From the NCBI GenBank assembly GCA_030611265.1, contig JAUWQD010000010.1, positions 1-64,000 on the forward strand: DNA of 64,000 nt, given 5' to 3'. The translations under genes were made by a program, and so were the position numbers. This DNA comes from Methanosarcinaceae archaeon. GTDB lineage: Archaea; Halobacteriota; Methanosarcinia; Methanosarcinales; Methanosarcinaceae. The notes below the pieces were generated by a model, which saw nothing but the letters and a program-made list of their open reading frames with translations, had not been told where the DNA came from and did not search any database. How positions within the stretch are numbered: the first letter of the stretch is position 1; each line of letters opens with the position of its first letter. Below, one piece after another: positions 1 to 64,000 of the stretch.

Positions 1-2
1 AG

Positions 3-377
3 CAGAGCATCGAATGTTATGATCCTGAGGATCGTCCGGTAATTATGGAAGCTCTTAGAAATTGCGCTGAAAATGGTAAAGCATACGATATTGAATTTCC
101 ATTTACTACCGCATTAGGTCGGCGGATATGGATTCGAACTGTCGCCAATCCGGTGTTGAAGGACGAGAAAGTAGTCAAGATTACCGGCAACATTATAGAC
201 ATTACCGAACGCAAGCAGGCAGAGGAGGAACTGCATAAAAGAATGAACGAGCTTGAAACTTTTTATCGTACTACTCTGGGTCGAGAGGAACGTGTTATTG
301 AGGTGAAACAAGAGGTGAACGAGTTGTTAGAACAACTTGGTAAAAACAAGAAATATAGAGATTATAGCAAAGAATAG
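3..377 (+). CDS. PAS-domain signalling protein, C-terminal fragment
   Basis: The reading frame is open from the left window edge, so the start is missing. The visible 124 codons hold the end of a PAS/PAC unit, with a GRRIWIRT strand and the usual closing NIIDITERKQAEEEL, followed by a charged helical tail (LHKRMNELETFYRTTLGREE...) that looks like a coiled coil. No kinase domain follows; the protein stops 23 bases before the FIST gene. PAS units sense small molecules or redox state, and the coiled tail would transmit or dimerise. It is probably part of the signalling operon with the next two genes. What lies upstream cannot be seen. Confidence 0.8.
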   Translation, partial: QSIECYDPEDRPVIMEALRNCAENGKAYDIEFPFTTALGRRIWIRTVANPVLKDEKVVKITGNIIDITERKQAEEELHKRMNELETFYRTTLGREERVIEVKQEVNELLEQLGKNKKYRDYSKE

Positions 378-400
378 GAGTTGAATAGGAGGAAAATATC

Positions 401-1522
401 ATGTTTCAAAAAATAAAGTTCTATGATGGGCAAGAACCGGATGGGTGGCAGCCATTCCTGGAAGAACTGAGCAAAGACAATGCTAAAGGCATTCTTTTGT
501 TTGTTGGAGAAGAAACACCGTTTGATTACAAACAGCTACAACCACTACTAAAAACAATGGATATTGAAGTATGGGGAGGTATTTTCCCTGAAGTGATCTA
601 TAACGGTTCGCTGTATAAACAAGGAGTGGTGGGTTGCGCCTTCCAGTCCCCGGTTTCAATTGAAGTGGTAAAAGATCTAAGCAAATTCAACGGTAATTTC
701 CCTGAAGATTTGGTTTCAAAAAATACCAAAACCCTTCTGATCTTAACTAGTGCATATGCAGATAATATTCCGCTGCTTATAGAAACCTTATATGAAAAAT
801 ATTTCAAGGAAATGACATTTATCGGGGGTAGTGCCGGCAGTATTATAAGTGTTGACCAGCCATCTTTGTTTACCTGTGATGACATCTTCACGGGAGGGGC
901 TATCATCGCTGCTGCTCAGGACTTCATGTCGGTGGGAATAAACCATGGTTGTCAGCCTATTTCTGAGCCTGCTATTGCCAGCAGTGTGGATAAAAATATT
1001 TTAAGATCAATTAACTGGGAACCGGCTTTTGAATATTACAAAAGGATTGTTGAGCAAGATACCGGTATCAAGTTAACTGTAGATGGTTTCCTTGATGTAG
1101 CTAAATCGTATCCTCTTGGAATACTGAAATATGATACTGAGATCATTCTGCGTGTTCCTCTTAGTGTTGGTGAAGAAAACAGCCTTTTATTTGCCAGTGA
1201 AATGCCTGAAAACTCTGTGCTGCTGGTTACGAAAGCGTACCCCGATAAATTAATAGCAGCCGCAGGAACAGCTACCGAACAAGTCAAAATTGCTTTTGAA
1301 AGCAAAAAGAAGACATCCCCTGGTAAAGCCCTGATTGTAGACTGTCTTGCCAGAGCCTTATTTTTAGAAGACAGAATTAATGACGAGTTAAAGATCATTG
1401 CAAACAAAGCAGGAAGTGATGTCTTTCTATTTGGATTGTTAAGTTTAGGCGAAATTGCTTCTACCGGGGACAAATATATTGAGCTGTACAATAAGACCAT
1501 AGTGATCGGTATGGGAGAATAA
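401..1522 (+). CDS. FIST-domain sensory protein
   Basis: A 373-residue soluble protein with a good ribosome site (aggagg) before its ATG. The N-terminal half (about residues 20-200, with LLFVGEETPFDY and FIGGSAGSII) and the C-terminal half (about 215-350, with DKLIAAAGTATEQ and the ending GEIASTGDKYIELYNKTIVIG) fit the FIST_N and FIST_C domains. FIST proteins are inferred small-ligand sensors, possibly for amino acids, and often sit beside histidine kinases. Here the stop is 3 bases from the start of a large PAS/GAF kinase, so the two are very likely co-translated and functionally linked. The ligand is unknown. Confidence 0.85.
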   Translation: MFQKIKFYDGQEPDGWQPFLEELSKDNAKGILLFVGEETPFDYKQLQPLLKTMDIEVWGGIFPEVIYNGSLYKQGVVGCAFQSPVSIEVVKDLSKFNGNFPEDLVSKNTKTLLILTSAYADNIPLLIETLYEKYFKEMTFIGGSAGSIISVDQPSLFTCDDIFTGGAIIAAAQDFMSVGINHGCQPISEPAIASSVDKNILRSINWEPAFEYYKRIVEQDTGIKLTVDGFLDVAKSYPLGILKYDTEIILRVPLSVGEENSLLFASEMPENSVLLVTKAYPDKLIAAAGTATEQVKIAFESKKKTSPGKALIVDCLARALFLEDRINDELKIIANKAGSDVFLFGLLSLGEIASTGDKYIELYNKTIVIGMGE

Positions 1523-1525
1523 ATT

Positions 1526-4500
1526 ATGGAAAAGCCAGTGAGATCTTCTTTTCAATACCTCAGTATTTCTTATGAGTGTGCGCTTGCCATTGGTAACAGT
1601 TTGAACCTGCCAGAAATGCTTCAGGAAGTTATTCATACGGTAGTGCATAAAACGAATGCTCATCGTGGTATTATCTGGGTCAAAAATGGAGAGCAAGAAC
1701 TCCAACCTGTGGCAAATGCCGGAATTAATATAGAAGATGTACTGGCACAAGGCGAAATAAAGGATATCCGGGATGTTTTAAATCAAATACTAAAAAAACA
1801 GCAATTTGTGCTTAGATACAAAGATGACAAAGATTTTTTGCAGTATTGTCCTGTCCTGACAGGAAAAGAAGAATCCGTGTTGATCGTGCCTGTAACCAAT
1901 GTGGCGATTCTTTGTCTGGTCTATGCCAGCAGGGAAATAGCAGATGAACCTTTAGCAAATCTGCTTGCCAGTCTTTCTAACAAGTTAAGCGTTGCTATAG
2001 AAGCTTGTACGACTCATGAGACTGTCACTAAGGAAATACAGGTGAGGGAAAAAGCAGAAAATGAATTGACGAAGAAGACAGAGCAACTGGTCTCCAGCCA
2101 GAAGGAACTTCAAGGGCTTTATGGAGAATCGGAACAAGCCAGAAAGTCACTGCTGAGCATTTTAGAAGATGTTTCGCAAAAAGAGGAAGCGTTGCGGGAG
2201 AGTGAGAAAAAATATCGTCTTCTGACGGAGAATGCCTTAGACACAGTATGGGCTATGAATTTAGATGGAACGTTCACTTTTATGAGCCAGTCTATTAAGA
2301 AACTTCGCGGTTATACTCCCGAGGAAGCCAATCGCCTCTCCATGCAGGAGACCATGACACCCAAATCAGTGTTGTTTATCGAGCAAATATTCGAAGATGA
2401 AAATAGCAAACCGATGGCCGAGCGCTGGGCAGATCGAATCATCGAACTTGAGCAGTATCGAAAGGATGGCTCAACCATTTGGACTGATGTATCTATCCAA
2501 GGGGTCCGTGATGAAAAAGGAAACGTTATAGGACTTCAAGGTAGTATCAGGGACATCACCGAGCGCAAGCAGGCTGAGGAAAAAGAAAAAGAACACCATA
2601 AAAATATTGAGTTGTTATCCGAAACAGCAATGCAGTTTGTGGAATTTCCTGCTGATAAAAATATTTACAATTTCATTGGAGATCAACTTAGAGAATTGAT
2701 TGGAAAAGATTCGTATATTGCTATTAATACCATTGATGAAGAAAAAAGCATTTTAACAACCCGTGCAGTTCTGGGAATAGGGAAATTCACAGATAAAATA
2801 GACAAACTTCTGGGAAGGCACCTTGTAGGTATGACATTCGATACAAAAGATGAAGGCCTTGTTTCTCTTTCTGACGGTAAATTGCATTTAAACGAGGAAG
2901 GACTATATGGTATATTTTTGAAGACGGTTCCGAAAACAGTCTGCAATTCCCTTGAAAAACTATTGAATATAAAAAATATATATGGAATCGGCTTAACAAA
3001 AGAGAATGAGTTATTCGGGACCGCAGTTATCTTCTTTAAAGAAGATGCAGATGAACTTAAGAATAAACAAATAATTGAAACATTTATAAGACAGGCATCT
3101 ATAGCAGTTCAAAAAAGGCAGGTAGATGAGGCGCTGCGCATTGAGAGAGACAACCTGAACAACATTTTTGAAGCGATAGAAGATGGCATTTATATTGTTA
3201 ACCAACAATATGATATCCAATATGTAAATTCGGTGCTTAAAAAAGAATTCGGTGCTTATGAGGGCAGGAAGTGTTATGAATATTTCCACGATTTCACAGA
3301 GGTTTGCCCCTGGTGCAAGAACCCCGATGTTTTTGCGGGAAAAACCGTGCGTTGGGAATGGCATTCATTCAAGAACCAGAAGACGTATGACCTGATTGGC
3401 ACTCCGCTGAAGAATCCTGACGGAAGCATTTCAAAGCTGGAAATGTTCCGCGACATCACCGAGCGCAAGAAAATTGAAATTGCATTAAAAGAAAGTGAAC
3501 ACAGGTTGCTTAGGGCACAGGAAATTGCACATGTAGGGGATTGGGAATTTGATGTTAAAACTGGTGTAAGTGTATGGTCTGATGAGATCTACAGTATATA
3601 CGGTTTTGACCCTGCAGATGAAATTGAATCGGAAACTATGCTTGCAGGGATGCATCCGGATGACCTTGATTACGTTAATGAGAAGTTCGCGGGTTGGGTT
3701 AAGAGTGGAGAGGGAGAACCATTTGAATATCGGATTGTACGTCCTGATGGATCCATACGGCACATATATTCACCTGCCGAAGTTGTATGTGACAGTAATG
3801 GCAATGTTGTCAAGGTATATGGGACTGCACTTGATATTACCGACCGGAAGAATGCCGAAGAATCGCTTAAAATATACGCAGAGGAACTTGCAAGATCAAA
3901 TGAAGAACTCAAATCTCTTGATAAGATGAAAAACGAATTCTTATCGAATGTAAGCCATGAACTCAAAACACCTCTCATTTCCATTAAAGGTTTCAGCGAA
4001 ATCATGCAGAATGAGTTGTATGGTCCGCTAAACGACCAGCAGAAAACAGCAATGAGTACAGTTATTCGCAATTCTGAACGGCTGGGTAGACAGATAAATT
4101 CAATTTTATACCTGACTATTCAAAAATCCGGAAAAGACACATATACGATACATCCAATTGACATAACTGAGATTATAGGCAATGCACTTATTGACATATC
4201 TCCGCAAGCCAACAGTAAGGATTTGACTATTGAAAATAATACTCCCTCTGATCTGCCTTTAATAAAAGGAGATATGGATAAATTGACTCAGGTTTTTATA
4301 AATCTGTTTGAAAATGCGACCAAGTTCACCCCAAATGGTGGTAAAATCACAGTGGCGGCATTTGAGGATAACGGGAATATTCACATTACAGTGAGCGACA
4401 CCGGAATCGGCATTTCAAATGAGGTGATTTCCAATCTGTTTGATAAATTCTATCAGGTCGATGCCTCAACTACGCGAAGGTATGGAGGAACCGGAATTGG

Positions 4501-4603
4501 TCTGTATATCAGCAAACTCATTGTTGAGGTGCACAAAGGCAAGATATGGGCTGAAAGTGAAGAAGGGAGTAGGACAACGTTCCATGTGCTATTACCAAAG
4601 TGA
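1526..4603 (+). CDS. Soluble multi-PAS/GAF sensor histidine kinase
   Basis: A 1025-residue kinase with no membrane segment, so it should sense in the cytoplasm. Order seen: an N-terminal GAF-like region (about 10-160), a coiled coil (165-230), PAS (about 230-350, ending DITERKQAEEKEKE), a second GAF-like region (360-530), PAS (545-655, with paired cysteines around CYEYFHDFTEVCPWC), PAS (660-790), HisKA with phospho-acceptor His811 in NVSHELKTPLISI, and a HATPase with N box (NLFENATKFTPNGG), G1 (DTGIGI) and G2 (GGTGIGLYISK). All catalytic motifs are intact. No receiver domain or response regulator is visible. The cysteine-rich PAS may bind metal or respond to redox; this is inference. Confidence 0.93.
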   Translation: MEKPVRSSFQYLSISYECALAIGNSLNLPEMLQEVIHTVVHKTNAHRGIIWVKNGEQELQPVANAGINIEDVLAQGEIKDIRDVLNQILKKQQFVLRYKDDKDFLQYCPVLTGKEESVLIVPVTNVAILCLVYASREIADEPLANLLASLSNKLSVAIEACTTHETVTKEIQVREKAENELTKKTEQLVSSQKELQGLYGESEQARKSLLSILEDVSQKEEALRESEKKYRLLTENALDTVWAMNLDGTFTFMSQSIKKLRGYTPEEANRLSMQETMTPKSVLFIEQIFEDENSKPMAERWADRIIELEQYRKDGSTIWTDVSIQGVRDEKGNVIGLQGSIRDITERKQAEEKEKEHHKNIELLSETAMQFVEFPADKNIYNFIGDQLRELIGKDSYIAINTIDEEKSILTTRAVLGIGKFTDKIDKLLGRHLVGMTFDTKDEGLVSLSDGKLHLNEEGLYGIFLKTVPKTVCNSLEKLLNIKNIYGIGLTKENELFGTAVIFFKEDADELKNKQIIETFIRQASIAVQKRQVDEALRIERDNLNNIFEAIEDGIYIVNQQYDIQYVNSVLKKEFGAYEGRKCYEYFHDFTEVCPWCKNPDVFAGKTVRWEWHSFKNQKTYDLIGTPLKNPDGSISKLEMFRDITERKKIEIALKESEHRLLRAQEIAHVGDWEFDVKTGVSVWSDEIYSIYGFDPADEIESETMLAGMHPDDLDYVNEKFAGWVKSGEGEPFEYRIVRPDGSIRHIYSPAEVVCDSNGNVVKVYGTALDITDRKNAEESLKIYAEELARSNEELKSLDKMKNEFLSNVSHELKTPLISIKGFSEIMQNELYGPLNDQQKTAMSTVIRNSERLGRQINSILYLTIQKSGKDTYTIHPIDITEIIGNALIDISPQANSKDLTIENNTPSDLPLIKGDMDKLTQVFINLFENATKFTPNGGKITVAAFEDNGNIHITVSDTGIGISNEVISNLFDKFYQVDASTTRRYGGTGIGLYISKLIVEVHKGKIWAESEEGSRTTFHVLLPK

Positions 4604-5216
4604 GGAAATGTTTCTATTGTCGACTCAACCATACAATGTCGCTAAATGGAAAGGGTAAAGGTTGATGCAAAAAACGGCGCGACCGCACGCGCGCAGTGCG
4701 GCACGTTCCTACGCCATGAACACGAAACTAGAAAATTCTCGCTGACGCCCAGATTTACTCGGAGTATATCTTTATAAAATATATACACTACAAAACGATT
4801 TTCAGGCGGTGTCGTATTTTCAGATATGAGAATTGCATGTTTGGGTTGGGTTTGGTGGCAGTAAAATACGCCGCCTGCGGCGGGAACTGATGCTCCGATT
4901 TATTAAGTTTCGACCAATTACTGTGCCTCTCTCTTTAACATTAGCACCCGCATATACACACAATTTACCTGCCGGTGCGCTGACGGCACTGTGTAGAAAC
5001 CGTTCGGTCATTTTGGAGTATAGAAAATTATGCCATATGATATATGCCTTCATAATTCACACATGGAAGTTAATGTGACACTAGATAGTTGCAACGATTA
5101 ATGTTATATACGAACAACCGTATATACAGCGAAGTTGCATTAACATTGTAACATGCCAATAGCCCTGTATGGGCTGTGTCAGAACTACCACTTTAATGCG
5201 GTGTTTTGAGGCTACG
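4604..5216. other. Long intergenic region with GC-rich palindromes
   Basis: About 610 bases without a convincing gene. It contains a GC-rich start (4676-4710), a perfect palindrome CGCCGCCTGCGGCG at 4869-4882 of a type found elsewhere in the window, a short hairpin TGCCG...CGGCA near 4972-4990, AT-rich promoter-like stretches (TATAAAATATATAC near 4770), and AGCCCTGTATGGGCT near 5161-5175. The open frames here have no family signature and irregular codon use. The right part is probably the leader and promoter of the ribosomal operon. Confidence 0.5.
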
Positions 5217-5241
5217 GGATGCAGTGCATCCTTAAGGAGGT
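5217..5241 (+). promoter_or_regulatory. Leader palindrome and Shine-Dalgarno of rpsM
   Basis: GGATGCA-G-TGCATCC is a perfect 7-bp inverted repeat with a one-base centre (5217-5231). It is followed three bases later by a full ribosome site (aaggaggt, 5234-5241) and the rpsM ATG at 5248. Its position suggests a hairpin that could hide or present the ribosome site. That regulatory role is inference; ribosomal-protein operons are often controlled in their leaders. Confidence 0.45.
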
Positions 5242-5247
5242 CATTTA

Positions 5248-5697
5248 ATGGCAGATGAAGAAATTAGACACTTAGTTCGTATTATGAATACTGACCTGCA
5301 GGGAGCCCAGCCTGTGCAATATGCACTGACCGGTATCCGTGGTGTTGGTAGGCGTACTGCACGTATCATTATTGATAGTACAGGCATTGATCCTAAAGGA
5401 ACAATCGGATATCTTTCAGATGAAGATATTACAAAACTTGATTCCGCAGTCGATGCATTTGAAAAAACCGTTCCTGAATGGATGCTGAACAGGCAAAACG
5501 ATCCACTGACCGGTGACAGTAAACACCTTTTAGGTCAGGATATTATCATGACGTTCAGAGAGGATATTAACAACCTCAAGAAGGTCAGGGCATATCGTGG
5601 AATCAGACACGAGCGTGGCTTAAAGGCAAGAGGCCAGAGAACAAAATCAACCGGTAGACGTGGTTCTACTATTGGTGTAAGCAGGAAGAAGAGTTAA
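5248..5697 (+). CDS. rpsM: Ribosomal protein S13 (uS13), archaeal type
   Basis: A 149-residue small-subunit protein of the head, contacting 16S rRNA and the P-site tRNA. Recognised by [19 protein letters not shown] near residues 28-46 and by the basic tail ([23 protein letters not shown]), the uS13 signature for rRNA binding. Length is normal for archaea. The strong ribosome site just upstream supports this ATG. It begins the S13-S4-S11-RpoD cluster; rpsD starts 15 bases after the stop. Confidence 0.98.
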
Positions 5698-5712
5698 TCA
5701 AGGTGATAAAAT

Positions 5713-6282
5713 ATGGGATACCCTGGTAAAAATAAGAAAACCTACGATACACCAAAGCACCCTTGGCAGGCTGCCAGATTGGCATCTGAGGTTGAACTGG
5801 TTAAGAAGTATGGTCTTAGGAACAAAAAGGAATTATGGAAATCACACAGTGTACTTAGAAGATATCGTGCTGATGCCCGAAGACTTTTGGCAGAATCTGC
5901 TGATGCAGAACTTTCAGGTCATTCGAAAACAGAGGCAGACCAGATCCTTGCTAAACTTAAAAGATATGGTTTCCTTAAAGAAGATTCCAATATTGATGAT
6001 ATCCTTTCATTGCAGACTGATGCAATTTTGGAGCGCAGGCTTCAGACGCAGGTCCACAGATTGGGTCTTGCGAGAACACCACGGCAGGCAAGGCAGTTCA
6101 TTGTACACGGTCATATTTCAGTAAATGGCAGAAAAGCAACTGTGCCAAGCATTATGATCACTAAAGCGGATGAGATGTCAATTGATTATTATGGCGTGTC
6201 ACCGCTTTCAAAAGAATCTCACCCGGAGAGACCTGCACAGATAGCATCATCTGTGGTAGATACTGAAAGTAAGGAGGAGTAA
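5713..6282 (+). CDS. rpsD: Ribosomal protein S4 (uS4), archaeal type
   Basis: A 189-residue primary 16S-rRNA-binding protein. The N-terminus ([18 protein letters not shown]) is typical of archaeal uS4. The S4 RNA-binding domain is clear at about residues 104-150 ([20 protein letters not shown], then [18 protein letters not shown]). A ggtgataaaatATG ribosome site supports the start. It lies 15 bases after rpsM and 3 bases before rpsK, in one operon. Confidence 0.98.
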
Positions 6283-6666
<384 letters not shown>

Positions 6667-6684
6667 TCGTAAGGATTTGGGTCT

Positions 6685-7482
6685 ATGACAATGGAAGTTG
6701 ACATACTGGAGTTATCTGATCGGTTTGCAAAGTTCATACTTTCAAATACCACATCAGCGTTTGCAAACGGAGTTCGAAGAGCGATGCTTGCAGATGTGCC
6801 TACTCTTGCTATTGATGATGTGAATATCTATGATAACACATCTGTTTTGTATGATGAGCAGTTGGCATTACGTTTTGGTTTGGTTCCACTGACTTCAGAC
6901 ATTGAGGATTTCATTCCACAGGATGAGTGTTTATGTGAGGGAGATTTCTGTCCGGCGTGCCAACTATCCCTGACATTGAGTGTGGAAGGGCCAAAGATGG
7001 TCTATTCAGGCGATCTTGTGTCTTCTGACCCAAAGGTTCAGGCAGCTGATACGAACATTCCAATTGTCGACCTTAAGGAAGGCCAGAAGGTCGTAATTGA
7101 GGCAATTGTCCACATGGGCTATGGTAAGGATCATGCAAAATGGCAGGCAGGTGTTGCCTGTGGCTATAAGAACATGCCAATTATCGAGTTCAATGGCTGT
7201 GACAGTTGCGATGCTTGTGTTGATGAGTGTCCCCGCGATATCATTCATATTGGATCTGCAGGCGCAGAAGTATCAAAAGACGATTTGTTGAAGTGTTCAC
7301 TTTGCAAACTCTGCGAAGGGGTCTGTGAGATAGGTGCAGTTTCAGTTAAAGAAGATGACAATTCATTTATATTTTCATCCGAATCTGATGGCTCTTATAC
7401 GTCCCAAGAGTTAATCTTAAATGCAGGGAACACTATTAAGGACAAAGCCTCCCGTATGGGAGAAATATTGAATTCGCTTTGA
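6685..7482 (+). CDS. rpoD: DNA-directed RNA polymerase subunit D with Fe-S domain
   Basis: A 265-residue homologue of bacterial alpha N-terminal domain and eukaryotic Rpb3, used with subunit L to nucleate polymerase assembly. The alpha-like parts are at about 1-55 (FILSNTTSAFANGVRRAML) and in the C-terminal 50 residues. The inserted ferredoxin-like domain carries two cysteine sets, CDSCDACVDECP (about residues 172-183) and CSLCKLCEGVC (about 206-216), enough for two [4Fe-4S] clusters as in Methanosarcina-type subunits. A further cysteine group (CLCEGDFCPAC) lies near residue 84. The next gene of the usual archaeal cluster (L18e) is absent here. Confidence 0.97.
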   Translation: MTMEVDILELSDRFAKFILSNTTSAFANGVRRAMLADVPTLAIDDVNIYDNTSVLYDEQLALRFGLVPLTSDIEDFIPQDECLCEGDFCPACQLSLTLSVEGPKMVYSGDLVSSDPKVQAADTNIPIVDLKEGQKVVIEAIVHMGYGKDHAKWQAGVACGYKNMPIIEFNGCDSCDACVDECPRDIIHIGSAGAEVSKDDLLKCSLCKLCEGVCEIGAVSVKEDDNSFIFSSESDGSYTSQELILNAGNTIKDKASRMGEILNSL

Positions 7483-7540
7483 TCTCATTGTAGGGGATCA
7501 TTGATCTCCTATACTTTAATTTATACGACATTCCCCTTGT

Positions 7541-7628
7541 GCGGGGGTTGCCCAGCCAGGCCAAAGGCGCTAGGTTGAGGGCCTAGTCTCGTAGGAGTTC
7601 GTGCGTTCGAATCGCACCTCCCGCACCA
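7541..7628 (+). tRNA. tRNA-Leu (anticodon GAG)
   Basis: A full cloverleaf can be drawn: acceptor GCGGGGG pairing with CTCCCGC (one G-T), an anticodon stem CTAGG/CCTAG around loop TTGAGGG (anticodon GAG), a long class-II variable arm, and T arm GTGCG-TTCGAAT-CGCAC. The CCA end is encoded (7626-7628). An AT-rich promoter-like stretch (TTTAATTTATA) lies just upstream. It follows rpoD by about 60 bases. Confidence 0.96.
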
Positions 7629-7695
7629 AACACTTTTTCTGATTATTTTTATATTGCTTAGTTGTTTGGCTGTTCTTGATGGTAAGTTTGCAACA

Positions 7696-7709
7696 CGCCG
7701 CAGGCGGCA
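7696..7709. repeat. GC-rich palindrome CGCCGCAGGCGGCA
   Basis: A short GC-rich inverted repeat in AT-rich intergenic DNA. The same core recurs at 4869-4882, 21815-21830 and 50071-50084. It could form a small cruciform or RNA hairpin. REP-like behaviour is inference. Confidence 0.5.
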
Positions 7710-7814
7710 CATTTCATCGTCACTGACAAATGTAGATTAATGCATGACAAAGTGATAGTTTTCTCATGTCATGCAATAGTTTCGAAAATGAATATTCATT
7801 GTTCTAATTGTAGT

Positions 7815-8549
7815 TTATGATGGTAAATTAAGATCATTTTTGTGTTTTTTGTAGCAATTATAACATATTGGCTTTATTTTTGATGATGTGGTTGAGTTTC
7901 CGCATACATGACAATGTTTTTCTTTGTACTCTTCATTTTTATATTTATTCCATGATGTATGGCACTTTTTGCAGTATGGTTGCATTGGATCTAATTTAAT
8001 TTGTTCTTTGCAACGAATACAATAGCCAGATTCGATTTTGTCACTTTGATTATTACTTTTAGCAATGTTTGTTTCTTTTTTAGAATCGATTTTTTCAATT
8101 GATATTTTTAATTCATCACTAATTCTAAATATGTCCATAGCCTCTTCATATATTTTTTTGTACAATAAGAGGTCCTCATCCTTTGAAACATGTATTCCCA
8201 TCTCATAGTTATTGACTTGAGAATATTCATAGAGGTTCATTGATGTGATAATTGCTTCTTTTTCGCTTAAATAACACTTTGCATGCAAGTCTTTACAAAA
8301 AGCTAAACGAACAGAATCTAATTGTCGGATCCAATTATTTTCATCTGGTTGAAGCTCGTTTTTTCCATAAATGATTTTTATATTAGTTGTCCTCTTTCGA
8401 TCTTGATTTTCAAGTAAATCTTTTATTTTTTGATTTATCTTTAAAAATGGACTTATTAGAATTATTTCATTATCTGCATTTTTAATCAATTGATTTAATT
8501 TATATGTTGTTCCTTCCGTATTTAAAAATTCAGTCATTTGTTTCACCAT
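7815..8549 (-). CDS. Phospholipase-D-like protein with C-terminal zinc ribbons
   Basis: A 244-residue protein. The first 150 residues resemble one PLD/nuclease half: EIILISPFLKI, then an HxK motif in LHAKCYLSEKEAIITSMNLYE, which gives the His and Lys of the catalytic HxK(x)4 set. The C-terminal 70 residues hold CxxC pairs (CIRCKEQ, CKKCHTS, CHVCGNS, CYNCYK) that look like zinc ribbons. One PLD motif implies a homodimer. ATG at 8537 (MTEFLN), after a ggtgaaac site, may be the true start. It interrupts the usual order after the RpoD cluster and is AT-rich, suggesting acquisition. The substrate is unknown; nuclease is more likely than lipase. Confidence 0.7.
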   Translation of the reverse strand: MVKQMTEFLNTEGTTYKLNQLIKNADNEIILISPFLKINQKIKDLLENQDRKRTTNIKIIYGKNELQPDENNWIRQLDSVRLAFCKDLHAKCYLSEKEAIITSMNLYEYSQVNNYEMGIHVSKDEDLLLYKKIYEEAMDIFRISDELKISIEKIDSKKETNIAKSNNQSDKIESGYCIRCKEQIKLDPMQPYCKKCHTSWNKYKNEEYKEKHCHVCGNSTTSSKIKPICYNCYKKHKNDLNLPS

Positions 8550-8683
8550 TAATACTTACTCATCAAGTTATTACCACTGTTAACTGGTATTGAATTATAT
8601 GTAAATTCTTAGTTTTTCAGTCACATTTCTATATTTGTTGCATGATATAAAATATCTTATATTTGTATATTCCATCCAATTAT

Positions 8684-8977
8684 CGCACTTTCCGCAGGTA
8701 AATCCCAAAAGTGAATCTTTTTCTTAAATAAAAAATGATGCCGCATGAGTACGGTTTTCAAAATATACTCACAAATGGTTTAGAATGATGTATGTCAATT
8801 TTCTACCGAAGTTTGCAAATTGTATACTAAAACAGGATCTCTCCAACATTGAGTGGGCGAATATTGTCATCTCACCATGCACATATGTATGTACAGTATA
8901 AATATAATATGCAATAGATATTCAAAACCAATATCAGAAAAAATGTTTAAAATTTTCATATACCTGCGGAAAGTGCG
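8684..8977. mobile_element. MITE-like element with 17-bp terminal inverted repeats
   Basis: CGCACTTTCCGCAGGTA at 8684-8700 recurs as its exact reverse complement at 8961-8977. The 294-bp unit between them has no coding frame of note and is AT-rich. This is the shape of a non-autonomous transposon or a solo IS remnant. No target duplication is obvious. Which IS family would mobilise it is not known from this window. Confidence 0.6.
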
Positions 8978-9051
8978 AATTATTACTTTCACCCCGCTTG
9001 GCTCGAGTTAATATACCCAGCCGTTGTATGTGGTAATCGAGGTGAAATAAC

Positions 9052-9132
9052 ATGGATGAATATTTCAAAAATCTGGTCGAACGCGCAAGACACTACGAGC
9101 AATTCGAAACATTCGACCGCAAATTAGAATAA
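9052..9132 (+). CDS. Possible 26-residue small protein
   Basis: A 26-codon frame (MDEYFKNLVERARHYEQFET...) with a convincing ribosome site (gaggtga) seven bases before its ATG. The peptide is charged and could form an amphipathic helix. No family is recognised. It is followed directly by a hairpin at 9142-9198, which is consistent with a short transcript. It may be the intact start of a decayed gene. Confidence 0.35.
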   Translation: MDEYFKNLVERARHYEQFETFDRKLE

Positions 9133-9141
9133 ACTTATACC

Positions 9142-9198
9142 ATCCGACCGCAAATCACCCTTAAGTCCCGTTGTTTGCTTTCATGATTGCGGTCGGGT
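9142..9198 (+). terminator. Hairpin after the small ORF
   Basis: ATCCGACCGCAAATCA (9142-9157) pairs with TGATTGCGGTCGGGT (9183-9197) with one extra A and a G-T pair, giving a stem of about 14 bp. There is no poly-T tail directly after it, so termination is uncertain. The arm CGACCGCAAAT also occurs once more at the end of the small ORF. Confidence 0.4.
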
Positions 9199-9603
9199 AT
9201 GCTTTTTATGGCGAGCGGGTTGGTGAGTGGGGGTTATCACTCATTTATCGCTAATTAGCAAACCCTTGGAATAAGGTCGCTTGCAGGCATATCCTCGTAT
9301 CGCATACCTCCAAATAAGGTTTTGATAATCACTTTGCCCGCATCATCGCCTGTCACTTCACTTATAACAGCAGAGTTATTTCTATACTTGTGGGCTCTCA
9401 GTGAACTGTACGCCTTGCGGGCGTAAAGGACTCAACTCCGTAGGGGGTGAGCGTACTCCGCGGTAAAATTTTGTTCCACATTCATTGAAATAACTGGATT
9501 TTTGAACAGTGCCATGCGAGTCAATTCAGGGGGAAATTTCTAATTGTGTGGAATTATGCGCTCAAAAGGTTGGGAATTTAGGATGGAATCAGAGATTTGA
9601 TGT
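9199..9603. other. Intergenic region with decayed minus-strand reading frame
   Basis: A minus-strand frame of about 57 codons (stop at 9255-9257, open back to about 9425) reads SAVISEVTGDDAGKVIIKTL and FGGMRYEDMPASDLIPRV, which has protein-like composition but no start codon. It may be the tail of a lost gene; no family is recognised. A GCGTA...ACTCCGTA-type repeat also lies here (about 9411-9470), related to one at 46035-46092. Confidence 0.3.
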
Positions 9604-10212
9604 TTAAGAGCTAATGCTCGGAATATTTACTTTTTCTGAGTCAAGTTTAATCGTTTTATCACAAAACAGCGATAATTGTGATATAAATTCCTTGTCGGAT
9701 TCGGTCTCAAGTGAAAGGAAAACGCCATCCAGTTTCCAGCGCCTGATCTTACCACTCAGGAAATGAATGAATTTTGCAACATTTCCACTGTTGTTGTATA
9801 GCAAAAGTGTTGACATTGCATCGATGAACAAGAACTTCTTTTCAGAAGGAATCGCTGATATGGCTTCATCAATAATAAATGCCATGTCGGTCAGGTTCAT
9901 CAGATCACTCAAGTAGAGACAATGCGGAGAATTTGAAACGGACCCACCACTTGGTATTGTGATTGCATCAACGAAAATAATCATACGAGGATCAATTTCA
10001 TGTTCTTTCAATATCTCTTCCATTGTTGAATAGGGTCTATTCAGTGTAATGTACACACCTGGTTCATGCTTTTCATTAACAAGATACCTTATCAATTCAA
10101 GATTCGCTTCATTATAGTCATTACTAGATGCAAGTGCAAGCGTTATTCCAGACTTTCCCATTCTGGATAATTCCAATGCAATTTTCTCTTTCATAATTGA
10201 CCCATATCCCAT
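9604..10212 (-). CDS. RecA/KaiC-fold protein without Walker A
   Basis: A 202-residue protein with the layout of archaeal KaiC/RecA-like signalling proteins (DUF835/DUF7504-like): an early strand GITLALASSNDYNEANLELI in place of the P-loop, RMIIFVDAIT, a Walker-B-like strand KKFLFIDAMSTLLLYN, and a late KLDGVFLSLETES strand. The normal GxxGxGKS loop is missing, so ATP hydrolysis is doubtful. Such proteins are inferred partners in signal transduction. The start is uncertain; ATG at 10194 is an alternative. It stands alone between intergenic regions. Confidence 0.6.
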   Translation of the reverse strand: MGYGSIMKEKIALELSRMGKSGITLALASSNDYNEANLELIRYLVNEKHEPGVYITLNRPYSTMEEILKEHEIDPRMIIFVDAITIPSGGSVSNSPHCLYLSDLMNLTDMAFIIDEAISAIPSEKKFLFIDAMSTLLLYNNSGNVAKFIHFLSGKIRRWKLDGVFLSLETESDKEFISQLSLFCDKTIKLDSEKVNIPSISS

Positions 10213-10340
10213 TTATCAAAATTCGTTTTCAAATATATTTACTATATAGAAATACATATTTATGAATATAAGTTTATTGATTGACACATTCAAGCTATCA
10301 CCCAAAATCCTTAAAGCCAAAACAAGTCTAAATAAAGGCT

Positions 10341-10886
10341 ATGAAATTAAATCCGGAATCCGATATAATCGATATACATGCAAAAACGATCCTCGTAGCC
10401 GCACGAACCGCTCCAAAAGCCAAAGGTGAGGACAACATCGTCACAGGGCTTGTTGAAAATGACGAGATCGAACTGCTTGCAACCACAATGGAAACAATTG
10501 CCAGCAAAAAAGGTGATGGTTTTGCATTCTTCAAAAGAGATGCACAGAATATCAGGAATGCAGACGCTGTTATCCTTATTGGTGTGAAAGCACCGGGTGC
10601 CGCCGGATTGAACTGTTCTGCGTGCGGATTTGAAACATGCGGTGAAATGCTGCAGCAGGAAAGGATCGAATCTGATTATCGCGGTCCAAACTGTGTTTTT
10701 AAGTCGATCGATCTTGGTATCGCGCTGGGCTCAGCAGTAGCAAAAGCAAAAGACCTGTGCATCGACAACAGGATTATGTACTCAGTCGGAACTGCAGCTC
10801 GAATCTCAAAGCTCATCGATGCAGACGTGGTCTGCGGAATACCATTGAATGTCAGTGGCAAGAATCCATTCTTTGACAGACGATAG
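10341..10886 (+). CDS. DUF2148 ferredoxin-like protein
   Basis: A 181-residue protein of the DUF2148 family. The cysteine motif GLNCSACGFETCGEM at about residues 92-106, with a further Cys in RGPNCVFK, resembles the Fe-S binding motif of that family. A hydrophobic Gly/Ala-rich stretch (IDLGIALGSAVAKAKDL) and the ending VCGIPLNVSGKNPFFDRR are also typical. The role is unknown; redox or sensing is inferred. Length is normal. It converges with the DUF460 gene. Confidence 0.8.
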   Translation: MKLNPESDIIDIHAKTILVAARTAPKAKGEDNIVTGLVENDEIELLATTMETIASKKGDGFAFFKRDAQNIRNADAVILIGVKAPGAAGLNCSACGFETCGEMLQQERIESDYRGPNCVFKSIDLGIALGSAVAKAKDLCIDNRIMYSVGTAARISKLIDADVVCGIPLNVSGKNPFFDRR

Positions 10887-10927
10887 GGTGTCAACACCCT
10901 TCATCAACAATTGGAGACAATTGCAGG

Positions 10928-12943
10928 TCAAACTAATTCACGGCGGCGTTCGCTCTTGTATTCATCAACAAGGAGCTTGAGCTGTTGTTCTTTTTGTGCC
11001 ATGCGCTTCTCCTGTGCAACAATTTCCCATTCCAAAATTGCAGAATTGAGTATTTCGGGATCCACAATTGCAAAATCTTCCACACGCTGGATTGGAATAT
11101 CACTTAGCACAGGAATATTTCCCTTAAAGAACGAATCAGAAGCAACGTGCGACAGTTCATCGGAAACGATCACAGCACGGACACTTGCATCTATGAGAAT
11201 TGATGCTGTAATGGTTCCCCCACCGCTTGGATCTTCAAGATAGACCACATCACCATTTTTAATACCGTACCGCTCAGCAGTTCTTTCAATCGATTCTTTT
11301 GTGAATGACGATATGATCTTAACAGGAATACCTTCCCCTTTTATCTCCATCTTTCGTATCTGTTTTAGTTTCGCGATCTGGTTGCGCGCGTTATTAAGGG
11401 CCTTCTTCGTCCCATTAAGGTCAACCTTAAGTATCGATATCTTGTGCTCCCTGATCTGCACTTCTTTGTTCTTACGAATCTCTTTGTATACTTCGCCTCT
11501 GTTTTTTCTGATCTTTGATTCAAGCTTTTTAATCTTTCTATCCTTTGATGAAACATCTTCTTTAAGTTCGCTTACATATTCCTGCAAGTGCTTTATCTGG
11601 ATCTTTTTTTGCTTGAGGATCTCGATCATCTTCGCTCTCTGCACATCTTCATCCGTAATATCTTCTGTTACCTTTTTGTGCACGACTCTGGATGTTGTCA
11701 GCCCTTTGGATGCAGATACAACTTTTTCAATAGCTTCTTCAATGGAATCGCCCCGTATAACATTGGATTTAACTTGATCAATATCGACATTTTGAGGCAC
11801 TTTCTTCTCAATGCGGGAAAACACGTTCTTGTAATTTTTGAACGTGTACAGGGCAGCTGCAAGTGCATCACGTTCATGATCATTTGAATATCCAAGTGGG
11901 CGTGATAGTGCTATTTTCTCATCTGCACGGAACTGGGTGGCAGGCGTACCGATGATCGCATTGAAACTGCGGCGGATCTTTTCAACTGCTGCAGGGGTTG
12001 GGATAACATCTGTCGCTACTATCACAGGCTTGCCATACTCTGCTATCAGTTTCACAACGTCATCATGGGATATCCCACGAGAACTTTTCAGCAAAAGCAG
12101 TTCACCATCAAGTGACAGGATCGCAATACCCACAGTAGTTCCCGGGTCAATGCCAACAATTGTGAATTTACGCTTTGGCATTTTAAGAGGAATATATTTG
12201 ATCTTGTCGCGTTCAACACCTTTTACATTTACCTGAACATCAGCGTTGGTGGAATGGTATATAGGAACATTATCGCGCCTTGTATTGACAGTGAATTCGC
12301 ACCTGACATATCCACCAAACCCTTCAACGATCCTTGAAGTGTATGTGAATCCGCCATTCTTTGCAACTTTTCGTAATATTGACTCGATTTCACGGCTCTT
12401 TACTTTAACCGCACCATGTACCTTTCTACGGTAACGGTTCTGACTCCAGCCACCCCTGCCAAGCGATCTTGCACGGCTGACCTTTATCTTTGTCACATCT
12501 TCAAAAAGGGAAACTTCGCACCCCACTCCCAGATTTGCAAGATGGGCACAGACCTCAGCCTCTTCATTTGGGTTGAACTGGTTAAACGACATCCCTTGTT
12601 CGCGGGCAAGACGCACAAGAGGTTTTTGATGCAACCCACCAGTCACCTGCACCAATTTTACGTTTTTTGGAAGGCGCTCAAGGAAATGTATCAGTTCTTT
12701 TTTGTTTGCAGCCAATTCAAAGACATTGTCAACTGCAATCATCGAAGGTCGATCCTGATGCACCATTCTGAGTATCCTGTGACGGCGCAACATTGTATGA
12801 TGTGTTACATCCCCCTCTTTCACATTCAGGATAGCAACGGCATATCTTGGCAACTCCCGTGCCCTTGATGAACCTTTTGCAATATCTATGCCGTATATTG
12901 TATCAACATCAACCTTAGCATCAACCTCATTTTGCATAACCAC
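10928..12943 (-). CDS. DUF460 protein with RNase H-like folds (COG2433)
   Basis: A 671-residue archaeal protein. An N-terminal RNase H-like half starts TIYGIDIAKGSSRARELPRY; a second RuvC/YqgF-like half (about residues 237-350) has GIDPGTTVGIAIL, a later VIVATDVIP and DHERDALAAALYTFKN, matching the acidic catalytic positions. Residues about 430-530 form a long coiled coil (MIEILKQKKIQIKHLQEYVS). A C-terminal domain follows. Predicted nuclease, probably acting on branched DNA or RNA, but no substrate is established. Full length and intact, single-gene unit. Confidence 0.88.
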   Translation of the reverse strand: MVMQNEVDAKVDVDTIYGIDIAKGSSRARELPRYAVAILNVKEGDVTHHTMLRRHRILRMVHQDRPSMIAVDNVFELAANKKELIHFLERLPKNVKLVQVTGGLHQKPLVRLAREQGMSFNQFNPNEEAEVCAHLANLGVGCEVSLFEDVTKIKVSRARSLGRGGWSQNRYRRKVHGAVKVKSREIESILRKVAKNGGFTYTSRIVEGFGGYVRCEFTVNTRRDNVPIYHSTNADVQVNVKGVERDKIKYIPLKMPKRKFTIVGIDPGTTVGIAILSLDGELLLLKSSRGISHDDVVKLIAEYGKPVIVATDVIPTPAAVEKIRRSFNAIIGTPATQFRADEKIALSRPLGYSNDHERDALAAALYTFKNYKNVFSRIEKKVPQNVDIDQVKSNVIRGDSIEEAIEKVVSASKGLTTSRVVHKKVTEDITDEDVQRAKMIEILKQKKIQIKHLQEYVSELKEDVSSKDRKIKKLESKIRKNRGEVYKEIRKNKEVQIREHKISILKVDLNGTKKALNNARNQIAKLKQIRKMEIKGEGIPVKIISSFTKESIERTAERYGIKNGDVVYLEDPSGGGTITASILIDASVRAVIVSDELSHVASDSFFKGNIPVLSDIPIQRVEDFAIVDPEILNSAILEWEIVAQEKRMAQKEQQLKLLVDEYKSERRRELV

Positions 12944-12984
12944 ATATCAATATTATGTCATCCAATATATATTTGCCTCACAAT

Positions 12985-13240
12985 CTATGCGCCGTGCCTG
13001 ATGCTTGCAACCACATCATCGACATCTCTTTCAATACCATATTTCCTTTTGAAAATCGAGATTTGCATACTGCGGCCAGTCAATAAACTGCACACCACAC
13101 TCATACACAAAGATGTTATACTCGCTCAGATCAGCATGTATGACCCAAAGTAAATATGCCATCCCGATCTGTGAAATAATCTCATCAAGGAACATTCAGG
13201 TTCAAGTAATCTCGTTTTGGCTAGAGTCTGTATCGAAAAA
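12985..13240 (-). pseudogene. Decayed RIO-family protein kinase (RIO2-like) fragment
   Basis: Read on the minus strand, three short frames together give AKTRLLEPE, then FLDEIISQIGMAYLLW and VIHADLSEYNIFVYECGVQF, IDWPQYANLDF, then in another frame RKYGIERDVDDVVASIRHGA and a stop. HADLSEYN is the RIO catalytic loop and IDWPQ the metal-binding motif of RIO2-type kinases. The N-terminal winged helix and ATP-binding lobe are gone, at least two frameshifts are needed, and a segment before RKYGIE is deleted. It cannot encode an active kinase. The decay is recent enough for the motifs to be readable. A functional copy may exist elsewhere. Confidence 0.75.
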
Positions 13241-13362
13241 ATAAATGGATGACGGGATTGTGCTCCGTTTTTAAAACAAATTACCCATATGTTTTGCAGG
13301 TTACGCAGGAATTAAAATGGATTATATGCATCAGTATACAATATCACACCATTTTGCAAAAT

Positions 13363-14544
13363 TCATTTTTCAACAAAACGCTTGTACATCCGTGCCTGGA
13401 ATCCATGATACTTGGCAAATCCTTCAGCATCCTTTTGGTCAATTGACACGCCGTCAAATGAAACAAGTTCCTCTGAATACAGGGCATACGGTGATGTGCG
13501 CGCAAGTATACTTACGCTGCCTTTGTACAATTTAACCGTGACTGTACCGGCCACACGCTCCTGCGTCTTGTCGATGAATACATTGAGATCGGCATATAGC
13601 GGCTCATCCACGAGCCCATAATATGCAAGTTCCGACCACTGCGCATCAACCATTGCCTTAAACTTCAGTTCGGCGCGGGTGAGTACCAATTTCTCCAGAT
13701 CCCCGTGGGCAGCCAACAGAACTGTTGCGGCAGGATGCTCGTAATTCTCGCGCGCCTTTAGTCCAAGCACACGATCCTCGATCATGTCAGTACGTCCAAC
13801 CCCATGAGAACCTGCAATAGTGTTCAACTTCTCGATCAATTCAACGCCGCCAAGTTTATCACCATCAAGTGACGCCGGCACACCATTCTCAAACCCGATT
13901 ACCAATGTCTGTGCACTTGGTGCACTTTCTGGTGATACGGTCCATTCATATATTTCTTCAGGAGGGACGTAGCCCGGGTCTTCCAATTTGCCACCTTCAA
14001 TACTCCGGCTCCAGATGTTCTCATCCACACTCCATGGTTTGGCCGTGGTAACAGACACAGGAATACCATGATCCTTAGCATATTGGATCTCCCACTCGCG
14101 AGTCAGGTTCATATCACGCATGGGTGCGAACACATCCATATCAGTAAGTCTGAACACTGCCTCGAAACGAAGTTGATCATTACCTTTGCCAGTGCACCCA
14201 TGCGCAAGCGCACTTGCACCTTCTTTTTCTGCGATCTCTACAACCTTTTTAGCGATCAATGGGCGTGCAATGGATGTACCCATTACATACCCCTCATAAT
14301 CTCCATTTGCCTTGATGAGCGGGAAAATATAATCCTGCACAAATTCCTCGCGAACATCAAGGGTGTAGTGAATATCGCTAATTTTCTTAGCCTTCTCTTC
14401 TGCTTCCGCAACATCTTCGCGTGGTTGCCCCACGTCCACTGCGACCGTTATGACCTCATCACAGCCATACTCTTCTTTTAGAATTGGAATGCATACTGAT
14501 GTGTCCAATCCGCCTGAATACGCCAATACTACTTTCTTTGACAT
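13363..14544 (-). CDS. argG: Argininosuccinate synthase
   Basis: A 393-residue enzyme that joins citrulline and aspartate with ATP to make argininosuccinate, the penultimate step of arginine synthesis. The N-terminal pyrophosphatase loop [18 protein letters not shown] is intact, with conserved [17 protein letters not shown] (about 112-128) and a normal C-terminal multimerisation tail. Length matches the family. It is a single-gene unit here, while argB lies 48 kb away. The region upstream of its start carries a decamer repeat array (14569-14628) that may be its operator. Confidence 0.97.
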
Positions 14545-14568
14545 GATATCATTTCCTTGAATAACTTG

Positions 14569-14628
14569 TATGAATTGTTATGAACATATATGAATTAGTA
14601 TGAATTATGATGAACCGTTATGAAAATG
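14569..14628. promoter_or_regulatory. Six tandem decamers upstream of argG
   Basis: TATGAA recurs at exact 10-bp steps: TATGAATTGT, TATGAACATA, TATGAATTAG, TATGAATTAT, GATGAACCGT, TATGAAAATG. The array begins 25 bases before the argG start codon. A repeat of one helical turn would place six identical contacts on one face of the DNA, as expected for a cooperatively bound regulator or for a curved element. A translated or RNA role is also possible because it lies in the 5' leader region. Confidence 0.55.
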
Positions 14629-14924
14629 TGCTTTTGGGTCGAGATCGCAAGCATTATATGATCAATACCATCGACATGAGATATCCAATACACTGAAACT
14701 TATCCGATCTTGCAATTCAATCACGCACATACAATCATAAACCTGCACATACATAGCATGAATAGGCTATAAGCATTACGATGGGAGATATGGGCGGATG
14801 TAAAAACGATGTGCTGCGAGGATATTATTGAATATGTACAAATCAAACATGTATTATATAATATATATATATTAACTATTATATACGTTCACCAATTGTT
14901 TGCTACAAGTTAAAACTCAATAAA
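14629..14924. other. AT-rich intergenic region between argG and the TolB-like gene
   Basis: About 300 bases with no coding frame. It contains AT runs (TATTATATAATATATATATATTAAC near 14852) and candidate promoter elements for argG on the minus strand. I see no RNA gene. Confidence 0.4.
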
Positions 14925-15989
14925 TCACAAACTCCTTATGAACAGTTTTACAATAAGCACAACCAACAATAAAGAAACTATGATAACTGAAGCAATAACC
15001 AATATCGAATTGCTCTTAAATATTTCTTCAAGTGTGTTATCACTCATATCATCAGCATTAGAATCTACAACTTCAGGCGGAGTATACTCAATCTGTGAGC
15101 CAGTGTTTCCAAGCGACATAACCCAGATATTATAGTCCCCACCTTCGTTTGAAACATACATTATCCTTTCACCACCGGGTGCCCATGCAGGACTTTTCTG
15201 CTCAGATGTATCTGATGTTAACTGAAAAGCACCGGTACCATTTGAGTTCATTAACCAAATATCAGAATTTCCACTGCGAGCAGAAGTAAAAACGATTTTG
15301 GAACCATCCGGGCTAAAGAAAGGATCATCGTTATTAAATTCATCATCTGTCAACTGTTTAATATGAATGCCTGCACGGTCAACGATCCAAATATCACCTT
15401 CTGATGAGTAAATGATGCTTTTGCCATCAGGACTCCATGCAGGTGCTAATTCATCCGCAGGAGCGTCTGTGAGCCGCAAATTATTCGAACCATCGATATC
15501 CATTATCCAGATATCATAATTACCCGATAATTTTGAAATATATGTAACAATGGACCCATCAGGACTCATCGCAGGAGACCGCATGTCTGCACCATTTGTC
15601 AACTGTGCCCTATTGGAACCATCAGTATTCACCAAATGGATACTAATGAATTTTGAAAACGTTGGACTTACATATTCTGATGCAAAATATATCTTAGAAC
15701 CATCATTGTTAAAACAAGGCTCACCATCCCAGATCATGCTACCAAATACCATTTTTTGGTTCGAACCGTCCGCATTCATGATCCAGATATCCGTATCGGA
15801 TGAAAATGTAATCCTTTTCCCATCAGGACCCCATGCAGGAGCATCTTGATTAGTACCACTTGTAATCCGTACATTTTCTTCAACAACGACCGCACTTGCC
15901 ACAGAAGACAAGAACATAGCAGCAAATAGAATAACAAATGTACAATGCAAGATAGATATTCCAGCAAATTTTTGTTTTAATGGCTCCAT
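14925..15989 (-). CDS. TolB-like beta-propeller surface protein with C-terminal anchor
   Basis: A 354-residue protein. A signal-like hydrophobic segment is at about residues 10-36 (ILHCTFVILFAAMFLSSVAS). At least six WD40-like PD40 blades follow, each with a SPDGSKI-type turn and a DIWIMN strand (about 45-290). A linker and a C-terminal membrane helix (SILVIASVIIVSLLLVVLIV) end the protein. The propeller is therefore outside the cell and anchored at its C-terminus. The start lies 9 bases after the gatE stop on the same strand, so they are probably co-transcribed, although no functional link is obvious. The ligand is unknown. Confidence 0.85.
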   Translation of the reverse strand: MEPLKQKFAGISILHCTFVILFAAMFLSSVASAVVVEENVRITSGTNQDAPAWGPDGKRITFSSDTDIWIMNADGSNQKMVFGSMIWDGEPCFNNDGSKIYFASEYVSPTFSKFISIHLVNTDGSNRAQLTNGADMRSPAMSPDGSIVTYISKLSGNYDIWIMDIDGSNNLRLTDAPADELAPAWSPDGKSIIYSSEGDIWIVDRAGIHIKQLTDDEFNNDDPFFSPDGSKIVFTSARSGNSDIWLMNSNGTGAFQLTSDTSEQKSPAWAPGGERIMYVSNEGGDYNIWVMSLGNTGSQIEYTPPEVVDSNADDMSDNTLEEIFKSNSILVIASVIIVSLLLVVLIVKLFIRSL

Positions 15990-15998
15990 TATATATTA

Positions 15999-17900
15999 TT
16001 ATGTATTAAGAAACTCTTTAATCTTTTGATTCAAAGTCTGACTTAATACTTTGCCATCAACCTTGCCCCTGAACTCCCCCATGACAACACCCATTAAGGG
16101 GCCAACCGCAGCCATGCCCTTTTCCTTAACAAAATCCTGCCGATCTTTGACAACTCCCTCAATGAATTCCTCGATCTGTGCAGTATCAACCCCACCAAGT
16201 CCCATGCTGGAAATTGCATCTTCTGCACTCATGGTTGGATCTTCTGCAAATGCCCGCAGTAACTTTTCAATACCTTCTTTTGCGATGCCACCGTTTGAAA
16301 CAAGATTAAACGTTTGTATGAAATGTTCATACATAATATGCCCTACTGCCACACCATCGCGTTTTAGTTCAGGAATTGTGCCAGTCAGTGTGCGAACAAT
16401 CAGAGTAGCAGTGATATTTGGATCACCTGCAAAACGCGCGGCGAGATCCTCAAACAATGGCAGGTCTTTTGAATATACGATATTGTCTGCAAATTCATTA
16501 TTCAGACCAAACTCATTTTCGAACCGCTTTGCACGTTCAGTCAGGAGTTCAGGCAACACGATCGAATCAAAATATTTCGCAGAAATTTCAATATGGGGTA
16601 CATCCGTTTCAGGATACATCCTTGCAGCACCCGGAAGAGGACGCATGTATGCAGTGTTACCATCAGGAAGAGCGCGGCGCGTCTCCTCAGGCACAAATTC
16701 AAGTGACTCCTGTGCACGCACAATAACAGCCTCCATAGCACCACGCGCACGGTTTTCCCTATCAGCAACCATGACGACCGAATCGCCATCCTGTGCGCCA
16801 ACTGCATTACGAAGAGATTCGACCTCCCCTTCAGTTATGCCATAACTTGGAAGCTCATCCGTGTGGAATATACCGCCAACACCTGACGTTTTTGCACGAT
16901 CTGAAAACTCAGTACCAAGCCGTCTACCAGACTGTACCTCCCTGCCGATCTGCCCCTCAAATTTAGGAAGAAGTACTGCAAGCACTTTCCCTTTCTTGAG
17001 TGCTTTTTTGATAACCTTTGATTGCGTATTCGCAAAAACACCAGTGACATCAAATATCTCATCACAGACGGATGCACCCCTCTGGACAAGTTCATCCATA
17101 ATCGCAAGAAGATTCACCTGCCGCTCAACCTCATTCTCAACAATCGTCTCAACAAGATCAAGGGCTTGCACACCTTTAGCCTCAACGCGAGCACCCCTTG
17201 CTATAGAAATATTGACATCCTGTCTGATAGTACCCAATCCACGCTTAACTTTGCCTGTTGAGCGCAAAAGCATCCCAATCTGTTTCGCAGTTTCCTTTGC
17301 ATGAGCAGGCGATACAATATCCGGCGCAGTTCCGATCTCAACAAGCGGAATACCGAGACGGTCAAGTGAGTAATAGACCGAATCACCTACCTCTTCTATC
17401 TTCTGGGCAGCCTCTTCTTCCAGACACAAAACATCCACACCAACATTCCCTTCCGATGTTTCAAGATATCCACCATTGCCAAGAAATGCAGTCCTCTGGA
17501 ACCCGGATGTGTTAGACCCATCAACCACGATCTTTCTCATCATATGCAATTGGTCAACCGGGTGTATATTAAAAAGTTTAGTAATGGAAAGTGCAATATC
17601 AAGAGCTTCCTCGTTCAACTCTCGCGGAGGCTCATCATCATTTTCAACCAGACAGGTCGTGTCATACGCTTTGTAGACATATTTTCGATTTACCTTTGTC
17701 TGCTCCAATGCCGCGCGGTCAGTTTCACCCATCTCACTCGCAGTTGCCCTCAAATACCTAAAAAACTCAAAGTTCGACTCATCAGTATCACGTATTTTTG
17801 TTGGACTTTTACAGAATAATTTCTCTTTTGAATCCAATTGCTGGTGAATTTCAAGTCCGCATTTCAACCCAAGTTCAACGTAGTCGAATTTTTTGCTCAT
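15999..17900 (-). CDS. gatE: Glutamyl-tRNA(Gln) amidotransferase subunit E
   Basis: A 633-residue archaeal enzyme that, with GatD, converts Glu-tRNA(Gln) to Gln-tRNA(Gln). Seen: the GatB-type catalytic core ([20 protein letters not shown] at the start; [50 protein letters not shown]), the GatE-specific inserted domain at about 280-410 and a YqeY-like tail at about 530-633 ending in a helical tRNA-binding region. Length is normal. gatD is not adjacent in this window. Confidence 0.97.
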
Positions 17901-17990
17901 GGTAGATCACATATAATTTGATTATTTTATTTAGGAATTCATTAAAATGGTTTAGTCAACAAACCGCCTGCGCATGTATAAAGTTATTGA

Positions 17991-19334
17991 TTAATCTGCC
18001 TTTTTAATGCGTTTACTGACTGCAGCCCTTGCTTCTTCAGCCGGTTTGCATTCCCATGTGCGCCGAATTTTTACATTTTTAAGAACAGGCATCGCTTTTT
18101 CAATACGCGCCTTCGCTGCGTTTAAAAGCGATTCGTCAAATTCAGGCATCACAACCTCTACATACTCACGCGGCGGCTCTTTCTCAACTTCAAGTGCCCT
18201 TGATGTATCAGGATTATTTCGTTTTGATGTTACCATGGATTCAACTGCATCGTTCCACTGCGAAGCCCATGGTGAATACGGAATATCCGTGTGATTTACT
18301 TTATCGCGCGAAACGCGAATCACATCAACATGGCATGCATTGACACATGCACCGCAGTACGTACAGTAATCTTCAACAATTGCGATCTTCTTGCCAGTGT
18401 CTTCCGGAACATACCAAAGGTGTGAAGGGCACACATTGAAACACCCATGACACCCCTGTGGGTCACACTTATCTATATTATTCTCAACAAGTGAGATCTC
18501 ACCCTCAAACGGTTTTTTCACATCAACTGCATCGTAAGGACAAACAGTTTTACACCATGTGCACCGAGTGCACTTTTCATCATCAATAGTAATACTGCCC
18601 TCTATTGCTGGCGCTTCGCAAGGGCGCTCTCCTTTTACACGTATCGCATCTTCAGGACACAGATCCTGACAAAGAACGCAGTAATCACACTTGTCCTCAT
18701 CTACTAATATCTGCTGAAATGGCGTGAGATCTGTAGGTGTTGGCTCACGTTCAACCATGATGAAAGCGTCGCAAAACTTTGCACACACACCACAGAAATT
18801 GCATTTATCCAGATCGATCTCGATCTCGCCTTTAGCATCCTTCTTAAAAGGAGCGATCTCTTCTTTTTTTTGGAATGTGAACTCAACCTCGATGGCATCT
18901 TCAAGACATACTGCCTCGCACAATAGACACGGCAGGCACTTTTCGTTGAACTTGACATACGAATCATACACCGGATATTTATCTTCATCCGGCAGTTCCC
19001 CTTCAAATTCCATCTTAAATGCATGAACGTGACAAAAATTCGCACACATACCACAGAATGTGCATTTTTCAAGATCCATCATGACAGGAGGTGCATCCAT
19101 ACCTGTTGCAATCTCATGCATGGGACCAAGTTCAAGTGCTTTTGTAGGGCACAGCTCCACACAAATACCACATCCTGTGCAGCGTTTGTAATCATAATCC
19201 AGTACCTTTTTTGACTTTTCGGTGACCTGGCTGTATATGAAATGTGACTCCTTAATGTCCATGTCTTTCGTGACAGTAATGGTTTCCTCGCCACCATCCG
19301 AACTATCAGGCACCACATCTGCGCTCCCACTCAT
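17991..19334 (-). CDS. Polyferredoxin with eight [4Fe-4S] motifs
   Basis: A 447-residue soluble Fe-S protein. Eight cysteine groups of the CxxCxxCxxxC type can be counted, from CTGCGICVELCP near residue 55 to CTYCGACVNACH near residue 330. One is atypical (CDPQGCHGCFNVCP). In several the last Cys is not followed by Pro. The C-terminal 110 residues have no clusters. Its start overlaps the hdrA stop (ATGA), so it is translated with HdrA and probably wires electrons to or from the HdrA flavin. Similar hdrA-polyferredoxin pairs are known in Methanosarcina; the partner here is not proven. Confidence 0.9.
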   Translation of the reverse strand: MSGSADVVPDSSDGGEETITVTKDMDIKESHFIYSQVTEKSKKVLDYDYKRCTGCGICVELCPTKALELGPMHEIATGMDAPPVMMDLEKCTFCGMCANFCHVHAFKMEFEGELPDEDKYPVYDSYVKFNEKCLPCLLCEAVCLEDAIEVEFTFQKKEEIAPFKKDAKGEIEIDLDKCNFCGVCAKFCDAFIMVEREPTPTDLTPFQQILVDEDKCDYCVLCQDLCPEDAIRVKGERPCEAPAIEGSITIDDEKCTRCTWCKTVCPYDAVDVKKPFEGEISLVENNIDKCDPQGCHGCFNVCPSHLWYVPEDTGKKIAIVEDYCTYCGACVNACHVDVIRVSRDKVNHTDIPYSPWASQWNDAVESMVTSKRNNPDTSRALEVEKEPPREYVEVVMPEFDESLLNAAKARIEKAMPVLKNVKIRRTWECKPAEEARAAVSKRIKKAD

Positions 19335-21682
19335 TCGGAATCCTCCGAAATCTCAGACCCAATCGGACCCAGTTCTTTCAGATCATCAACAAAACTTTCA
19401 ATGGATTTTGCAAATCTCTCGCCTTCCGATGCCGATATCCATTCAACCTTTAGCCGCTTTGGACTTAGCCCGATATCTTCAAGCACCCCTTCAAGAGCGT
19501 TCATTCTATGTTTGGCATTGTAATTCCCATGTAGGTAATGGCACTCATCAAGCCGGCATCCTGCAACAAGCACACCGTCTGCACCATCTTCAAGTGCTGA
19601 AAGGACAAAAATTGGGTCAACTCTTCCGGCACACATGGTCCTTATAATACGGACATTTGTCGGATACTGAATACGGGATGTTCCGGCAAGATCAGCGCAG
19701 GCATAACTGCACCAGTTACAGAGGAATGCAACAATAAGCGGGAACTCGTCCTTGACCTCTAAAGCCGCATGTACCTGCGCAAGTATCTGGTCATCAGTAT
19801 AATTTCGCATACAGATCGCATCAATAGGGCAGGCTGCACTGCAAGCACCGCATCCATGGCACGAAAGTTCATCCACAACAGCCTTTTTGTCAACTATGTG
19901 TATCTTGCTGAACTTGCACACATCCACACATATTCTGCATCCGATACATTTGTTAACATCCACATGTGCGCTCAACGGGTCAGTCTCAAGTTCACCTTTA
20001 TTCAAAAGTCTTACAGCTTTTGCTGCTGCTGCACCGCCCTGTGCAATTGCAACCTGTATCTCTTTCGGACCGGATGCACAACCGGCAATAAAAACGCCAT
20101 TGACATGAGAATCAACAGGACGCATTTTGGGATGTGCAATTGAAAGGAATCTATCAGTTCGACGTGAGAGATTCAGCAATCCGGAAATATTATCATCAAT
20201 GTTTGATTCCATTCCTGTCGAAAGCACCACAAGGTCATACGGCTCCTCACGTATCTCGCATTCAAGAGTGTCCTCGAACCTAAGCGAAAGAGATCCATCC
20301 TTATCCTCCAACACTTCCGCAACCTTTCCGCGAATGAAATCAACACCCATCGACTGCGTCCGTTCATAATATTCTTCATACATCTCACCGGACGCTCGAA
20401 TGTCAATATAATGGATCACAATATCGATATCGGGATACCTCTCTTTGAGTAATTGGGCATTCTTCATTGCTGACATGCAACATACACGCGAACAGTAAGG
20501 ATTGTCGACAGTCGCATCTCGCGACCCGACACACTGGATAAATGCGACACGTTTTGGGATCTCGCCACTTGATGGCACTACAGCTCTTCCGCGCGTAGGA
20601 CCCGAAGCATTCAGCATACGTTCAAGTTCCATGTTAGTAATCACATCAGGATATATTCCATAACCATACTCTTCCTTACGAGTTGCATCGAATAACTGAT
20701 ATCCGGTCGCCATAATGATCGCACCGACCTCAAGTGCAAACTGTTCTTCTTTTTGATCATAATCGATAGCATCTGCAGGACATGCCTGTTTGCAAAGTCC
20801 GCATCCAACACAATATTCACTGTCAATGCAAACTACCTGCGGCACAGCCTGTGGAATTGGCATATAGATAGCCTTCGCCTTACCAAGACCAAAGTCGAAT
20901 GGATTTGATATCTCAACAGGACAGACGCGGGCACATTCTTCAACACAGCCTTTGCATTTGTCCTCAGAAACATATCGCGGCTTTTTTATCCCTTTAATCT
21001 GGAAATTGCCAACCGAGCCAGTGATGTCTGTTATTTCGGAAAATGTAAAAAGATCTATATTCGGATGGTTCTGCACATCCGTCATTTTGGGTGCCAGCAC
21101 ACAGATTGAGCAGTCATTTGTAGGGAACACTTCATTTAGAAGTGCCATCTTGCCGCCAATTGTTGATTCTTTTTCAACCATGTAAACATGGAACCCGCTG
21201 TCTGCAAGGTTTAATGCTGCCTCAATACCCGCAACACCGCCCCCAACCACAAGAACATCCTTGTTTACCTTTATGATCTTGTTCTTTAAGGGTACAAGCA
21301 ATCGTGCTTTGGCAACACCCATCCTTACAAGATCGAACGCCTTTTGTGTGGCCATCTGGGGATTGTCCATGTGAACCCATGAAACATGTTCACGTATGTT
21401 GACGATCTCAAGAAGATGTGGGTTCAAACCTGCTTTTTCAAGCACTCCCTTAAAGGTCTGCTCATGCAAACGAGGAGAACATGCAGCAACAACAACACGA
21501 TCTATATTATGTTCTTTTATGTCTTCAATGATCGATTCCTGTCCGGAATCAGAACACATGAACTGGATATCTGTGACAATAGCAACGTCTGCAAGTTTCT
21601 CAGTTTTCTTGCGCAAAGTATCGATATTTATGACGTTTGCGATGTTCAAGCCGCAGTGACAGATGTATACTCCAATTCGCAT
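19331..21682 (-). CDS. hdrA: Heterodisulfide reductase subunit A with MvhD-like tail
   Basis: A 783-residue flavoprotein. Seen: an N-terminal HdrA domain (YICHCGLNIANVINI), FAD-binding VVGGGVAGIEAALNLADSGF (about 144-163) with EKESTIGGKM, ferredoxin motifs CKGCVEECARVCP and CVGCGLCKQACP (about 237-300), two more motifs CIGCRICVDVC and CHGCGACSAACP (about 582-635), and an MvhD-type tail with FLCNWCSYACADLAG and GCRLDECHYLHGNYN. HdrA bifurcates electrons at its flavin, and MvhD normally receives electrons from hydrogenase or formate dehydrogenase. No HdrB or HdrC lies here. It heads an operon with the polyferredoxin. Confidence 0.95.
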   Translation of the reverse strand: MRIGVYICHCGLNIANVINIDTLRKKTEKLADVAIVTDIQFMCSDSGQESIIEDIKEHNIDRVVVAACSPRLHEQTFKGVLEKAGLNPHLLEIVNIREHVSWVHMDNPQMATQKAFDLVRMGVAKARLLVPLKNKIIKVNKDVLVVGGGVAGIEAALNLADSGFHVYMVEKESTIGGKMALLNEVFPTNDCSICVLAPKMTDVQNHPNIDLFTFSEITDITGSVGNFQIKGIKKPRYVSEDKCKGCVEECARVCPVEISNPFDFGLGKAKAIYMPIPQAVPQVVCIDSEYCVGCGLCKQACPADAIDYDQKEEQFALEVGAIIMATGYQLFDATRKEEYGYGIYPDVITNMELERMLNASGPTRGRAVVPSSGEIPKRVAFIQCVGSRDATVDNPYCSRVCCMSAMKNAQLLKERYPDIDIVIHYIDIRASGEMYEEYYERTQSMGVDFIRGKVAEVLEDKDGSLSLRFEDTLECEIREEPYDLVVLSTGMESNIDDNISGLLNLSRRTDRFLSIAHPKMRPVDSHVNGVFIAGCASGPKEIQVAIAQGGAAAAKAVRLLNKGELETDPLSAHVDVNKCIGCRICVDVCKFSKIHIVDKKAVVDELSCHGCGACSAACPIDAICMRNYTDDQILAQVHAALEVKDEFPLIVAFLCNWCSYACADLAGTSRIQYPTNVRIIRTMCAGRVDPIFVLSALEDGADGVLVAGCRLDECHYLHGNYNAKHRMNALEGVLEDIGLSPKRLKVEWISASEGERFAKSIESFVDDLKELGPIGSEISEDSE

Positions 21683-22042
21683 GTGTATTGCTCCTTATCG
21701 TAGTTTTGATGCGTTTAAATAGTGATATAGTTTTGGATATTTTGACGAGGCAGGGCAACCACGTATTGTTTACAAAAAGAGTATTTGTTTAGCGATTTTT
21801 GACGCCGAGTCAATCCGCCGTCTGCGGCGGTTGTATTGGTTCTGGTTTCAGATAGAAAAATCTCATTTACACATCTATCTTACCACAGCCATACAAATAC
21901 CAAAAAGAGGTGTCTGCAAATGCAAAAATAACCACCAAAATATACCAATAAAGCGCTTGTAATCAACGGTTGTGCGGGCATGTGCCGAAACCACACAAAT
22001 GTTTATATGCGATGAATGACTATACATGTAATTAGTGATAAA
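21683..22042. other. Divergent intergenic region between hdrA and ferredoxin
   Basis: About 360 bases holding both promoters. A GC-rich palindrome CCGCCGTCTGCGGCGG sits at 21815-21830, and a TATA-like GTTTATATG at about 22002. No gene is seen. Confidence 0.45.
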
Positions 22043-22234
22043 ATGTCCGTAACACTCAATTATAGCAAATGTGATAGTGCCCCAACCTGTGTAGGTGCAA
22101 GAGTATGTCCAACAAATGCAATTACGTATGACTTTTCAGCAGGAAAGCCCGTTGTTGATAAGGCATTGTGCGTAGATTGCAATGTTTGTGTACAGTATTG
22201 TCCACATGGTGCAATTGAAACAGCAGAAGCATAA
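22043..22234 (+). CDS. Small ferredoxin with one altered cluster motif
   Basis: A 63-residue protein if started at ATG 22043, which follows a GTGAT-type ribosome site; an in-frame upstream ATG (22016) is less likely. The second motif CVDCNVCVQYCPHGAI is a normal [4Fe-4S] site. The first, CDSAPTCVGARVCPTNAI, has only three cysteines in unusual spacing, so it may hold an altered cluster or none. It lies upstream of thioredoxin and the thioredoxin reductase catalytic subunit and could be their electron donor. Confidence 0.85.
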   Translation: MSVTLNYSKCDSAPTCVGARVCPTNAITYDFSAGKPVVDKALCVDCNVCVQYCPHGAIETAEA

Positions 22235-22494
22235 CACAATTGTATAAGATCCACTTACGTAACATCAATTCCGATCAAAACGATTGGAATTGATTTATTT
22301 GAATTGACAAAAACGTGCAGCATAGCGTATGAACACTTCATTATATCTAATATAATATAGATTTGATATAATCGATACCTTGCTGAGTATTGATTGCAAC
22401 GCATGGGTTTACCTGTTCGCAAGATACATATCTGTTTATTCTAATTACTGTTTGTATTTTACAAACATTTCCACTAAAAACAAGAGGCACTTAA
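22235..22494. other. Intergenic promoter region before thioredoxin
   Basis: About 260 bases with an AT-rich block (TATCTAATATAATATAGATTTGATATAATC near 22340-22370) likely to contain the thioredoxin promoter. No gene is seen. Confidence 0.35.
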
Positions 22495-22974
22495 ATGGCA
22501 TTGGGAAACATAATTGATAGTATTGGTCAGCGTTTTATCAAGCGCTTTATCAAGCGCTTTAACAAAAAGCCAACAAAAATAGATGTCGGCACAATAAACA
22601 TTGCTGGCGAAAAACCAAAAATAGAAACTATCAGTAGCAACCTGTATAAAGTAAATACAGCCGGATTTGTAGAGATCATAAATTCCGACATGCCAACTGT
22701 TGTTGACTGCTATACCGAATGGTGCGGTCCTTGCAAAATGATCAATCCGATCTTTGCAAAACTTGCTGTTGAGTTCGATGGCAGAGTCAAGTTCATCAAA
22801 GTTGACCTTGATACATCTCCGACAATTGCCAGACACTTTGAAATCATGGGAGTACCAACTCTTATGTTGATCAAGGACAAGATGAAGATCAAATCAATTG
22901 TAGGATTATCAGGAGAAGGAAAAATACGGCGTGCCATAAATAAGATGCTGGAAATAGAAATCGACCAGACATGA
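22495..22974 (+). CDS. Thioredoxin-like protein with basic N-terminal extension
   Basis: A 159-residue protein. The active site is WCGPC (Cys77 and Cys80) in VVDCYTEWCGPCKMINPIF, and the cis-Pro loop is GVPTLMLI; both are fully conserved. The 50-residue extension before the fold contains a repeated basic motif (RFIKRFIKRFNKKP) encoded by a small tandem duplication; it may be amphipathic and bind membrane or a partner. It precedes a ferredoxin-thioredoxin reductase by 18 bases, so that enzyme is its likely reductant. Confidence 0.93.
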   Translation: MALGNIIDSIGQRFIKRFIKRFNKKPTKIDVGTINIAGEKPKIETISSNLYKVNTAGFVEIINSDMPTVVDCYTEWCGPCKMINPIFAKLAVEFDGRVKFIKVDLDTSPTIARHFEIMGVPTLMLIKDKMKIKSIVGLSGEGKIRRAINKMLEIEIDQT

Positions 22975-22992
22975 TGATTCGGAGTATGAAAT

Positions 22993-23271
22993 ATGAGCGA
23001 ACATGATAAAATGAAGGAACAGATGTATGCATGGACTGCCAAATATGCAGAAAAGAATGGCTTTAAACTGAATCCTGATAAAGAAATATATGATATTGTT
23101 ATAGATGGACTTGCCAAAAATAAAGAAAAAACTGGCAAACAATATTGCCCATGCCGGATAGTCATAGGTGATGAAGAGCAAGACAATAAGATAATCTGCC
23201 CATGCATTTATCATAAAGACGAGATCGAAAAGGACGGAATGTGCCACTGTGCACTGTTCTTCAAAGGTTAA
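22993..23271 (+). CDS. Ferredoxin:thioredoxin reductase catalytic subunit
   Basis: A 92-residue protein with the three hallmark pairs CPC (Cys52/54), CPC (Cys69/71) and CHC (Cys84/86) that hold the [4Fe-4S] cluster and redox disulfide. In this family electrons pass from ferredoxin to a disulfide in thioredoxin; methanogens contain such ferredoxin:disulfide reductases. The start has a clear ribosome site (ggagtatgaaatATG). The variable subunit of the plant enzyme is not seen, as in other archaea. Confidence 0.93.
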   Translation: MSEHDKMKEQMYAWTAKYAEKNGFKLNPDKEIYDIVIDGLAKNKEKTGKQYCPCRIVIGDEEQDNKIICPCIYHKDEIEKDGMCHCALFFKG

Positions 23272-23367
23272 ACACCATATGAAAAACACAGAATAGACAA
23301 AATATAGTCAAGTCCAACTATATAACAAGCATTTAAAACAAATACTTCATAGCACAAGGGTAAAAAA

Positions 23368-23826
23368 ATGGCAAACGCAATGGAAATATACCAACTTCTT
23401 CCAAAGACCAATTGCAAGGAATGTGGAAAATCAACTTGCATGGCATTTGCCGTATCGCTTTTATCCCGCGAATTGACTGTTGACGATTGTCCCCCCTTAA
23501 AAGGAGATAAGTTCAAATCAAACTACGAAAAATTGTCAGATATGATCGCACCTGCAAAAGGGGCCTCAGAATCAGGAATGATCGTACACGAAGACAAATG
23601 TTTCGGATGCGGCAATTGTGTAGTTGCATGTCCGGTCAATGTCGCGGAAGACCCACTCGGTGCAGGAATTGGACGGGCACCAACAAGTGACAAAGTTATT
23701 CTGCGTGTTGAAGATGGGATCGTCAGGACATCAAATGTGCACGATTGTCGTCGTTTTGGAGAGAACAAGATTCTATGCAACGGATGTATAGTGACATGCC
23801 CAACAGAAGCGATCGAGTTTGTATGA
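23368..23826 (+). CDS. Fe-S protein of the formylmethanofuran dehydrogenase cluster
   Basis: A 152-residue protein. Residues about 14-50 match the small Fe-S domain of corrinoid Fe-S proteins (TNCKECGKSTCMAFA, then DCPPL). Residues 75-150 form a ferredoxin with CFGCGNCVVACPVN and CNGCIVTCPTEAIEF. It sits 66 bases before fwdB in the same direction and probably supplies electrons to the dehydrogenase. I do not assign a subunit letter, since the domain pair differs from the eight-cluster FwdF and from FwdG. Confidence 0.75.
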   Translation: MANAMEIYQLLPKTNCKECGKSTCMAFAVSLLSRELTVDDCPPLKGDKFKSNYEKLSDMIAPAKGASESGMIVHEDKCFGCGNCVVACPVNVAEDPLGAGIGRAPTSDKVILRVEDGIVRTSNVHDCRRFGENKILCNGCIVTCPTEAIEFV

Positions 23827-23891
23827 TGTGTATGACTTTGTTGGACAATAACTGCTAACCTTAAGATATAAGCTGTATGAAACGTCGATAG

Positions 23892-25169
23892 ATGGTGATA
23901 TTGTTGAACGAAAACTACCACGTATGCACAGGATGCGCACTGCTTTGTGATGACATTGAAGTTGTAATAGACGACAATGTGATAACTGAAGTTAAAACTG
24001 CATGCCGAAAAGGTGTCTCGCGTATAAAAGGATGCAATGAGCCAATGTCACCCACAGTTGAAGGACAACAAGTTGATATCGATGTTGCGATCGGTGCGGC
24101 AGCAGACATACTCAAGAATGCAGATTCACCTTTGATCTTTGGACTTGGCAACTCAACAGACGGTGCACAAAAAAAAGCGATTGAACTTGCAAAGCAGATT
24201 GGTGCAGTATTAGACGACACATCATCCTTTTGTCAGGGACCTACACTCGAAGTTATTTTTAACGAAACTGTCAAGTCGTGTACACTTGACGATGTTCGTA
24301 ACAAAGCGGATGTAATTGTTTACTGGGGCGCAGACCCTTCGAATTCCCACCCTCGACATCTTTCCAAATTCTCATACTTCCCGCGTGGGCAGGAGAGGCA
24401 ACGCGGCTGGGAAGAAGACCGCACCATGATAACAATAGATATCAGGAAATCCCACACCGCGAAGATCAGTGGCGACAAATTCCACAATATCCCATTACAG
24501 GCTGATGAGGAGTTCATTGATGCGCTAATTGACGCACTATCCGGCAAGGTCCCTAAAGTGCCCTTTGAGTATGATCCCAAACGGATACTTGAACTTGCAA
24601 ACATCCTGAAAAATGCCAAGTTCGGGATTATTTTTGTTGGGCTTGGACTTGTATATTCCCTCGATAATATGGACCCGATAGTTAAATTGATGGATAAGTT
24701 GAACGAACTGTCCAACTTCCACCTCATTCCAATGGTCGGTCACTACAATATGCGAGGATTTAACCAAAATATGTTCAATGAAACAGGGCACCTAAATCGT
24801 GTCAAGTTTGAAAAAGGAAACAACACCAAAGTTCAACACGGAGCCGAGTTTTCAATTGTGGAATCACTAAATGAAAAGAAGGTGGATGCCGCACTGATAA
24901 TCGGCTCTGACCCACTTTCAAGCCTGCCGCGTGCTGTCGCAGATCATCTGCTAAACATACCGGTAATCACAATAGACCCGTGCGAGACATTTACATCCAG
25001 AAAGGCTAAGGTAACAATTCCATCAGCCCTTAGCGGTGTTGAGTGCGGTGGAAGTGCAATCCGAATGGATGGTGAGGAAGTGAAGTTTGAGCCAATCGTT
25101 GATGTTAAAAGTCAAACGATCCGCCCCTCGGATGAAGAAATACTTACCCGGATCATGGAGGCACTATAA
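23892..25169 (+). CDS. fwdB: Formylmethanofuran dehydrogenase subunit B
   Basis: A 425-residue catalytic subunit that reduces CO2 to formate (passed on to formylmethanofuran), or runs in reverse in methylotrophic growth. Cysteines C12, C15 and C19 (CTGCALLCDD) with C48 bind a [4Fe-4S] cluster. FCQGPTLEV places Cys114 at the Mo/W ligand position, so this form uses cysteine rather than selenocysteine. Molybdopterin-binding parts follow (IIFVGLGLVYS, ALIIGSDPLSSLP). A TTG at 23904 after ggtgat is an alternative start. The fwdD start overlaps its stop by one base. Confidence 0.95.
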   Translation: MVILLNENYHVCTGCALLCDDIEVVIDDNVITEVKTACRKGVSRIKGCNEPMSPTVEGQQVDIDVAIGAAADILKNADSPLIFGLGNSTDGAQKKAIELAKQIGAVLDDTSSFCQGPTLEVIFNETVKSCTLDDVRNKADVIVYWGADPSNSHPRHLSKFSYFPRGQERQRGWEEDRTMITIDIRKSHTAKISGDKFHNIPLQADEEFIDALIDALSGKVPKVPFEYDPKRILELANILKNAKFGIIFVGLGLVYSLDNMDPIVKLMDKLNELSNFHLIPMVGHYNMRGFNQNMFNETGHLNRVKFEKGNNTKVQHGAEFSIVESLNEKKVDAALIIGSDPLSSLPRAVADHLLNIPVITIDPCETFTSRKAKVTIPSALSGVECGGSAIRMDGEEVKFEPIVDVKSQTIRPSDEEILTRIMEAL

Positions 25170-25573
25170 TGGGATTTGGACAATTCCTTGCTGCACCTGA
25201 ACAAAAGGTCACGATAGTTACTTACAGGGACATATTCCAGAGTGCAGTCATGGAAGAAGGGCGTTTTAGTGAAGAATACCTCAAATTATCGGCTGTGATC
25301 AAGATGGATGCTGCGGATATCAAAAAACTGGGTGTAAAGGAAGGGGACACAGTTGTTGTCAAGAACAATGACAATAATGGAAAAGTGGTTGTCAGGGTCG
25401 AGAATTCTGGCTACGACGCATCACATTCAGAGATTGCATACATGCCAAACAGTCCGTGGTCCAATGCGCTGGTCAGCGCGGACACAGGTGGCAGCGGGGT
25501 GCCGCAATACAAGAAGATCGAAGCTACGGTGTCAAGTGCGAAGGGAGAGAGTGTTACCACGATTGGGTTTTGA
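25169..25573 (+). CDS. fwdD: Formylmethanofuran dehydrogenase subunit D
   Basis: A 134-residue molybdopterin-dinucleotide-binding domain, the detached C-terminal part of the FdhF-like catalytic unit. Seen: VTYRDIFQSAVMEEGRFSEEY, LGVKEGDTVVVKNNDNNG and AYMPNSPWSNALV. It works in complex with FwdB. The one-base stop/start overlap with fwdB implies coupled translation. The rest of the usual operon (A and C subunits) is not present downstream. Confidence 0.95.
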   Translation: MGFGQFLAAPEQKVTIVTYRDIFQSAVMEEGRFSEEYLKLSAVIKMDAADIKKLGVKEGDTVVVKNNDNNGKVVVRVENSGYDASHSEIAYMPNSPWSNALVSADTGGSGVPQYKKIEATVSSAKGESVTTIGF

Positions 25574-25749
25574 GATATGTAGGAATAAGTCTAATTAATT
25601 TCTCGCTGACAAAACATAGGTTGTTGAGAATACATGATCAGAAATACAAGTTCAGGATATATGTTTTGTCCCATCCTGTAAATCTATTGATCCAGTCTAT
25701 ATTATCTAATATTTACCCACCCAATGTTGAGGAGATTCAAAGTATTTGA

Positions 25750-25823
25750 TGGGCCCGATGAGATTCGAACTCATGATCCTCGCCGTGTAAAGGCGATGTC
25801 ATAACCAGCTAGACCACGGGCCC
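25750..25823 (-). tRNA. tRNA-Val (anticodon TAC)
   Basis: On the minus strand the cloverleaf reads GGGCCCG (acceptor) with CGGGCCC, anticodon stem CGCC/GGCG around TTTACAC (anticodon TAC) and T arm ATGAG-TTCGAAT-CTCAT. The CCA end is not encoded. It faces the fwd genes. Confidence 0.96.
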
Positions 25824-25997
25824 ACAATTGAATTGGTGGTGTAAGCATCCCCATAATGTACGAAGGTGTATATATCCTTTTTTGGTGGAGTCTTTTATGG
25901 AGTGCGTATTTGGAACTGTTTTTTTGTTAGTTCCAATCAGAAATACTATATACACTTAAATTTCTATGTAGAATTTAGAATTGGAGATGTGGGAGAA

Positions 25998-26387
25998 ATG
26001 GATATAATAGTGTTCCTGAAGAAATTCATTTTGTATTTGACTATTCTATATGTACTGTGGATACCTATAGCTGGAAAATATTTCTCATATTCTGTTGTTG
26101 CAATGGATTTAACTAATTTTATACTGTTCTATTTACCTTTGAACATGATACCATTTGTTGCTCTCGTACTTGCTACGCCCATCGAAATATCAAGGATGGT
26201 AAAGATAATATTCTTTGGTTTGCTGTTGACAATTATATTAATTTTTTCAATCTATAGATTACAGATGATTTTTTTAACATTCCAGACAGAGCTATTTTAC
26301 ATATACGCAATCGGAAGAATTGCATTTCCATTTTTGCTCTGGATCGCATTTACTCATAAAACAGTCTTTGCTTTGAAGGATAAATGA
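25998..26387 (+). CDS. Small multi-pass membrane protein, unknown
   Basis: A protein of about 129 residues if started at ATG 25998, which has a gatgtgggag-type ribosome site; the frame is open back to 25866. Four hydrophobic segments can be seen (FILYLTILYVLWIPIA; LTNFILFYLPLNMIPFVAL; IIFFGLLLTIILIFSI; IGRIAFPFLLWIAF). No family is recognised. It stands before the surface-protein region and could serve it, but nothing in the sequence shows this. Confidence 0.6.
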   Translation: MDIIVFLKKFILYLTILYVLWIPIAGKYFSYSVVAMDLTNFILFYLPLNMIPFVALVLATPIEISRMVKIIFFGLLLTIILIFSIYRLQMIFLTFQTELFYIYAIGRIAFPFLLWIAFTHKTVFALKDK

Positions 26388-26649
26388 TACTATTAATAAT
26401 TCGAATGTAAAGTATAGACGTCTTCTACAATCGAATTTAAGTTCCCTATTTTAGTTACGTATCTAGGTTTCTTATCAGTATATAATGCCTTAATTCGTAT
26501 CTTTGTTTAGTGGTTGTCATTCGGGGGGTTATTTCCGGGGCAATCTCAATTTATTATGGGCGGTGACTTTTAGGCAAAAATGGCAGAGATGTTATCATGT
26601 CGAAAAATCGCAGTCTGGCAAGACATTGAATTGGTAGGAGGAAAATTTT

Positions 26650-29190
26650 ATGCGATGGAAGATAAGTGTTCTCTTGATTGCAGTCATGTTATGCGTAGCA
26701 TTAACAGGGATGGCTTCAGCAGCAGAGGACATAAAGTGCGGCTGGGAGAAACCATGCGGCACAAAAGTGCTTCAGGACGATGAAGAAACAGTGTTTGTGC
26801 TGTATCCGATCGATGCACGGATAATTGAACTTGATGAAGGTTCCGGTTATATTTATGTCGACATGACACCTGATAACGGTGACGTTATCGGGAAAGGTGA
26901 TGTCAGGCTAACCGGATACCATGATGAATATCCACCGAATTCAAAAGTTGAATTTGGTGATAATGATAATACATTACCTGCTTTTGAATTGAATGAGCAG
27001 GATATTATTTGCTATCTTGATATAGATAATGACGGTAAGTATACCTTATATGACCCGGTCTACATCGATCTGGATAACAGTGATGATGTATCAATGGATG
27101 ATATAAGAATCACTGATGTGCCTCCGGTGGATGTGTACGATTATGAAGGAAATCTCATGTACACAGCTGGCGAATGGGGTGAATACAAGTGGACTCAGGT
27201 TAAAGGATTGATCTCTGAAGAGGATTACGGTAGAGACCTGTACCATATCGGTTCTGGATATGCTGAGGATCTGCTCGGATGGGTTGACGGTGACTGCACT
27301 GGCGACTGGGATAATATTGATAAACTCTATATTAACCAGCCAACAGACGAACCACAATTTGACCATTTCGTGACTATCGGAGATGTAAGGCTGTTTATAC
27401 CGGAAGATAATCCATATCTGGATTGTGGTACTAAGGTCGAGCAAGGTGACATGGATGCTGTCTATGCATTAATGGTCGATACCGGTGCCCGAATGGCATA
27501 TTATCCAGGTGGTGCGGGTGGTAATGATGAGGTTTACATCGATATGGATGACGATGGAATAGTATCTATTGGTGATGTAAGACTTACAGAGGTATCTACT
27601 CATTACGAACCGAACACGAAAGTTAAAGACAGCGATCGGTGGGATCTGGGGCATGTGTTGAAAGAGATGAGTCAATGTCTTATCAAGTATAACGATCTTG
27701 ATGGTCTTGACGGTTATTCCTTAGGTGATCCGCTCTATATCGATATGGATGATGACAAGGAAGTTTCAGATGGTGATATTCGATTGAACGATGTTCCTGT
27801 CTTTGATATGGATGATATGACTGCAGGGGATATCGGTCAGGCATGGTCAGTTGTAGTAGGAGGACTAAATGCAGATGATGATGTTGGCTGGGGTCTTGAT
27901 GGATTGCGAGATATTCGTAACAATTGCGCTTCAGTCAATGAACTGCTTGGATACATCGACTCTGACTGTTCCGGAGACTGGACATGTGTAGATAAGTTAT
28001 ACTTGCAGCAACTTGTCCAAAAGGATCCTTGCGGTGATTCAACACCCGATGGTTCTGAAATCGATAATCCAAGAGGGATGGAACCCTATAACCTGTTCGT
28101 GACAGTCGGTGATCACAGACTCTACATACCTCAGAAAGCCATAGATGAAGAAGGATGGCCAATATGTGGTACTAAGGTAACAATGTGTGATATTGACGTG
28201 GTATTTGCACTCAATACTCCGTATAACATGGATGCAGGAGATGAGGGATATATCAGAGCGGGATTCGTTGAGAGAGGCAGTGGAACTGGCACTGAACAGG
28301 GATTCAATTTGGAGGACTTCGCCTATCTGGATATGGATGGTGACGGAATGGTATCTGATGGTGATATAAGGTTGACGTATGTTGAGATATCAGGTATCTC
28401 ATATGAACCAAACACCAAAGTCAAGGCTCCTCATGATAAGGATCTTGGTCAGACACTTAGATTCGATTCAGGTTTTGACTACTGGTGTTCTGACGGAGAA
28501 TTCCCATTCGGCTTCCTAATGTACATGGACATTAATGAGAACGGTGTTTACGATGTAGAGGATCCACTCTATCTGGATAGCGATCCATTGGGACCTGGTA
28601 CTGAATCTGAGTCGTTCTTGTGGTGGACGACCTATACACCAACTATCACATCAGGAGATATCAGGCTCACGGATGTACCTATAGTTAACGGATCGTATGG
28701 TCCTGCGGGTTCCATTGGGATAGCCTGGTCAAGAGTAGGTTCAAACGATGAAGATACCAGTAACATGAATTTCGCCACGTACTTGGGTTCCAATGAAAAG
28801 ACCCTGATCGGAGACTATCTAATGATCTTCGATGCGGATTGCAGTGGCAGCTGGACATGTGTGGATGCACTGTACTTGCAACAGGATGTGGAGTGGGGAC
28901 TTTGGCCATACACTTGGATTCCTGAATTGCCTGAAGGACTGAGTGCAAGGTTGCCTAACCACCGTGTAACTGCCGGTGATCTAAGATTGTACATCCCAAT
29001 GGTTGAGGAGAGTACAAACGGCGATGAACCAGTTGAGGACACATACAACCCATACGACGAGAACGAGAACAACGTAATCGAAATTGGCGAAATGTTGACT
29101 GCAATTGGTGACTGGAAGGCTGGAAATCTGACGATAGGAGAAATGATGGAAGTCATTGGTTACTGGAAGGCAGGGAGCTATTCCCTATAA
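26650..29190 (+). CDS. Secreted protein with dockerin-like calcium loops
   Basis: An 846-residue exported protein with a signal peptide (ISVLLIAVMLCVALTGMASA). Three long repeats follow, each opening with CGTKV and holding EF-hand/dockerin-like loops such as YIDMDDDGIVSIGDVRLTEV, YIDMDDDKEVSDGDIRLNDV and YLDMDGDGMVSDGDIRLTYV, plus GYIDSDCSGDWTCVDKLYLQ units. The tail (NENNVIEIGEMLTAIGDWKA, then GEMMEVIGYWKAGSY) is a dockerin-like pair seen in Methanosarcina surface proteins. Calcium binding and surface assembly are inferred. Strong ribosome site (taggagg). No membrane anchor is present, so attachment would be through partners. Confidence 0.8.
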   Translation: MRWKISVLLIAVMLCVALTGMASAAEDIKCGWEKPCGTKVLQDDEETVFVLYPIDARIIELDEGSGYIYVDMTPDNGDVIGKGDVRLTGYHDEYPPNSKVEFGDNDNTLPAFELNEQDIICYLDIDNDGKYTLYDPVYIDLDNSDDVSMDDIRITDVPPVDVYDYEGNLMYTAGEWGEYKWTQVKGLISEEDYGRDLYHIGSGYAEDLLGWVDGDCTGDWDNIDKLYINQPTDEPQFDHFVTIGDVRLFIPEDNPYLDCGTKVEQGDMDAVYALMVDTGARMAYYPGGAGGNDEVYIDMDDDGIVSIGDVRLTEVSTHYEPNTKVKDSDRWDLGHVLKEMSQCLIKYNDLDGLDGYSLGDPLYIDMDDDKEVSDGDIRLNDVPVFDMDDMTAGDIGQAWSVVVGGLNADDDVGWGLDGLRDIRNNCASVNELLGYIDSDCSGDWTCVDKLYLQQLVQKDPCGDSTPDGSEIDNPRGMEPYNLFVTVGDHRLYIPQKAIDEEGWPICGTKVTMCDIDVVFALNTPYNMDAGDEGYIRAGFVERGSGTGTEQGFNLEDFAYLDMDGDGMVSDGDIRLTYVEISGISYEPNTKVKAPHDKDLGQTLRFDSGFDYWCSDGEFPFGFLMYMDINENGVYDVEDPLYLDSDPLGPGTESESFLWWTTYTPTITSGDIRLTDVPIVNGSYGPAGSIGIAWSRVGSNDEDTSNMNFATYLGSNEKTLIGDYLMIFDADCSGSWTCVDALYLQQDVEWGLWPYTWIPELPEGLSARLPNHRVTAGDLRLYIPMVEESTNGDEPVEDTYNPYDENENNVIEIGEMLTAIGDWKAGNLTIGEMMEVIGYWKAGSYSL

Positions 29191-29193
29191 GAT

Positions 29194-29221
29194 GGTGAGA
29201 GGTAATTTTTTCCTCTCAACC
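29194..29221 (+). terminator. Hairpin between the dockerin-like and repeat-protein genes
   Basis: GGTGAGAGG pairs with CCTCTCAACC across a TAATTTTTT loop, just after the stop of the dockerin-like gene and before the next ribosome site (gaggaga). It may attenuate or stabilise the transcript. Confidence 0.4.
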
Positions 29222-29244
29222 TTATATTTCGAGGAGAGATCGAA

Positions 29245-30330
29245 ATGAGAAAAGTATTGAAAACTATAGGGATAGTAGTCATGTTGCTTTTGGCCGCAAT
29301 TCCAATGATCTCATCGGCTGCAGCAGAGCAAAATGTTTGCAGGGATCTTCCGTCAGGAACTCAGACTCCTGGTTCGGCGATAATTGTATCATTGGATACC
29401 ACGATTGATTCTGCAACCTTCTATGCTATCGATGAGGAAGTTCCATCTGGATGGATGGTCACCGGAGCATCGGATGCAGGTGACTACACTTCAGATCCAG
29501 GACATGTCAAATGGGTGGTTACAAGCGGTGCAGTGAATAAAACATATACCTACACTGTCCAGATCCCAGGTGCTGCTGCGGACGGAACATATGCATTTGG
29601 TCCTGGTGAATTCCTGATGGAAGGCATGGGTAGTGCTTCTCCAATCGACTGTGATACAGACGTTACAGTAGAATCTGGAGCCGTTGATTTAGGAGAGCCA
29701 AATGTTTGCAGGGATCTTCCGTCAGGAACTCAGGTTCCTGGTTCGGTGATTACTGTATCATTGGATACCACGGTTAATTCTGCGACCTACTATGCTATCG
29801 ATGAGGAAGTTCCATCCGGATGGATGGTCACTGGAGCATCGGATGCAGGTGACTTTACTTCAGAGTCAGGACATGTCAAATGGGTGGTTACAAGCGGTGC
29901 AGCGGATAAAACATATACCTACACTGTCCAGATCCCAGGTGCTGCTGCGGACGGAACATATGCCTTTGGTCCTGGTGAATTCCTGATGGAAGGCATGGGT
30001 AGTGCTTCTCCAATCGACTGTGATACAGACGTTACAGTAGAAGAAACAGTAGAAGAAACAGTAGAAGAAACAGTAGAAGAAACCAGTGGTGATAGTAGTG
30101 ATAATAATGATCTTGGGACTACAACAATAACTGATCCAGAGACCGATGATGAAAGTTCGTCTGAATCCACTGCAAGTGCTAGCACTACATCTGTTAAGAG
30201 TGTCGCGACCACACAATTAGCAGATGATTCTGCAGAAGAGGTTCCTGCATCAGAAGATGCCGGATCATCAATGTTCGCAATTGTAATTGGGGCAATTGTA
30301 ATTCTGAGCTATAAGTTAAAAGAAGATTAA
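29245..30330 (+). CDS. Surface protein with two near-identical repeats and C-terminal helix
   Basis: A 361-residue protein: a signal peptide (residues 1-28), then two copies of a domain of about 115 residues starting NVCRDLPSGTQ and ending EGMGSASPIDCDTDVTVE, nearly identical in DNA as well, so recently duplicated. A linker with VEET repeated four times follows (12-bp units GTAGAAGAAACA), then a Ser/Thr-rich stretch, then a hydrophobic helix with KLKED at the end. Two conserved cysteines per repeat could form disulfides. The tail looks like a cell-surface anchor but lacks a clear PGF- or VPXXXP-type motif. The role is unknown. Confidence 0.8.
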   Translation: MRKVLKTIGIVVMLLLAAIPMISSAAAEQNVCRDLPSGTQTPGSAIIVSLDTTIDSATFYAIDEEVPSGWMVTGASDAGDYTSDPGHVKWVVTSGAVNKTYTYTVQIPGAAADGTYAFGPGEFLMEGMGSASPIDCDTDVTVESGAVDLGEPNVCRDLPSGTQVPGSVITVSLDTTVNSATYYAIDEEVPSGWMVTGASDAGDFTSESGHVKWVVTSGAADKTYTYTVQIPGAAADGTYAFGPGEFLMEGMGSASPIDCDTDVTVEETVEETVEETVEETSGDSSDNNDLGTTTITDPETDDESSSESTASASTTSVKSVATTQLADDSAEEVPASEDAGSSMFAIVIGAIVILSYKLKED

Positions 30331-30367
30331 TCGATAAATAATTTTGAGCGGGTTGGGGAGTGGGTGA

Positions 30368-30395
30368 ACAAGAGTTGAGTATATTCAACTCTTGT
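30368..30395 (+). terminator. Perfect 11-bp hairpin
   Basis: ACAAGAGTTGA-gtatat-TCAACTCTTGT lies 38 bases after the stop of the two-repeat protein and is followed by CTTTC. A good candidate for the 3' end of the preceding transcript. Confidence 0.5.
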
Positions 30396-30601
30396 CTTTC
30401 GATGACATTTATGGAGGGTTTAGTACATAATTCAGCCGAAAAATTGATCGTACCATTCATAATAGGAAGTTTGATTATTCATATTTATGTGTCGGGTATG
30501 GCATTATATGCAGACGAGTTGATTCCTGCATTTACAAGGGTTTACTTTATTATATCGATTTTTATGGATATTTCTAATCAAGTTGTCAGTGGGGAACTAA
30601 T

Positions 30602-33600
30602 ATGAAAAGAACAGATGAATTATTGAAGTTAGATATATGTTGCATCACACAAATATACGCGAAATATTTTCTAATTATGGTTGTGCTTGTATCTGTGTTA
30701 TTATTTGCGACACCGGTATCTGCAATTACTGTTGATGGAATCAAGTCAGCAGATGAGTGGAACGATAGTTGGGCATATGGCCAGACTCAGGGCACTGGTT
30801 ATGATGCAAACGGTCCCTTTGGGGACCGATTAGTCATAAGGCAAGGTGGTTTTAGTATTGTGGGTTCCGATTGGAATGATCTCGACCCAAAGGATGATGC
30901 AGGAGCATCATTTGATACGTCAATGGCAAGAGCCGGTAGTTTCGACAGTGGTTCTGATATCAAGAGTGTATATATGCATTTTAACACATCGACCGGTATT
31001 TTGTATGGTCTGTGTGAAGTATATGGTATACCCGGGGATCTTGACGGGGATGGTAGTGTTTCGACAAATTCGACCTACGGAGACACTGGGGGGAATTCAG
31101 GTCCTGCCGGTGATGGTATTGGAAGATCTGAAACATGGAAGATCAGAGCATCACAGGATGGTGAATTTGTTGATATTAAGATCAGTAACAACGATTGGAC
31201 TGTTACCAGTGAAACAATGGCAATAGGTTATGATGATGTAGTTGCTAAATTCGCATCTATCAACAATGGTTGCTATGAAATTGAAATCCATAACATTACA
31301 AGCTTTTTTGATATAAGTTTGGATGCATCTCCTATAATGATCGAAGCACTGGCAGGAGCCAACGATGATGGAATTGGTGAAGATATGGCTACTGCATTTG
31401 TTCATGTCCCACTTTCAGCAACAATTGGTGACTATGTTTGGTCAGATACCAACAATGACGGTGTCCAAAATGGTAGTGAATCCGGAATTTCCGGAGTGTT
31501 GGTCGATCTTGTACTTGATGGTACAATAATTTCCACTAATACCACTGATGGTACCGGTCTTTACATGTTTGATAATCTTGTTGCCGATTGTTACGATGTC
31601 GTGATTAACAGTAGTAACTTTGAATCCGGTGGTGCTTTAGAAAGTCACATTGCAAGTCCTGCAAATATGGGTGGTGATGATGCAATTGACAGTGATGGAA
31701 TTGATAATTCATCCAGTGTTTGTGTAAATCCTGGTGATGTAAACCTTACAATCGACTTTGGATATGTTCCACTTCCGGCAACGATCGGTGATTATGTTTG
31801 GTCTGATACCAATAATAATGGTATTCAGGATGACGGAGATTCTGGAATTTTTGGAGTGTTGGTCGACCTTGTACTTGATAGTACAATAATCTCAACTAAT
31901 ACCACAGATGGTACCGGTCTTTATCTGTTTGATAACCTTGTTGCCGATTGTTACGATGTTGTGATCAACAGCAGTAACTTTGAATCCGGTGGTGCTTTGA
32001 AAGGTCATATTGCAAGCCCTGCAAATATGGGTGGTGATGATACAATTGACAGTGATGGAATTGATAATTCATCCAGTGTCTGTGTCGATCATGGAGATGT
32101 AAATCTTACAATTGACTTTGGATACGTTCCACTTCCGGCAATGATCGGTGATTATGTCTGGTCAGATACCAATAATGACGGTATCCAGAATGTAAGTGAA
32201 GTCGGTATTGATGGAGTTGTTGTAGATCTAATGAATGGTAGCATGTTAATCGCTACTGACACAACCAATTCAACCGGTTATTACCTGTTCGATAATCTTG
32301 TTGCTGATTGCTACGATGTTGTGATCAACAGCAGTAACTTCGAATTCGGTGGTGCTTTGAAAGGTCATATTGCAAGCCCTGCAAATATGGGTAGTGATGA
32401 TACAATTGACAGTGATGGAATTGATAATTCATCCATTGTTTGTGTCGATCCCGGTGATGTAAACCTTACAATTGACTTTGGATACGTTCCACTCCCGGCA
32501 ACGATCGGTGACTATGTCTGGTCAGATACCAATAATAACGGTACTCAGGATAGCGGTGAACTCGGTATTGAGGGGGTTGTTGTAGATCTAATGAATGGTA
32601 GTACAATAGTATCCACTAATACCACTGATGCTGATGGTCTTTACCTGTTCGATAACCTTGTTGCTGATTGTTACGATGTTGTGATCAACAGCAGCAACTT
32701 CGAATCCGGTGGTGCTTTGAAAGGTCATATTGCAAGTCCTGCCAATATAGGTACAGATGATACAATTGACAGTGATGGAATTGATAATTCATCCAGTGTT
32801 TGTGTCGATCCCGGTGATGTAAACTTTACAATCGACTTTGGATACGTTCCACTCCCTGCAACGATCGGTGATTATGTCTGGGAAGATACCAATAATAACG
32901 GTGTCCAGAATGTAAGTGAATTCGGTATTTTCGGAGTGTTGATCGATCTTGTACTTGATGGTACAATAATCTCCAATGACACTACTGATTGTAATGGTCT
33001 TTACTTGTTTGAAAACCTTGTTGCTGATTGTTACGATGTTGTGATCAACAGCAGTAACTTCGAATCTGGTGGTGTTTTGGAAGGTCGTATTGCAAGTATC
33101 GCAGATGCTGGTACAGATGATGCAAATGACAGTGATGGCATTAACAATGCATCTAGTGTCTGTGTCGATCCCGGCGATGTAAATCTCACAATTGACTTTG
33201 GATATTATGAACCTTGTATATCCGATAATGTAACTATTGGAGATTATGTATGGGCAGATATCAATCAGAATGGTATTCAGAATAATGACTGTGAACCCGG
33301 TATACCATGTGTTGTTGTAGATCTTGTGCAAGGTAATACAATAATAGCGACTACTTTGACTGACAAATGTGGTTTCTACATGTTTAATGTCACAGTTGGT
33401 TGTTACAGTGGTGTAGAATGCTATGATGTTGTAATCAATTCCAGCAATTTTGATTCTGGTGGTATCTTATTTGGTCACACTGCCAGTCCATATAATGTTG
33501 GAATTAATGATGAAATTGATAGTGACGGTATCAATAACATCGCCAGTCTTTGTGTTTTTGCAGGAGATGAAAATCCCACAATTGACTTTGGATACTATAA

Positions 33601-33664
33601 TTCTGGAGATTTTGATTATATATATGATTCAGATACGTGTCCCGATTGCAATGGGGATGGCTAG
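30602..33664 (+). CDS. Secreted protein with six SdrD-B-like repeats
   Basis: A 1020-residue exported protein. A signal-type helix lies at about 22-45. Residues about 45-270 (ITVDGIKSADEWNDSWAYGQ onward) form a domain shared with two other proteins here and resembling DGxxxxEW-type DOMON/CBM9 modules. Six SdrD-B-like (Cna-B-like) units of IGDYVWSDTNN...GVLVDLV...GLYLFDNL follow; the first five start exactly 360 bases apart (31421, 31781, 32141, 32501, 32861) and the sixth at 33233. Such modules make rigid stalks. The protein stops abruptly after SDTCPDCNGDG with no anchor, so it may be truncated. Its start region is duplicated before the next gene. Confidence 0.85.
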   Translation: MKRTDELLKLDICCITQIYAKYFLIMVVLVSVLLFATPVSAITVDGIKSADEWNDSWAYGQTQGTGYDANGPFGDRLVIRQGGFSIVGSDWNDLDPKDDAGASFDTSMARAGSFDSGSDIKSVYMHFNTSTGILYGLCEVYGIPGDLDGDGSVSTNSTYGDTGGNSGPAGDGIGRSETWKIRASQDGEFVDIKISNNDWTVTSETMAIGYDDVVAKFASINNGCYEIEIHNITSFFDISLDASPIMIEALAGANDDGIGEDMATAFVHVPLSATIGDYVWSDTNNDGVQNGSESGISGVLVDLVLDGTIISTNTTDGTGLYMFDNLVADCYDVVINSSNFESGGALESHIASPANMGGDDAIDSDGIDNSSSVCVNPGDVNLTIDFGYVPLPATIGDYVWSDTNNNGIQDDGDSGIFGVLVDLVLDSTIISTNTTDGTGLYLFDNLVADCYDVVINSSNFESGGALKGHIASPANMGGDDTIDSDGIDNSSSVCVDHGDVNLTIDFGYVPLPAMIGDYVWSDTNNDGIQNVSEVGIDGVVVDLMNGSMLIATDTTNSTGYYLFDNLVADCYDVVINSSNFEFGGALKGHIASPANMGSDDTIDSDGIDNSSIVCVDPGDVNLTIDFGYVPLPATIGDYVWSDTNNNGTQDSGELGIEGVVVDLMNGSTIVSTNTTDADGLYLFDNLVADCYDVVINSSNFESGGALKGHIASPANIGTDDTIDSDGIDNSSSVCVDPGDVNFTIDFGYVPLPATIGDYVWEDTNNNGVQNVSEFGIFGVLIDLVLDGTIISNDTTDCNGLYLFENLVADCYDVVINSSNFESGGVLEGRIASIADAGTDDANDSDGINNASSVCVDPGDVNLTIDFGYYEPCISDNVTIGDYVWADINQNGIQNNDCEPGIPCVVVDLVQGNTIIATTLTDKCGFYMFNVTVGCYSGVECYDVVINSSNFDSGGILFGHTASPYNVGINDEIDSDGINNIASLCVFAGDENPTIDFGYYNSGDFDYIYDSDTCPDCNGDG
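31421..33220 (+). repeat. Five tandem 360-bp coding repeats
   Basis: Units begin at 31421, 31781, 32141, 32501 and 32861, each 360 bases, with very high identity in the blocks coding DNLVADCYDVVINSSNFESGG and DSDGIDNSS. They code for the SdrD-B-like modules. Equal length and high DNA identity point to recent unequal crossing-over or gene conversion. Confidence 0.9.
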
Positions 33665-33690
33665 GATGAAATTTTCAGTGGGGAACTAAT

Positions 33691-35901
33691 ATGATCAGAA
33701 CAGATGAATTATTAAAGTTTGATATATGCGGAATGGCATCCAAATATACAATACATTTTTTAATTCTGGTTGTGCTTGGATCTATTTTATTATCTGCGAC
33801 ACCAGTATCTGCGATAACGGTTGATGGAATCAAGTCAGCAGATGAGTGGAACGAGAGTTGGGCATTTGGTCAGACTCAGGGCACTGATTATGATGCAAAC
33901 GGTCCCTTTGGAGACCGATTAGTCATAAGGCAAGGTGCTTTTACTCTTATTAATTCTACCTGGTATGATAATGACCCACAGGATGATGCAGGGGAATTGT
34001 TTGATACTTCAATGGCAACAGAGGGTGATAATGCAAGTGGTTCTGATATCAAGAGTCTGTATATGCATTTTAACGCATCGTCCGATATTTTGTATGGCCT
34101 GTGTGAAGTATATGGTATACCCGGGGATCTTGACGGAGATGGTAACATCTCGACAAATGCGTCAAACGGGGATGACATAGGGGATGTAGGTCCTGCCGGT
34201 ATAGGTCTTGCATCCGCTGAAATATGGAAGATCAGAGCATCACAGGATGGTGAATATGTTGATATTAAGGTCAGTAACAACAATTGGACTGTCACTAATG
34301 AATCAATAGCAATGTATTATGATGACGTAGTTGCTAAATTCTCATCTATAGAAAATGGTTGCTATGAAATTGAAATCCACAATATTACAAATTTTTTCGA
34401 TATAAGTTTGGGTGCATCCCCTATAATGATAGAAATATTGTCGGGGTCCAACGCTGATGGACTTGGTGAAGATACTGCTACTGCATTTGTTCGTATGCCA
34501 CTTCCAGCAATGATCGGTGATTATGTCTGGGCTGATCTCAATAAAGACGGTCTCCAGAATGATGGAAACACCGGTATTTCCGATGTTACAGTCGAACTGT
34601 ACAACTGTACTGATATCCTGATCGACACAACCACCACCAATGCAACCGGTTATTACAATTTCACAGTTCCTGCCGGTGACTACTACGTTAACTTCACACT
34701 TCCCTTTGGAATGGTTTTCAGTCCGATGGATACAGGTGTAAATGATGGTATTGACAGTGATGCCAATATCACAACTGGAAAGACCCTATGTACCACACTT
34801 TCTCCAGGCGAGACAAATCTTACCCTGGATGCCGGTATGTATGAACCTGAAGCAAAGATTGGTGATTATGTCTGGAATGATCTCAATAAAGACGGTCTCC
34901 AGAATGTAAGTGAATCTGGAATTCCTGGAGTTACAGTCGAATTGTACAACTGTACTGATGTCCTGATCGACACAACCACCACCAATGCAACCGGTTATTA
35001 CAATTTCACCGTCCCTGCCGGTGACTACTACGTTAATTTCACACTCCCATCCGGAATGGTTTTCAGTCCGATGGATGCAGGTGGGGATAGTGTTGACAGT
35101 GATGCTAATCTTACAACCGGAAAGAGCATATGTACCACGCTTACTCCAGGTGAGACAGATCTTACCTGGGATGCAGGTATGTATGAACCTGAAGCAATGA
35201 TCGGTGATTACGTCTGGGACGATACTAATAAAGACGGTATTCAGAATGTCAGTGAATCCGGTATTCCCGGTGTTATTGTAGACCTGATGCAAGGCAGTAT
35301 AATCATATCCACTAACACAACCAATGCCAGTGGTATCTATCTGTTTGATAACCTCGTTGCCGGTTGCTACAATGTCACTATCAACTCCAGCAACTTTGGT
35401 TCTGGTGGTGCTTTGGAATATTACACTTCCAGTCCTTTCAATGTCGGTGCAGATGACGCAATTGACAGTGATGGCATTAACAATGCATCTAGTGTCTGTG
35501 TTGCTGCAGGAGATGTAAATCTTACAATTGACTTTGGCTACCATAAACCTGTGGTCTATAATGCAAAGACAATTGGTTACTGGAAGAATCATCCGGATGA
35601 TTGGCCAACGGAATCTGTGACAATAGGTGGTGTACCTTACACTAAAGCAGAAGCCATTGACATACTGAAAGATGCAAAATCAAAAGATGCAACCGATATG
35701 CTTGCTGCACAACTTATTGCTGCACAACTTAATATAGATAAATTTGGGGCAGGAACGTCGGACATTTTGCAAATTATTTTAGATAGCAATGATTTTTTGA
35801 TTCAGCATCCGATAGGATCGAATCCACAAGGTGATGACAGGGATGATGCTCTAGATCTCAAAGATTTGCTCGATGAATACAATAACATGTGGGATACATG
35901 A
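33691..35901 (+). CDS. Secreted protein with three SdrD-B-like repeats
   Basis: A 736-residue paralogue of the previous protein. It shares the first 270 residues (signal helix and ITVDGIKSADEWNESW domain) and even the upstream leader (TCAGTGGGGAACTAATATGA). Three SdrD-B-like units start at 34510, 34855 and 35197; the third resembles the units of the neighbour, while the first two are a different subtype (VTVELYNCTDILIDTTTTNA). The C-terminal 115 residues (KTIGYWKNHPDDWPTESVTI onward) match a module common at the ends of secreted bacterial proteins. No anchor or sorting signal is seen. Probably an extracellular or S-layer-associated protein. Confidence 0.85.
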   Translation: MIRTDELLKFDICGMASKYTIHFLILVVLGSILLSATPVSAITVDGIKSADEWNESWAFGQTQGTDYDANGPFGDRLVIRQGAFTLINSTWYDNDPQDDAGELFDTSMATEGDNASGSDIKSLYMHFNASSDILYGLCEVYGIPGDLDGDGNISTNASNGDDIGDVGPAGIGLASAEIWKIRASQDGEYVDIKVSNNNWTVTNESIAMYYDDVVAKFSSIENGCYEIEIHNITNFFDISLGASPIMIEILSGSNADGLGEDTATAFVRMPLPAMIGDYVWADLNKDGLQNDGNTGISDVTVELYNCTDILIDTTTTNATGYYNFTVPAGDYYVNFTLPFGMVFSPMDTGVNDGIDSDANITTGKTLCTTLSPGETNLTLDAGMYEPEAKIGDYVWNDLNKDGLQNVSESGIPGVTVELYNCTDVLIDTTTTNATGYYNFTVPAGDYYVNFTLPSGMVFSPMDAGGDSVDSDANLTTGKSICTTLTPGETDLTWDAGMYEPEAMIGDYVWDDTNKDGIQNVSESGIPGVIVDLMQGSIIISTNTTNASGIYLFDNLVAGCYNVTINSSNFGSGGALEYYTSSPFNVGADDAIDSDGINNASSVCVAAGDVNLTIDFGYHKPVVYNAKTIGYWKNHPDDWPTESVTIGGVPYTKAEAIDILKDAKSKDATDMLAAQLIAAQLNIDKFGAGTSDILQIILDSNDFLIQHPIGSNPQGDDRDDALDLKDLLDEYNNMWDT

Positions 35902-36142
35902 GATTCGTATGAGGTAGACCCAGGAGGCAGTATATTGAATGTAAAAAATTAGTCGTGGATTTGGGCTGATAAATCGATTTTAGTCTCAAATCAATGGCAA
36001 TTTGTGTTATCTGTATATTTTGCAGACGTAGCAGGAATTCAACTTCACAGAAAATAAATGCACCAATATTAAAAAATAACACGAAATTAGAAAGTGTCAT
36101 TATGATATAAATTATACAAAAATAACAGGGCGTGGAATCATT

Positions 36143-36364
36143 AGGCGGAGCAGAATAGACATTAGTGCAGAGATATTAAGAGTTGCATCAAAGGGGGCCA
36201 ATAAGACACAGATAGTGTATGGCACAAATCTTAATTTTGAAGTTGCAAAAAAATATCTTGAGATGCTACAGGAAAGGGGATTGATCAAACAGGATGGCGA
36301 TCTTTATTTGACAACTATAAAGGGAAAGGAATTTCAGGAACTCGCAAAAGAATTGAAATTGTGA
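36143..36364 (+). CDS. Small winged-helix protein, start unclear
   Basis: About 74 codons reading RRSRIDISAEILRVASKGAN, then NFEVAKKYLEMLQERGLIKQ, then TTIKGKEFQELAKELKL. This is the HTH_45-type winged helix common in Methanosarcinales and is clearly paralogous to the gene at 39526-39780. No ATG, GTG or TTG lies in frame near the N-terminus; the frame continues upstream without a start, so the gene is either 5'-truncated or uses an unusual initiation codon. Predicted DNA-binding regulator. Confidence 0.6.
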   Translation, partial: RRSRIDISAEILRVASKGANKTQIVYGTNLNFEVAKKYLEMLQERGLIKQDGDLYLTTIKGKEFQELAKELKL

Positions 36365-36416
36365 CGCATACAAAATAATTTTTACGTGGATTCAATCGTT
36401 TTATGGGGGTTAAAGT

Positions 36417-37088
36417 ATGAACATTCGTGAGATATTGTATGCACTTCGGCCATATTCGTTGAACAAGGCACTATTAATAAGGAAATTTGGATGCAATGAT
36501 GTTTCTGCAACACTAAGGGACAGCAGGGTTATTATCTATCCGCCTACGCTTGATCTTAAAAAAGTAGTGACTTCTGAACTTGACAAGACAGTTGCATTTT
36601 TACCTTATTGTGCAAAGCCATTTGGAGATTTTGAATGTCCGGCTAATGATCCATATTATGGTCGAAAGAATCAAAAATGTATTAAAGTGGCAGGTGGTAG
36701 GTGTGAGGTTCAATGTTCACTTGGCAGAATGGTGGATGTTCTTAAGGCTCACGGATATAAAAAAGACCAGATCTTCATAATTGATAGCGATTCAAATCTT
36801 TTTCCCTGGCTGAAAATGAAAAAAGAAGAGGGTTACAAATATGTGATCCCGGGAGTTGCCTGTTATTATGGTGTAGGGTATGCATTAAATTTTATCGGAA
36901 GGGAACTGGGATACCAGGGTTGTATTGTCCTGCTGGATGATTATGATCCGGATGATAAAGAACATGGGGTATGCAGGGGAATTAATGATTATTTAAACAT
37001 GGAAAAAACAGACAAAGGTAAGAGAACGAAAATTATTGATGAGTCTATTCGATTAATTGAGAGAATACTGGATGGTGAATATCCATGA
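36417..37088 (+). CDS. DUF116 cysteine-rich protein
   Basis: A 223-residue soluble protein of the DUF116 family. Conserved cysteine blocks are FLPYCAKPFGDFECPANDP, NQKCIKVAGGRCEVQCSLGR and VIPGVACYYGVGYAL, followed by a Rossmann-like strand CIVLLDDYDPDD and HGVCRGINDYL. Metal or Fe-S binding is likely but the reaction is unknown. It starts 52 bases after the small winged-helix gene, with a gggg ribosome site. Confidence 0.85.
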   Translation: MNIREILYALRPYSLNKALLIRKFGCNDVSATLRDSRVIIYPPTLDLKKVVTSELDKTVAFLPYCAKPFGDFECPANDPYYGRKNQKCIKVAGGRCEVQCSLGRMVDVLKAHGYKKDQIFIIDSDSNLFPWLKMKKEEGYKYVIPGVACYYGVGYALNFIGRELGYQGCIVLLDDYDPDDKEHGVCRGINDYLNMEKTDKGKRTKIIDESIRLIERILDGEYP

Positions 37089-37266
37089 TGGGGCATATGT
37101 GCTAATGTTAAGCATGTGCACTAGCATGTTAATTTCAATTCAAATTGTTAAAATCGAGTGGAAGAACTAACTTTCAGATTTATGGTTCTAAACATTGTTT
37201 AGTACGGTAATATAAAGATTAAAACAAATTATTCATTGTAATCCTATTATTAATCGGAGGAGTATA

Positions 37267-37290
37267 ATGGAAGGGAGATGGCAAGAATGA
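37267..37290 (+). promoter_or_regulatory. Seven-codon leader ORF before the VPXXXP-CTERM gene
   Basis: The strong ribosome site cggaggag is followed by an ATG that encodes only MEGRWQE; its TGA overlaps the ATG of MKKSIILC (37287) as ATGA. This arrangement suggests coupled translation or a translational control of the sorted surface protein. Confidence 0.4.
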
Positions 37291-38459
37291 AGAAATCAAT
37301 TATTTTGTGTGTGGTCTTGATGATCACATTAATGGTTCCTATGGCATCTGCAATAACTGTGGATGGTATTAAAGAATCAGAGTGGAACGAGAGCTGGGCA
37401 TTTGGTCAGACTGGGGGCACTGGTTACAATGCAAGTGGTCCTTTTGGAGACCGATTAGTCACACAGCAAGGTGCTTTTAGTATTACTAAGGTTCTTCCTT
37501 GGCTTGATTTTGACCCAAAGGATGATGCAGGAGTATCCCCATTTACAACGTCAATGGCAAGAGCTGGTGATAATGATAGTGGTTCTGATATCAAGAGTCT
37601 CTATATGCATTTTAACACATCGTCCTTAATTTTATATGGATTTTGTGAAGTATATGGCATACCCGGAGATCTTGACGGAGATGGTAGTACCTCAACAAAT
37701 TCGACATTTGGGGATACTTTGGGGGCTGTAGGTCCTGCTGGTTCAGGTATTGGAGCATCTGAAACATGGAAGATCAGAGCAACACAGAATGGTAATTTTG
37801 TTGATATTACGGTCAGCAACAACAATTGGACCGTCGAAGATTCAATAGCAATGGATTACGATGATGTATTTGCTCAATTCTCACCTACAACCAATGGTGG
37901 TTATGAAATTGAAATTCATAGAATGGAAAGTTTATTCGATGTGAATTTTGGGGCATCTCCAATAATGATCGAAGTATTGGCAGGAGCCAACGATGACGGA
38001 ATTGGTGAAGATACTGCTACTGCATTTGTGTATTTCCCAATACCGGAGATTCAAATCGTTAAAACTACATCCGATGGGGCTGGAGGATGGATGGACGGGC
38101 CATTGCTCAATACGAGTGAGCCTGTAACCTGGAGATATATTGTTACAAATACGGGTGATCTTCCACTAACTGACATTGTTGTGACTGACAACAAGGAAGG
38201 TGTCATTTCATCCGGTGGTTCTCTTAATCCGGGAATTTCGATGACTGTGTATGAAGATGGCACAACCGTTTCTTCGGGGTCGTATACAAATATGGCGACT
38301 GTTGTGGGGTACTATCAAGGTTATCCAGTTGATGATGATGACCCAAGCAGCTATCGTACTGAACCTGTTGACGTGCCGGCTCTTACACCTGCAGGACTAC
38401 TTGGTCTTATTGGAGTGCTGGGCATGATAGGGATTTTCGGGGTAAAACGCCGCGACTAA
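37287..38459 (+). CDS. VPXXXP-CTERM surface protein (archaeosortase substrate)
   Basis: About 390 residues from ATG 37287 (ATG 37278 also possible). Signal peptide SIILCVVLMITLMVPMASA, then the ITVDGIKESEWNESWAFGQT domain shared with the two SdrD-repeat proteins, then a DUF11-like beta domain (TSEPVTWRYIVTNTGDLPLT) at about 265-350, and a C-terminus VPALTPAGLLGLIGVLGMIG followed by IFGVKRRD. That tail is the tripartite sorting signal (VPXXXP, hydrophobic helix, basic end) recognised by archaeosortase B-type enzymes. A candidate archaeosortase lies 320 bases downstream. The protein is probably cut and linked to a lipid at the cell surface. Confidence 0.88.
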   Translation: MKKSIILCVVLMITLMVPMASAITVDGIKESEWNESWAFGQTGGTGYNASGPFGDRLVTQQGAFSITKVLPWLDFDPKDDAGVSPFTTSMARAGDNDSGSDIKSLYMHFNTSSLILYGFCEVYGIPGDLDGDGSTSTNSTFGDTLGAVGPAGSGIGASETWKIRATQNGNFVDITVSNNNWTVEDSIAMDYDDVFAQFSPTTNGGYEIEIHRMESLFDVNFGASPIMIEVLAGANDDGIGEDTATAFVYFPIPEIQIVKTTSDGAGGWMDGPLLNTSEPVTWRYIVTNTGDLPLTDIVVTDNKEGVISSGGSLNPGISMTVYEDGTTVSSGSYTNMATVVGYYQGYPVDDDDPSSYRTEPVDVPALTPAGLLGLIGVLGMIGIFGVKRRD

Positions 38460-38578
38460 TTCCTCTTTTTTTTCTTTTTTAAAATTCGATATGTTGTTAT
38501 CGGATTGTGAGAAAGAATGAAAATGATATATACAAATTAAATAAGTCTACACGTTATGACCTGTATGAAAATGGGCAA

Positions 38579-38748
38579 ATGTTATAGGGTACTATCAAGA
38601 TATTTAATTTAGTGATACGGACCCTGGGCCATTACCACTGTTAACCACCGACAGATGTGCCGGCATTGACACCTGCAGTATTAAGAAGCTTTCATTGGAA
38701 TACATGGCATAATAGGGATTGTCGGGGTAAAATACCGCGACTATATCC
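38579..38748 (+). pseudogene. Decayed duplicate of the VPXXXP-CTERM gene tail
   Basis: The block from TATAGGGTACTATCAAG to CCGCGACTATATCCC repeats the last 170 bases of the previous gene in altered form. It encodes DVPALTPAV before frameshifts, and its helix part is partly deleted. It is a remnant of a second copy of the sorted-protein gene, ending in the same poly-T tract. It cannot be translated into a working signal. Confidence 0.8.
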
Positions 38749-38781
38749 CTTTTTTTTAATTTTATTGTTTGTAATTGTATC

Positions 38782-39378
38782 ATGAAAACAAATAAAAATA
38801 ATAAAAATAATATGGTAAATATGAAAATAATAAAAAATAAGCTGCATTCAAGTTTTTACTTTCAAGGTTTTGCGGATAAAACAAAATATTTTGTGTTAAG
38901 GAATGCAGACATTTTGAAATTTGCAGGTACATATCTTTTTTTCATTGGTTTATTTGTGTTTATGTACATTATATTTCAGGAACATTTTAGTTTCCTGAGT
39001 AGTTTGACTGCCAGTGTGCTTTCTTCTATATTGGGTCTACTTGGAGTTAGTCATACTTTGGATGAAACGATATTGCACTTAGTAGGTGGTATTTCATTAA
39101 AAGTGATCGATGAGTGCACTGGAATATATGAATTGTTTGTCTATGCAGGTTGTGTGATGGCATATCCTACATCTTCAAGAAAAAAACTTGCAGGCGTCGC
39201 TTTTGGAATTCCGGCTATCTTTGGCATAAACATGGTCCGCTTGCTGTCACTGGCATTTGTTGGCTTGTGGTTTCCATCCATTTTTAGTTATGTCCATTAC
39301 TATCTGTGGCAAGTGACTTTGATATTGCTTGTTGTTTTTGTCATGCTGGTGTGGATCGAAAAGATCGTAAAAAGATAG
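38782..39378 (+). CDS. artB: Archaeosortase/exosortase family protein, probably ArtB-type
   Basis: A 198-residue multi-pass membrane enzyme. The catalytic set of the family is present: Cys in VIDECTGIYELFVYAGCV, Arg in GINMVRLLSLAFVG and His in SYVHYYLWQVTLILL. Hydrophobic helices lie at about 45-65, 72-90, 110-125, 138-160 and 172-192. It is predicted to cleave the C-terminal sorting signal of surface proteins. The neighbouring VPALTP tail makes archaeosortase B the best class; the assignment rests on that pairing. The ATG at 38782 is followed by a Lys/Asn-rich stretch, and later ATGs (38812, 38821) are possible starts. Confidence 0.85.
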   Translation: MKTNKNNKNNMVNMKIIKNKLHSSFYFQGFADKTKYFVLRNADILKFAGTYLFFIGLFVFMYIIFQEHFSFLSSLTASVLSSILGLLGVSHTLDETILHLVGGISLKVIDECTGIYELFVYAGCVMAYPTSSRKKLAGVAFGIPAIFGINMVRLLSLAFVGLWFPSIFSYVHYYLWQVTLILLVVFVMLVWIEKIVKR

Positions 39379-39525
39379 AATGAAAGACAACATTATTATA
39401 TATTTTTGTTCATTATATTCTTAAATACAATAATAATCAATAGCAGTATAACTGTTTTAATATAAAATAAAAACACTCTTATATAGGATTAAATTATATG
39501 TATTAATGGAAGTTGGAAACAACTT

Positions 39526-39780
39526 TTGATAAATCGGCTTACTGGGGGTGGTCAGATAAGACGAAGCAGAATTGACATAACGGTTGATATTTTAAAAGTT
39601 GCTCTGCATGGGGCAAAGAAAACACAAATTGTATATCAAGCAAACTTGAACCACAATCTTGCAAAGAAATATATTGTATTGTTGACAGAACGGGACTTGA
39701 TCAAACAGCAGGAAGGTATTTTTATAACAACAGAAAAGGGCCGTGCTTATCAGGAAATGGCCAATGGGTTGAAGCTATAA
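39526..39780 (+). CDS. Small winged-helix DNA-binding protein
   Basis: An 84-residue protein from a TTG start: RRSRIDITVDILKVALHGAK, then NHNLAKKYIVLLTERDLIKQ, then TTEKGRAYQEMANGLKL. It is an HTH_45-type winged helix and a paralogue of the gene at 36143-36364. The first 11 residues are poorly supported and the start is uncertain. It may regulate the archaeosortase locus it flanks, which is inference from position. Confidence 0.75.
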   Translation: MINRLTGGGQIRRSRIDITVDILKVALHGAKKTQIVYQANLNHNLAKKYIVLLTERDLIKQQEGIFITTEKGRAYQEMANGLKL

Positions 39781-39797
39781 TTGTTATTGGTGCTGTC

Positions 39798-39826
39798 ATT
39801 AAAGTTAAACAATATTTTACTTTAAT
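39798..39826. terminator. Bidirectional hairpin between convergent genes
   Basis: ATTAAAGT-taaacaatatttt-ACTTTAAT lies between the winged-helix gene and the convergent metallopeptidase gene. The A/T-rich arms and T-rich flank fit a terminator usable from both sides. Confidence 0.4.
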
Positions 39827-39843
39827 GGCAGGATCATTCTATT

Positions 39844-41064
39844 TTATCTTTTCAGATTTGATACCTGAATAGATTCCAATCCTTCATTTTCATATTTGTT
39901 GTATGTGAGCACAAAGGATTTTTTATATCCATAGTCAACTTTATTCGCATTTTCAGAATTGAATGCGTCAGGCACGTTCAAGTCAGACAATTGGAGATCA
40001 TAATCCGGTTTCATGTTTTCATACTGTTCAAAGTACAGTTCTTTTCTTGCGGCCGCATCGTCCGGGTGGTTTTGTTCCAAGACGAGATATGTATAGAGAT
40101 TTGCATACCCCTCGTCCATCCAGATCGATTCAAAGTCACATTCTCTTGTCCAATAGTGTGCCAGTTCGTGAATAAGCGTTTCGTAGTTTTCGGTGTGGAG
40201 CAAAATGATGCCCTCTTCACCATTATTTGCTCCACCATATCCCAGCGTATCTACTGATGTAGCCTGCGTAATTGTGATGTCATATTCAGTTGGGTATGGC
40301 AACCCTGTCACATCTTCCAAAACAGGCAGGCTTTCAATTGCAGCACTGAGCATTTCATTTCCCCATTCATCTTCGCCATCCCAAAACTCTACTATGATCT
40401 TCACATCTTTTTCCTTAAGGTGAATTGTGTCTTTGATCACTTGCATTTCTGTGGGGTGAACGGCATCGACAAAACAAAGCTTGTCCCAATTTAGTCCCTT
40501 ATCGAACCTATATGTGTTCACATCTGACTGCTGGGTTTTCGTGTACTCGTTTCTGTCAATGGATACATCATATCCATCAGGTATGGACACTGTAACTTTG
40601 GTGTTGTCCCCATTTTCACTTATGTGGAATGCGGCAATGTTTTTGTGGGTCACAATATCATATTCAACAGTAAATGTGTAACTCTTGTCATACCATACAT
40701 TTTTGTTGAATTCAAAAGTGTAATAACTATATTTTTCATCAGTTTTGAAAAAATTCATATCGTCATCGTTATCATAAACACGAATGTTTTCAATGCCATC
40801 GGGAAGTTTGTAATTTAGGTTTGAGTAATATCCTCTCCAAAAACATGTATCACTGTCATGGTTTGAAAAGGTGAACTCTTTAGAAACATGAACAACCATA
40901 TCTTCTGGTATCACTTCATAGGCAGCATTAATTTCAATGATGTTCTGGTCCCAATCCGCAGATGCAATAGGTAAAGTGCCAACTATCAGAATTACAAAAG
41001 TTAAAAGAAGTGTGAAAAGAGATACGAAATGCGTGTTTTTTCTTGTTTTTAACATCGTGTCCAC
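39844..41064 (-). CDS. Secreted gluzincin-type metallopeptidase
   Basis: A 406-residue exported protein with a signal peptide (LFTLLLTFVILIVGTLPIASA). A beta-rich N-terminal domain (about 40-220) is followed by a peptidase domain with zinc motif LIHELAHYWT and a third-ligand motif WMDEGYANLY, giving HEXXH-x14-E. The M1 aminopeptidase family has x18, so this is an M1-like relative. The fold ends soon after the motif (NKYENEGLESIQVSNLKR) without the usual helical domain or an anchor, so it may be C-terminally short. It could process the surface proteins nearby; that is inference. Confidence 0.8.
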   Translation of the reverse strand: MDTMLKTRKNTHFVSLFTLLLTFVILIVGTLPIASADWDQNIIEINAAYEVIPEDMVVHVSKEFTFSNHDSDTCFWRGYYSNLNYKLPDGIENIRVYDNDDDMNFFKTDEKYSYYTFEFNKNVWYDKSYTFTVEYDIVTHKNIAAFHISENGDNTKVTVSIPDGYDVSIDRNEYTKTQQSDVNTYRFDKGLNWDKLCFVDAVHPTEMQVIKDTIHLKEKDVKIIVEFWDGEDEWGNEMLSAAIESLPVLEDVTGLPYPTEYDITITQATSVDTLGYGGANNGEEGIILLHTENYETLIHELAHYWTRECDFESIWMDEGYANLYTYLVLEQNHPDDAAARKELYFEQYENMKPDYDLQLSDLNVPDAFNSENANKVDYGYKKSFVLTYNKYENEGLESIQVSNLKR

Positions 41065-41320
41065 CCGTTTTTACTTCTTTCTTTTCCGTTTTTGAAAGCG
41101 TGATTACAGCGCTGACTCAATAATATATAATTTACATGTACATGGATGTAAGTGTTATGAACACAGTTTTTTGATATATGGACAAAAAAGACCAATATGG
41201 ATACATTGTGAATGTGTCATTTTGAATTTGTGTTCTGCATTTTACACTAAAGAGCAATGCATTTAAACAAAGAAACAAATCACATCTCAGACAAAATTTA
41301 TAAAACACGGTGAGCATTTT

Positions 41321-42622
41321 ATGGAATACTGGCAGCCAAAATATGAAACAATGGATCATGACGAACTTAAGAAGTTGCAGCTTAAACGTTTGAAGAAAAC
41401 GGTTGCCAGCGTCTACAATAATGTTCCATTCTATGCCGGAAAATTTAAGCAACAAGCTGTTGTTCCGGATGATATCAAATCTTTGGATGATGTAAACTTT
41501 CTTCCATCAACGATAAAGCAAGATCTTCGTGACAGTTTTCCATTCGGGTTGTTTGCGGTTCCAAAAAAAGAAATCGTGCGTATCCATGCCTCCTCCGGCA
41601 CAAGCGGGAAACCGACTGTCGTGGGATATACTGCACGGGATATTGACACATGGTCTGACCTGATGGCACGCGACTTGATGATGGTCGGTGTCAGGTCGGA
41701 TGATGTATTCCAGAATGCTGTCAATTATGGTCTGTTCACAGGCGGTTTGGGTGTCCATTACGGTGCTGAGAAGTTGGGTGCCATGACTGTCCCAAGCGGT
41801 ACAGGAAATACTGTTCGGCAACTTGAGATGATGATCGACTATGGCGTGACCGCATTGCATTGCACGCCTTCGTATGCTCTTTATCTTGCCGAGACCGCAG
41901 AGCAGATGGATATTCTGGATAAACTGTCGTTAAAGATCGGGTGTTTTGGTGCTGAGCCGTGGTCATCGAATACAAGGAAGGAACTGGAAAGTGCACTTAA
42001 CATCAAAGCGTATGATTCATACGGACTTTCCGAGATGTTTGGTCCGGGCGTTGCTTTTGAGTGCGAGGAGCAGGACGGTTTACATATCTGGAGCGACCAT
42101 TTCCTTGTAGAAGTACTGGACTCTGATGGTGAGCAGGTCGCAGAAGGAGAGAAAGGTGAACTTGTTCTGACATCCCTTACAAAAGAGGCTTTACCGCTTA
42201 TCAGGTATCATACAGGTGATATAACACGCCTCCTTGAGAGTGAATGTGCATGCGGCAGGACTACCCAAAGAATATCGAGAGTACTTGGCAGGGCTGATGA
42301 TATGCTTATTGTGAGAGGAATTAATGTGTTCCCGTCACAGATCGAGGATGTGATCGCAAAGATCCCGGAGGTTACTGAGCATTTCCAGATACTGCTGGAT
42401 AGGAACCAGCACCGGATGGATGAGATCACCGTGAGGGTCGAACTTGAAGAAGGTGCATTTACCAGCGAACTGAAAGACCTTGCAGCAGTGCGAAAGCATG
42501 TTGAGAATGAATTGAAAGCGGTGTTGAACATCAGGACAAATGTGGACCTTGTTGAGAAGGGAACAATTCCAAGGACTGCCGGAAAGGCGCAAAAGATCGT
42601 TGATCGGCGCAATGCATTGTGA
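41321..42622 (+). CDS. Phenylacetate-CoA ligase family enzyme
   Basis: A 433-residue AMP-forming acyl-CoA ligase of the PaaK type. Motifs: the ATP loop HASSGTSGKPTVVGYTARD (about 91-109), SYGLSEMFGPGVAFEC (about 230-245), YHTGDITRLL and the C-terminal RADDMLIVRGINVFPSQIED. Length and order are normal for the family. Many methanogens carry copies; substrates are probably aryl acetates or other organic acids, possibly for amino-acid synthesis from external acids. It is followed by a small hypothetical gene and methanogenesis marker 8. Confidence 0.92.
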   Translation: MEYWQPKYETMDHDELKKLQLKRLKKTVASVYNNVPFYAGKFKQQAVVPDDIKSLDDVNFLPSTIKQDLRDSFPFGLFAVPKKEIVRIHASSGTSGKPTVVGYTARDIDTWSDLMARDLMMVGVRSDDVFQNAVNYGLFTGGLGVHYGAEKLGAMTVPSGTGNTVRQLEMMIDYGVTALHCTPSYALYLAETAEQMDILDKLSLKIGCFGAEPWSSNTRKELESALNIKAYDSYGLSEMFGPGVAFECEEQDGLHIWSDHFLVEVLDSDGEQVAEGEKGELVLTSLTKEALPLIRYHTGDITRLLESECACGRTTQRISRVLGRADDMLIVRGINVFPSQIEDVIAKIPEVTEHFQILLDRNQHRMDEITVRVELEEGAFTSELKDLAAVRKHVENELKAVLNIRTNVDLVEKGTIPRTAGKAQKIVDRRNAL

Positions 42623-42687
42623 TTTGTATAACTTTTTGGGGATGCCTGCCAAAACAATTATATATGTTTCATTCATGGAGTTTTGAT

Positions 42688-42927
42688 GTGAATAACAAAA
42701 AGATACTTGAAGGGTACCGTGAATATTTTGAAAGAAGCATCGATAAGGATGATGTTGAACGAGATCCGAATGTATTTGAATCCTATCAAAAAGACGGCAT
42801 CTGGTATCTTTATAGTTCGCTTGAAGCATTTGATGATGAGATGAATGGACGGGAAAAGCAGAGTGGTCCCATACCAAGAGAAGAACTTATCAGGGAACAC
42901 TGGAAAAGGCATCCCAATATAGGATGA
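42688..42927 (+). CDS. Small hypothetical protein (79 residues)
   Basis: Best start is GTG 42688 with GGAG seven bases upstream; ATG 42664 is the alternative. The product (VNNKKILEGYREYFERSIDK, then WYLYSSLEAFDDEMNGREKQ) is acidic and soluble. No family is recognised. It lies between the CoA ligase and marker 8, all in one direction. Confidence 0.6.
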   Translation: MNNKKILEGYREYFERSIDKDDVERDPNVFESYQKDGIWYLYSSLEAFDDEMNGREKQSGPIPREELIREHWKRHPNIG

Positions 42928-42979
42928 TATTTTTGATAATTTTGATTTTAATAATTTTGTTATATTGAAAGGTGATATC

Positions 42980-43828
42980 ATGCCCCATGTTATGGAAATG
43001 CTTGGAAAGGCAAAAGTTGTCGTTGAGAATGGTGAAGTGGTAGAAGTCGGTGAGCCGCAGATTGAATGGTGCCCGATCTTTGATAAGGTGCGCGGAATTA
43101 AGAAGATAACATCTGATGAGGTAAGGAAAAACATGGAATTCCGCATCAGTGATTTCGGTATGTTCACAGACAACCGCCAGTTAGAACTTGAGGTCTTTGT
43201 GGGATTCGGAGCATCCGAGATCATGATGACCGGACTGAGGCGAGGTGTCCTTGATACGACCGTAACGGTTTGTGACGGTGCCGGAACCGTTATTACCAAT
43301 AATCCGAAACTTGTGCAGGGCATGGGTGCGAGAATATCAGGTCTTGTTGAAACTGAGCCTATTGACGGTATCATGAATGGCATTGACAAAAATGGCGGTA
43401 TTGTGCTTGATACATCAACTGCCAGGATCGACCCTGTGGGGGGAGTCAGAAAGGCGGCAGAACTCGGGTACGAAAAGATTGCTGTGTCGGCTATTGACCC
43501 TGATACTGCGAAGGCACTCAGGGATGTCGAATCCGAACTTGGTATTGACCTGACCATTATTGGCGCTCATGTGACCGGTGTAAGTCGGGATGATGCACTA
43601 AAACTGCTTGATCATCTGGATATCACTACAGGCTGCGCGTCCAAGAATGTGCGCGATGTTATCAAGCCTCTTGCACAGGTCGGGACAGCGGTTCCATTGT
43701 TTGCGATAACTCAGAAAGGCAAGGAACTCATGCTTGAGCGTGCAAAAGATGTTGAGAGTCCTGTCTTGATCAATACGATGCCGCTTCCGGTGTTGCCGGA
43801 GCATAAGCAGCCACGCGAACTTATTTGA
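42980..43828 (+). CDS. Methanogenesis marker protein 8 (DUF2099)
   Basis: A 282-residue protein of the DUF2099 family, found almost only in methanogens and relatives. Typical parts: IEWCPIFDKVRGIKKITSDE, ISDFGMFTDNRQLELEVFVG, CDGAGTVITNNPKLVQGMGA, GGVRKAAELGYEKIAVSAID and GCASKNVRDVIKPLAQVGTA. The ATG at 42980 follows aaaggtgat and is preferred over the in-frame TTG at 42965. The function is unknown but tied to methyl-coenzyme M reductase organisms. Confidence 0.92.
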   Translation: MPHVMEMLGKAKVVVENGEVVEVGEPQIEWCPIFDKVRGIKKITSDEVRKNMEFRISDFGMFTDNRQLELEVFVGFGASEIMMTGLRRGVLDTTVTVCDGAGTVITNNPKLVQGMGARISGLVETEPIDGIMNGIDKNGGIVLDTSTARIDPVGGVRKAAELGYEKIAVSAIDPDTAKALRDVESELGIDLTIIGAHVTGVSRDDALKLLDHLDITTGCASKNVRDVIKPLAQVGTAVPLFAITQKGKELMLERAKDVESPVLINTMPLPVLPEHKQPRELI

Positions 43829-43857
43829 TTTAAAAAGTGTGAGATATGCCGTCCTTT

Positions 43858-43873
43858 CTCACCGCGCACCCAT
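43858..43873. repeat. 16-bp direct repeat, left copy
   Basis: CTCACCGCGCACCCAT; the identical sequence is at 44867-44882. The two copies bracket the decayed toxin and its antitoxin gene. They may mark insertion or recombination boundaries. Confidence 0.6.
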
Positions 43874-43974
43874 GCAGTGTGAGTAAGTAAATGAAAACAT
43901 TGTGTTGTTGCTATTGTAGAACAGTCAAATATGCCGTTTTTGAGCGAAAAAATGTAGGTGGCTGCTAAAAGTGT

Positions 43975-44434
43975 TCAATCTTCCAGCATCTTGTTATAAA
44001 GGTCTTTACTCATCCAGAATCCTTGCTTTTGAAGTTCGTCAAGGACATCCGCCATATTTTCGATATAGCCTCTTCGATACATGACCTTTAGCAATCCCAG
44101 AGTACCCATAACTTCAATTCCGTATGCTACGGCTGCTCTTCTTCCTGCAAGATCATCCAGTAGTATCGATCGGCATTCTGCTTAATGGCAAGAGCAATTG
44201 CTTCTGCCTCCCCTGCATCCAATACTGATGAAAAAGCGACCGACTCATAATCTTTAAGTTCCACAACTTTGATCCAATCGGCATGTTTTACTCATCTGAT
44301 CCTTTCAGGTCGTTTCCGGTAACTTCTTCGTATACTGCCTTCGGTATAGATATATCACCAATATCGGCTAAACTATCCAGCATGCCAATTGCAGAAAAAA
44401 ATATTAAAGGTGATGAATTACTGACGATCTTCAT
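43975..44434 (-). pseudogene. Decayed DUF3368 PIN-like toxin
   Basis: The minus strand starts MKIVSNSSPLIFFSAIGMLD and IPKAVYEEVTGNDLKGSDE, then an extra base breaks the frame; KHADWIKVVELKDYESVAFS and VLDAGEAEAIALAIKQNADR follow, then a second shift before LLDDLAGRRAAVAYGIEVMG, ending WMSKDLYNKMLED and a stop. All parts of a DUF3368 (PIN-fold ribonuclease) toxin are present, in three frames. Its start overlaps the antitoxin stop by 17 bases, the normal order for UPF0175/DUF3368 pairs. The toxin should be inactive unless the shifts are sequencing errors. Confidence 0.8.
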
Positions 44435-44717
44435 CAAATAAACCCAGCCTATCTGCCGTTTCGATGTCCTCTTCCAGTTCTGCAACGCCGTAATTCAATG
44501 GTACGTTCAAATCTTTCATGATGCCCAGCATCTCGACAAGATTCATTTCAAGCAGATCTGCCATTTTACCGATTGAGATCTTCCCTTCCCTATAAAGTTC
44601 CAGCAGGAAGTTCTTTTTCACAAAATATTCCACACGATCTTTTCCTATGCCCTGTGAATATAATATGTCACCCGGCAGATGTATTTCAGTTGTGACCATT
44701 TTCAGTTCTGCGCTCAT
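44418..44717 (-). CDS. UPF0175 family antitoxin
   Basis: About 99 residues from ATG 44717 (MSAELKMVTTEIHLPGDILY). The body VKKNFLLELYREGKISIGKM, then ADLLEMNLVEMLGIMKDLNV, carries the helix-turn-helix-like UPF0175 motif. The end (ELEEDIETADRLGLFDEDRQ) is the usual acidic tail. The frame is open further upstream to 44861, but that part has no family likeness. Its toxin partner is broken, so the antitoxin may be on its way to loss. Confidence 0.8.
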   Translation of the reverse strand: MSAELKMVTTEIHLPGDILYSQGIGKDRVEYFVKKNFLLELYREGKISIGKMADLLEMNLVEMLGIMKDLNVPLNYGVAELEEDIETADRLGLFDEDRQ

Positions 44718-44866
44718 TTCCATCATGACTTTTTGATGTCCATTTATTATAAACATTTGCACCTGTTGACGCCATGGTGTCAAAAAGTTTGGTTTTGGTG
44801 TGACTCCGTGGTAGTACGACATCCATTCTACAACACAAGTTTTGTAAAACCTAAATCCCATACAAA

Positions 44867-44882
44867 CTCACCGCGCACCCAT
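44867..44882. repeat. 16-bp direct repeat, right copy
   Basis: CTCACCGCGCACCCAT, identical to 43858-43873 and in the same direction, 1009 bases apart. Confidence 0.6.
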
Positions 44883-45004
44883 CCTTACACAAAAAAGAAA
44901 AAGGCAAGGAAATTCCCATCAATACGATCGTTATGCTTGTTGTCTTATTAGTTCTTTTAGCGGTGATACTGATGTTGATCGCACGTTGCGAAATCAAGTG
45001 CTCA

Positions 45005-45151
45005 TTAATGCCTGTCATTTGATTCGATTGGCTGGAACGCTTTTTGCGGACAGTCATTTGCATTCATATTTGCAGGCACTTCTATTCCAAAGCATTCACC
45101 TTTAGTTTCATCCATTGGTATATAATTTATACAATCCTTGCACATTGGCAT
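45005..45151 (-). CDS. Small cysteine-rich Fe-S-like protein
   Basis: A 48-residue protein from ATG 45151, which has a good ribosome site (gggagtgat). The pattern MPMCKDCINYIPMDETKGEC, then FGIEVPANMNANDCPQKAF, places four cysteines as in the small HiPIP-like subunits of glycyl-radical enzymes and related methanogen proteins. It probably binds one [4Fe-4S] cluster. The role is unknown. The JAMM gene lies about 100 bases upstream in the same direction. Confidence 0.65.
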   Translation of the reverse strand: MPMCKDCINYIPMDETKGECFGIEVPANMNANDCPQKAFQPIESNDRH

Positions 45152-45247
45152 TTGTATCACTCCCACGTAGTTATTCGCTACTACAATTAAGTGGATTTGA
45201 CAGAATAAAATGTTTTTGGGCTGCGAGTGATCGCACACGTAAATGAT

Positions 45248-45643
45248 TCAAAGTAATTCCACATCATCGAGTTCAACATCGAGCACCGGAAGGTCCTGCA
45301 CTTCGCCGTCGCCGTCATAGCATTTCCAACTACTTTCATCATACGGTGCTCCAACAATGATGTGGTGACTTCCTGTTTTTCCAAAAAGGCGTAGGTCTGC
45401 TTTTGATGGTGTCACATTCGAGGTCGGATGGCTGTGAACTGAACCTACGGATTTGATGTTTGGCATCATGAACAATTTTATCACGGCATTTCTGTCACTT
45501 GATTCTGTGCCCGGGAGTATCATGATATCTGTTATGACCCCGTCCGTCTGTTGCATAAGTCCTGCAAACTCATTGGGCGCAGAGGATTTGCTAACATGTA
45601 AGATGAATTCAAGTGTTTCACGGGCAATGCCGATTATTTTCAT
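45248..45643 (-). CDS. JAMM/MPN-domain metalloprotease (Mov34/Rpn11-like)
   Basis: A 131-residue protein with the complete JAMM site: Glu25 in PNEFAGLMQ, then GSVHSHPTSNVTPSKADL giving HSHP-x6-S-x2-D (His70, His72, Asp83). In archaea such proteins remove ubiquitin-like SAMP modifiers or act in sulfur-carrier processing. Length is typical of stand-alone archaeal forms. Which SAMP it handles is not shown here. Confidence 0.88.
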   Translation of the reverse strand: MKIIGIARETLEFILHVSKSSAPNEFAGLMQQTDGVITDIMILPGTESSDRNAVIKLFMMPNIKSVGSVHSHPTSNVTPSKADLRLFGKTGSHHIIVGAPYDESSWKCYDGDGEVQDLPVLDVELDDVELL

Positions 45644-45726
45644 ATTATATACATGATGTGTGTGGCATATATGCTTTTGGTGGAGGAAAATTTTATATTG
45701 CTATAATATATGCACTATAGTATACT

Positions 45727-45957
45727 ATGACAACTATGATTCAAATTAGTGATACTCTTCACAACGAACTGGTCAAAAGGAAATTGTTTGAAAGAGAAAC
45801 CTATGAAGAAGTTATCTGGGATCTGGTCGAAGACACAAAAGAACTAAATATGCAGACAAAAAAAGAGATTGCAAAATCCCGTGCTGAAGTAAAAGCCGGA
45901 AAATTCTACACGCTCGCGCAGCTTAAGAGCCAAATTGCAGAAATTTATACTACGTAA
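45727..45957 (+). CDS. VapB/RelB-like antitoxin, orphan
   Basis: A 76-residue protein: MTTMIQISDTLHNELVKRKL, then ETYEEVIWDLVEDTKELNMQ, then EIAKSRAEVKAGKFYTLAQL. The N-terminus has the ribbon-helix-helix-like pattern of archaeal VapB/DUF7557 antitoxins and the tail has the usual toxin-binding form. No toxin gene follows; 165 bases later the malic enzyme begins. A strong AT-rich promoter (TATATTGCTATAATATATG) abuts the ATG, so the message may be leaderless. Confidence 0.7.
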   Translation: MTTMIQISDTLHNELVKRKLFERETYEEVIWDLVEDTKELNMQTKKEIAKSRAEVKAGKFYTLAQLKSQIAEIYTT

Positions 45958-46034
45958 TTTTCAGTAAGTTGCACAATAAATGAAACTACAGAGGACACAG
46001 AGGGTAAAATAATACTCAATTTTTGTGTTCCTCT

Positions 46035-46092
46035 ATGCCCTGCAGGCGTAGCAGGCATTCAACTCCGTAAGAGGTAAATGTCCTCTGTGGTT
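46035..46092. repeat. Dispersed repeat GCGTAGCAGG...ACTCCGTA
   Basis: This block (GCCCTGCAGGCGTAGCAGG, then CATTCAACTCCGTAAGAGG, then TCCTCTGTGG) has relatives at about 9411-9470 and, in short form, at about 36020-36050. The two full relatives share ACTCCGTA followed by GAGGT/GGGGGT and a closing TC-rich arm. A small intergenic repeat family; function unknown. Confidence 0.4.
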
Positions 46093-46122
46093 TTTAAAAG
46101 TCGCTAATATTAAGAGGTAAAA

Positions 46123-47430
46123 ATGACCATGGCTCCATCCAAATCAAAAACAACCCCCACAACCATCATTGGCTCAATCTACGAAGAGTCACTCAAAGTT
46201 CACGAACTCCATCAGGGCGTACTTGAAGTTGCGAGCAAAGTCCCTTTAAAGACGGTCCATGATCTGAGTGTTGATTATACACCAGGTGTTGCAGAGCCCT
46301 GCAGGGAAATTGCAAAACATGAAGATGATGTGTACACCTATACCTCAAAAGGCAATCTTGTCGCAGTGGTGACTGACGGTTCGGCAGTGCTTGGTCTTGG
46401 AAACATAGGCGCACATGCTGCAATGCCTGTAATGGAAGGAAAAGCCATTATTTTCAAGGCACTCGGGGGCGTGGACGCATTTCCGATCTGTCTTGATACA
46501 AACGATACTGAAGAGATCATCAAGACCGTGAAGCACATAGCACCAACCTTTGGCGGAATAAATCTTGAAGATATCAGCGCACCAAGGTGCTTTGAGATCG
46601 AGGAACGGCTCAGAGCCGAAATTCCAATACCTGTATTTCATGATGACCAGCACGGTACGGCAATTGTTACACTTGCGGGACTCATGAATTCATTGAAGAT
46701 CGTGGAGAAAGAACTTGGCGACATAAAAGTGGTGGTTTCCGGTGCAGGTGCGGCAGGTATTGCCATTACTAAAAAACTCATTTATGCCGGTGTCAAGAGT
46801 GAAAGTGTGCTGATGTGCGACAGCCGTGGCATAATCTATGAAGGGCGCGTGGAAGGTATGAATCCCGAAAAAGTCGACATCGCTAAAATTACGAACGCGT
46901 CAAAAGTGAGTGGAACTATTGGCGATGCATTGGTCGGGGCGGATGTGTTCATCGGTGTTTCGTTGGGAGGGATCGTGAGCAAGGAAATGGTTGCTTCGAT
47001 GGCGAATGACCCGATCGTGTTTGCGATGGCAAATCCTGATCCTGAGATCATGCCGGAAGATGCAAGATCTGCGGGTGCGCGTATTGTGGCGACAGGAAGG
47101 TCGGATTATCCGAACCAGATCAACAACTGTCTTGGTTTCCCGGGGATCTTCAGGGGTGCACTGGACACCCGCGCACGTGACATAAATTCGGAGATGGAAA
47201 TGGCAGCAGTGTATGCTCTTGCCGAAATAGTTGAAGGGTCACAACTCAGTGAGGATTACATTATCCCGAACCCTCTTGACAGTAGGGTGGTTCCTGCTGT
47301 TGCGTCAGCGGTTGCAAAGGCAGCAATACACAGCGGTGTTGCAAGGGTAAAACCGCATCCTGATGAGGTTGCACGGCATGCGCGGGATCTGGTGGAGAGG
47401 CAAAGTTCATGGACATATGATGAGTTGTAG
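46123..47430 (+). CDS. NAD(P)-dependent malic enzyme
   Basis: A 435-residue enzyme that decarboxylates malate to pyruvate. The N-terminal malic domain has VDYTPGVAEPCREIAKHED and VVTDGSAVLGLGNIGAHAAM, with metal ligands in LEDISAPRCFEIEERLR and VFHDDQHGTAIVTLAGLMN. The NAD-binding domain has VVVSGAGAAGIAITKKLI. All catalytic residues look intact. The short bacterial/archaeal form, without a phosphotransacetylase domain. It probably links the C4 and C3 pools. Confidence 0.95.
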   Translation: MTMAPSKSKTTPTTIIGSIYEESLKVHELHQGVLEVASKVPLKTVHDLSVDYTPGVAEPCREIAKHEDDVYTYTSKGNLVAVVTDGSAVLGLGNIGAHAAMPVMEGKAIIFKALGGVDAFPICLDTNDTEEIIKTVKHIAPTFGGINLEDISAPRCFEIEERLRAEIPIPVFHDDQHGTAIVTLAGLMNSLKIVEKELGDIKVVVSGAGAAGIAITKKLIYAGVKSESVLMCDSRGIIYEGRVEGMNPEKVDIAKITNASKVSGTIGDALVGADVFIGVSLGGIVSKEMVASMANDPIVFAMANPDPEIMPEDARSAGARIVATGRSDYPNQINNCLGFPGIFRGALDTRARDINSEMEMAAVYALAEIVEGSQLSEDYIIPNPLDSRVVPAVASAVAKAAIHSGVARVKPHPDEVARHARDLVERQSSWTYDEL

Positions 47431-47475
47431 GGATCTGGATTGGATGGAATCTGGATCAGAATCGGGTTAGATGAT

Positions 47476-48915
47476 CTAGACGATCAGCACATACAATCCA
47501 CCTGATATCAATGCGCCCAAAAATGTTGATACAAAGTTGACGCCGCTGTTTGTCAGCATGCCTCTTCTCTGTAGTGTAGCACCAAGTAAACTGTCGATAT
47601 TGGTGCCAAGGAAACCTCCTATCGTGGTGATAAGAATTGCAAGTGGGATGTTATCAACAAGCCCGAACAATGCTGCAAGTATTCCAATTAACATGGGACC
47701 TATGATCGCTACAAATTGCCCGATTGGTGTCACTCCTCCATCTATGCCGGGTTCGACAAATTTAAGCGTTGTTATCATACGCGGCTTAACGCGCGAAGTC
47801 GTACCGATCTCACTTGCTAATGTATCTCCTGTTGCTGTTGCTACTGTGCCCAGATATGCATAAGTTAGAAATGTTCCAAATTGTGGATATATGCCATGTG
47901 CAACTGCAAGCACAAGTGCTGCTGTACTGTTGCTGAATACGTTATCATAATTGCGGACACCACCTTTTGATTGTGCAAGTCCTATGGATTTTTTGAATCG
48001 GTATTTGTATTTTGTGGATGCTCCTCCTAAGATAAAAAAGGTGAGTAGGAGAAATATCCATAAAACGTTTGTAAATACGATGATCAGAACTCCTATAAGT
48101 GTTGCACTGAGGACTGCCGAAACGTCGGCTATCTTAGCCTTGTATGCAAGGTACCCAAGTATAAGTGAAAATATCATGGCTGCTGTCATCTGGGATGGTG
48201 GCACAGAGTATCCAAAAATAGAGAAAAGCCACATGATCATTCCCGCACCAAGTGGGACTGTGAAGTTATCATTGACGTCTGATGGAATCGATTCGATCAA
48301 TGCACCTGTGACTGCTCCTATGGCAGCGATAAAGAATACCAGATTATAAGAAACACCGATTTCCTGACAGTAAACGACCCAGGAACCTGACAAAAATCCG
48401 GTAATTATTCCAACACCAAGCAGTGCACTACTGGATTTTACTGAATACAGTTTGCGAATCTCGCCCTGATATGTTTTTGTGGGATATACTTCATTTGTGA
48501 GCTCGTAGTATTTTAGTTGCCTTTTGTGGCGTATAATGGTCGCAGCACTATCACCAAATGTAGCGATTGCGACTGTTATGGCTATTATGTACAGTGGATA
48601 TGAAAAAGATGTGTATCCGAATACAGCATTAATCAGCAGGAGTATGAATACCGAGATTGAGAGATCCTGTGCACCTATTATCCCCCGACTTTTGATAATA
48701 CGGTTGTCACGTATCGTTTTGTCAGCCATTATGTCATATAGCATCGAACTCTCAGGCAGGTACCTGAAAAATATATGGACTAAAAATGCGATCACAACAA
48801 GTATATTTGTGTCGATGAATGGGAATAACAGTATCAGGAAACCTAATCCGGCATGTATTATTTGTCTGCGGTATTCGTGGTCCAGTGTTTTGATGTATGC
48901 TTTGATTCGATTCAT
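47476..48915 (-). CDS. DUF92 membrane protein fused to a dolichol-kinase-like half
   Basis: A 479-residue protein with about 12 hydrophobic helices. The N-terminal 200 residues (RRQIIHAGLGFLILLFPFID, FGDSAATIIRHKRQLKYYE) resemble CTP-dependent polyprenol/phytol kinases of the cytidylyltransferase superfamily. The C-terminal half is DUF92 (KSIGLAQSKGGVRNYDNVFS, NSTAALVLAVA, GDTLASEIGTTS, GGFLGTNIDSLLGATLQRRG). In plants the VTE5 and VTE6 proteins carry these two activities as successive kinases on phytol. An archaeal role in isoprenoid salvage or lipid synthesis is inference. Confidence 0.85.
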   Translation of the reverse strand: MNRIKAYIKTLDHEYRRQIIHAGLGFLILLFPFIDTNILVVIAFLVHIFFRYLPESSMLYDIMADKTIRDNRIIKSRGIIGAQDLSISVFILLLINAVFGYTSFSYPLYIIAITVAIATFGDSAATIIRHKRQLKYYELTNEVYPTKTYQGEIRKLYSVKSSSALLGVGIITGFLSGSWVVYCQEIGVSYNLVFFIAAIGAVTGALIESIPSDVNDNFTVPLGAGMIMWLFSIFGYSVPPSQMTAAMIFSLILGYLAYKAKIADVSAVLSATLIGVLIIVFTNVLWIFLLLTFFILGGASTKYKYRFKKSIGLAQSKGGVRNYDNVFSNSTAALVLAVAHGIYPQFGTFLTYAYLGTVATATGDTLASEIGTTSRVKPRMITTLKFVEPGIDGGVTPIGQFVAIIGPMLIGILAALFGLVDNIPLAILITTIGGFLGTNIDSLLGATLQRRGMLTNSGVNFVSTFLGALISGGLYVLIV

Positions 48916-48999
48916 AGTGGTGTTTGCATTTGCCGATTAAATGCATTTGATGTATATTTATTATTTAGATTACATCTACTTCTTAATAAAACTATATAG

Positions 49000-49605
49000 T
49001 CATGACTGGTATTCGATTTTCGCCTTATTTTTGGTAAGGTTGCCAAGTTTTTCAATAAATTCATTCTCTTTTTCCTTTATGATCTCAAGAGTGAATTGAA
49101 CCTCATCAGAATATTCCTCTAAGATTATGCTTCCAAAATCTTGTATGAGATTTTTCATTTGCTGCGTTTGTGGATACTCAAAATGTATTGCGATGTTGAC
49201 GGTTTCGTGAACTTCAATAACCCCTGCGTTTTCAATAGCTGCGACAGCAGTTTCCCTGTACGCTCTTGCAAGTCCCCCAAATCCAAGTTTTGTGCCGCCA
49301 AAATAGCGGGTAACTACGACGACGGCGTTGTGTATTTCTTTTAGTTCCAGTACCTTGAATATGGGTTTGCCGGAACTTCCTGCGGGTTCTCCGTCATCGT
49401 TATATTTCATCGCAAGGTTGTTGCCGTTTTTAATGAGGTATGCTGAAACATTGTGATTTGCATCGCTGTGGCGCTCTTTCACCTGTTTTATGAACTCTTT
49501 TGCCTCATCCTCATTTTTGACTGGATGGGCGTGTCCTATGAAGGCGGAGTTCTTGAACTCTTTTTTTGATTCACCGGGGGCTTTGAGCGTTTTGTGGGTG
49601 GTCAA
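49000..49605 (-). CDS. IMPACT/YigZ family protein (UPF0029)
   Basis: About 201 residues if started at TTG 49605, which follows gagga; the frame is open to 49683 but the extra residues lack family likeness. The core KAPGESKKEFKNSAFIGHAH, then NDDGEPAGSSGKPIFKVLEL and VVVTRYFGGTKLGFGGLARA, is the UPF0029 signature. The C-terminal domain (DFGSIILEEYSDEVQFTLEI) is the usual EF-G IV-like fold. A regulator of translation is assumed from eukaryotic IMPACT; the archaeal role is unproven. Confidence 0.88.
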   Translation of the reverse strand: MTTHKTLKAPGESKKEFKNSAFIGHAHPVKNEDEAKEFIKQVKERHSDANHNVSAYLIKNGNNLAMKYNDDGEPAGSSGKPIFKVLELKEIHNAVVVVTRYFGGTKLGFGGLARAYRETAVAAIENAGVIEVHETVNIAIHFEYPQTQQMKNLIQDFGSIILEEYSDEVQFTLEIIKEKENEFIEKLGNLTKNKAKIEYQS

Positions 49606-49805
49606 TTGTGAGTTCCTCGATTGTAGTGTGGGGTTGAAGATTCGTTGCAATTGTGGAATGAGTATATACTCGTAATGCAACAAATTTAATCATATCGCAT
49701 TATTTGAGTGAAGGTATGTAAAAAACGTATTTGTAGATGTACTACAAAATCCATCATGTGTGTCATAATACACTTAACTTAGTGATTCATATGTTGCTTA
49801 GTGGT

Positions 49806-50036
49806 ATGCATATGATATGTGAAACTAAAGTATCAAGTGGATATTCAACAATTATTCCGGCAGATATAAGAAAATCACTTGGCATCAATCCGGGTGATAT
49901 TTTAGAATGGATAATTGATGGCAATAAAATAATTGTAAAGCCGCGAAAGAAAACGCAGTTTGGCGATATAGTAGGTTTGATTGAAGAAGGCGGAAGTGCA
50001 TTGTCTGCAAAAAAGATAATCCAGAACGGTGCATAA
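49806..50036 (+). CDS. AbrB/MazE-like DNA-binding protein, orphan antitoxin type
   Basis: About 76 residues: MHMICETKVSSGYSTIIPAD, then LGINPGDILEWIIDGNKIIV, which is the swapped-hairpin AbrB fold, then a tail IVGLIEEGGSALSAKKIIQN like those of toxin-binding antitoxins. ATG 49812 is an alternative start. No toxin gene follows. It might regulate its own promoter or be left from a lost toxin-antitoxin pair. Confidence 0.75.
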   Translation: MHMICETKVSSGYSTIIPADIRKSLGINPGDILEWIIDGNKIIVKPRKKTQFGDIVGLIEEGGSALSAKKIIQNGA

Positions 50037-50070
50037 TTAGTTGTTTAGATGTAATAGAAAGCAGTATAAC

Positions 50071-50088
50071 CGCCGCAGGCGGCACATT
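50071..50088. repeat. GC-rich palindrome CGCCGCAGGCGGCACATT
   Basis: Identical over 14-18 bases to the palindrome at 7696-7713, 42 kb away, including the flanking CACATT. A weaker relative (GTGCCGCCTGACGGCG) lies at about 50251-50266. Confidence 0.55.
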
Positions 50089-50296
50089 CTCAAATCACTT
50101 GCCTTAAAGGAGTATTGGCATTCTTAGAATGAAATATAATGTATTATTTTAAAGTTATACATTTCACGAAAATTGCACTTGACTTAATATCTATAAGTCA
50201 ATTCACTTTGTTCATTAAATACGAAAATATATGATTTTGATTGGTGATGATGGAACGTGCCGCCTGACGGCGTTTTGTATCGTTTGTGTTGAAGCC

Positions 50297-50312
50297 TACC
50301 AAAAAGGTAGTT
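50297..50312 (-). terminator. Hairpin after the U32 peptidase gene
   Basis: On the minus strand CTACC-TTTTT-GGTAG, extended by GAAA/CTTC pairing, begins 17 bases after the U32 stop. Likely 3' end structure of that transcript. Confidence 0.35.
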
Positions 50313-50328
50313 TCAATCACACTAAATC

Positions 50329-52776
50329 TCAAACTCCCCTGAAGTACTGCCCCTTTGTGTAAACATCCCCTTGCTGTCCTCGTATCCTGCCACGATTTCC
50401 CATGAGTGCATCCCTGTATGCTTTTGTTATCTCCTTGACCTCTCTTTTGGTGTTCAATTTCAGGTCAAGTCGCAACACATCCGCACCGGATCTTTTTAGT
50501 TCTTCGATGTCATCGAGCATGTTGAGCACTTCAAAGTTGTAAATGAGTGTCCGTGTTCCCCATCGTTTTACAGGGAATTTTCGTTCCTTCTTGTCAACAA
50601 GTAGTACATCGCTGTCGCTTTGTACAAGTTTTTTGTCAACAAGGGGCTTTAAGAGATCGTTCTCTGTCACAAGCAGAAGTTCGCGACCATGTGCTACAAT
50701 CTCTATCTGTCGATCCTCCTTGGATGCAGCCGGATTCTCGCAAATATGCCATATCTCGTCAAGGTTCAATTCACTCGAAAGCGTCACTCTGTTCGCTCCT
50801 GAATCAAAGAATACGGAAGATGTGAGCGCATTGAAGGTGTTGAGTTCTTTTTGAGCGACAAAGGGGATTCCGCATGTTTTTGCAACCTGCACTGCACCGA
50901 GGTTTGAACATGACACACCGAATCCGGCAGTATTCACCTCTTCGATGAGTGGTATGAGTGCTGTCAGTTCGTTGTCGTGTGTAATTTGAGGTACTATGAA
51001 TACGAACTCGATCCCATCTTCTTTTTTCGCGATTGGGTCTTTCAGTTCGCTGAACTGTTCTATTGGAACATAGACAATATCGGCACCGGCTTCTGCTGCA
51101 TAGAACATGGAATCGGCATCATTGACTTCAACACTCAAAAGCGGGGTTTTCGCACTGTCATTTTCGGAGTCGAGGTCTGGAAGATGCGGGTTCTTACGTT
51201 CCCTCTTGTATCCCCCAATAGTCTTTTGAAGCAACAGGTCTGCGGCTTCACGTCTTGCATTTGTTAGAACACCTATCGGGATGAAGATATCTTCATCTGC
51301 CACAACATCCACAGATTCGGCAGCATAGGGCGTATCGCCCAGTTTTTCAATTATCGTTTTGATCTTTTCGTCGGTGGTTGGAGCTTTCATGGCTTGCTGG
51401 ACAATGTAGTCATCTTCAAACACCACACCCTCTGCTTCACCTGTTGCTACTTCTATTTCAATCGTTAGCTTCTCATCCTTTCTTGCTGTGACTTTAATGT
51501 TCACAGGGGATGTTTTGAGATCTGTTTCCTGCAACCTGTTCAAGAGATGTCGGTCTGTTGTGATGTATAATTCGTTACCGATGTCTACGGATTTACCGGT
51601 CTTTGAACTGATCTCAAGTATCACAGTTTCGCCGGCTTTTGCACTTTCGATTCGTTCCTCACCACGTTTCATTACGTTGACTGCTGAGCCGAGCATTCTT
51701 TTTCGGGTCTGTATTCCTATGCCGTCTTTTGCATTGAAATCCTCATGCAGTTTTACCATTAAACTCGTGGTGTATCTGAAATCTGCTATGTCTACTACTT
51801 TGCCAAGGAACAAACCGTAGTTTGAGCTGTATTTTGGATGTGTGACATCACTCTCTCCGAGCATGAAACCTTTTGTAAATCCGCGGTAGAACAGTTTTGT
51901 GAGTTCTTTCTGATCTGTTTCGATCTCGTCTTTGTCGAGAACTCCGTTGCTTTTTAGTTTTTCGACTGCTGATCTGTAGGCGCTTGCGCTTTTTGTTACG
52001 TACTCGCCTCTTTTCATCCTGCCTTCGATCTTGAGACTTACTACACCTGTGTTCACAATTTTGTCAATCTCCGGTAGTGTGCAGAGTTCGGCATTACTGA
52101 TCGGATATTCGCCTATCCCGATCTTTGTGCCCTCGACCTCGCGTCCATCGACTATGAACCTGTATCGCAGTCTGCAAGGCTGGGTACATGCTCCACGGTT
52201 TGCGCTCCTGCCACTGATGAAACTGCTGAACAGGCATCGCCCTGAGTATGAGTAGCAAAGGGCACCGTGTACGAATACTTCTGCTTCGATGCCGGTGTTA
52301 TCTATTATGTTCTTCAGTTCTGTGGTGTCCAGTTCCCTTGAGAGTATGACCCGATCGGCCCCGATGCCCTCTACAAATTGTGCGCCGGCTGTGTTGTGTA
52401 TTGTCATCTGGGTGCTTGCATGGAGTTTGAGGTCGGGGTATGTTTCCCTGATGATCCGCAGCAAGCCGAGGTCTTCCATTATTATTGCATCGATCCCGAA
52501 GGAGTAGGCGCTGTCGATTATGTTAAGTGCGTCCTGTATCTCGTCCTGTTTGATGGGTATGTTGAGTGCCAGAAAGACCTTTGTGTCGTGCGAGTGGGCT
52601 AAGTCGATGGCATCTTCTAGTTCATCGAGTTCGAAGTTGGTTGCTCCCCATCTTGCATTGAAGTCACGTATTCCGAGGTAGACGGCATCTGCGCCGCCCT
52701 TCAGGGCGGCAAGCAGTGATTCACGGTCGCCGGCGGGTGCGAGGATTTCTGGTGATGTTTTAGTGATTTGGGACAT
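50329..52776 (-). CDS. U32 family peptidase-like protein (DUF3656)
   Basis: An 815-residue protein. The N-terminus EILAPAGDRESLLAALKGGA, DAVYLGIRDFNAR, and the core VFVHGALCYSYSGRCLFSSF, GRSANRGACTQPCRLRYRF, are the U32/TrhP-RlhA signature with the three cysteines that bind an Fe-S cluster. A collagenase-like C-terminal half and DUF3656 region follow. Members characterised in bacteria hydroxylate tRNA or 23S rRNA using prephenate, so an RNA-modifying role is as likely as proteolysis. Full length. Confidence 0.93.
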   Translation of the reverse strand: MSQITKTSPEILAPAGDRESLLAALKGGADAVYLGIRDFNARWGATNFELDELEDAIDLAHSHDTKVFLALNIPIKQDEIQDALNIIDSAYSFGIDAIIMEDLGLLRIIRETYPDLKLHASTQMTIHNTAGAQFVEGIGADRVILSRELDTTELKNIIDNTGIEAEVFVHGALCYSYSGRCLFSSFISGRSANRGACTQPCRLRYRFIVDGREVEGTKIGIGEYPISNAELCTLPEIDKIVNTGVVSLKIEGRMKRGEYVTKSASAYRSAVEKLKSNGVLDKDEIETDQKELTKLFYRGFTKGFMLGESDVTHPKYSSNYGLFLGKVVDIADFRYTTSLMVKLHEDFNAKDGIGIQTRKRMLGSAVNVMKRGEERIESAKAGETVILEISSKTGKSVDIGNELYITTDRHLLNRLQETDLKTSPVNIKVTARKDEKLTIEIEVATGEAEGVVFEDDYIVQQAMKAPTTDEKIKTIIEKLGDTPYAAESVDVVADEDIFIPIGVLTNARREAADLLLQKTIGGYKRERKNPHLPDLDSENDSAKTPLLSVEVNDADSMFYAAEAGADIVYVPIEQFSELKDPIAKKEDGIEFVFIVPQITHDNELTALIPLIEEVNTAGFGVSCSNLGAVQVAKTCGIPFVAQKELNTFNALTSSVFFDSGANRVTLSSELNLDEIWHICENPAASKEDRQIEIVAHGRELLLVTENDLLKPLVDKKLVQSDSDVLLVDKKERKFPVKRWGTRTLIYNFEVLNMLDDIEELKRSGADVLRLDLKLNTKREVKEITKAYRDALMGNRGRIRGQQGDVYTKGQYFRGV

Positions 52777-53054
52777 GGGTGGTGTTTGGATATTTTTGGT
52801 GTTTATAGGGGGGTTATGTGATTTATGCTTTGGTTTGGGGGGTTGATTTGGGTGTTTTTGGGTGTAGTTTAAAGGCAGTATTTTTTAACTGCAACATTCT
52901 AAAAATCTGAGTGCATTTCTTTCAAGACATCTATTATCCATATTGGTGATGGAAAACTTCGGTTATGCATTGAATAGAACACTTTAAAAATGATTAACAA
53001 CAATATGATGATATTCTATGGTCAAAATGTATAATTTTTAAGAGTAGTGTGTTT
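52777..53054. other. Divergent intergenic region, G-rich then AT-rich
   Basis: The left part has a G/T-rich strand with several G runs (two runs of GGGGGG and several GGG between 52808 and 52863), just upstream of the U32 gene. The right part is AT-rich with a TATA-like ATGTATAATTTTTAAG before the SIR2-STAND gene. This is the left edge of the accessory island; no gene is seen. Confidence 0.4.
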
Positions 53055-56000
53055 ATGAGTGAAAATAATCTTTCTAGACTTGCAAGTTCGATTGCTAACC
53101 GTCAATGTGTTCTATTTGCTGGCGCTGGTTTAACTGCAGATAGTGGGGGAACTACATGGACAGGGTTAATTAATTACTTATTTGAAAAATTCAACTACTC
53201 TGGCCTACTTGATCCTGAAGAAGATGATAGTTTTGAAATTTTTCAAGATTTATATAGGATAAATGACCCCAAAACAGTCTATAAGGAAGTAGAAGACAAA
53301 TTAAAAAATGCAACAATTAGTTCTCATCGCTCAAAATTAACAGTTCTGCCCTGGTTTGCAACATTTACAACAAATTATGATTTAGCTTTTGAGAACTCAT
53401 TGCGAGACAATCAGAATTTTCAAATACAAATTGTTACAAGTGGTAAAGAATTCGCATTATCTGGTTTACCCAATGAACTTCTATGTATTAAATTGATGGG
53501 GAGTTTAGATAAACCCCATGGTCAAGAAGGTTCTATGGTTCTTACGAAAGCTGATTATACATTAGCAAAAGAAAATAGGCCAATAATATTTGATATGCTT
53601 GCTGCCTATGCATATAACCTTTCATTTTTGTTTGTTGGGTATTCATTTGAGGACAAAGTATTTACCGATATTATAGATAAATTGAATCAGATGCTGGGGG
53701 TTCCAAAAAACACATTTTATGCAGTTTTCAGAAATGAACCTACTGATAAAAAAAAATATTTGTTAAAACAGCAAGGTATAGAAATAATTGTATCGGATCT
53801 AGATGAGTTTACAGAAAATATATCTAAAGAGGTAGCAATTTACAACCCTGACGATTTTTCTCTTAAACGGATACCCATAGGTAATGATATTATACCAATC
53901 GATTCAACCAAAGTTGGAATATTTTTATCTCTTCATAATCCAGTTTTATTTGAAGATTTACAAAAAACAGTATCTCCAGATGATTTTTTCAAAGGCAGTT
54001 TAGTAAGTTTCAAACCATTTGGTCTCAATTGGCATTACCCTCGCATTGAAAAAAACAAGATAATTGATGAAATCTTGAAGAATAGCACAAGTAGTCCAAA
54101 GCCAAATATATTTGTTGTTGAGGGAAGTCCGGGTTCAGGAAGAACATTCTTGATAATGGATTCTATTTATGATTTAATCACAAAGCATAGGACACTTGCT
54201 TTGAAAATTACACCTAACACTTTCAACCCAATTCCTAGATTCGAAGATTTGGAAGATTTTATCGAAGAGATTGAACGTTCATCAAAAGAGATAAATGTTG
54301 AAAAACCAGAAAGAATTGTTTTTTGGGCAGAATTTGCACTAGATGATGAAACCATTTTTAAGTTTAATTCATTGTCATCTAATTGTACTTATCCAATGTA
54401 TTTAGTTTTTGAAACAAATAAAAATTACAATCAAGAATACGAATTTTCAGATGGTTTAGAAGAGATAAGAATAAATGTTGACATTGAATTGACAGAAATA
54501 CAAAAGAATGAACTCAAAGATTATTTGATTGAAGTTATCTCTAAACATCCATTTGGTGAACTTGGAACTGAAGAAGCATACGAAATTGTTGATGACGAAA
54601 AAACACTTCTTCCTATTATGTATAAAGCTATAGATCCTGCAAAACGCTCTATAGATAAAATAATTCAAGTTGAGTTTCAAAAAACATCTGATCCTTTGGT
54701 AAAAGAATGTATTTCAATTTGTGCGTATTCCACCAGTTTAGATATTGATGTACCTTTATCCGCTCTTCGTAAAGTGTTAGGCAAGAGATTCGGTAAAGTT
54801 ATAGAATATCATCAAATGGATGAGATTCTGAAAGAATCTTTTGTATTCCTGAGATTATCAGAAGATATTCGTAGTAATTACTACTTTTCAATATATCACT
54901 CTTTAATTGCAAAACAGTTAACCTATATGATTGGTTCAAGTAAAATAGATGAATATTTAATAGATATTGCAAAGACTATTGACATAAGAATTCCAGTTGA
55001 AGCTGAATTTGTTGGAAACCTTTTAATTAATAAGGGGGTGAAACTAAAAGGAGCTTTCATACCTTTCACACAATATGGGTTAGAAAAAGCATTACTGGAA
55101 CTTATAGAACGTCAACCTGCTAGACCTTTACTTCATCATTTAGCAAGATTTTATTCAAATATATCAAAATATGACGATCGAATTATGCCTTTGTTAAAGC
55201 AAGCTCTTGAAAAACCCGATCTTTCGTATATTTTAGAAGAAAGAAGAGAAAATATACTAACAACAATGGCAAGTATGATGTGGAATCAGAAAAAAGAGAT
55301 TTTATTGAGTAAACCAAGAAATTATTACGAAACACAAGAAATTATTGATTTACTTGTCCAAGCTCGCAAAAATGTTGAATTTAATCCACATACTTATGTT
55401 GTTCATTCTAGAATCCTGAAAGAGTTGGCATCTTCAAAAGATGACAACGATCGGATACCTCTAATAAATGAAGCTCTTGAATTACTAGCTGAAGGCTTAG
55501 ATCTCTGCAACATAAAAGATAGAGGTTGTGAAAAATTAAGGAATACTCAAATAGAATTATTCGCTGAAATCGACCCCGAAAAAGCAGAAAAAATTGCAGA
55601 GGAATTGTTGGAAACAAAAGGTGATGGGAATGGATATTACACACTTGCTAGAATTCAATATGATTTAAAACGAAATCCAACTAAAGCTAGTGTATATTTG
55701 GATAAAGCTTTGAATGCCGATAAATATTCATCAGGAGCAATTGAATTAAAAATAGATATCATAATTCAAGATAAATATCCTAACTATGATAATTTGTTGA
55801 AACTTGTGACCCTTCTGGCATCAGATATTAATTATATAGACACATGGAAATCTGCTTATAACAAAGCCATAGTATATGCAATAAATGGTAAATATGGGGA
55901 CAGTATTAAGTATTTCAGAATGTCTAATCAAAAAGTGCCGTGGAATATTCAAAAGACAGTAGAGATTTTCGTGATGGAAAATGGTCGTAGAAAAACTTTT

Positions 56001-56210
56001 ATTGGTAAGATTGGAAATGTTTTGACTGAAAAGGAGGGACGAATATACTCACATAGTTTTAATGGATGGTCTGCAGACATATTTTTTAATCCACTTCGTC
56101 AAGAGTTTAAGAACAAATTGAAGAAAGGATATTTCGTTAATTTTGAATTAGGTTTCTCTCCAAGAGGTCCAATAGCTTTTGATGTTAGACCTTTTTCTAA
56201 TAATGCTTAA
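53055..56210 (+). CDS. SIR2-STAND-like defence protein with TPR region and cold-shock-like tail
   Basis: About 1051 residues from ATG 53055 (numbering below from GTG 53049). SIR2_2 domain: VLFAGAGLTADSGGTTW (21-37), ATFTTNYDLAFE (104-115), CIKLMGSLDKPHG (146-158) and FLFVGYSFED (193-202). NTPase: VVEGSPGSGRTFLI with Arg365 in place of the Walker A lysine. A helical repeat region (about 680-960) looks TPR-like. The last 75 residues (IGKIGNVLTEKEGRIYSHSF, DIFFNPLRQEF, KKGYFVNFELGFSPRGPIAF) fit a cold-shock/OB fold. SIR2-STAND proteins (Avs5-like) defend against phage by NAD depletion; this role is inferred. AT-rich and monocistronic. Confidence 0.8.
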   Translation: MSENNLSRLASSIANRQCVLFAGAGLTADSGGTTWTGLINYLFEKFNYSGLLDPEEDDSFEIFQDLYRINDPKTVYKEVEDKLKNATISSHRSKLTVLPWFATFTTNYDLAFENSLRDNQNFQIQIVTSGKEFALSGLPNELLCIKLMGSLDKPHGQEGSMVLTKADYTLAKENRPIIFDMLAAYAYNLSFLFVGYSFEDKVFTDIIDKLNQMLGVPKNTFYAVFRNEPTDKKKYLLKQQGIEIIVSDLDEFTENISKEVAIYNPDDFSLKRIPIGNDIIPIDSTKVGIFLSLHNPVLFEDLQKTVSPDDFFKGSLVSFKPFGLNWHYPRIEKNKIIDEILKNSTSSPKPNIFVVEGSPGSGRTFLIMDSIYDLITKHRTLALKITPNTFNPIPRFEDLEDFIEEIERSSKEINVEKPERIVFWAEFALDDETIFKFNSLSSNCTYPMYLVFETNKNYNQEYEFSDGLEEIRINVDIELTEIQKNELKDYLIEVISKHPFGELGTEEAYEIVDDEKTLLPIMYKAIDPAKRSIDKIIQVEFQKTSDPLVKECISICAYSTSLDIDVPLSALRKVLGKRFGKVIEYHQMDEILKESFVFLRLSEDIRSNYYFSIYHSLIAKQLTYMIGSSKIDEYLIDIAKTIDIRIPVEAEFVGNLLINKGVKLKGAFIPFTQYGLEKALLELIERQPARPLLHHLARFYSNISKYDDRIMPLLKQALEKPDLSYILEERRENILTTMASMMWNQKKEILLSKPRNYYETQEIIDLLVQARKNVEFNPHTYVVHSRILKELASSKDDNDRIPLINEALELLAEGLDLCNIKDRGCEKLRNTQIELFAEIDPEKAEKIAEELLETKGDGNGYYTLARIQYDLKRNPTKASVYLDKALNADKYSSGAIELKIDIIIQDKYPNYDNLLKLVTLLASDINYIDTWKSAYNKAIVYAINGKYGDSIKYFRMSNQKVPWNIQKTVEIFVMENGRRKTFIGKIGNVLTEKEGRIYSHSFNGWSADIFFNPLRQEFKNKLKKGYFVNFELGFSPRGPIAFDVRPFSNNA

Positions 56211-56358
56211 TATTTATAAGAACACGATTTCAAAATCGTGTGCATCAAACAAGAAGGATATTAACACTGTAGAAACAAAACTTTTAAAAATTAGTGCAAA
56301 CCTAACAATTGAAATTTTGAGCACCCATTTTTTAGCGTTACTCACATTTAAAAAAACA

Positions 56359-56500
56359 CAAACGGAGAAGTTCGCTCGAAAACCTATCTCACCATCTCTC
56401 AAATCCAGCACTCTTTAACCTATCTTACCCACCCTCGCGCCTATTGTAATACTTATCATGCGCTGTTCGAGATTTCGAACTGGGCAGGACACCACATAAT
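56359..56500 (+). repeat. Island repeat, copy 1
   Basis: Extended copy: CAAACGGAGAAGTTC...CTCGAAAACCT, then the core AAATCCAGC (56401), ACCCTCGCGCCTATTGTAAT, ACTTATCATGCGCTGTTCG and GAACTGGGCAGGACACCACA to 56500. It lies between the convergent SIR2-STAND and HNH-like genes. Matching copies are at 57871, 59085 and 61977. Confidence 0.9.
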
Positions 56501-56508
56501 CTATAATG

Positions 56509-57009
56509 TTATTGATTAATTCTTTTATGCAAAACATCTCGGAATTCTTTTTCAAATTCTGGACTATAAACGGAAGAATCAGAATTTTCAAAACATTTCC
56601 CTAAAACTATGATGACATCTTTAAAAATCGTTGCTGGTATGTTTGACTTAATTTGATTAATAACATTAAGGCAAACTGCAAGATCTTCCCCTTTTACACC
56701 ATAGCCATATGATGGTTCAAGATGGTCAAATGTAAGATCAAAAGCATTCGATAAAGATGCATTATCGTATTTTGCTCCAGTTTCGATTTTACAGGGAATT
56801 CCTGTATAATAACAAAGGAAATGATGTTCACCATTTGGATTAATAAAAGAAGCTTCTTTTAATGCTTTTTTTACATTGGTAGTGTTAAAATTACTTTTTT
56901 TACCATTAATTTGAACGATTTGTTTACAAGTTGAGCAAAGAATATCCTCGCCAGAAGAATAAATCTCTCCTGATAATTTAGTTTTACAAATACCACAAAT
57001 ATTTCCCAT
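56509..57009 (-). CDS. Zinc-finger protein with HNH-like motif
   Basis: A 166-residue protein. Residues 5-29 form a zinc finger (CGICKTKLSGEIYSSGEDIL then CSTC). The middle DLTFDHLEPSYGYGVKGEDL, followed by AVCLNVINQIKSNIP, looks like the HNH/beta-beta-alpha-metal nuclease pattern (D-H-x-x-P then a conserved N). A nuclease role is inferred. Its stop lies 9 bases beyond repeat copy 1, and it is divergent from the PD-(D/E)XK gene next to it. AT-rich. Confidence 0.5.
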   Translation of the reverse strand: MGNICGICKTKLSGEIYSSGEDILCSTCKQIVQINGKKSNFNTTNVKKALKEASFINPNGEHHFLCYYTGIPCKIETGAKYDNASLSNAFDLTFDHLEPSYGYGVKGEDLAVCLNVINQIKSNIPATIFKDVIIVLGKCFENSDSSVYSPEFEKEFRDVLHKRINQ

Positions 57010-57099
57010 TATTGAAAGCCTCTTTAATTTATATCGATCTCATTTACTACAATTGGTATAGTAAGTACATTTTTATATAAATAACATCTTTAATATCTT

Positions 57100-57603
57100 A
57101 TGAGTTTATTGGGCAAAATTGAAAGAATAATTGACGTTGTATTGGAAGATGGTTCTGTAGAAAAAGGGGATGATTTTGAAAAATACGTTGTAGATATGTT
57201 TGACAAACGCTATTTTTCAGTTGCGGAGTGGACATCAGATATTTCAAGGAAACATGATCGATTTGTTGAATCGGATACTAATCCGGATTTAGTAATGAGA
57301 TATGACTATAAAAATAAAAATGAACGATTTTGCATTGAGTGTAAATTCCGATCAAATTTGTATCAAAATAAACTTAATTGGTCAAAACCTGATCAGATAA
57401 AAAGATATAGAAATTATGCAAAAGAAAAGAAACTTCCTTTTTTTGTTGTAATCGGTTTAGGAGGAGATCCTCTATACCCAGAAAGGCTGTTCTGTATACC
57501 ACTTAAAGAAGCGAAATATCCTGCTCTCTATCCAAGTGTTTTTGAAAAATTCGAAAGAGATCCTAAAAAGAATTTCTTCTGGAAAGCTGGTGAATTGATT
57601 TAA
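57100..57603 (+). CDS. PD-(D/E)XK-like nuclease protein
   Basis: A 167-residue protein. GDDFEKYVVDMFDKRYFSVA, then NPDLVMRYDYKNKNERFCIE and CKFRS, give the restriction-endonuclease-like core E...PD...ExK (Asp in NPDL, Glu/Lys in IECK). The end (LFCIPLKEAKYPALYPS) is like other single-domain members of this type. No methylase is near, so it is not a classic restriction pair. It probably acts with the next small membrane protein and/or the divergent HNH-like gene in one defence cassette; this is inference. Confidence 0.65.
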   Translation: MSLLGKIERIIDVVLEDGSVEKGDDFEKYVVDMFDKRYFSVAEWTSDISRKHDRFVESDTNPDLVMRYDYKNKNERFCIECKFRSNLYQNKLNWSKPDQIKRYRNYAKEKKLPFFVVIGLGGDPLYPERLFCIPLKEAKYPALYPSVFEKFERDPKKNFFWKAGELI

Positions 57604-57635
57604 TTTATGTCATCTAAATATTGGAGATCGATAAA

Positions 57636-57869
57636 ATGGATGGAAAAAATGTTACACAATTAATTGTCAAAAGTTCTAAAATAAAATCGACACTTATGGT
57701 CGTTTTACTATGTGGTATATTAAATGTAGGTACCGATTTATCTGTTGGTTTAGTTCCTGTTTCAGGAGATGTTGCCAATTCATTTATTGATACGATACTT
57801 ACTATTCTTCAGGTAGGGTCAATTGCTTATTTAAAATCTAATGGAATTGAGTATATTCCGAATGACTAA
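57636..57869 (+). CDS. Small membrane protein of the repeat cassette
   Basis: 77 residues from ATG 57636 (ribosome site ttggagat). Two hydrophobic segments: STLMVVLLCGILNVGTDLSV and FIDTILTILQVGSIAYL. No family is recognised. It starts 33 bases after the PD-(D/E)XK gene, in the same direction, and stops next to repeat copy 2. A nuclease plus a small membrane protein recalls two-part defence systems, but this is only suggestive. Confidence 0.55.
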   Translation: MDGKNVTQLIVKSSKIKSTLMVVLLCGILNVGTDLSVGLVPVSGDVANSFIDTILTILQVGSIAYLKSNGIEYIPND

Positions 57870-57870
57870 G

Positions 57871-57968
57871 TCCAGCGCCTTTAACCTGTCTTTTGTCTAC
57901 CCTCGCGCCTATTGTAAAACTTATCATGCGCTGTTCGGGATTTTGAACTGGGCAGACAACATATGATT
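57871..57968 (+). repeat. Island repeat, copy 2
   Basis: Begins at the base after the small membrane protein stop codon: TCCAGCGCCTTTAACCTGTC, CCTCGCGCCTATTGTAAAAC, TTATCATGCGCTGTTCGGG, TTTTGAACTGGGCAGAC. It lacks the left extension seen in copies 1 and 3. Confidence 0.9.
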
Positions 57969-58100
57969 TAGTCTAACGTGCTTAAGCCATTTTTCTGCGA
58001 TAATTGGGTGACAGAAGTGAGGGAATTAATTAATAATTCTTTATTTTTCATTGATTGTAATAAACAAATATATTTATGCAGATAAATTGATTTGTATCAT

Positions 58101-59003
58101 ATGAAAATGTCTTCAAATATATTATCAAAAAAAATTAATATCTACCTTATAGGTAATATTTTCTTTATAGGTAAGAAACCTAACTTAAAAGTGCTCTTAT
58201 ATGCAGTAATACTTTCTTTTTTGCAACCAATATCTGAAATCATATTAGAAATTAAATATTTCTCTGATTTTAATTTTTCAGATGTATTTTTAAGTATTGG
58301 GGTGCTGCTGATATTATTTTGTCTTCAATCGGTTATTAAAAATTGGGATATGTTGTTACGTTTTACTCGTAAATATATAAAACTAAAACTAAATATTATT
58401 TTAATATTAGGAATTGAAATTTTAATCGGATATATGATATTTAATTTCATCGGACAATTTTTTATTTACGCCCTATTAGGATCATTTTTTTGGGTGACAA
58501 GTGGTTTTTTGAGAATAATTATACAAGCAACAAAAGCTTTGTTCTATGAAAATTCAAATGAATTAGCCAAGTTAATTCAATGTTATAGTTATTTGAGAAT
58601 AAGCTACTTTACTTTATTATTAATTCTTTTGTTTAATAAAATTCAATTAATTTCACATATGAAATCAATTTTAATTCAACTTGAAAATATGAATGATTAT
58701 TTAAATTTTTCAATTTATATTGCTTTTTGGTTTTGTTTAATATTTGTTTACTCACATTTCATGCTCAATTTATACCCCTATTTTACAAAAGATCCTGAAG
58801 TAGTAAAATCGATTAAAATTATACAATTTATTTCTCTTAAAGAAAAAGGCAGATCATTCAAAGAGATGATGGGTAATTTTAATGATTATTCAGAGTCTTT
58901 AATGCAAGATAAATTAAATCGGTTAATATATTCTGGTTTTGTTGAGAAAGATAGAAAGTATAAATTAGCACCACATCAAAAATATTATAAAAAAATGGGA
59001 TAG
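58101..59003 (+). CDS. Multi-pass membrane protein with C-terminal winged helix
   Basis: About 300 residues from ATG 58101. Five or six hydrophobic segments cover residues about 35-240 (YAVILSFLQPISEIILEI, FLSIGVLLILFCLQSV, NIILILGIEILIGYMIFNF, FFIYALLGSFFWVTSGFLRI, TLLLILLFNKIQL, IAFWFCLIFVYSHFML). The last 60 residues (IKIIQFISLKEKGRSFKEMM, SLMQDKLNRLIYSGFVEKDR) look like a winged helix. A membrane-bound DNA-binding regulator or sensor is the simplest reading. It is the only gene between repeat copies 2 and 3, with extreme AT bias. No family is recognised. Confidence 0.6.
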   Translation: MKMSSNILSKKINIYLIGNIFFIGKKPNLKVLLYAVILSFLQPISEIILEIKYFSDFNFSDVFLSIGVLLILFCLQSVIKNWDMLLRFTRKYIKLKLNIILILGIEILIGYMIFNFIGQFFIYALLGSFFWVTSGFLRIIIQATKALFYENSNELAKLIQCYSYLRISYFTLLLILLFNKIQLISHMKSILIQLENMNDYLNFSIYIAFWFCLIFVYSHFMLNLYPYFTKDPEVVKSIKIIQFISLKEKGRSFKEMMGNFNDYSESLMQDKLNRLIYSGFVEKDRKYKLAPHQKYYKKMG

Positions 59004-59084
59004 TTTTAAACTGAAAGATTATTCTAATAAGTCTTAACAAAACGTTACATTTATTGAAGATTATTATTACATTTAAATAAAGTG

Positions 59085-59212
59085 CAAACGGAGCAATTCA
59101 CCCCCTCGAAAACCTCCCTTCCAATCTCCCAAATCCAGCGCCCTTAACCCGTCTTGTCCACCCTCGCGCCTATTGTAAAACTTATCATGCGCTGTTCGGG
59201 ATCTTGAACTGA
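59085..59212 (+). repeat. Island repeat, copy 3
   Basis: Extended copy: CAAACGGAGCAATTC, CTCGAAAACCTCCC, then AAATCCAGCGCCCTTAACCC, CCTCGCGCCTATTGTAAAAC, TTATCATGCGCTGTTCGGG and ATCTTGAACTG. It shares the left extension with copy 1, but its right end diverges after GAACTG. Confidence 0.9.
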
Positions 59213-59300
59213 ACCTCGATGGTGGTCAGACAAAGCTACTACCAAGTTCACAGAAAAACAATAGAATTAAAATATAAACAGAACTATGGATTAAGTTAAC

Positions 59301-59651
59301 ATGATTGTAAAAGACGAATCAGATTCCAAGATCAAATCACTTCTTGATCTAACAAAACATCTCGGGCTTGACAAAAGTCAACTCGATTCATTTATAGGAA
59401 TCTGTGAAAGCAACAACATATCATTCCTTGGATTGTTTGGATCATATTCCAGAGGGGAGCAGAATAAAGATAGCGACATTGACCTGCTGGTAAATTTTTC
59501 CAAACGAAAGAGTCTGCTTGACCATATCAGAATTGAGCGAAATATCTCTGAAATTCTTGGTATGAAGGTCGATATGGTAACTGAGAAGTACCTGAGTCCT
59601 TATTTTGCGGATAAAGTTAAAAGTGAGGTAAAAACACTCTACCATGATTAA
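59301..59651 (+). CDS. mntA: MNT-type nucleotidyltransferase antitoxin
   Basis: A 116-residue minimal nucleotidyltransferase. The motif FGSYSRGEQNKDSDIDLLV gives GS (47-48), R51 and the two catalytic aspartates D59 and D61. In HepT/MntA systems this enzyme adds AMP to the HEPN toxin and silences it. Its end overlaps the hepT start by 8 bases. Residues 1-40 form a helical extension. It opens the gene set between repeat copies 3 and 4. Confidence 0.9.
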   Translation: MIVKDESDSKIKSLLDLTKHLGLDKSQLDSFIGICESNNISFLGLFGSYSRGEQNKDSDIDLLVNFSKRKSLLDHIRIERNISEILGMKVDMVTEKYLSPYFADKVKSEVKTLYHD

Positions 59652-59994
59652 TGATAGCGTATATTTACATCACATTTTTGATTCAACTTGCCAGATCGAA
59701 GAGTACATACAAGGAATGGATTATGAGGATTTTTATAGTGTAAAACTTGTTCAGGACGGAGTCATCAGGCAACTTGAGATCATCGGTGAAGCAACAAAGA
59801 AACTGTCCTCTGACCTGCGAGATAAGTATTCACACATACCATGGCAGGACATAGCAGGTATGAGGGACAAATTGATACATGTTTATTTTGGTGTGGATCT
59901 GGACGAGGTATGGGACACTGCCGAAAGAGATATTCCCGAATTGAAAGAAGAAATTGCCAGTATTTTGCGACATATCGAAGGCAATGTGGAATAG
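59644..59994 (+). CDS. hepT: HEPN toxin HepT (DUF86)
   Basis: A 116-residue HEPN ribonuclease. The RX4HXY active site is intact: Arg74, His79 and Tyr81 in GMRDKLIHVYFGVD. The helical frame VRQLEIIGEATKKLS-like segment and the end DIPELKEEIASILRHIE match DUF86. The toxin cleaves RNA unless AMPylated by the upstream MntA. The overlap with mntA ensures coupled translation. Both members look functional. Confidence 0.92.
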   Translation: MINDSVYLHHIFDSTCQIEEYIQGMDYEDFYSVKLVQDGVIRQLEIIGEATKKLSSDLRDKYSHIPWQDIAGMRDKLIHVYFGVDLDEVWDTAERDIPELKEEIASILRHIEGNVE

Positions 59995-60118
59995 ATGGCG
60001 ATGCCATAAACACGCCAAAGCCGCCACATAGGGGCCATAAAGGGGCCAAAAATTCGATGAACGAACCATTTCAATCAGAAATAGTGAATATAAATAAAAA
60101 ATAGCAGGGAGTCATGGA

Positions 60119-61303
60119 ATGAATAACAATAACAGTTTGGAAGGTTCGATAAACGATGATCAGCCTCAGAATGACGAACTATTTAATCGGGTGGCTTCTA
60201 TTCTTGATCAGGCACGGGCGAATGTTGTTAGGTCAATTGATAACCAGATGGTAATCGCTTACTGGCTGATCGGACGTGAAATCGTGGAATCGGCACAGGG
60301 TGGAGATGAACGGGCAAAGTATGGGAAAAAAGTGCTGGAGGGACTATCTGCCAGACTTTCCCAGAAGTATGGCGAAGGTTTTTCCGTGACAAACCTGCGT
60401 TATATTAGGTTGTTCTATCAGACATATTCTGAGCGTATGCCAGAAATTCATCACATGGCGTGTGATGAATCTGATCGATTGGATGGGATCTCACAAAATC
60501 ATCACACGACGTGTGATGTTTTAGAAGACATGAACCTTGCAGTTGAAAAAAACGAATGCAATCAGGGTTTTTCCCCGCTACTTAGCTGGTCGCATTACCG
60601 GACACTGACCAGAGTCGAAAATAAGAACGAACGTCTATTTTATGAGCTTGAAACAGAGAAAGAAGGTTGGAGTGTTTCACAACTGGATCGGCAGATCAAC
60701 ACATTTCTCTTCGCACGATTACTTAAAAGTAGAGATAAAATGGCCGTGATGAAACTGACGTGGGAAGGGTACAATCCAAAAAACCCGATAGACACGATAA
60801 AAGATCCGTATATTTTAGACTTCCTCGGTTTACCAGATTCCGATATTCTGCACGAATCAAAGCTCGAAAAAGCCATTATCAATAATATCCAGTCATTTCT
60901 TCTTGAACTTGGTAAAGGCTTTGCTTTTGTTGGACGACAAAAACGGCTACAATTCGATGGTGATTTATTTTATGTTGATCTGGTGTTCTACAACTGCATT
61001 TTAAAATGCTACCTGTTAATAGATCTAAAAATTGGTGAACTGACGCATCAGGATGTTGGTCAGATGGATAGCTATGTTCGGATATTTGATGATAGATACA
61101 TCACCTCCGACGATAATCCGACAATTGGATTAATCCTTTGTTCAAAGAAGAACGAGACCATTGCAAAATATTCGGTGCTCAATAACAGCAAGCAGCTTTT
61201 CGCTTCAAAATACATGCTCTATCTGCCAACAGAAGAGGAGCTCAAACATAAGATACAACACCAGCGCCAGCTGATCGAAGAGAGATTAAAAACAAATTTG
61301 TAA
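60119..61303 (+). CDS. DUF1016 (YhcG-type) PD-(D/E)XK nuclease
   Basis: A 394-residue protein. The N-terminal DUF1016_N domain reads ILDQARANVVRSIDNQMVIA, YWLIGREIVE, GEGFSVTNLRYIRLFYQTYS. The C-terminal nuclease domain has GKGFAFVGRQKRLQFDGDLF, YVDLVFYNCILKCYLLIDLK, with Asp and the DLK triad, then VGQMDSYVRIFD. Between them (about residues 110-150) is an unusual linker encoded by DNA with two palindromes (60449-60467, 60500-60518). YhcG-type proteins are common in defence islands and restriction loci. Its stop overlaps the next gene's start (TAATG). Confidence 0.9.
   Translation: MNNNNSLEGSINDDQPQNDELFNRVASILDQARANVVRSIDNQMVIAYWLIGREIVESAQGGDERAKYGKKVLEGLSARLSQKYGEGFSVTNLRYIRLFYQTYSERMPEIHHMACDESDRLDGISQNHHTTCDVLEDMNLAVEKNECNQGFSPLLSWSHYRTLTRVENKNERLFYELETEKEGWSVSQLDRQINTFLFARLLKSRDKMAVMKLTWEGYNPKNPIDTIKDPYILDFLGLPDSDILHESKLEKAIINNIQSFLLELGKGFAFVGRQKRLQFDGDLFYVDLVFYNCILKCYLLIDLKIGELTHQDVGQMDSYVRIFDDRYITSDDNPTIGLILCSKKNETIAKYSVLNNSKQLFASKYMLYLPTEEELKHKIQHQRQLIEERLKTNL
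60449..60518. repeat. Two palindromes inside the DUF1016 gene
   Basis: CATCACAT-ggc-GTGTGATG (60449-60467, one mismatch) and CATCACACG-a-CGTGTGATG (60500-60518, perfect) lie 51 bases apart inside the coding region. They code for a linker with His-His and Cys residues, and could be protein-binding sites. Confidence 0.6.
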
Positions 61304-61941
61304 TGACAGGCAGACCGGAAAGAGATCAAATATGGGATTACCCATTAGAAGCCCTGCGAGAAGCCCTCATCAATGCTGTTTGCCATCGGGACTATACAAT
61401 ATTCTCAAACATTGAAGTACGAATATATGACGACAAACTCATAATCAGAAGTCCGGGATTTTTACCTTATGGGATCACACTGGAAGAACTATACAAACCA
61501 CATTCATCAACACTGCGAAACAAAGGACTGGCAGAAGTACTGTATGATACTGAACTGATCGAAAGATGGGGCAGCGGCATAGAAAAAATACAACAACACT
61601 GCCTTGATGCTGGTCTTTCAGAGCCTACATTTGAGGAATATCAGGGCTTTCAGGTTGTGTTTAGAAAATATGTATATGATGAAGAATATCTTCGCAGCCT
61701 GAATCTAAATGAAAGACAGATCAAAGCTGTGATGTATGTCAAAGAAAAAGGGCAGATAACGAATACAGAATATCAGGAAATTTGCGCCACCTCTAAAAGA
61801 ACCGCTTCAAGAGATTTGTTAGATTTGGTATCTTCTGGTATTTTTGAGCAAATCGGCACCACTGGGGCTGGAACAGCTTACATTCTAAAGGGGCCATATA
61901 GGGCCAAACATTTCATAAACACATTACTAAGGCACTATTAA
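61303..61941 (+). CDS. Truncated AlbA-type ATP-binding regulator, C-terminal part
   Basis: A 212-residue protein that begins inside a known family: DYPLEALREALINAVCHRDY, IEVRIYDDKLIIRSPGFLPY and ERWGSGIEKIQQHCLDAGLS are the HATPase_c_4 region of AlbA_2/Schlafen-type transcriptional regulators, and LNERQIKAVMYVKEKGQITN with SKRTASRDLLDLVSSGIF is the C-terminal winged helix. The N-terminal AlbA_2 domain (about 200 residues) is missing. Its ATG overlaps the DUF1016 stop, so a recombination may have joined the two genes. It may still be made as a partner or be a remnant. Confidence 0.8.
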   Translation: MTGRPERDQIWDYPLEALREALINAVCHRDYTIFSNIEVRIYDDKLIIRSPGFLPYGITLEELYKPHSSTLRNKGLAEVLYDTELIERWGSGIEKIQQHCLDAGLSEPTFEEYQGFQVVFRKYVYDEEYLRSLNLNERQIKAVMYVKEKGQITNTEYQEICATSKRTASRDLLDLVSSGIFEQIGTTGAGTAYILKGPYRAKHFINTLLRHY

Positions 61942-61976
61942 AGGCGCCAAAACATAAACCCCCCCTTCCTATATCT

Positions 61977-62077
61977 CAAATCCAGCGCCCTTTAATCGAT
62001 CTTGTCTACCCTCGCGCCTATTGTAAAACTTATCATGCGCTGTTCGGGATTTCGAACTGGGCAGGGCACCACATAAT
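61977..62077 (+). repeat. Island repeat, copy 4
   Basis: CAAATCCAGCGCCCTTTAAT, TACCCTCGCGCCTATTGTAA, AACTTATCATGCGCTGTTCG, GGATTTCGAACTGGGCAGGG and CACCACATAAT. It shares the right end with copy 1 (CACCACATAAT). It lies 113 bases before argB and so marks the island/core boundary. Confidence 0.9.
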
Positions 62078-62189
62078 GAGCCCCACAGTGGATGTCTCGT
62101 AGAATTGAATAGCTTGCCAGTTTTGATTTAGATGTTTCACTGAGCATTGATCTTATACCAGTGCTTAATACAAAAGTTTAAACACTAAG

Positions 62190-63098
62190 ATGCTAAAATA
62201 TAGACCCATGTCACATAAAAGGGAAAATGTATTGATCGAAGCCCTGCCGTATATCAGGGAGTTCCATGATTCTATCATGGTAATAAAAGTAGGGGGGCAC
62301 GCAATGGTCGACCCAAAGATCATGGATGAGATTATTCAGGATATTGTTCTTTTGCGCTATGTTGGAATACATCCTGTTCTTGTACACGGTGGAGGTCCTG
62401 AAATAACCGAGAAGATGCAGCGTATGGGTAAGAAACCTGAATTTGTAGGAGGTCTTCGAATTACCGATGATGAGACACTTGAGATCGCACGCATGGTTTT
62501 GGTGGGTAATATCAACACAAGGATCGTTTCGCTCATCGGGCAGCACGGCGGAAAGGGAATTGGCCTGTCAGGGAAGGATGGAAAGATGATACTTGCCAAA
62601 AAGAAACCCGCCCAGCGTGTTGTGATTGAAGGAGTAGAGCAGCATGTTGATATTGGATGGGTCGGAGAGACCGAGATCATCAATCCCGAGATCATCAATA
62701 TTGTTATCAGGGAGAGTTATATCCCTGTGATATCCCCTATAGCAATGGATGCGGCCGGAAATGCATTGAACATTAATGCAGATACTGTGGCAGGCGACAT
62801 CGCAGCGGCACTTCATGCCAAAAAATTGATCCTCATGACAGATGTTCCCGGTCTTTTAAGAGATATAAAGAATCAGTCAACACGCATATCAAGGGTCACG
62901 GTCGAAGATGTGGAGACCCTGATCGATGAGGGTGTGATATCCGGAGGAATGACCCCGAAGATGCGAAGTGCAGCAGCAGCCACCATTAGCGGAGTTGAGC
63001 GGGTGCATATAATCGATGGCAGTGTGTCGCATTCAATTTTGCTTGAATTGTTCACGGATGCCGGGATCGGGACAATGGTTTATACTGATCAGGATTGA
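62190..63098 (+). CDS. argB: Acetylglutamate kinase
   Basis: A 302-residue enzyme that phosphorylates N-acetylglutamate in arginine synthesis. Seen: MVIKVGGHAMVDPKIMDEII (Gly-rich nucleotide loop), HPVLVHGGGPEITEKMQRMG (substrate loop), VLVGNINTRIVSLIGQHGGK, NINADTVAGDIAAALHAKKL and GGMTPKMRSAAAATISGVER. Length is normal. ATG 62208 (MSHKRENVLIEAL) is an alternative start. It lies at the right edge of the defence island. Confidence 0.96.
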   Translation: MLKYRPMSHKRENVLIEALPYIREFHDSIMVIKVGGHAMVDPKIMDEIIQDIVLLRYVGIHPVLVHGGGPEITEKMQRMGKKPEFVGGLRITDDETLEIARMVLVGNINTRIVSLIGQHGGKGIGLSGKDGKMILAKKKPAQRVVIEGVEQHVDIGWVGETEIINPEIINIVIRESYIPVISPIAMDAAGNALNINADTVAGDIAAALHAKKLILMTDVPGLLRDIKNQSTRISRVTVEDVETLIDEGVISGGMTPKMRSAAAATISGVERVHIIDGSVSHSILLELFTDAGIGTMVYTDQD

Positions 63099-63170
63099 AG
63101 TGCAAGTTTAGATAGAGTGCACTGTTCCGATATTCAGTGAATATGGAACAATTTTTCAACTCAATCATAT

Positions 63171-63998
63171 CTAATCCATAATTGCTGAACCATATGTGAG
63201 ATCATCCAGTTCAAGCACTTTTTTCCACAATTCCTTGCAGTCGCATGTGAGTTCATCAAGGTCACCGATGTCCTGTGTGACCGAGAATTCACGTATCGCG
63301 TCTGCAACATCATGGCTGCATTGTTTGCAGTTGTGAGGTCCGCGTTTTGAGCCTGCGCCCACAGGGTCGGACATGATTGGCATATCAGGATGTGCCTGTT
63401 TTGCTTTTTTGATGATCTCCACGATACTCCACAGCCATGGTGGGCGGTATTGTTGCTTTTGCCACAGTGATTCGACAAATGTGCCGCGCTGGACATTGCA
63501 GAGGTTGATGGATATGGTGTCTGAGTATTGTGCTGCATCGTCTATGGATCGGATGATGTCATCCATTGCCTCACCTTCGGACAGGAATGGAGGTTTTAGC
63601 ATGAGGTATGCTTTTGTGGTTACGCCGTGTTTTTTGGCGGTTTCCGAGGCGCGGACAAAATTAGCGAATGTGAAGCCTTTGTTAATGGAATCTTTTCGTA
63701 TTATGTCGGAACTTGTTTCAAGACCGACAGCGATCTCGAATTTAGTGCTACCAAGTATGGTTGTACATTCGTCCATGACCTCATCGGTCACATATTCGGG
63801 GCGTGTTTCGGCAAGCACTTTTGGGATGCGCTCATCGTCTGCAAGCCGGCGCAGGATACTTTGCCGAACCTGCGGAGATATCTCGCGCTCATCAAAAAAG
63901 CTGCCTGATGTGAATATCTTGAGCATGAACTCGTCCATGTCGCCTGCTTTGTTAAGCGCCCTGTCGAGTTGTGTTTCAAGGTCGGCGGAAGATGGTGG
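63171..63998 (-). CDS. Radical SAM protein, archaeosine synthesis (RaSEA) type, C-terminal part
   Basis: The visible 276 codons run off the right window edge, so the N-terminus with the CxxxCxxC motif is missing. Seen: MDEFMLKIFTSGSFFDEREI, ETRPEYVTDEVMDECTTILG, KFEIAVGLETSSDIIRKDSI and NLCNVQRGTFVESLWQKQQY, then a cysteine-rich tail (GPHNCKQCSHDVADAIREFS, CDCKELWKKVLELDDL). This matches archaeal COG1244 proteins, now known as RaSEA, which with ArcS turns preQ0-modified tRNA into archaeosine at position 15. Length and sequence fit. Confidence 0.9.
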   Translation of the reverse strand, partial: PPSSADLETQLDRALNKAGDMDEFMLKIFTSGSFFDEREISPQVRQSILRRLADDERIPKVLAETRPEYVTDEVMDECTTILGSTKFEIAVGLETSSDIIRKDSINKGFTFANFVRASETAKKHGVTTKAYLMLKPPFLSEGEAMDDIIRSIDDAAQYSDTISINLCNVQRGTFVESLWQKQQYRPPWLWSIVEIIKKAKQAHPDMPIMSDPVGAGSKRGPHNCKQCSHDVADAIREFSVTQDIGDLDELTCDCKELWKKVLELDDLTYGSAIMD

Positions 63999-64000
63999 TT

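Follow-up and report, generated by a model that had tools for sequence, protein, structure and literature searches.

A SIR2-STAND-TPR-OB protein with altered active-site residues in a variable region of a methanogen genome

The window, a stretch of 64,000 nucleotides (assembly GCA_030611265.1, contig JAUWQD010000010.1, positions 1 to 64,000), comes from an archaeal methanogen, as indicated by McrA in the genome and by two proteins encoded within the window, HdrA2 and archaeosine RaSEA. An intact open reading frame was found at 53055-56207 on the forward strand, encoding 1051 residues from an ATG at 53055, with the stop extending to 56210; an alternative GTG at 53049 would add two residues. From its N- to its C-terminus, a SIR2_2 domain is followed by a STAND NTPase, by helices resembling TPRs and by an OB/cold-shock-like fold (Table 1). 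Residues are numbered here from the ATG, while those of the preliminary description were all 2 too high and fit counting from the GTG.

Table 1. Coordinates of the main gene, its domains and key residues, and the surrounding genes (positions in the window).
Feature	Position	Strand	Basis
Whole gene, SIR2-STAND-TPR-OB protein, 1051 aa and stop	53055-56210	+	Intact frame; model
SIR2_2 domain, residues about 4-252	53064-53810	+	PF13289, E=1e-21; ThsA sequence matches in PDB
Asn107 of TTNYD, same in 25/25 relatives	53373-53375	+	Family alignment
Met148 at the catalytic His position (KLMG)	53496-53498	+	Relatives: H 21, N 2, C 1, M 1
STAND P-loop NTPase, residues about 305-500	53967-54554	+	PF25199, weak here; Foldseek SAMD9, Avs5
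Walker A GSPGSGRT; Arg363 (54141-54143) where 25/25 relatives have Lys	54123-54146	+	Alignment
Glu426, Walker B acidic residue	54330-54332	+	Relatives: Asp 20, Asn 3, Glu 2
Helical TPR-like repeats, residues about 670-960, probable sensor	55062-55934	+	Model; weak TPR matches
C-terminal OB/cold-shock-like fold, residues about 970-1047	55962-56195	+	Family alignment, model, profile
Variable 9.2-kb stretch, U32-family peptidase to argB	52860-62109		Edges of congener homology
Small CxxC zinc-ribbon protein, convergent with the main gene	56509-57009	-	Read from sequence
Possible PD-(D/E)XK nuclease (PDLV...ECKFR)	57100-57603	+	Weak, E about 0.02; read from sequence
Probable membrane protein, hydrophobic; gene very AT-rich	58092-59003	+	GC 0.229
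MntA/HepT-type toxin-antitoxin pair	59301-59994	+	Pfam HepT-like 4.3e-29, NTP_transf_2 1.8e-16
YhcG/DUF1016 nuclease, PADLOC candidate defence PDC-S02	60119-61303	+	E=1.8e-137

The SIR2_2 domain with GAG and TTNYD motifs, recognized earlier from the letters alone, was borne out by its Pfam model at 78 bits against a cut-off of 24.5 (the match spans residues 104-245), with GAG at G23-A24-G25 and TTNYD at residues 105-109. The TTNYD asparagine is present, but at 107 rather than 109. Both residue changes noticed before are real under corrected numbers: the methionine in place of the usual histidine (K146-L147-M148-G149) is Met148 and not 150, and the arginine in place of the Walker A lysine (357-GSPGSGRT-364) is Arg363 and not 365. 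The NTPase reached 21 bits against nSTAND5 (PF25199), which is below the cut-off of 34 in the window protein, and each of the 29 aligned family members matched the same model at E<=0.01; no nSTAND3 match was found in the window protein. TPR matches were likewise weak in this protein and significant in its relatives. Ahead of SIR2, which begins at residue 4, no AlbA_2/tRNase match was found.

The motifs DIFF, KKGYFVNFEL and PRGPIAFDV occur in the tail as first described. The cold-shock/OB assignment of the tail held by family profile and by model, but neither a significant Pfam CSD match nor the RNP1 aromatics were found in the window protein's own tail. The Pfam CSD model was matched by 12 of the 19 family tails tested (best 6.6e-9), and the family tail profile matched cold-shock domains in the PDB (Unr/CSDE1 3.6e-9, CspA 1.2e-6). 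The predicted tail has five strands and a short helix ahead of the fourth strand. Where cold-shock proteins carry the GFGFI-like RNP1 segment, KEGRIYS is read instead; thus the cold-shock likeness lies in fold and family and not in the RNA-binding motif. Sensing of RNA or DNA by the tail, as once proposed, would be a guess.

Beside the U32-family peptidase gene, near 52,831-52,860, the homology to congeners breaks off; it returns near 62,109-62,167, before argB. Since U32 and argB were seen side by side in no congener, this break in gene order was not taken to prove an insertion. The stretch is AT-rich: the main gene and those nearest to it have a GC of about 0.31 and a GC3 of 0.21, against a core GC of 0.41-0.47; argB has a GC of about 0.46 and a GC3 of about 0.47. 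Among 186 genomes of the order, a full-length match was found in one, the source genome itself; the other matches in genomes of the order and phylum were discarded, being stretches of other proteins that covered SIR2 alone or TPR alone. Two genomes of another genus in the family have, at a locus common to both, a fragment of about 60 codons (L163 9021-9200 and L164 8954-9136, 59-62% identical to residues 37-97).

The surrounding DNA, rich in defence-type genes, was probably acquired. In the toxin-antitoxin pair, the NCBIfam MntA match (3.8e-15) falls slightly below its cut-off. The protein at 56509-57009 (-) has a CxxC...CxxC ribbon and no family match, and its CYYTGIPC...TFDHLEP stretch recalls an HNH nuclease. 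A weak CARF_TM match (E=0.0068) was seen in the C-terminal part of the hydrophobic protein at 58092-59003 (+). At 61303-61941 (+), a HATPase_c_4/RecG-C-type protein starts inside its domain and seemingly lacks the usual N-terminal part, AlbA_2 in such proteins. A housekeeping role of the main gene was set aside in view of its patchy presence, its composition and its neighbours.

A first genome scan with the single window protein as query found nothing. A tblastn search of plasmids revealed relatives of about 1045 residues in Vibrio and Klebsiella, aligned over SIR2 and the P-loop, and a search with the Klebsiella protein added relatives from Acinetobacter, Psychrobacter, Methylobacterium and Hymenobacter. 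When the family alignment was used as the query against 84,980 species genomes, 80 loci were found, of which 19 encode further full-length proteins of 1030-1110 residues; IMG/VR scans gave no full-length tailed relative. The 25 relatives come from Pseudomonadota, Bacteroidota, Planctomycetota, Ignavibacteriota, Acidobacteriota, Melainabacteria and one Bathyarchaeote, whose contig carries genes for aIF2-alpha, PAC2, RLI and topoisomerase VI, so that this member is indeed archaeal. Identity to the window protein is 15-20%, and full-length alignment keeps the domain order. All 25 full-length relatives bear the same C-terminal domain; the tail is therefore a trait of the family and not, as had been suggested, a novelty of this protein. 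To our knowledge, no relative with this tail has been studied experimentally. A second group, of about 810 residues (e.g. loci L100, L118, L061 and L071), shares SIR2_2 and nSTAND5 with the window protein but lacks the OB tail, keeps the His and Lys, and forms a separate, fully supported clade. In the tree, the window protein has the longest branch (3.12 changes per column); its placement as sister of the Bathyarchaeal protein (95/81) was not relied on, since both branches are long.

Most relatives found on plasmids lie near recombinases, restriction-modification or toxin-antitoxin genes, and resolvases, integrases, type I and IIG restriction enzymes, and ThsB are among the neighbours at the 19 further loci. 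The defence-type setting assumed in the preliminary description is supported by the gene context and by comparative genomics. No partner gene was conserved across the neighbourhoods of the bacterial relatives, which suggests a single-gene system.

The comparisons with SAMD9 and Avs5 were made by profile searches of the PDB and by fold searches. A single-sequence AlphaFold model was discarded at a pLDDT of 37, and a model from 29 family sequences reached a mean pLDDT of 72 and a pTM of 0.58. As was anticipated earlier, this model contains both a SIR2 and an OB fold. Foldseek against the PDB gave six SAMD9 structures as best matches (E 2.8e-21 to 2.1e-19), covering nearly the whole protein chain, followed by EfAvs5 9jap (8.9e-17, that is, about 1e-16), the AVAST5 filament 9nc9, DSR2 and ThsA. 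For the top match, human SAMD9 9zjr (E=2.8e-21, 1261 alignment columns), the TM-score of 0.42 is low and the rmsd large, so the domain order and folds match and the exact arrangement does not. By sequence, the family profile matched EfAvs5 over the NTPase and the following region (1.1e-35), a relation at the level of the family, and the tail alone matched SAMD9 37ib weakly (E=0.93).

In the part of Mekhedov et al. 2017 (PMC5445408) drawn on here, the SAMD9 family core, described from animals and bacteria, is given as AlbA-SIR2-NTPase-TPR-OB; some members have lost AlbA and SIR2, and glycine stands in the place of the Walker A lysine (GGT/S). The window protein has the SIR2, P-loop NTPase, TPR and OB order of SAMD9, and the architecture once thought to be new is accordingly that of a published core. 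The Walker A lysine is lost in both, to arginine (GRT) here and to glycine in SAMD9. In contrast to SAMD9 and SAMD9L, the window protein is archaeal, its SIR2 domain keeps GAG and TTNYD, and AlbA_2/tRNase, SAM, DEATH-type and kinase domains are missing. With Avs5, or AVAST type 5 (9jap, 9nc9), it has in common the SIR2 domain, the STAND module and a helical C-terminus, and the PaAvs5 study also notes a similarity to SAMD9 (PMC12931631). However, the Avs5 NTPase is nSTAND3 and that of the present family nSTAND5, and the OB tail is not described for Avs5; assignment to the Avs5 class was rejected on these two grounds. The window protein differs from Avs5 also in its MG at the HG position and its Walker A arginine. 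ThsA and DSR2 have a SIR2 domain related by sequence and fold, but lack a STAND NTPase with OB tail and keep the histidine. It is well supported that the window protein is an archaeal member of a prokaryotic SIR2-STAND-TPR-OB family related to Avs5.

Based on these relatives and the genomic context, from which we infer a role in defence, our main reading, with a probability of roughly 0.6, is that the gene encodes a horizontally acquired, single-gene antiviral STAND protein of the SAMD9-core/Avs5 type that uses nucleotide binding as a switch. In an uninfected cell the protein would be closed. The C-terminal TPR helices, perhaps together with the OB fold, would bind a sign of infection, upon which the nucleotide-bound NTPase would allow subunits to assemble, and the clustered SIR2 domains would act on NAD or a molecule derived from it, arresting cell growth or the replication of the virus. 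Because the Walker A lysine is an arginine, the switch is probably nucleotide binding and not hydrolysis, with an NTPase that, judged from its sequence, probably binds nucleotide without hydrolyzing it efficiently. Because the usual histidine is a methionine, the SIR2 reaction probably runs more slowly or in an altered way, in a site that by its residues appears weakened or changed. A loss of Walker B was also considered and dropped, since Glu426 occupies the acidic position, which is also Glu in PaAvs5 (PMC12931631).

The strongest competing explanation, which we consider possible though not the expected one, is an ordinary SIR2 NADase STAND protein that tolerates Met148 and Arg363 and, once activated, would deplete NAD like Avs5 and DSR2. 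In its favour, the NAD-site residues N107, D109 and D200 are retained in the window protein and the 25 relatives; some relatives have Asn or Cys at the HG position, and PaAvs5 is functional with Asn there, an NG precedent for variation at this site. Furthermore, the single methionine among the relatives belongs to the Bathyarchaeal protein, whose Walker A is intact. Yet methionine is unable to serve as a base and is rare, since among the 88 SIR2 proteins that were scored across the fetched loci only the Bathyarchaeal member has it, and 83 have His. Immunity by Avs5 requires the SIR2 Asn110, Walker A and Walker B, and in PaAvs5 protection was abolished when the HG position was mutated (N153A or N153Q) and when Walker A carried K363A (PMC12931631), so that Met148 and Arg363 could mean a loss of activity. 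These substitutions make full NADase activity doubtful, and NAD hydrolysis by the window protein is uncertain.

Rather unlikely, in our estimate, is a protein that is catalytically dead and still useful, serving as a scaffold or regulator by binding nucleotide and either NAD or a ligand derived from it. Such a role would agree with the change of a key residue in both sites, as well as of sensor Arg455, kept in 24 of 25 relatives and Asn here, and with the retained fold, OB tail and length. SAMD9 offers a precedent, having lost the Walker A lysine (PMC5445408) and using another domain as effector. Against this reading, an AlbA/tRNase domain or another effector that could stand in for SIR2 is missing from the chain, and no same-strand partner gene directly adjoins the main gene. 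An archaeal branch of the SAMD9 core, in which an MG-type SIR2 domain that is not a simple NADase and a binding-only NTPase would both serve as switches, in parallel to SAMD9, is a speculative proposal that we also hold to be doubtful.

Decay of a recently acquired foreign gene is improbable. In its favour, and also against the main reading, the window protein combines the longest branch with the most lost conserved residues: of 39 columns that the other family members conserve it keeps 28, fewer than any other of the 26 members. In addition, the related fragment in the other genus is all that is left there, and the neighbouring gene at 61303 is apparently truncated. Decay is weakened as an explanation by a frame of 1051 codons without stop or frameshift, with its codon-position bias kept (GC 0.42/0.31/0.21), and by a Met148 shared with a distant archaeal member.

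The protein stands out by the state of its active sites and not by its architecture. Met148 and Arg363 provide a natural test of the residues that the SIR2 and NTPase parts require. For human SAMD9, an antiviral protein of the STAND type, the function of the SIR2 and OB parts is not settled, and a methanogen protein with the SAMD9 core and without the animal-specific front may be a minimal version for study. The window protein and the Bathyarchaeal locus add archaea to the animals and bacteria named in the consulted part of Mekhedov et al. 2017 (PMC5445408). Elsewhere in the window, at 30602-35901 (+), two large proteins matched Sdr adhesin models far below the cut-offs and are probably repeat-rich surface proteins.
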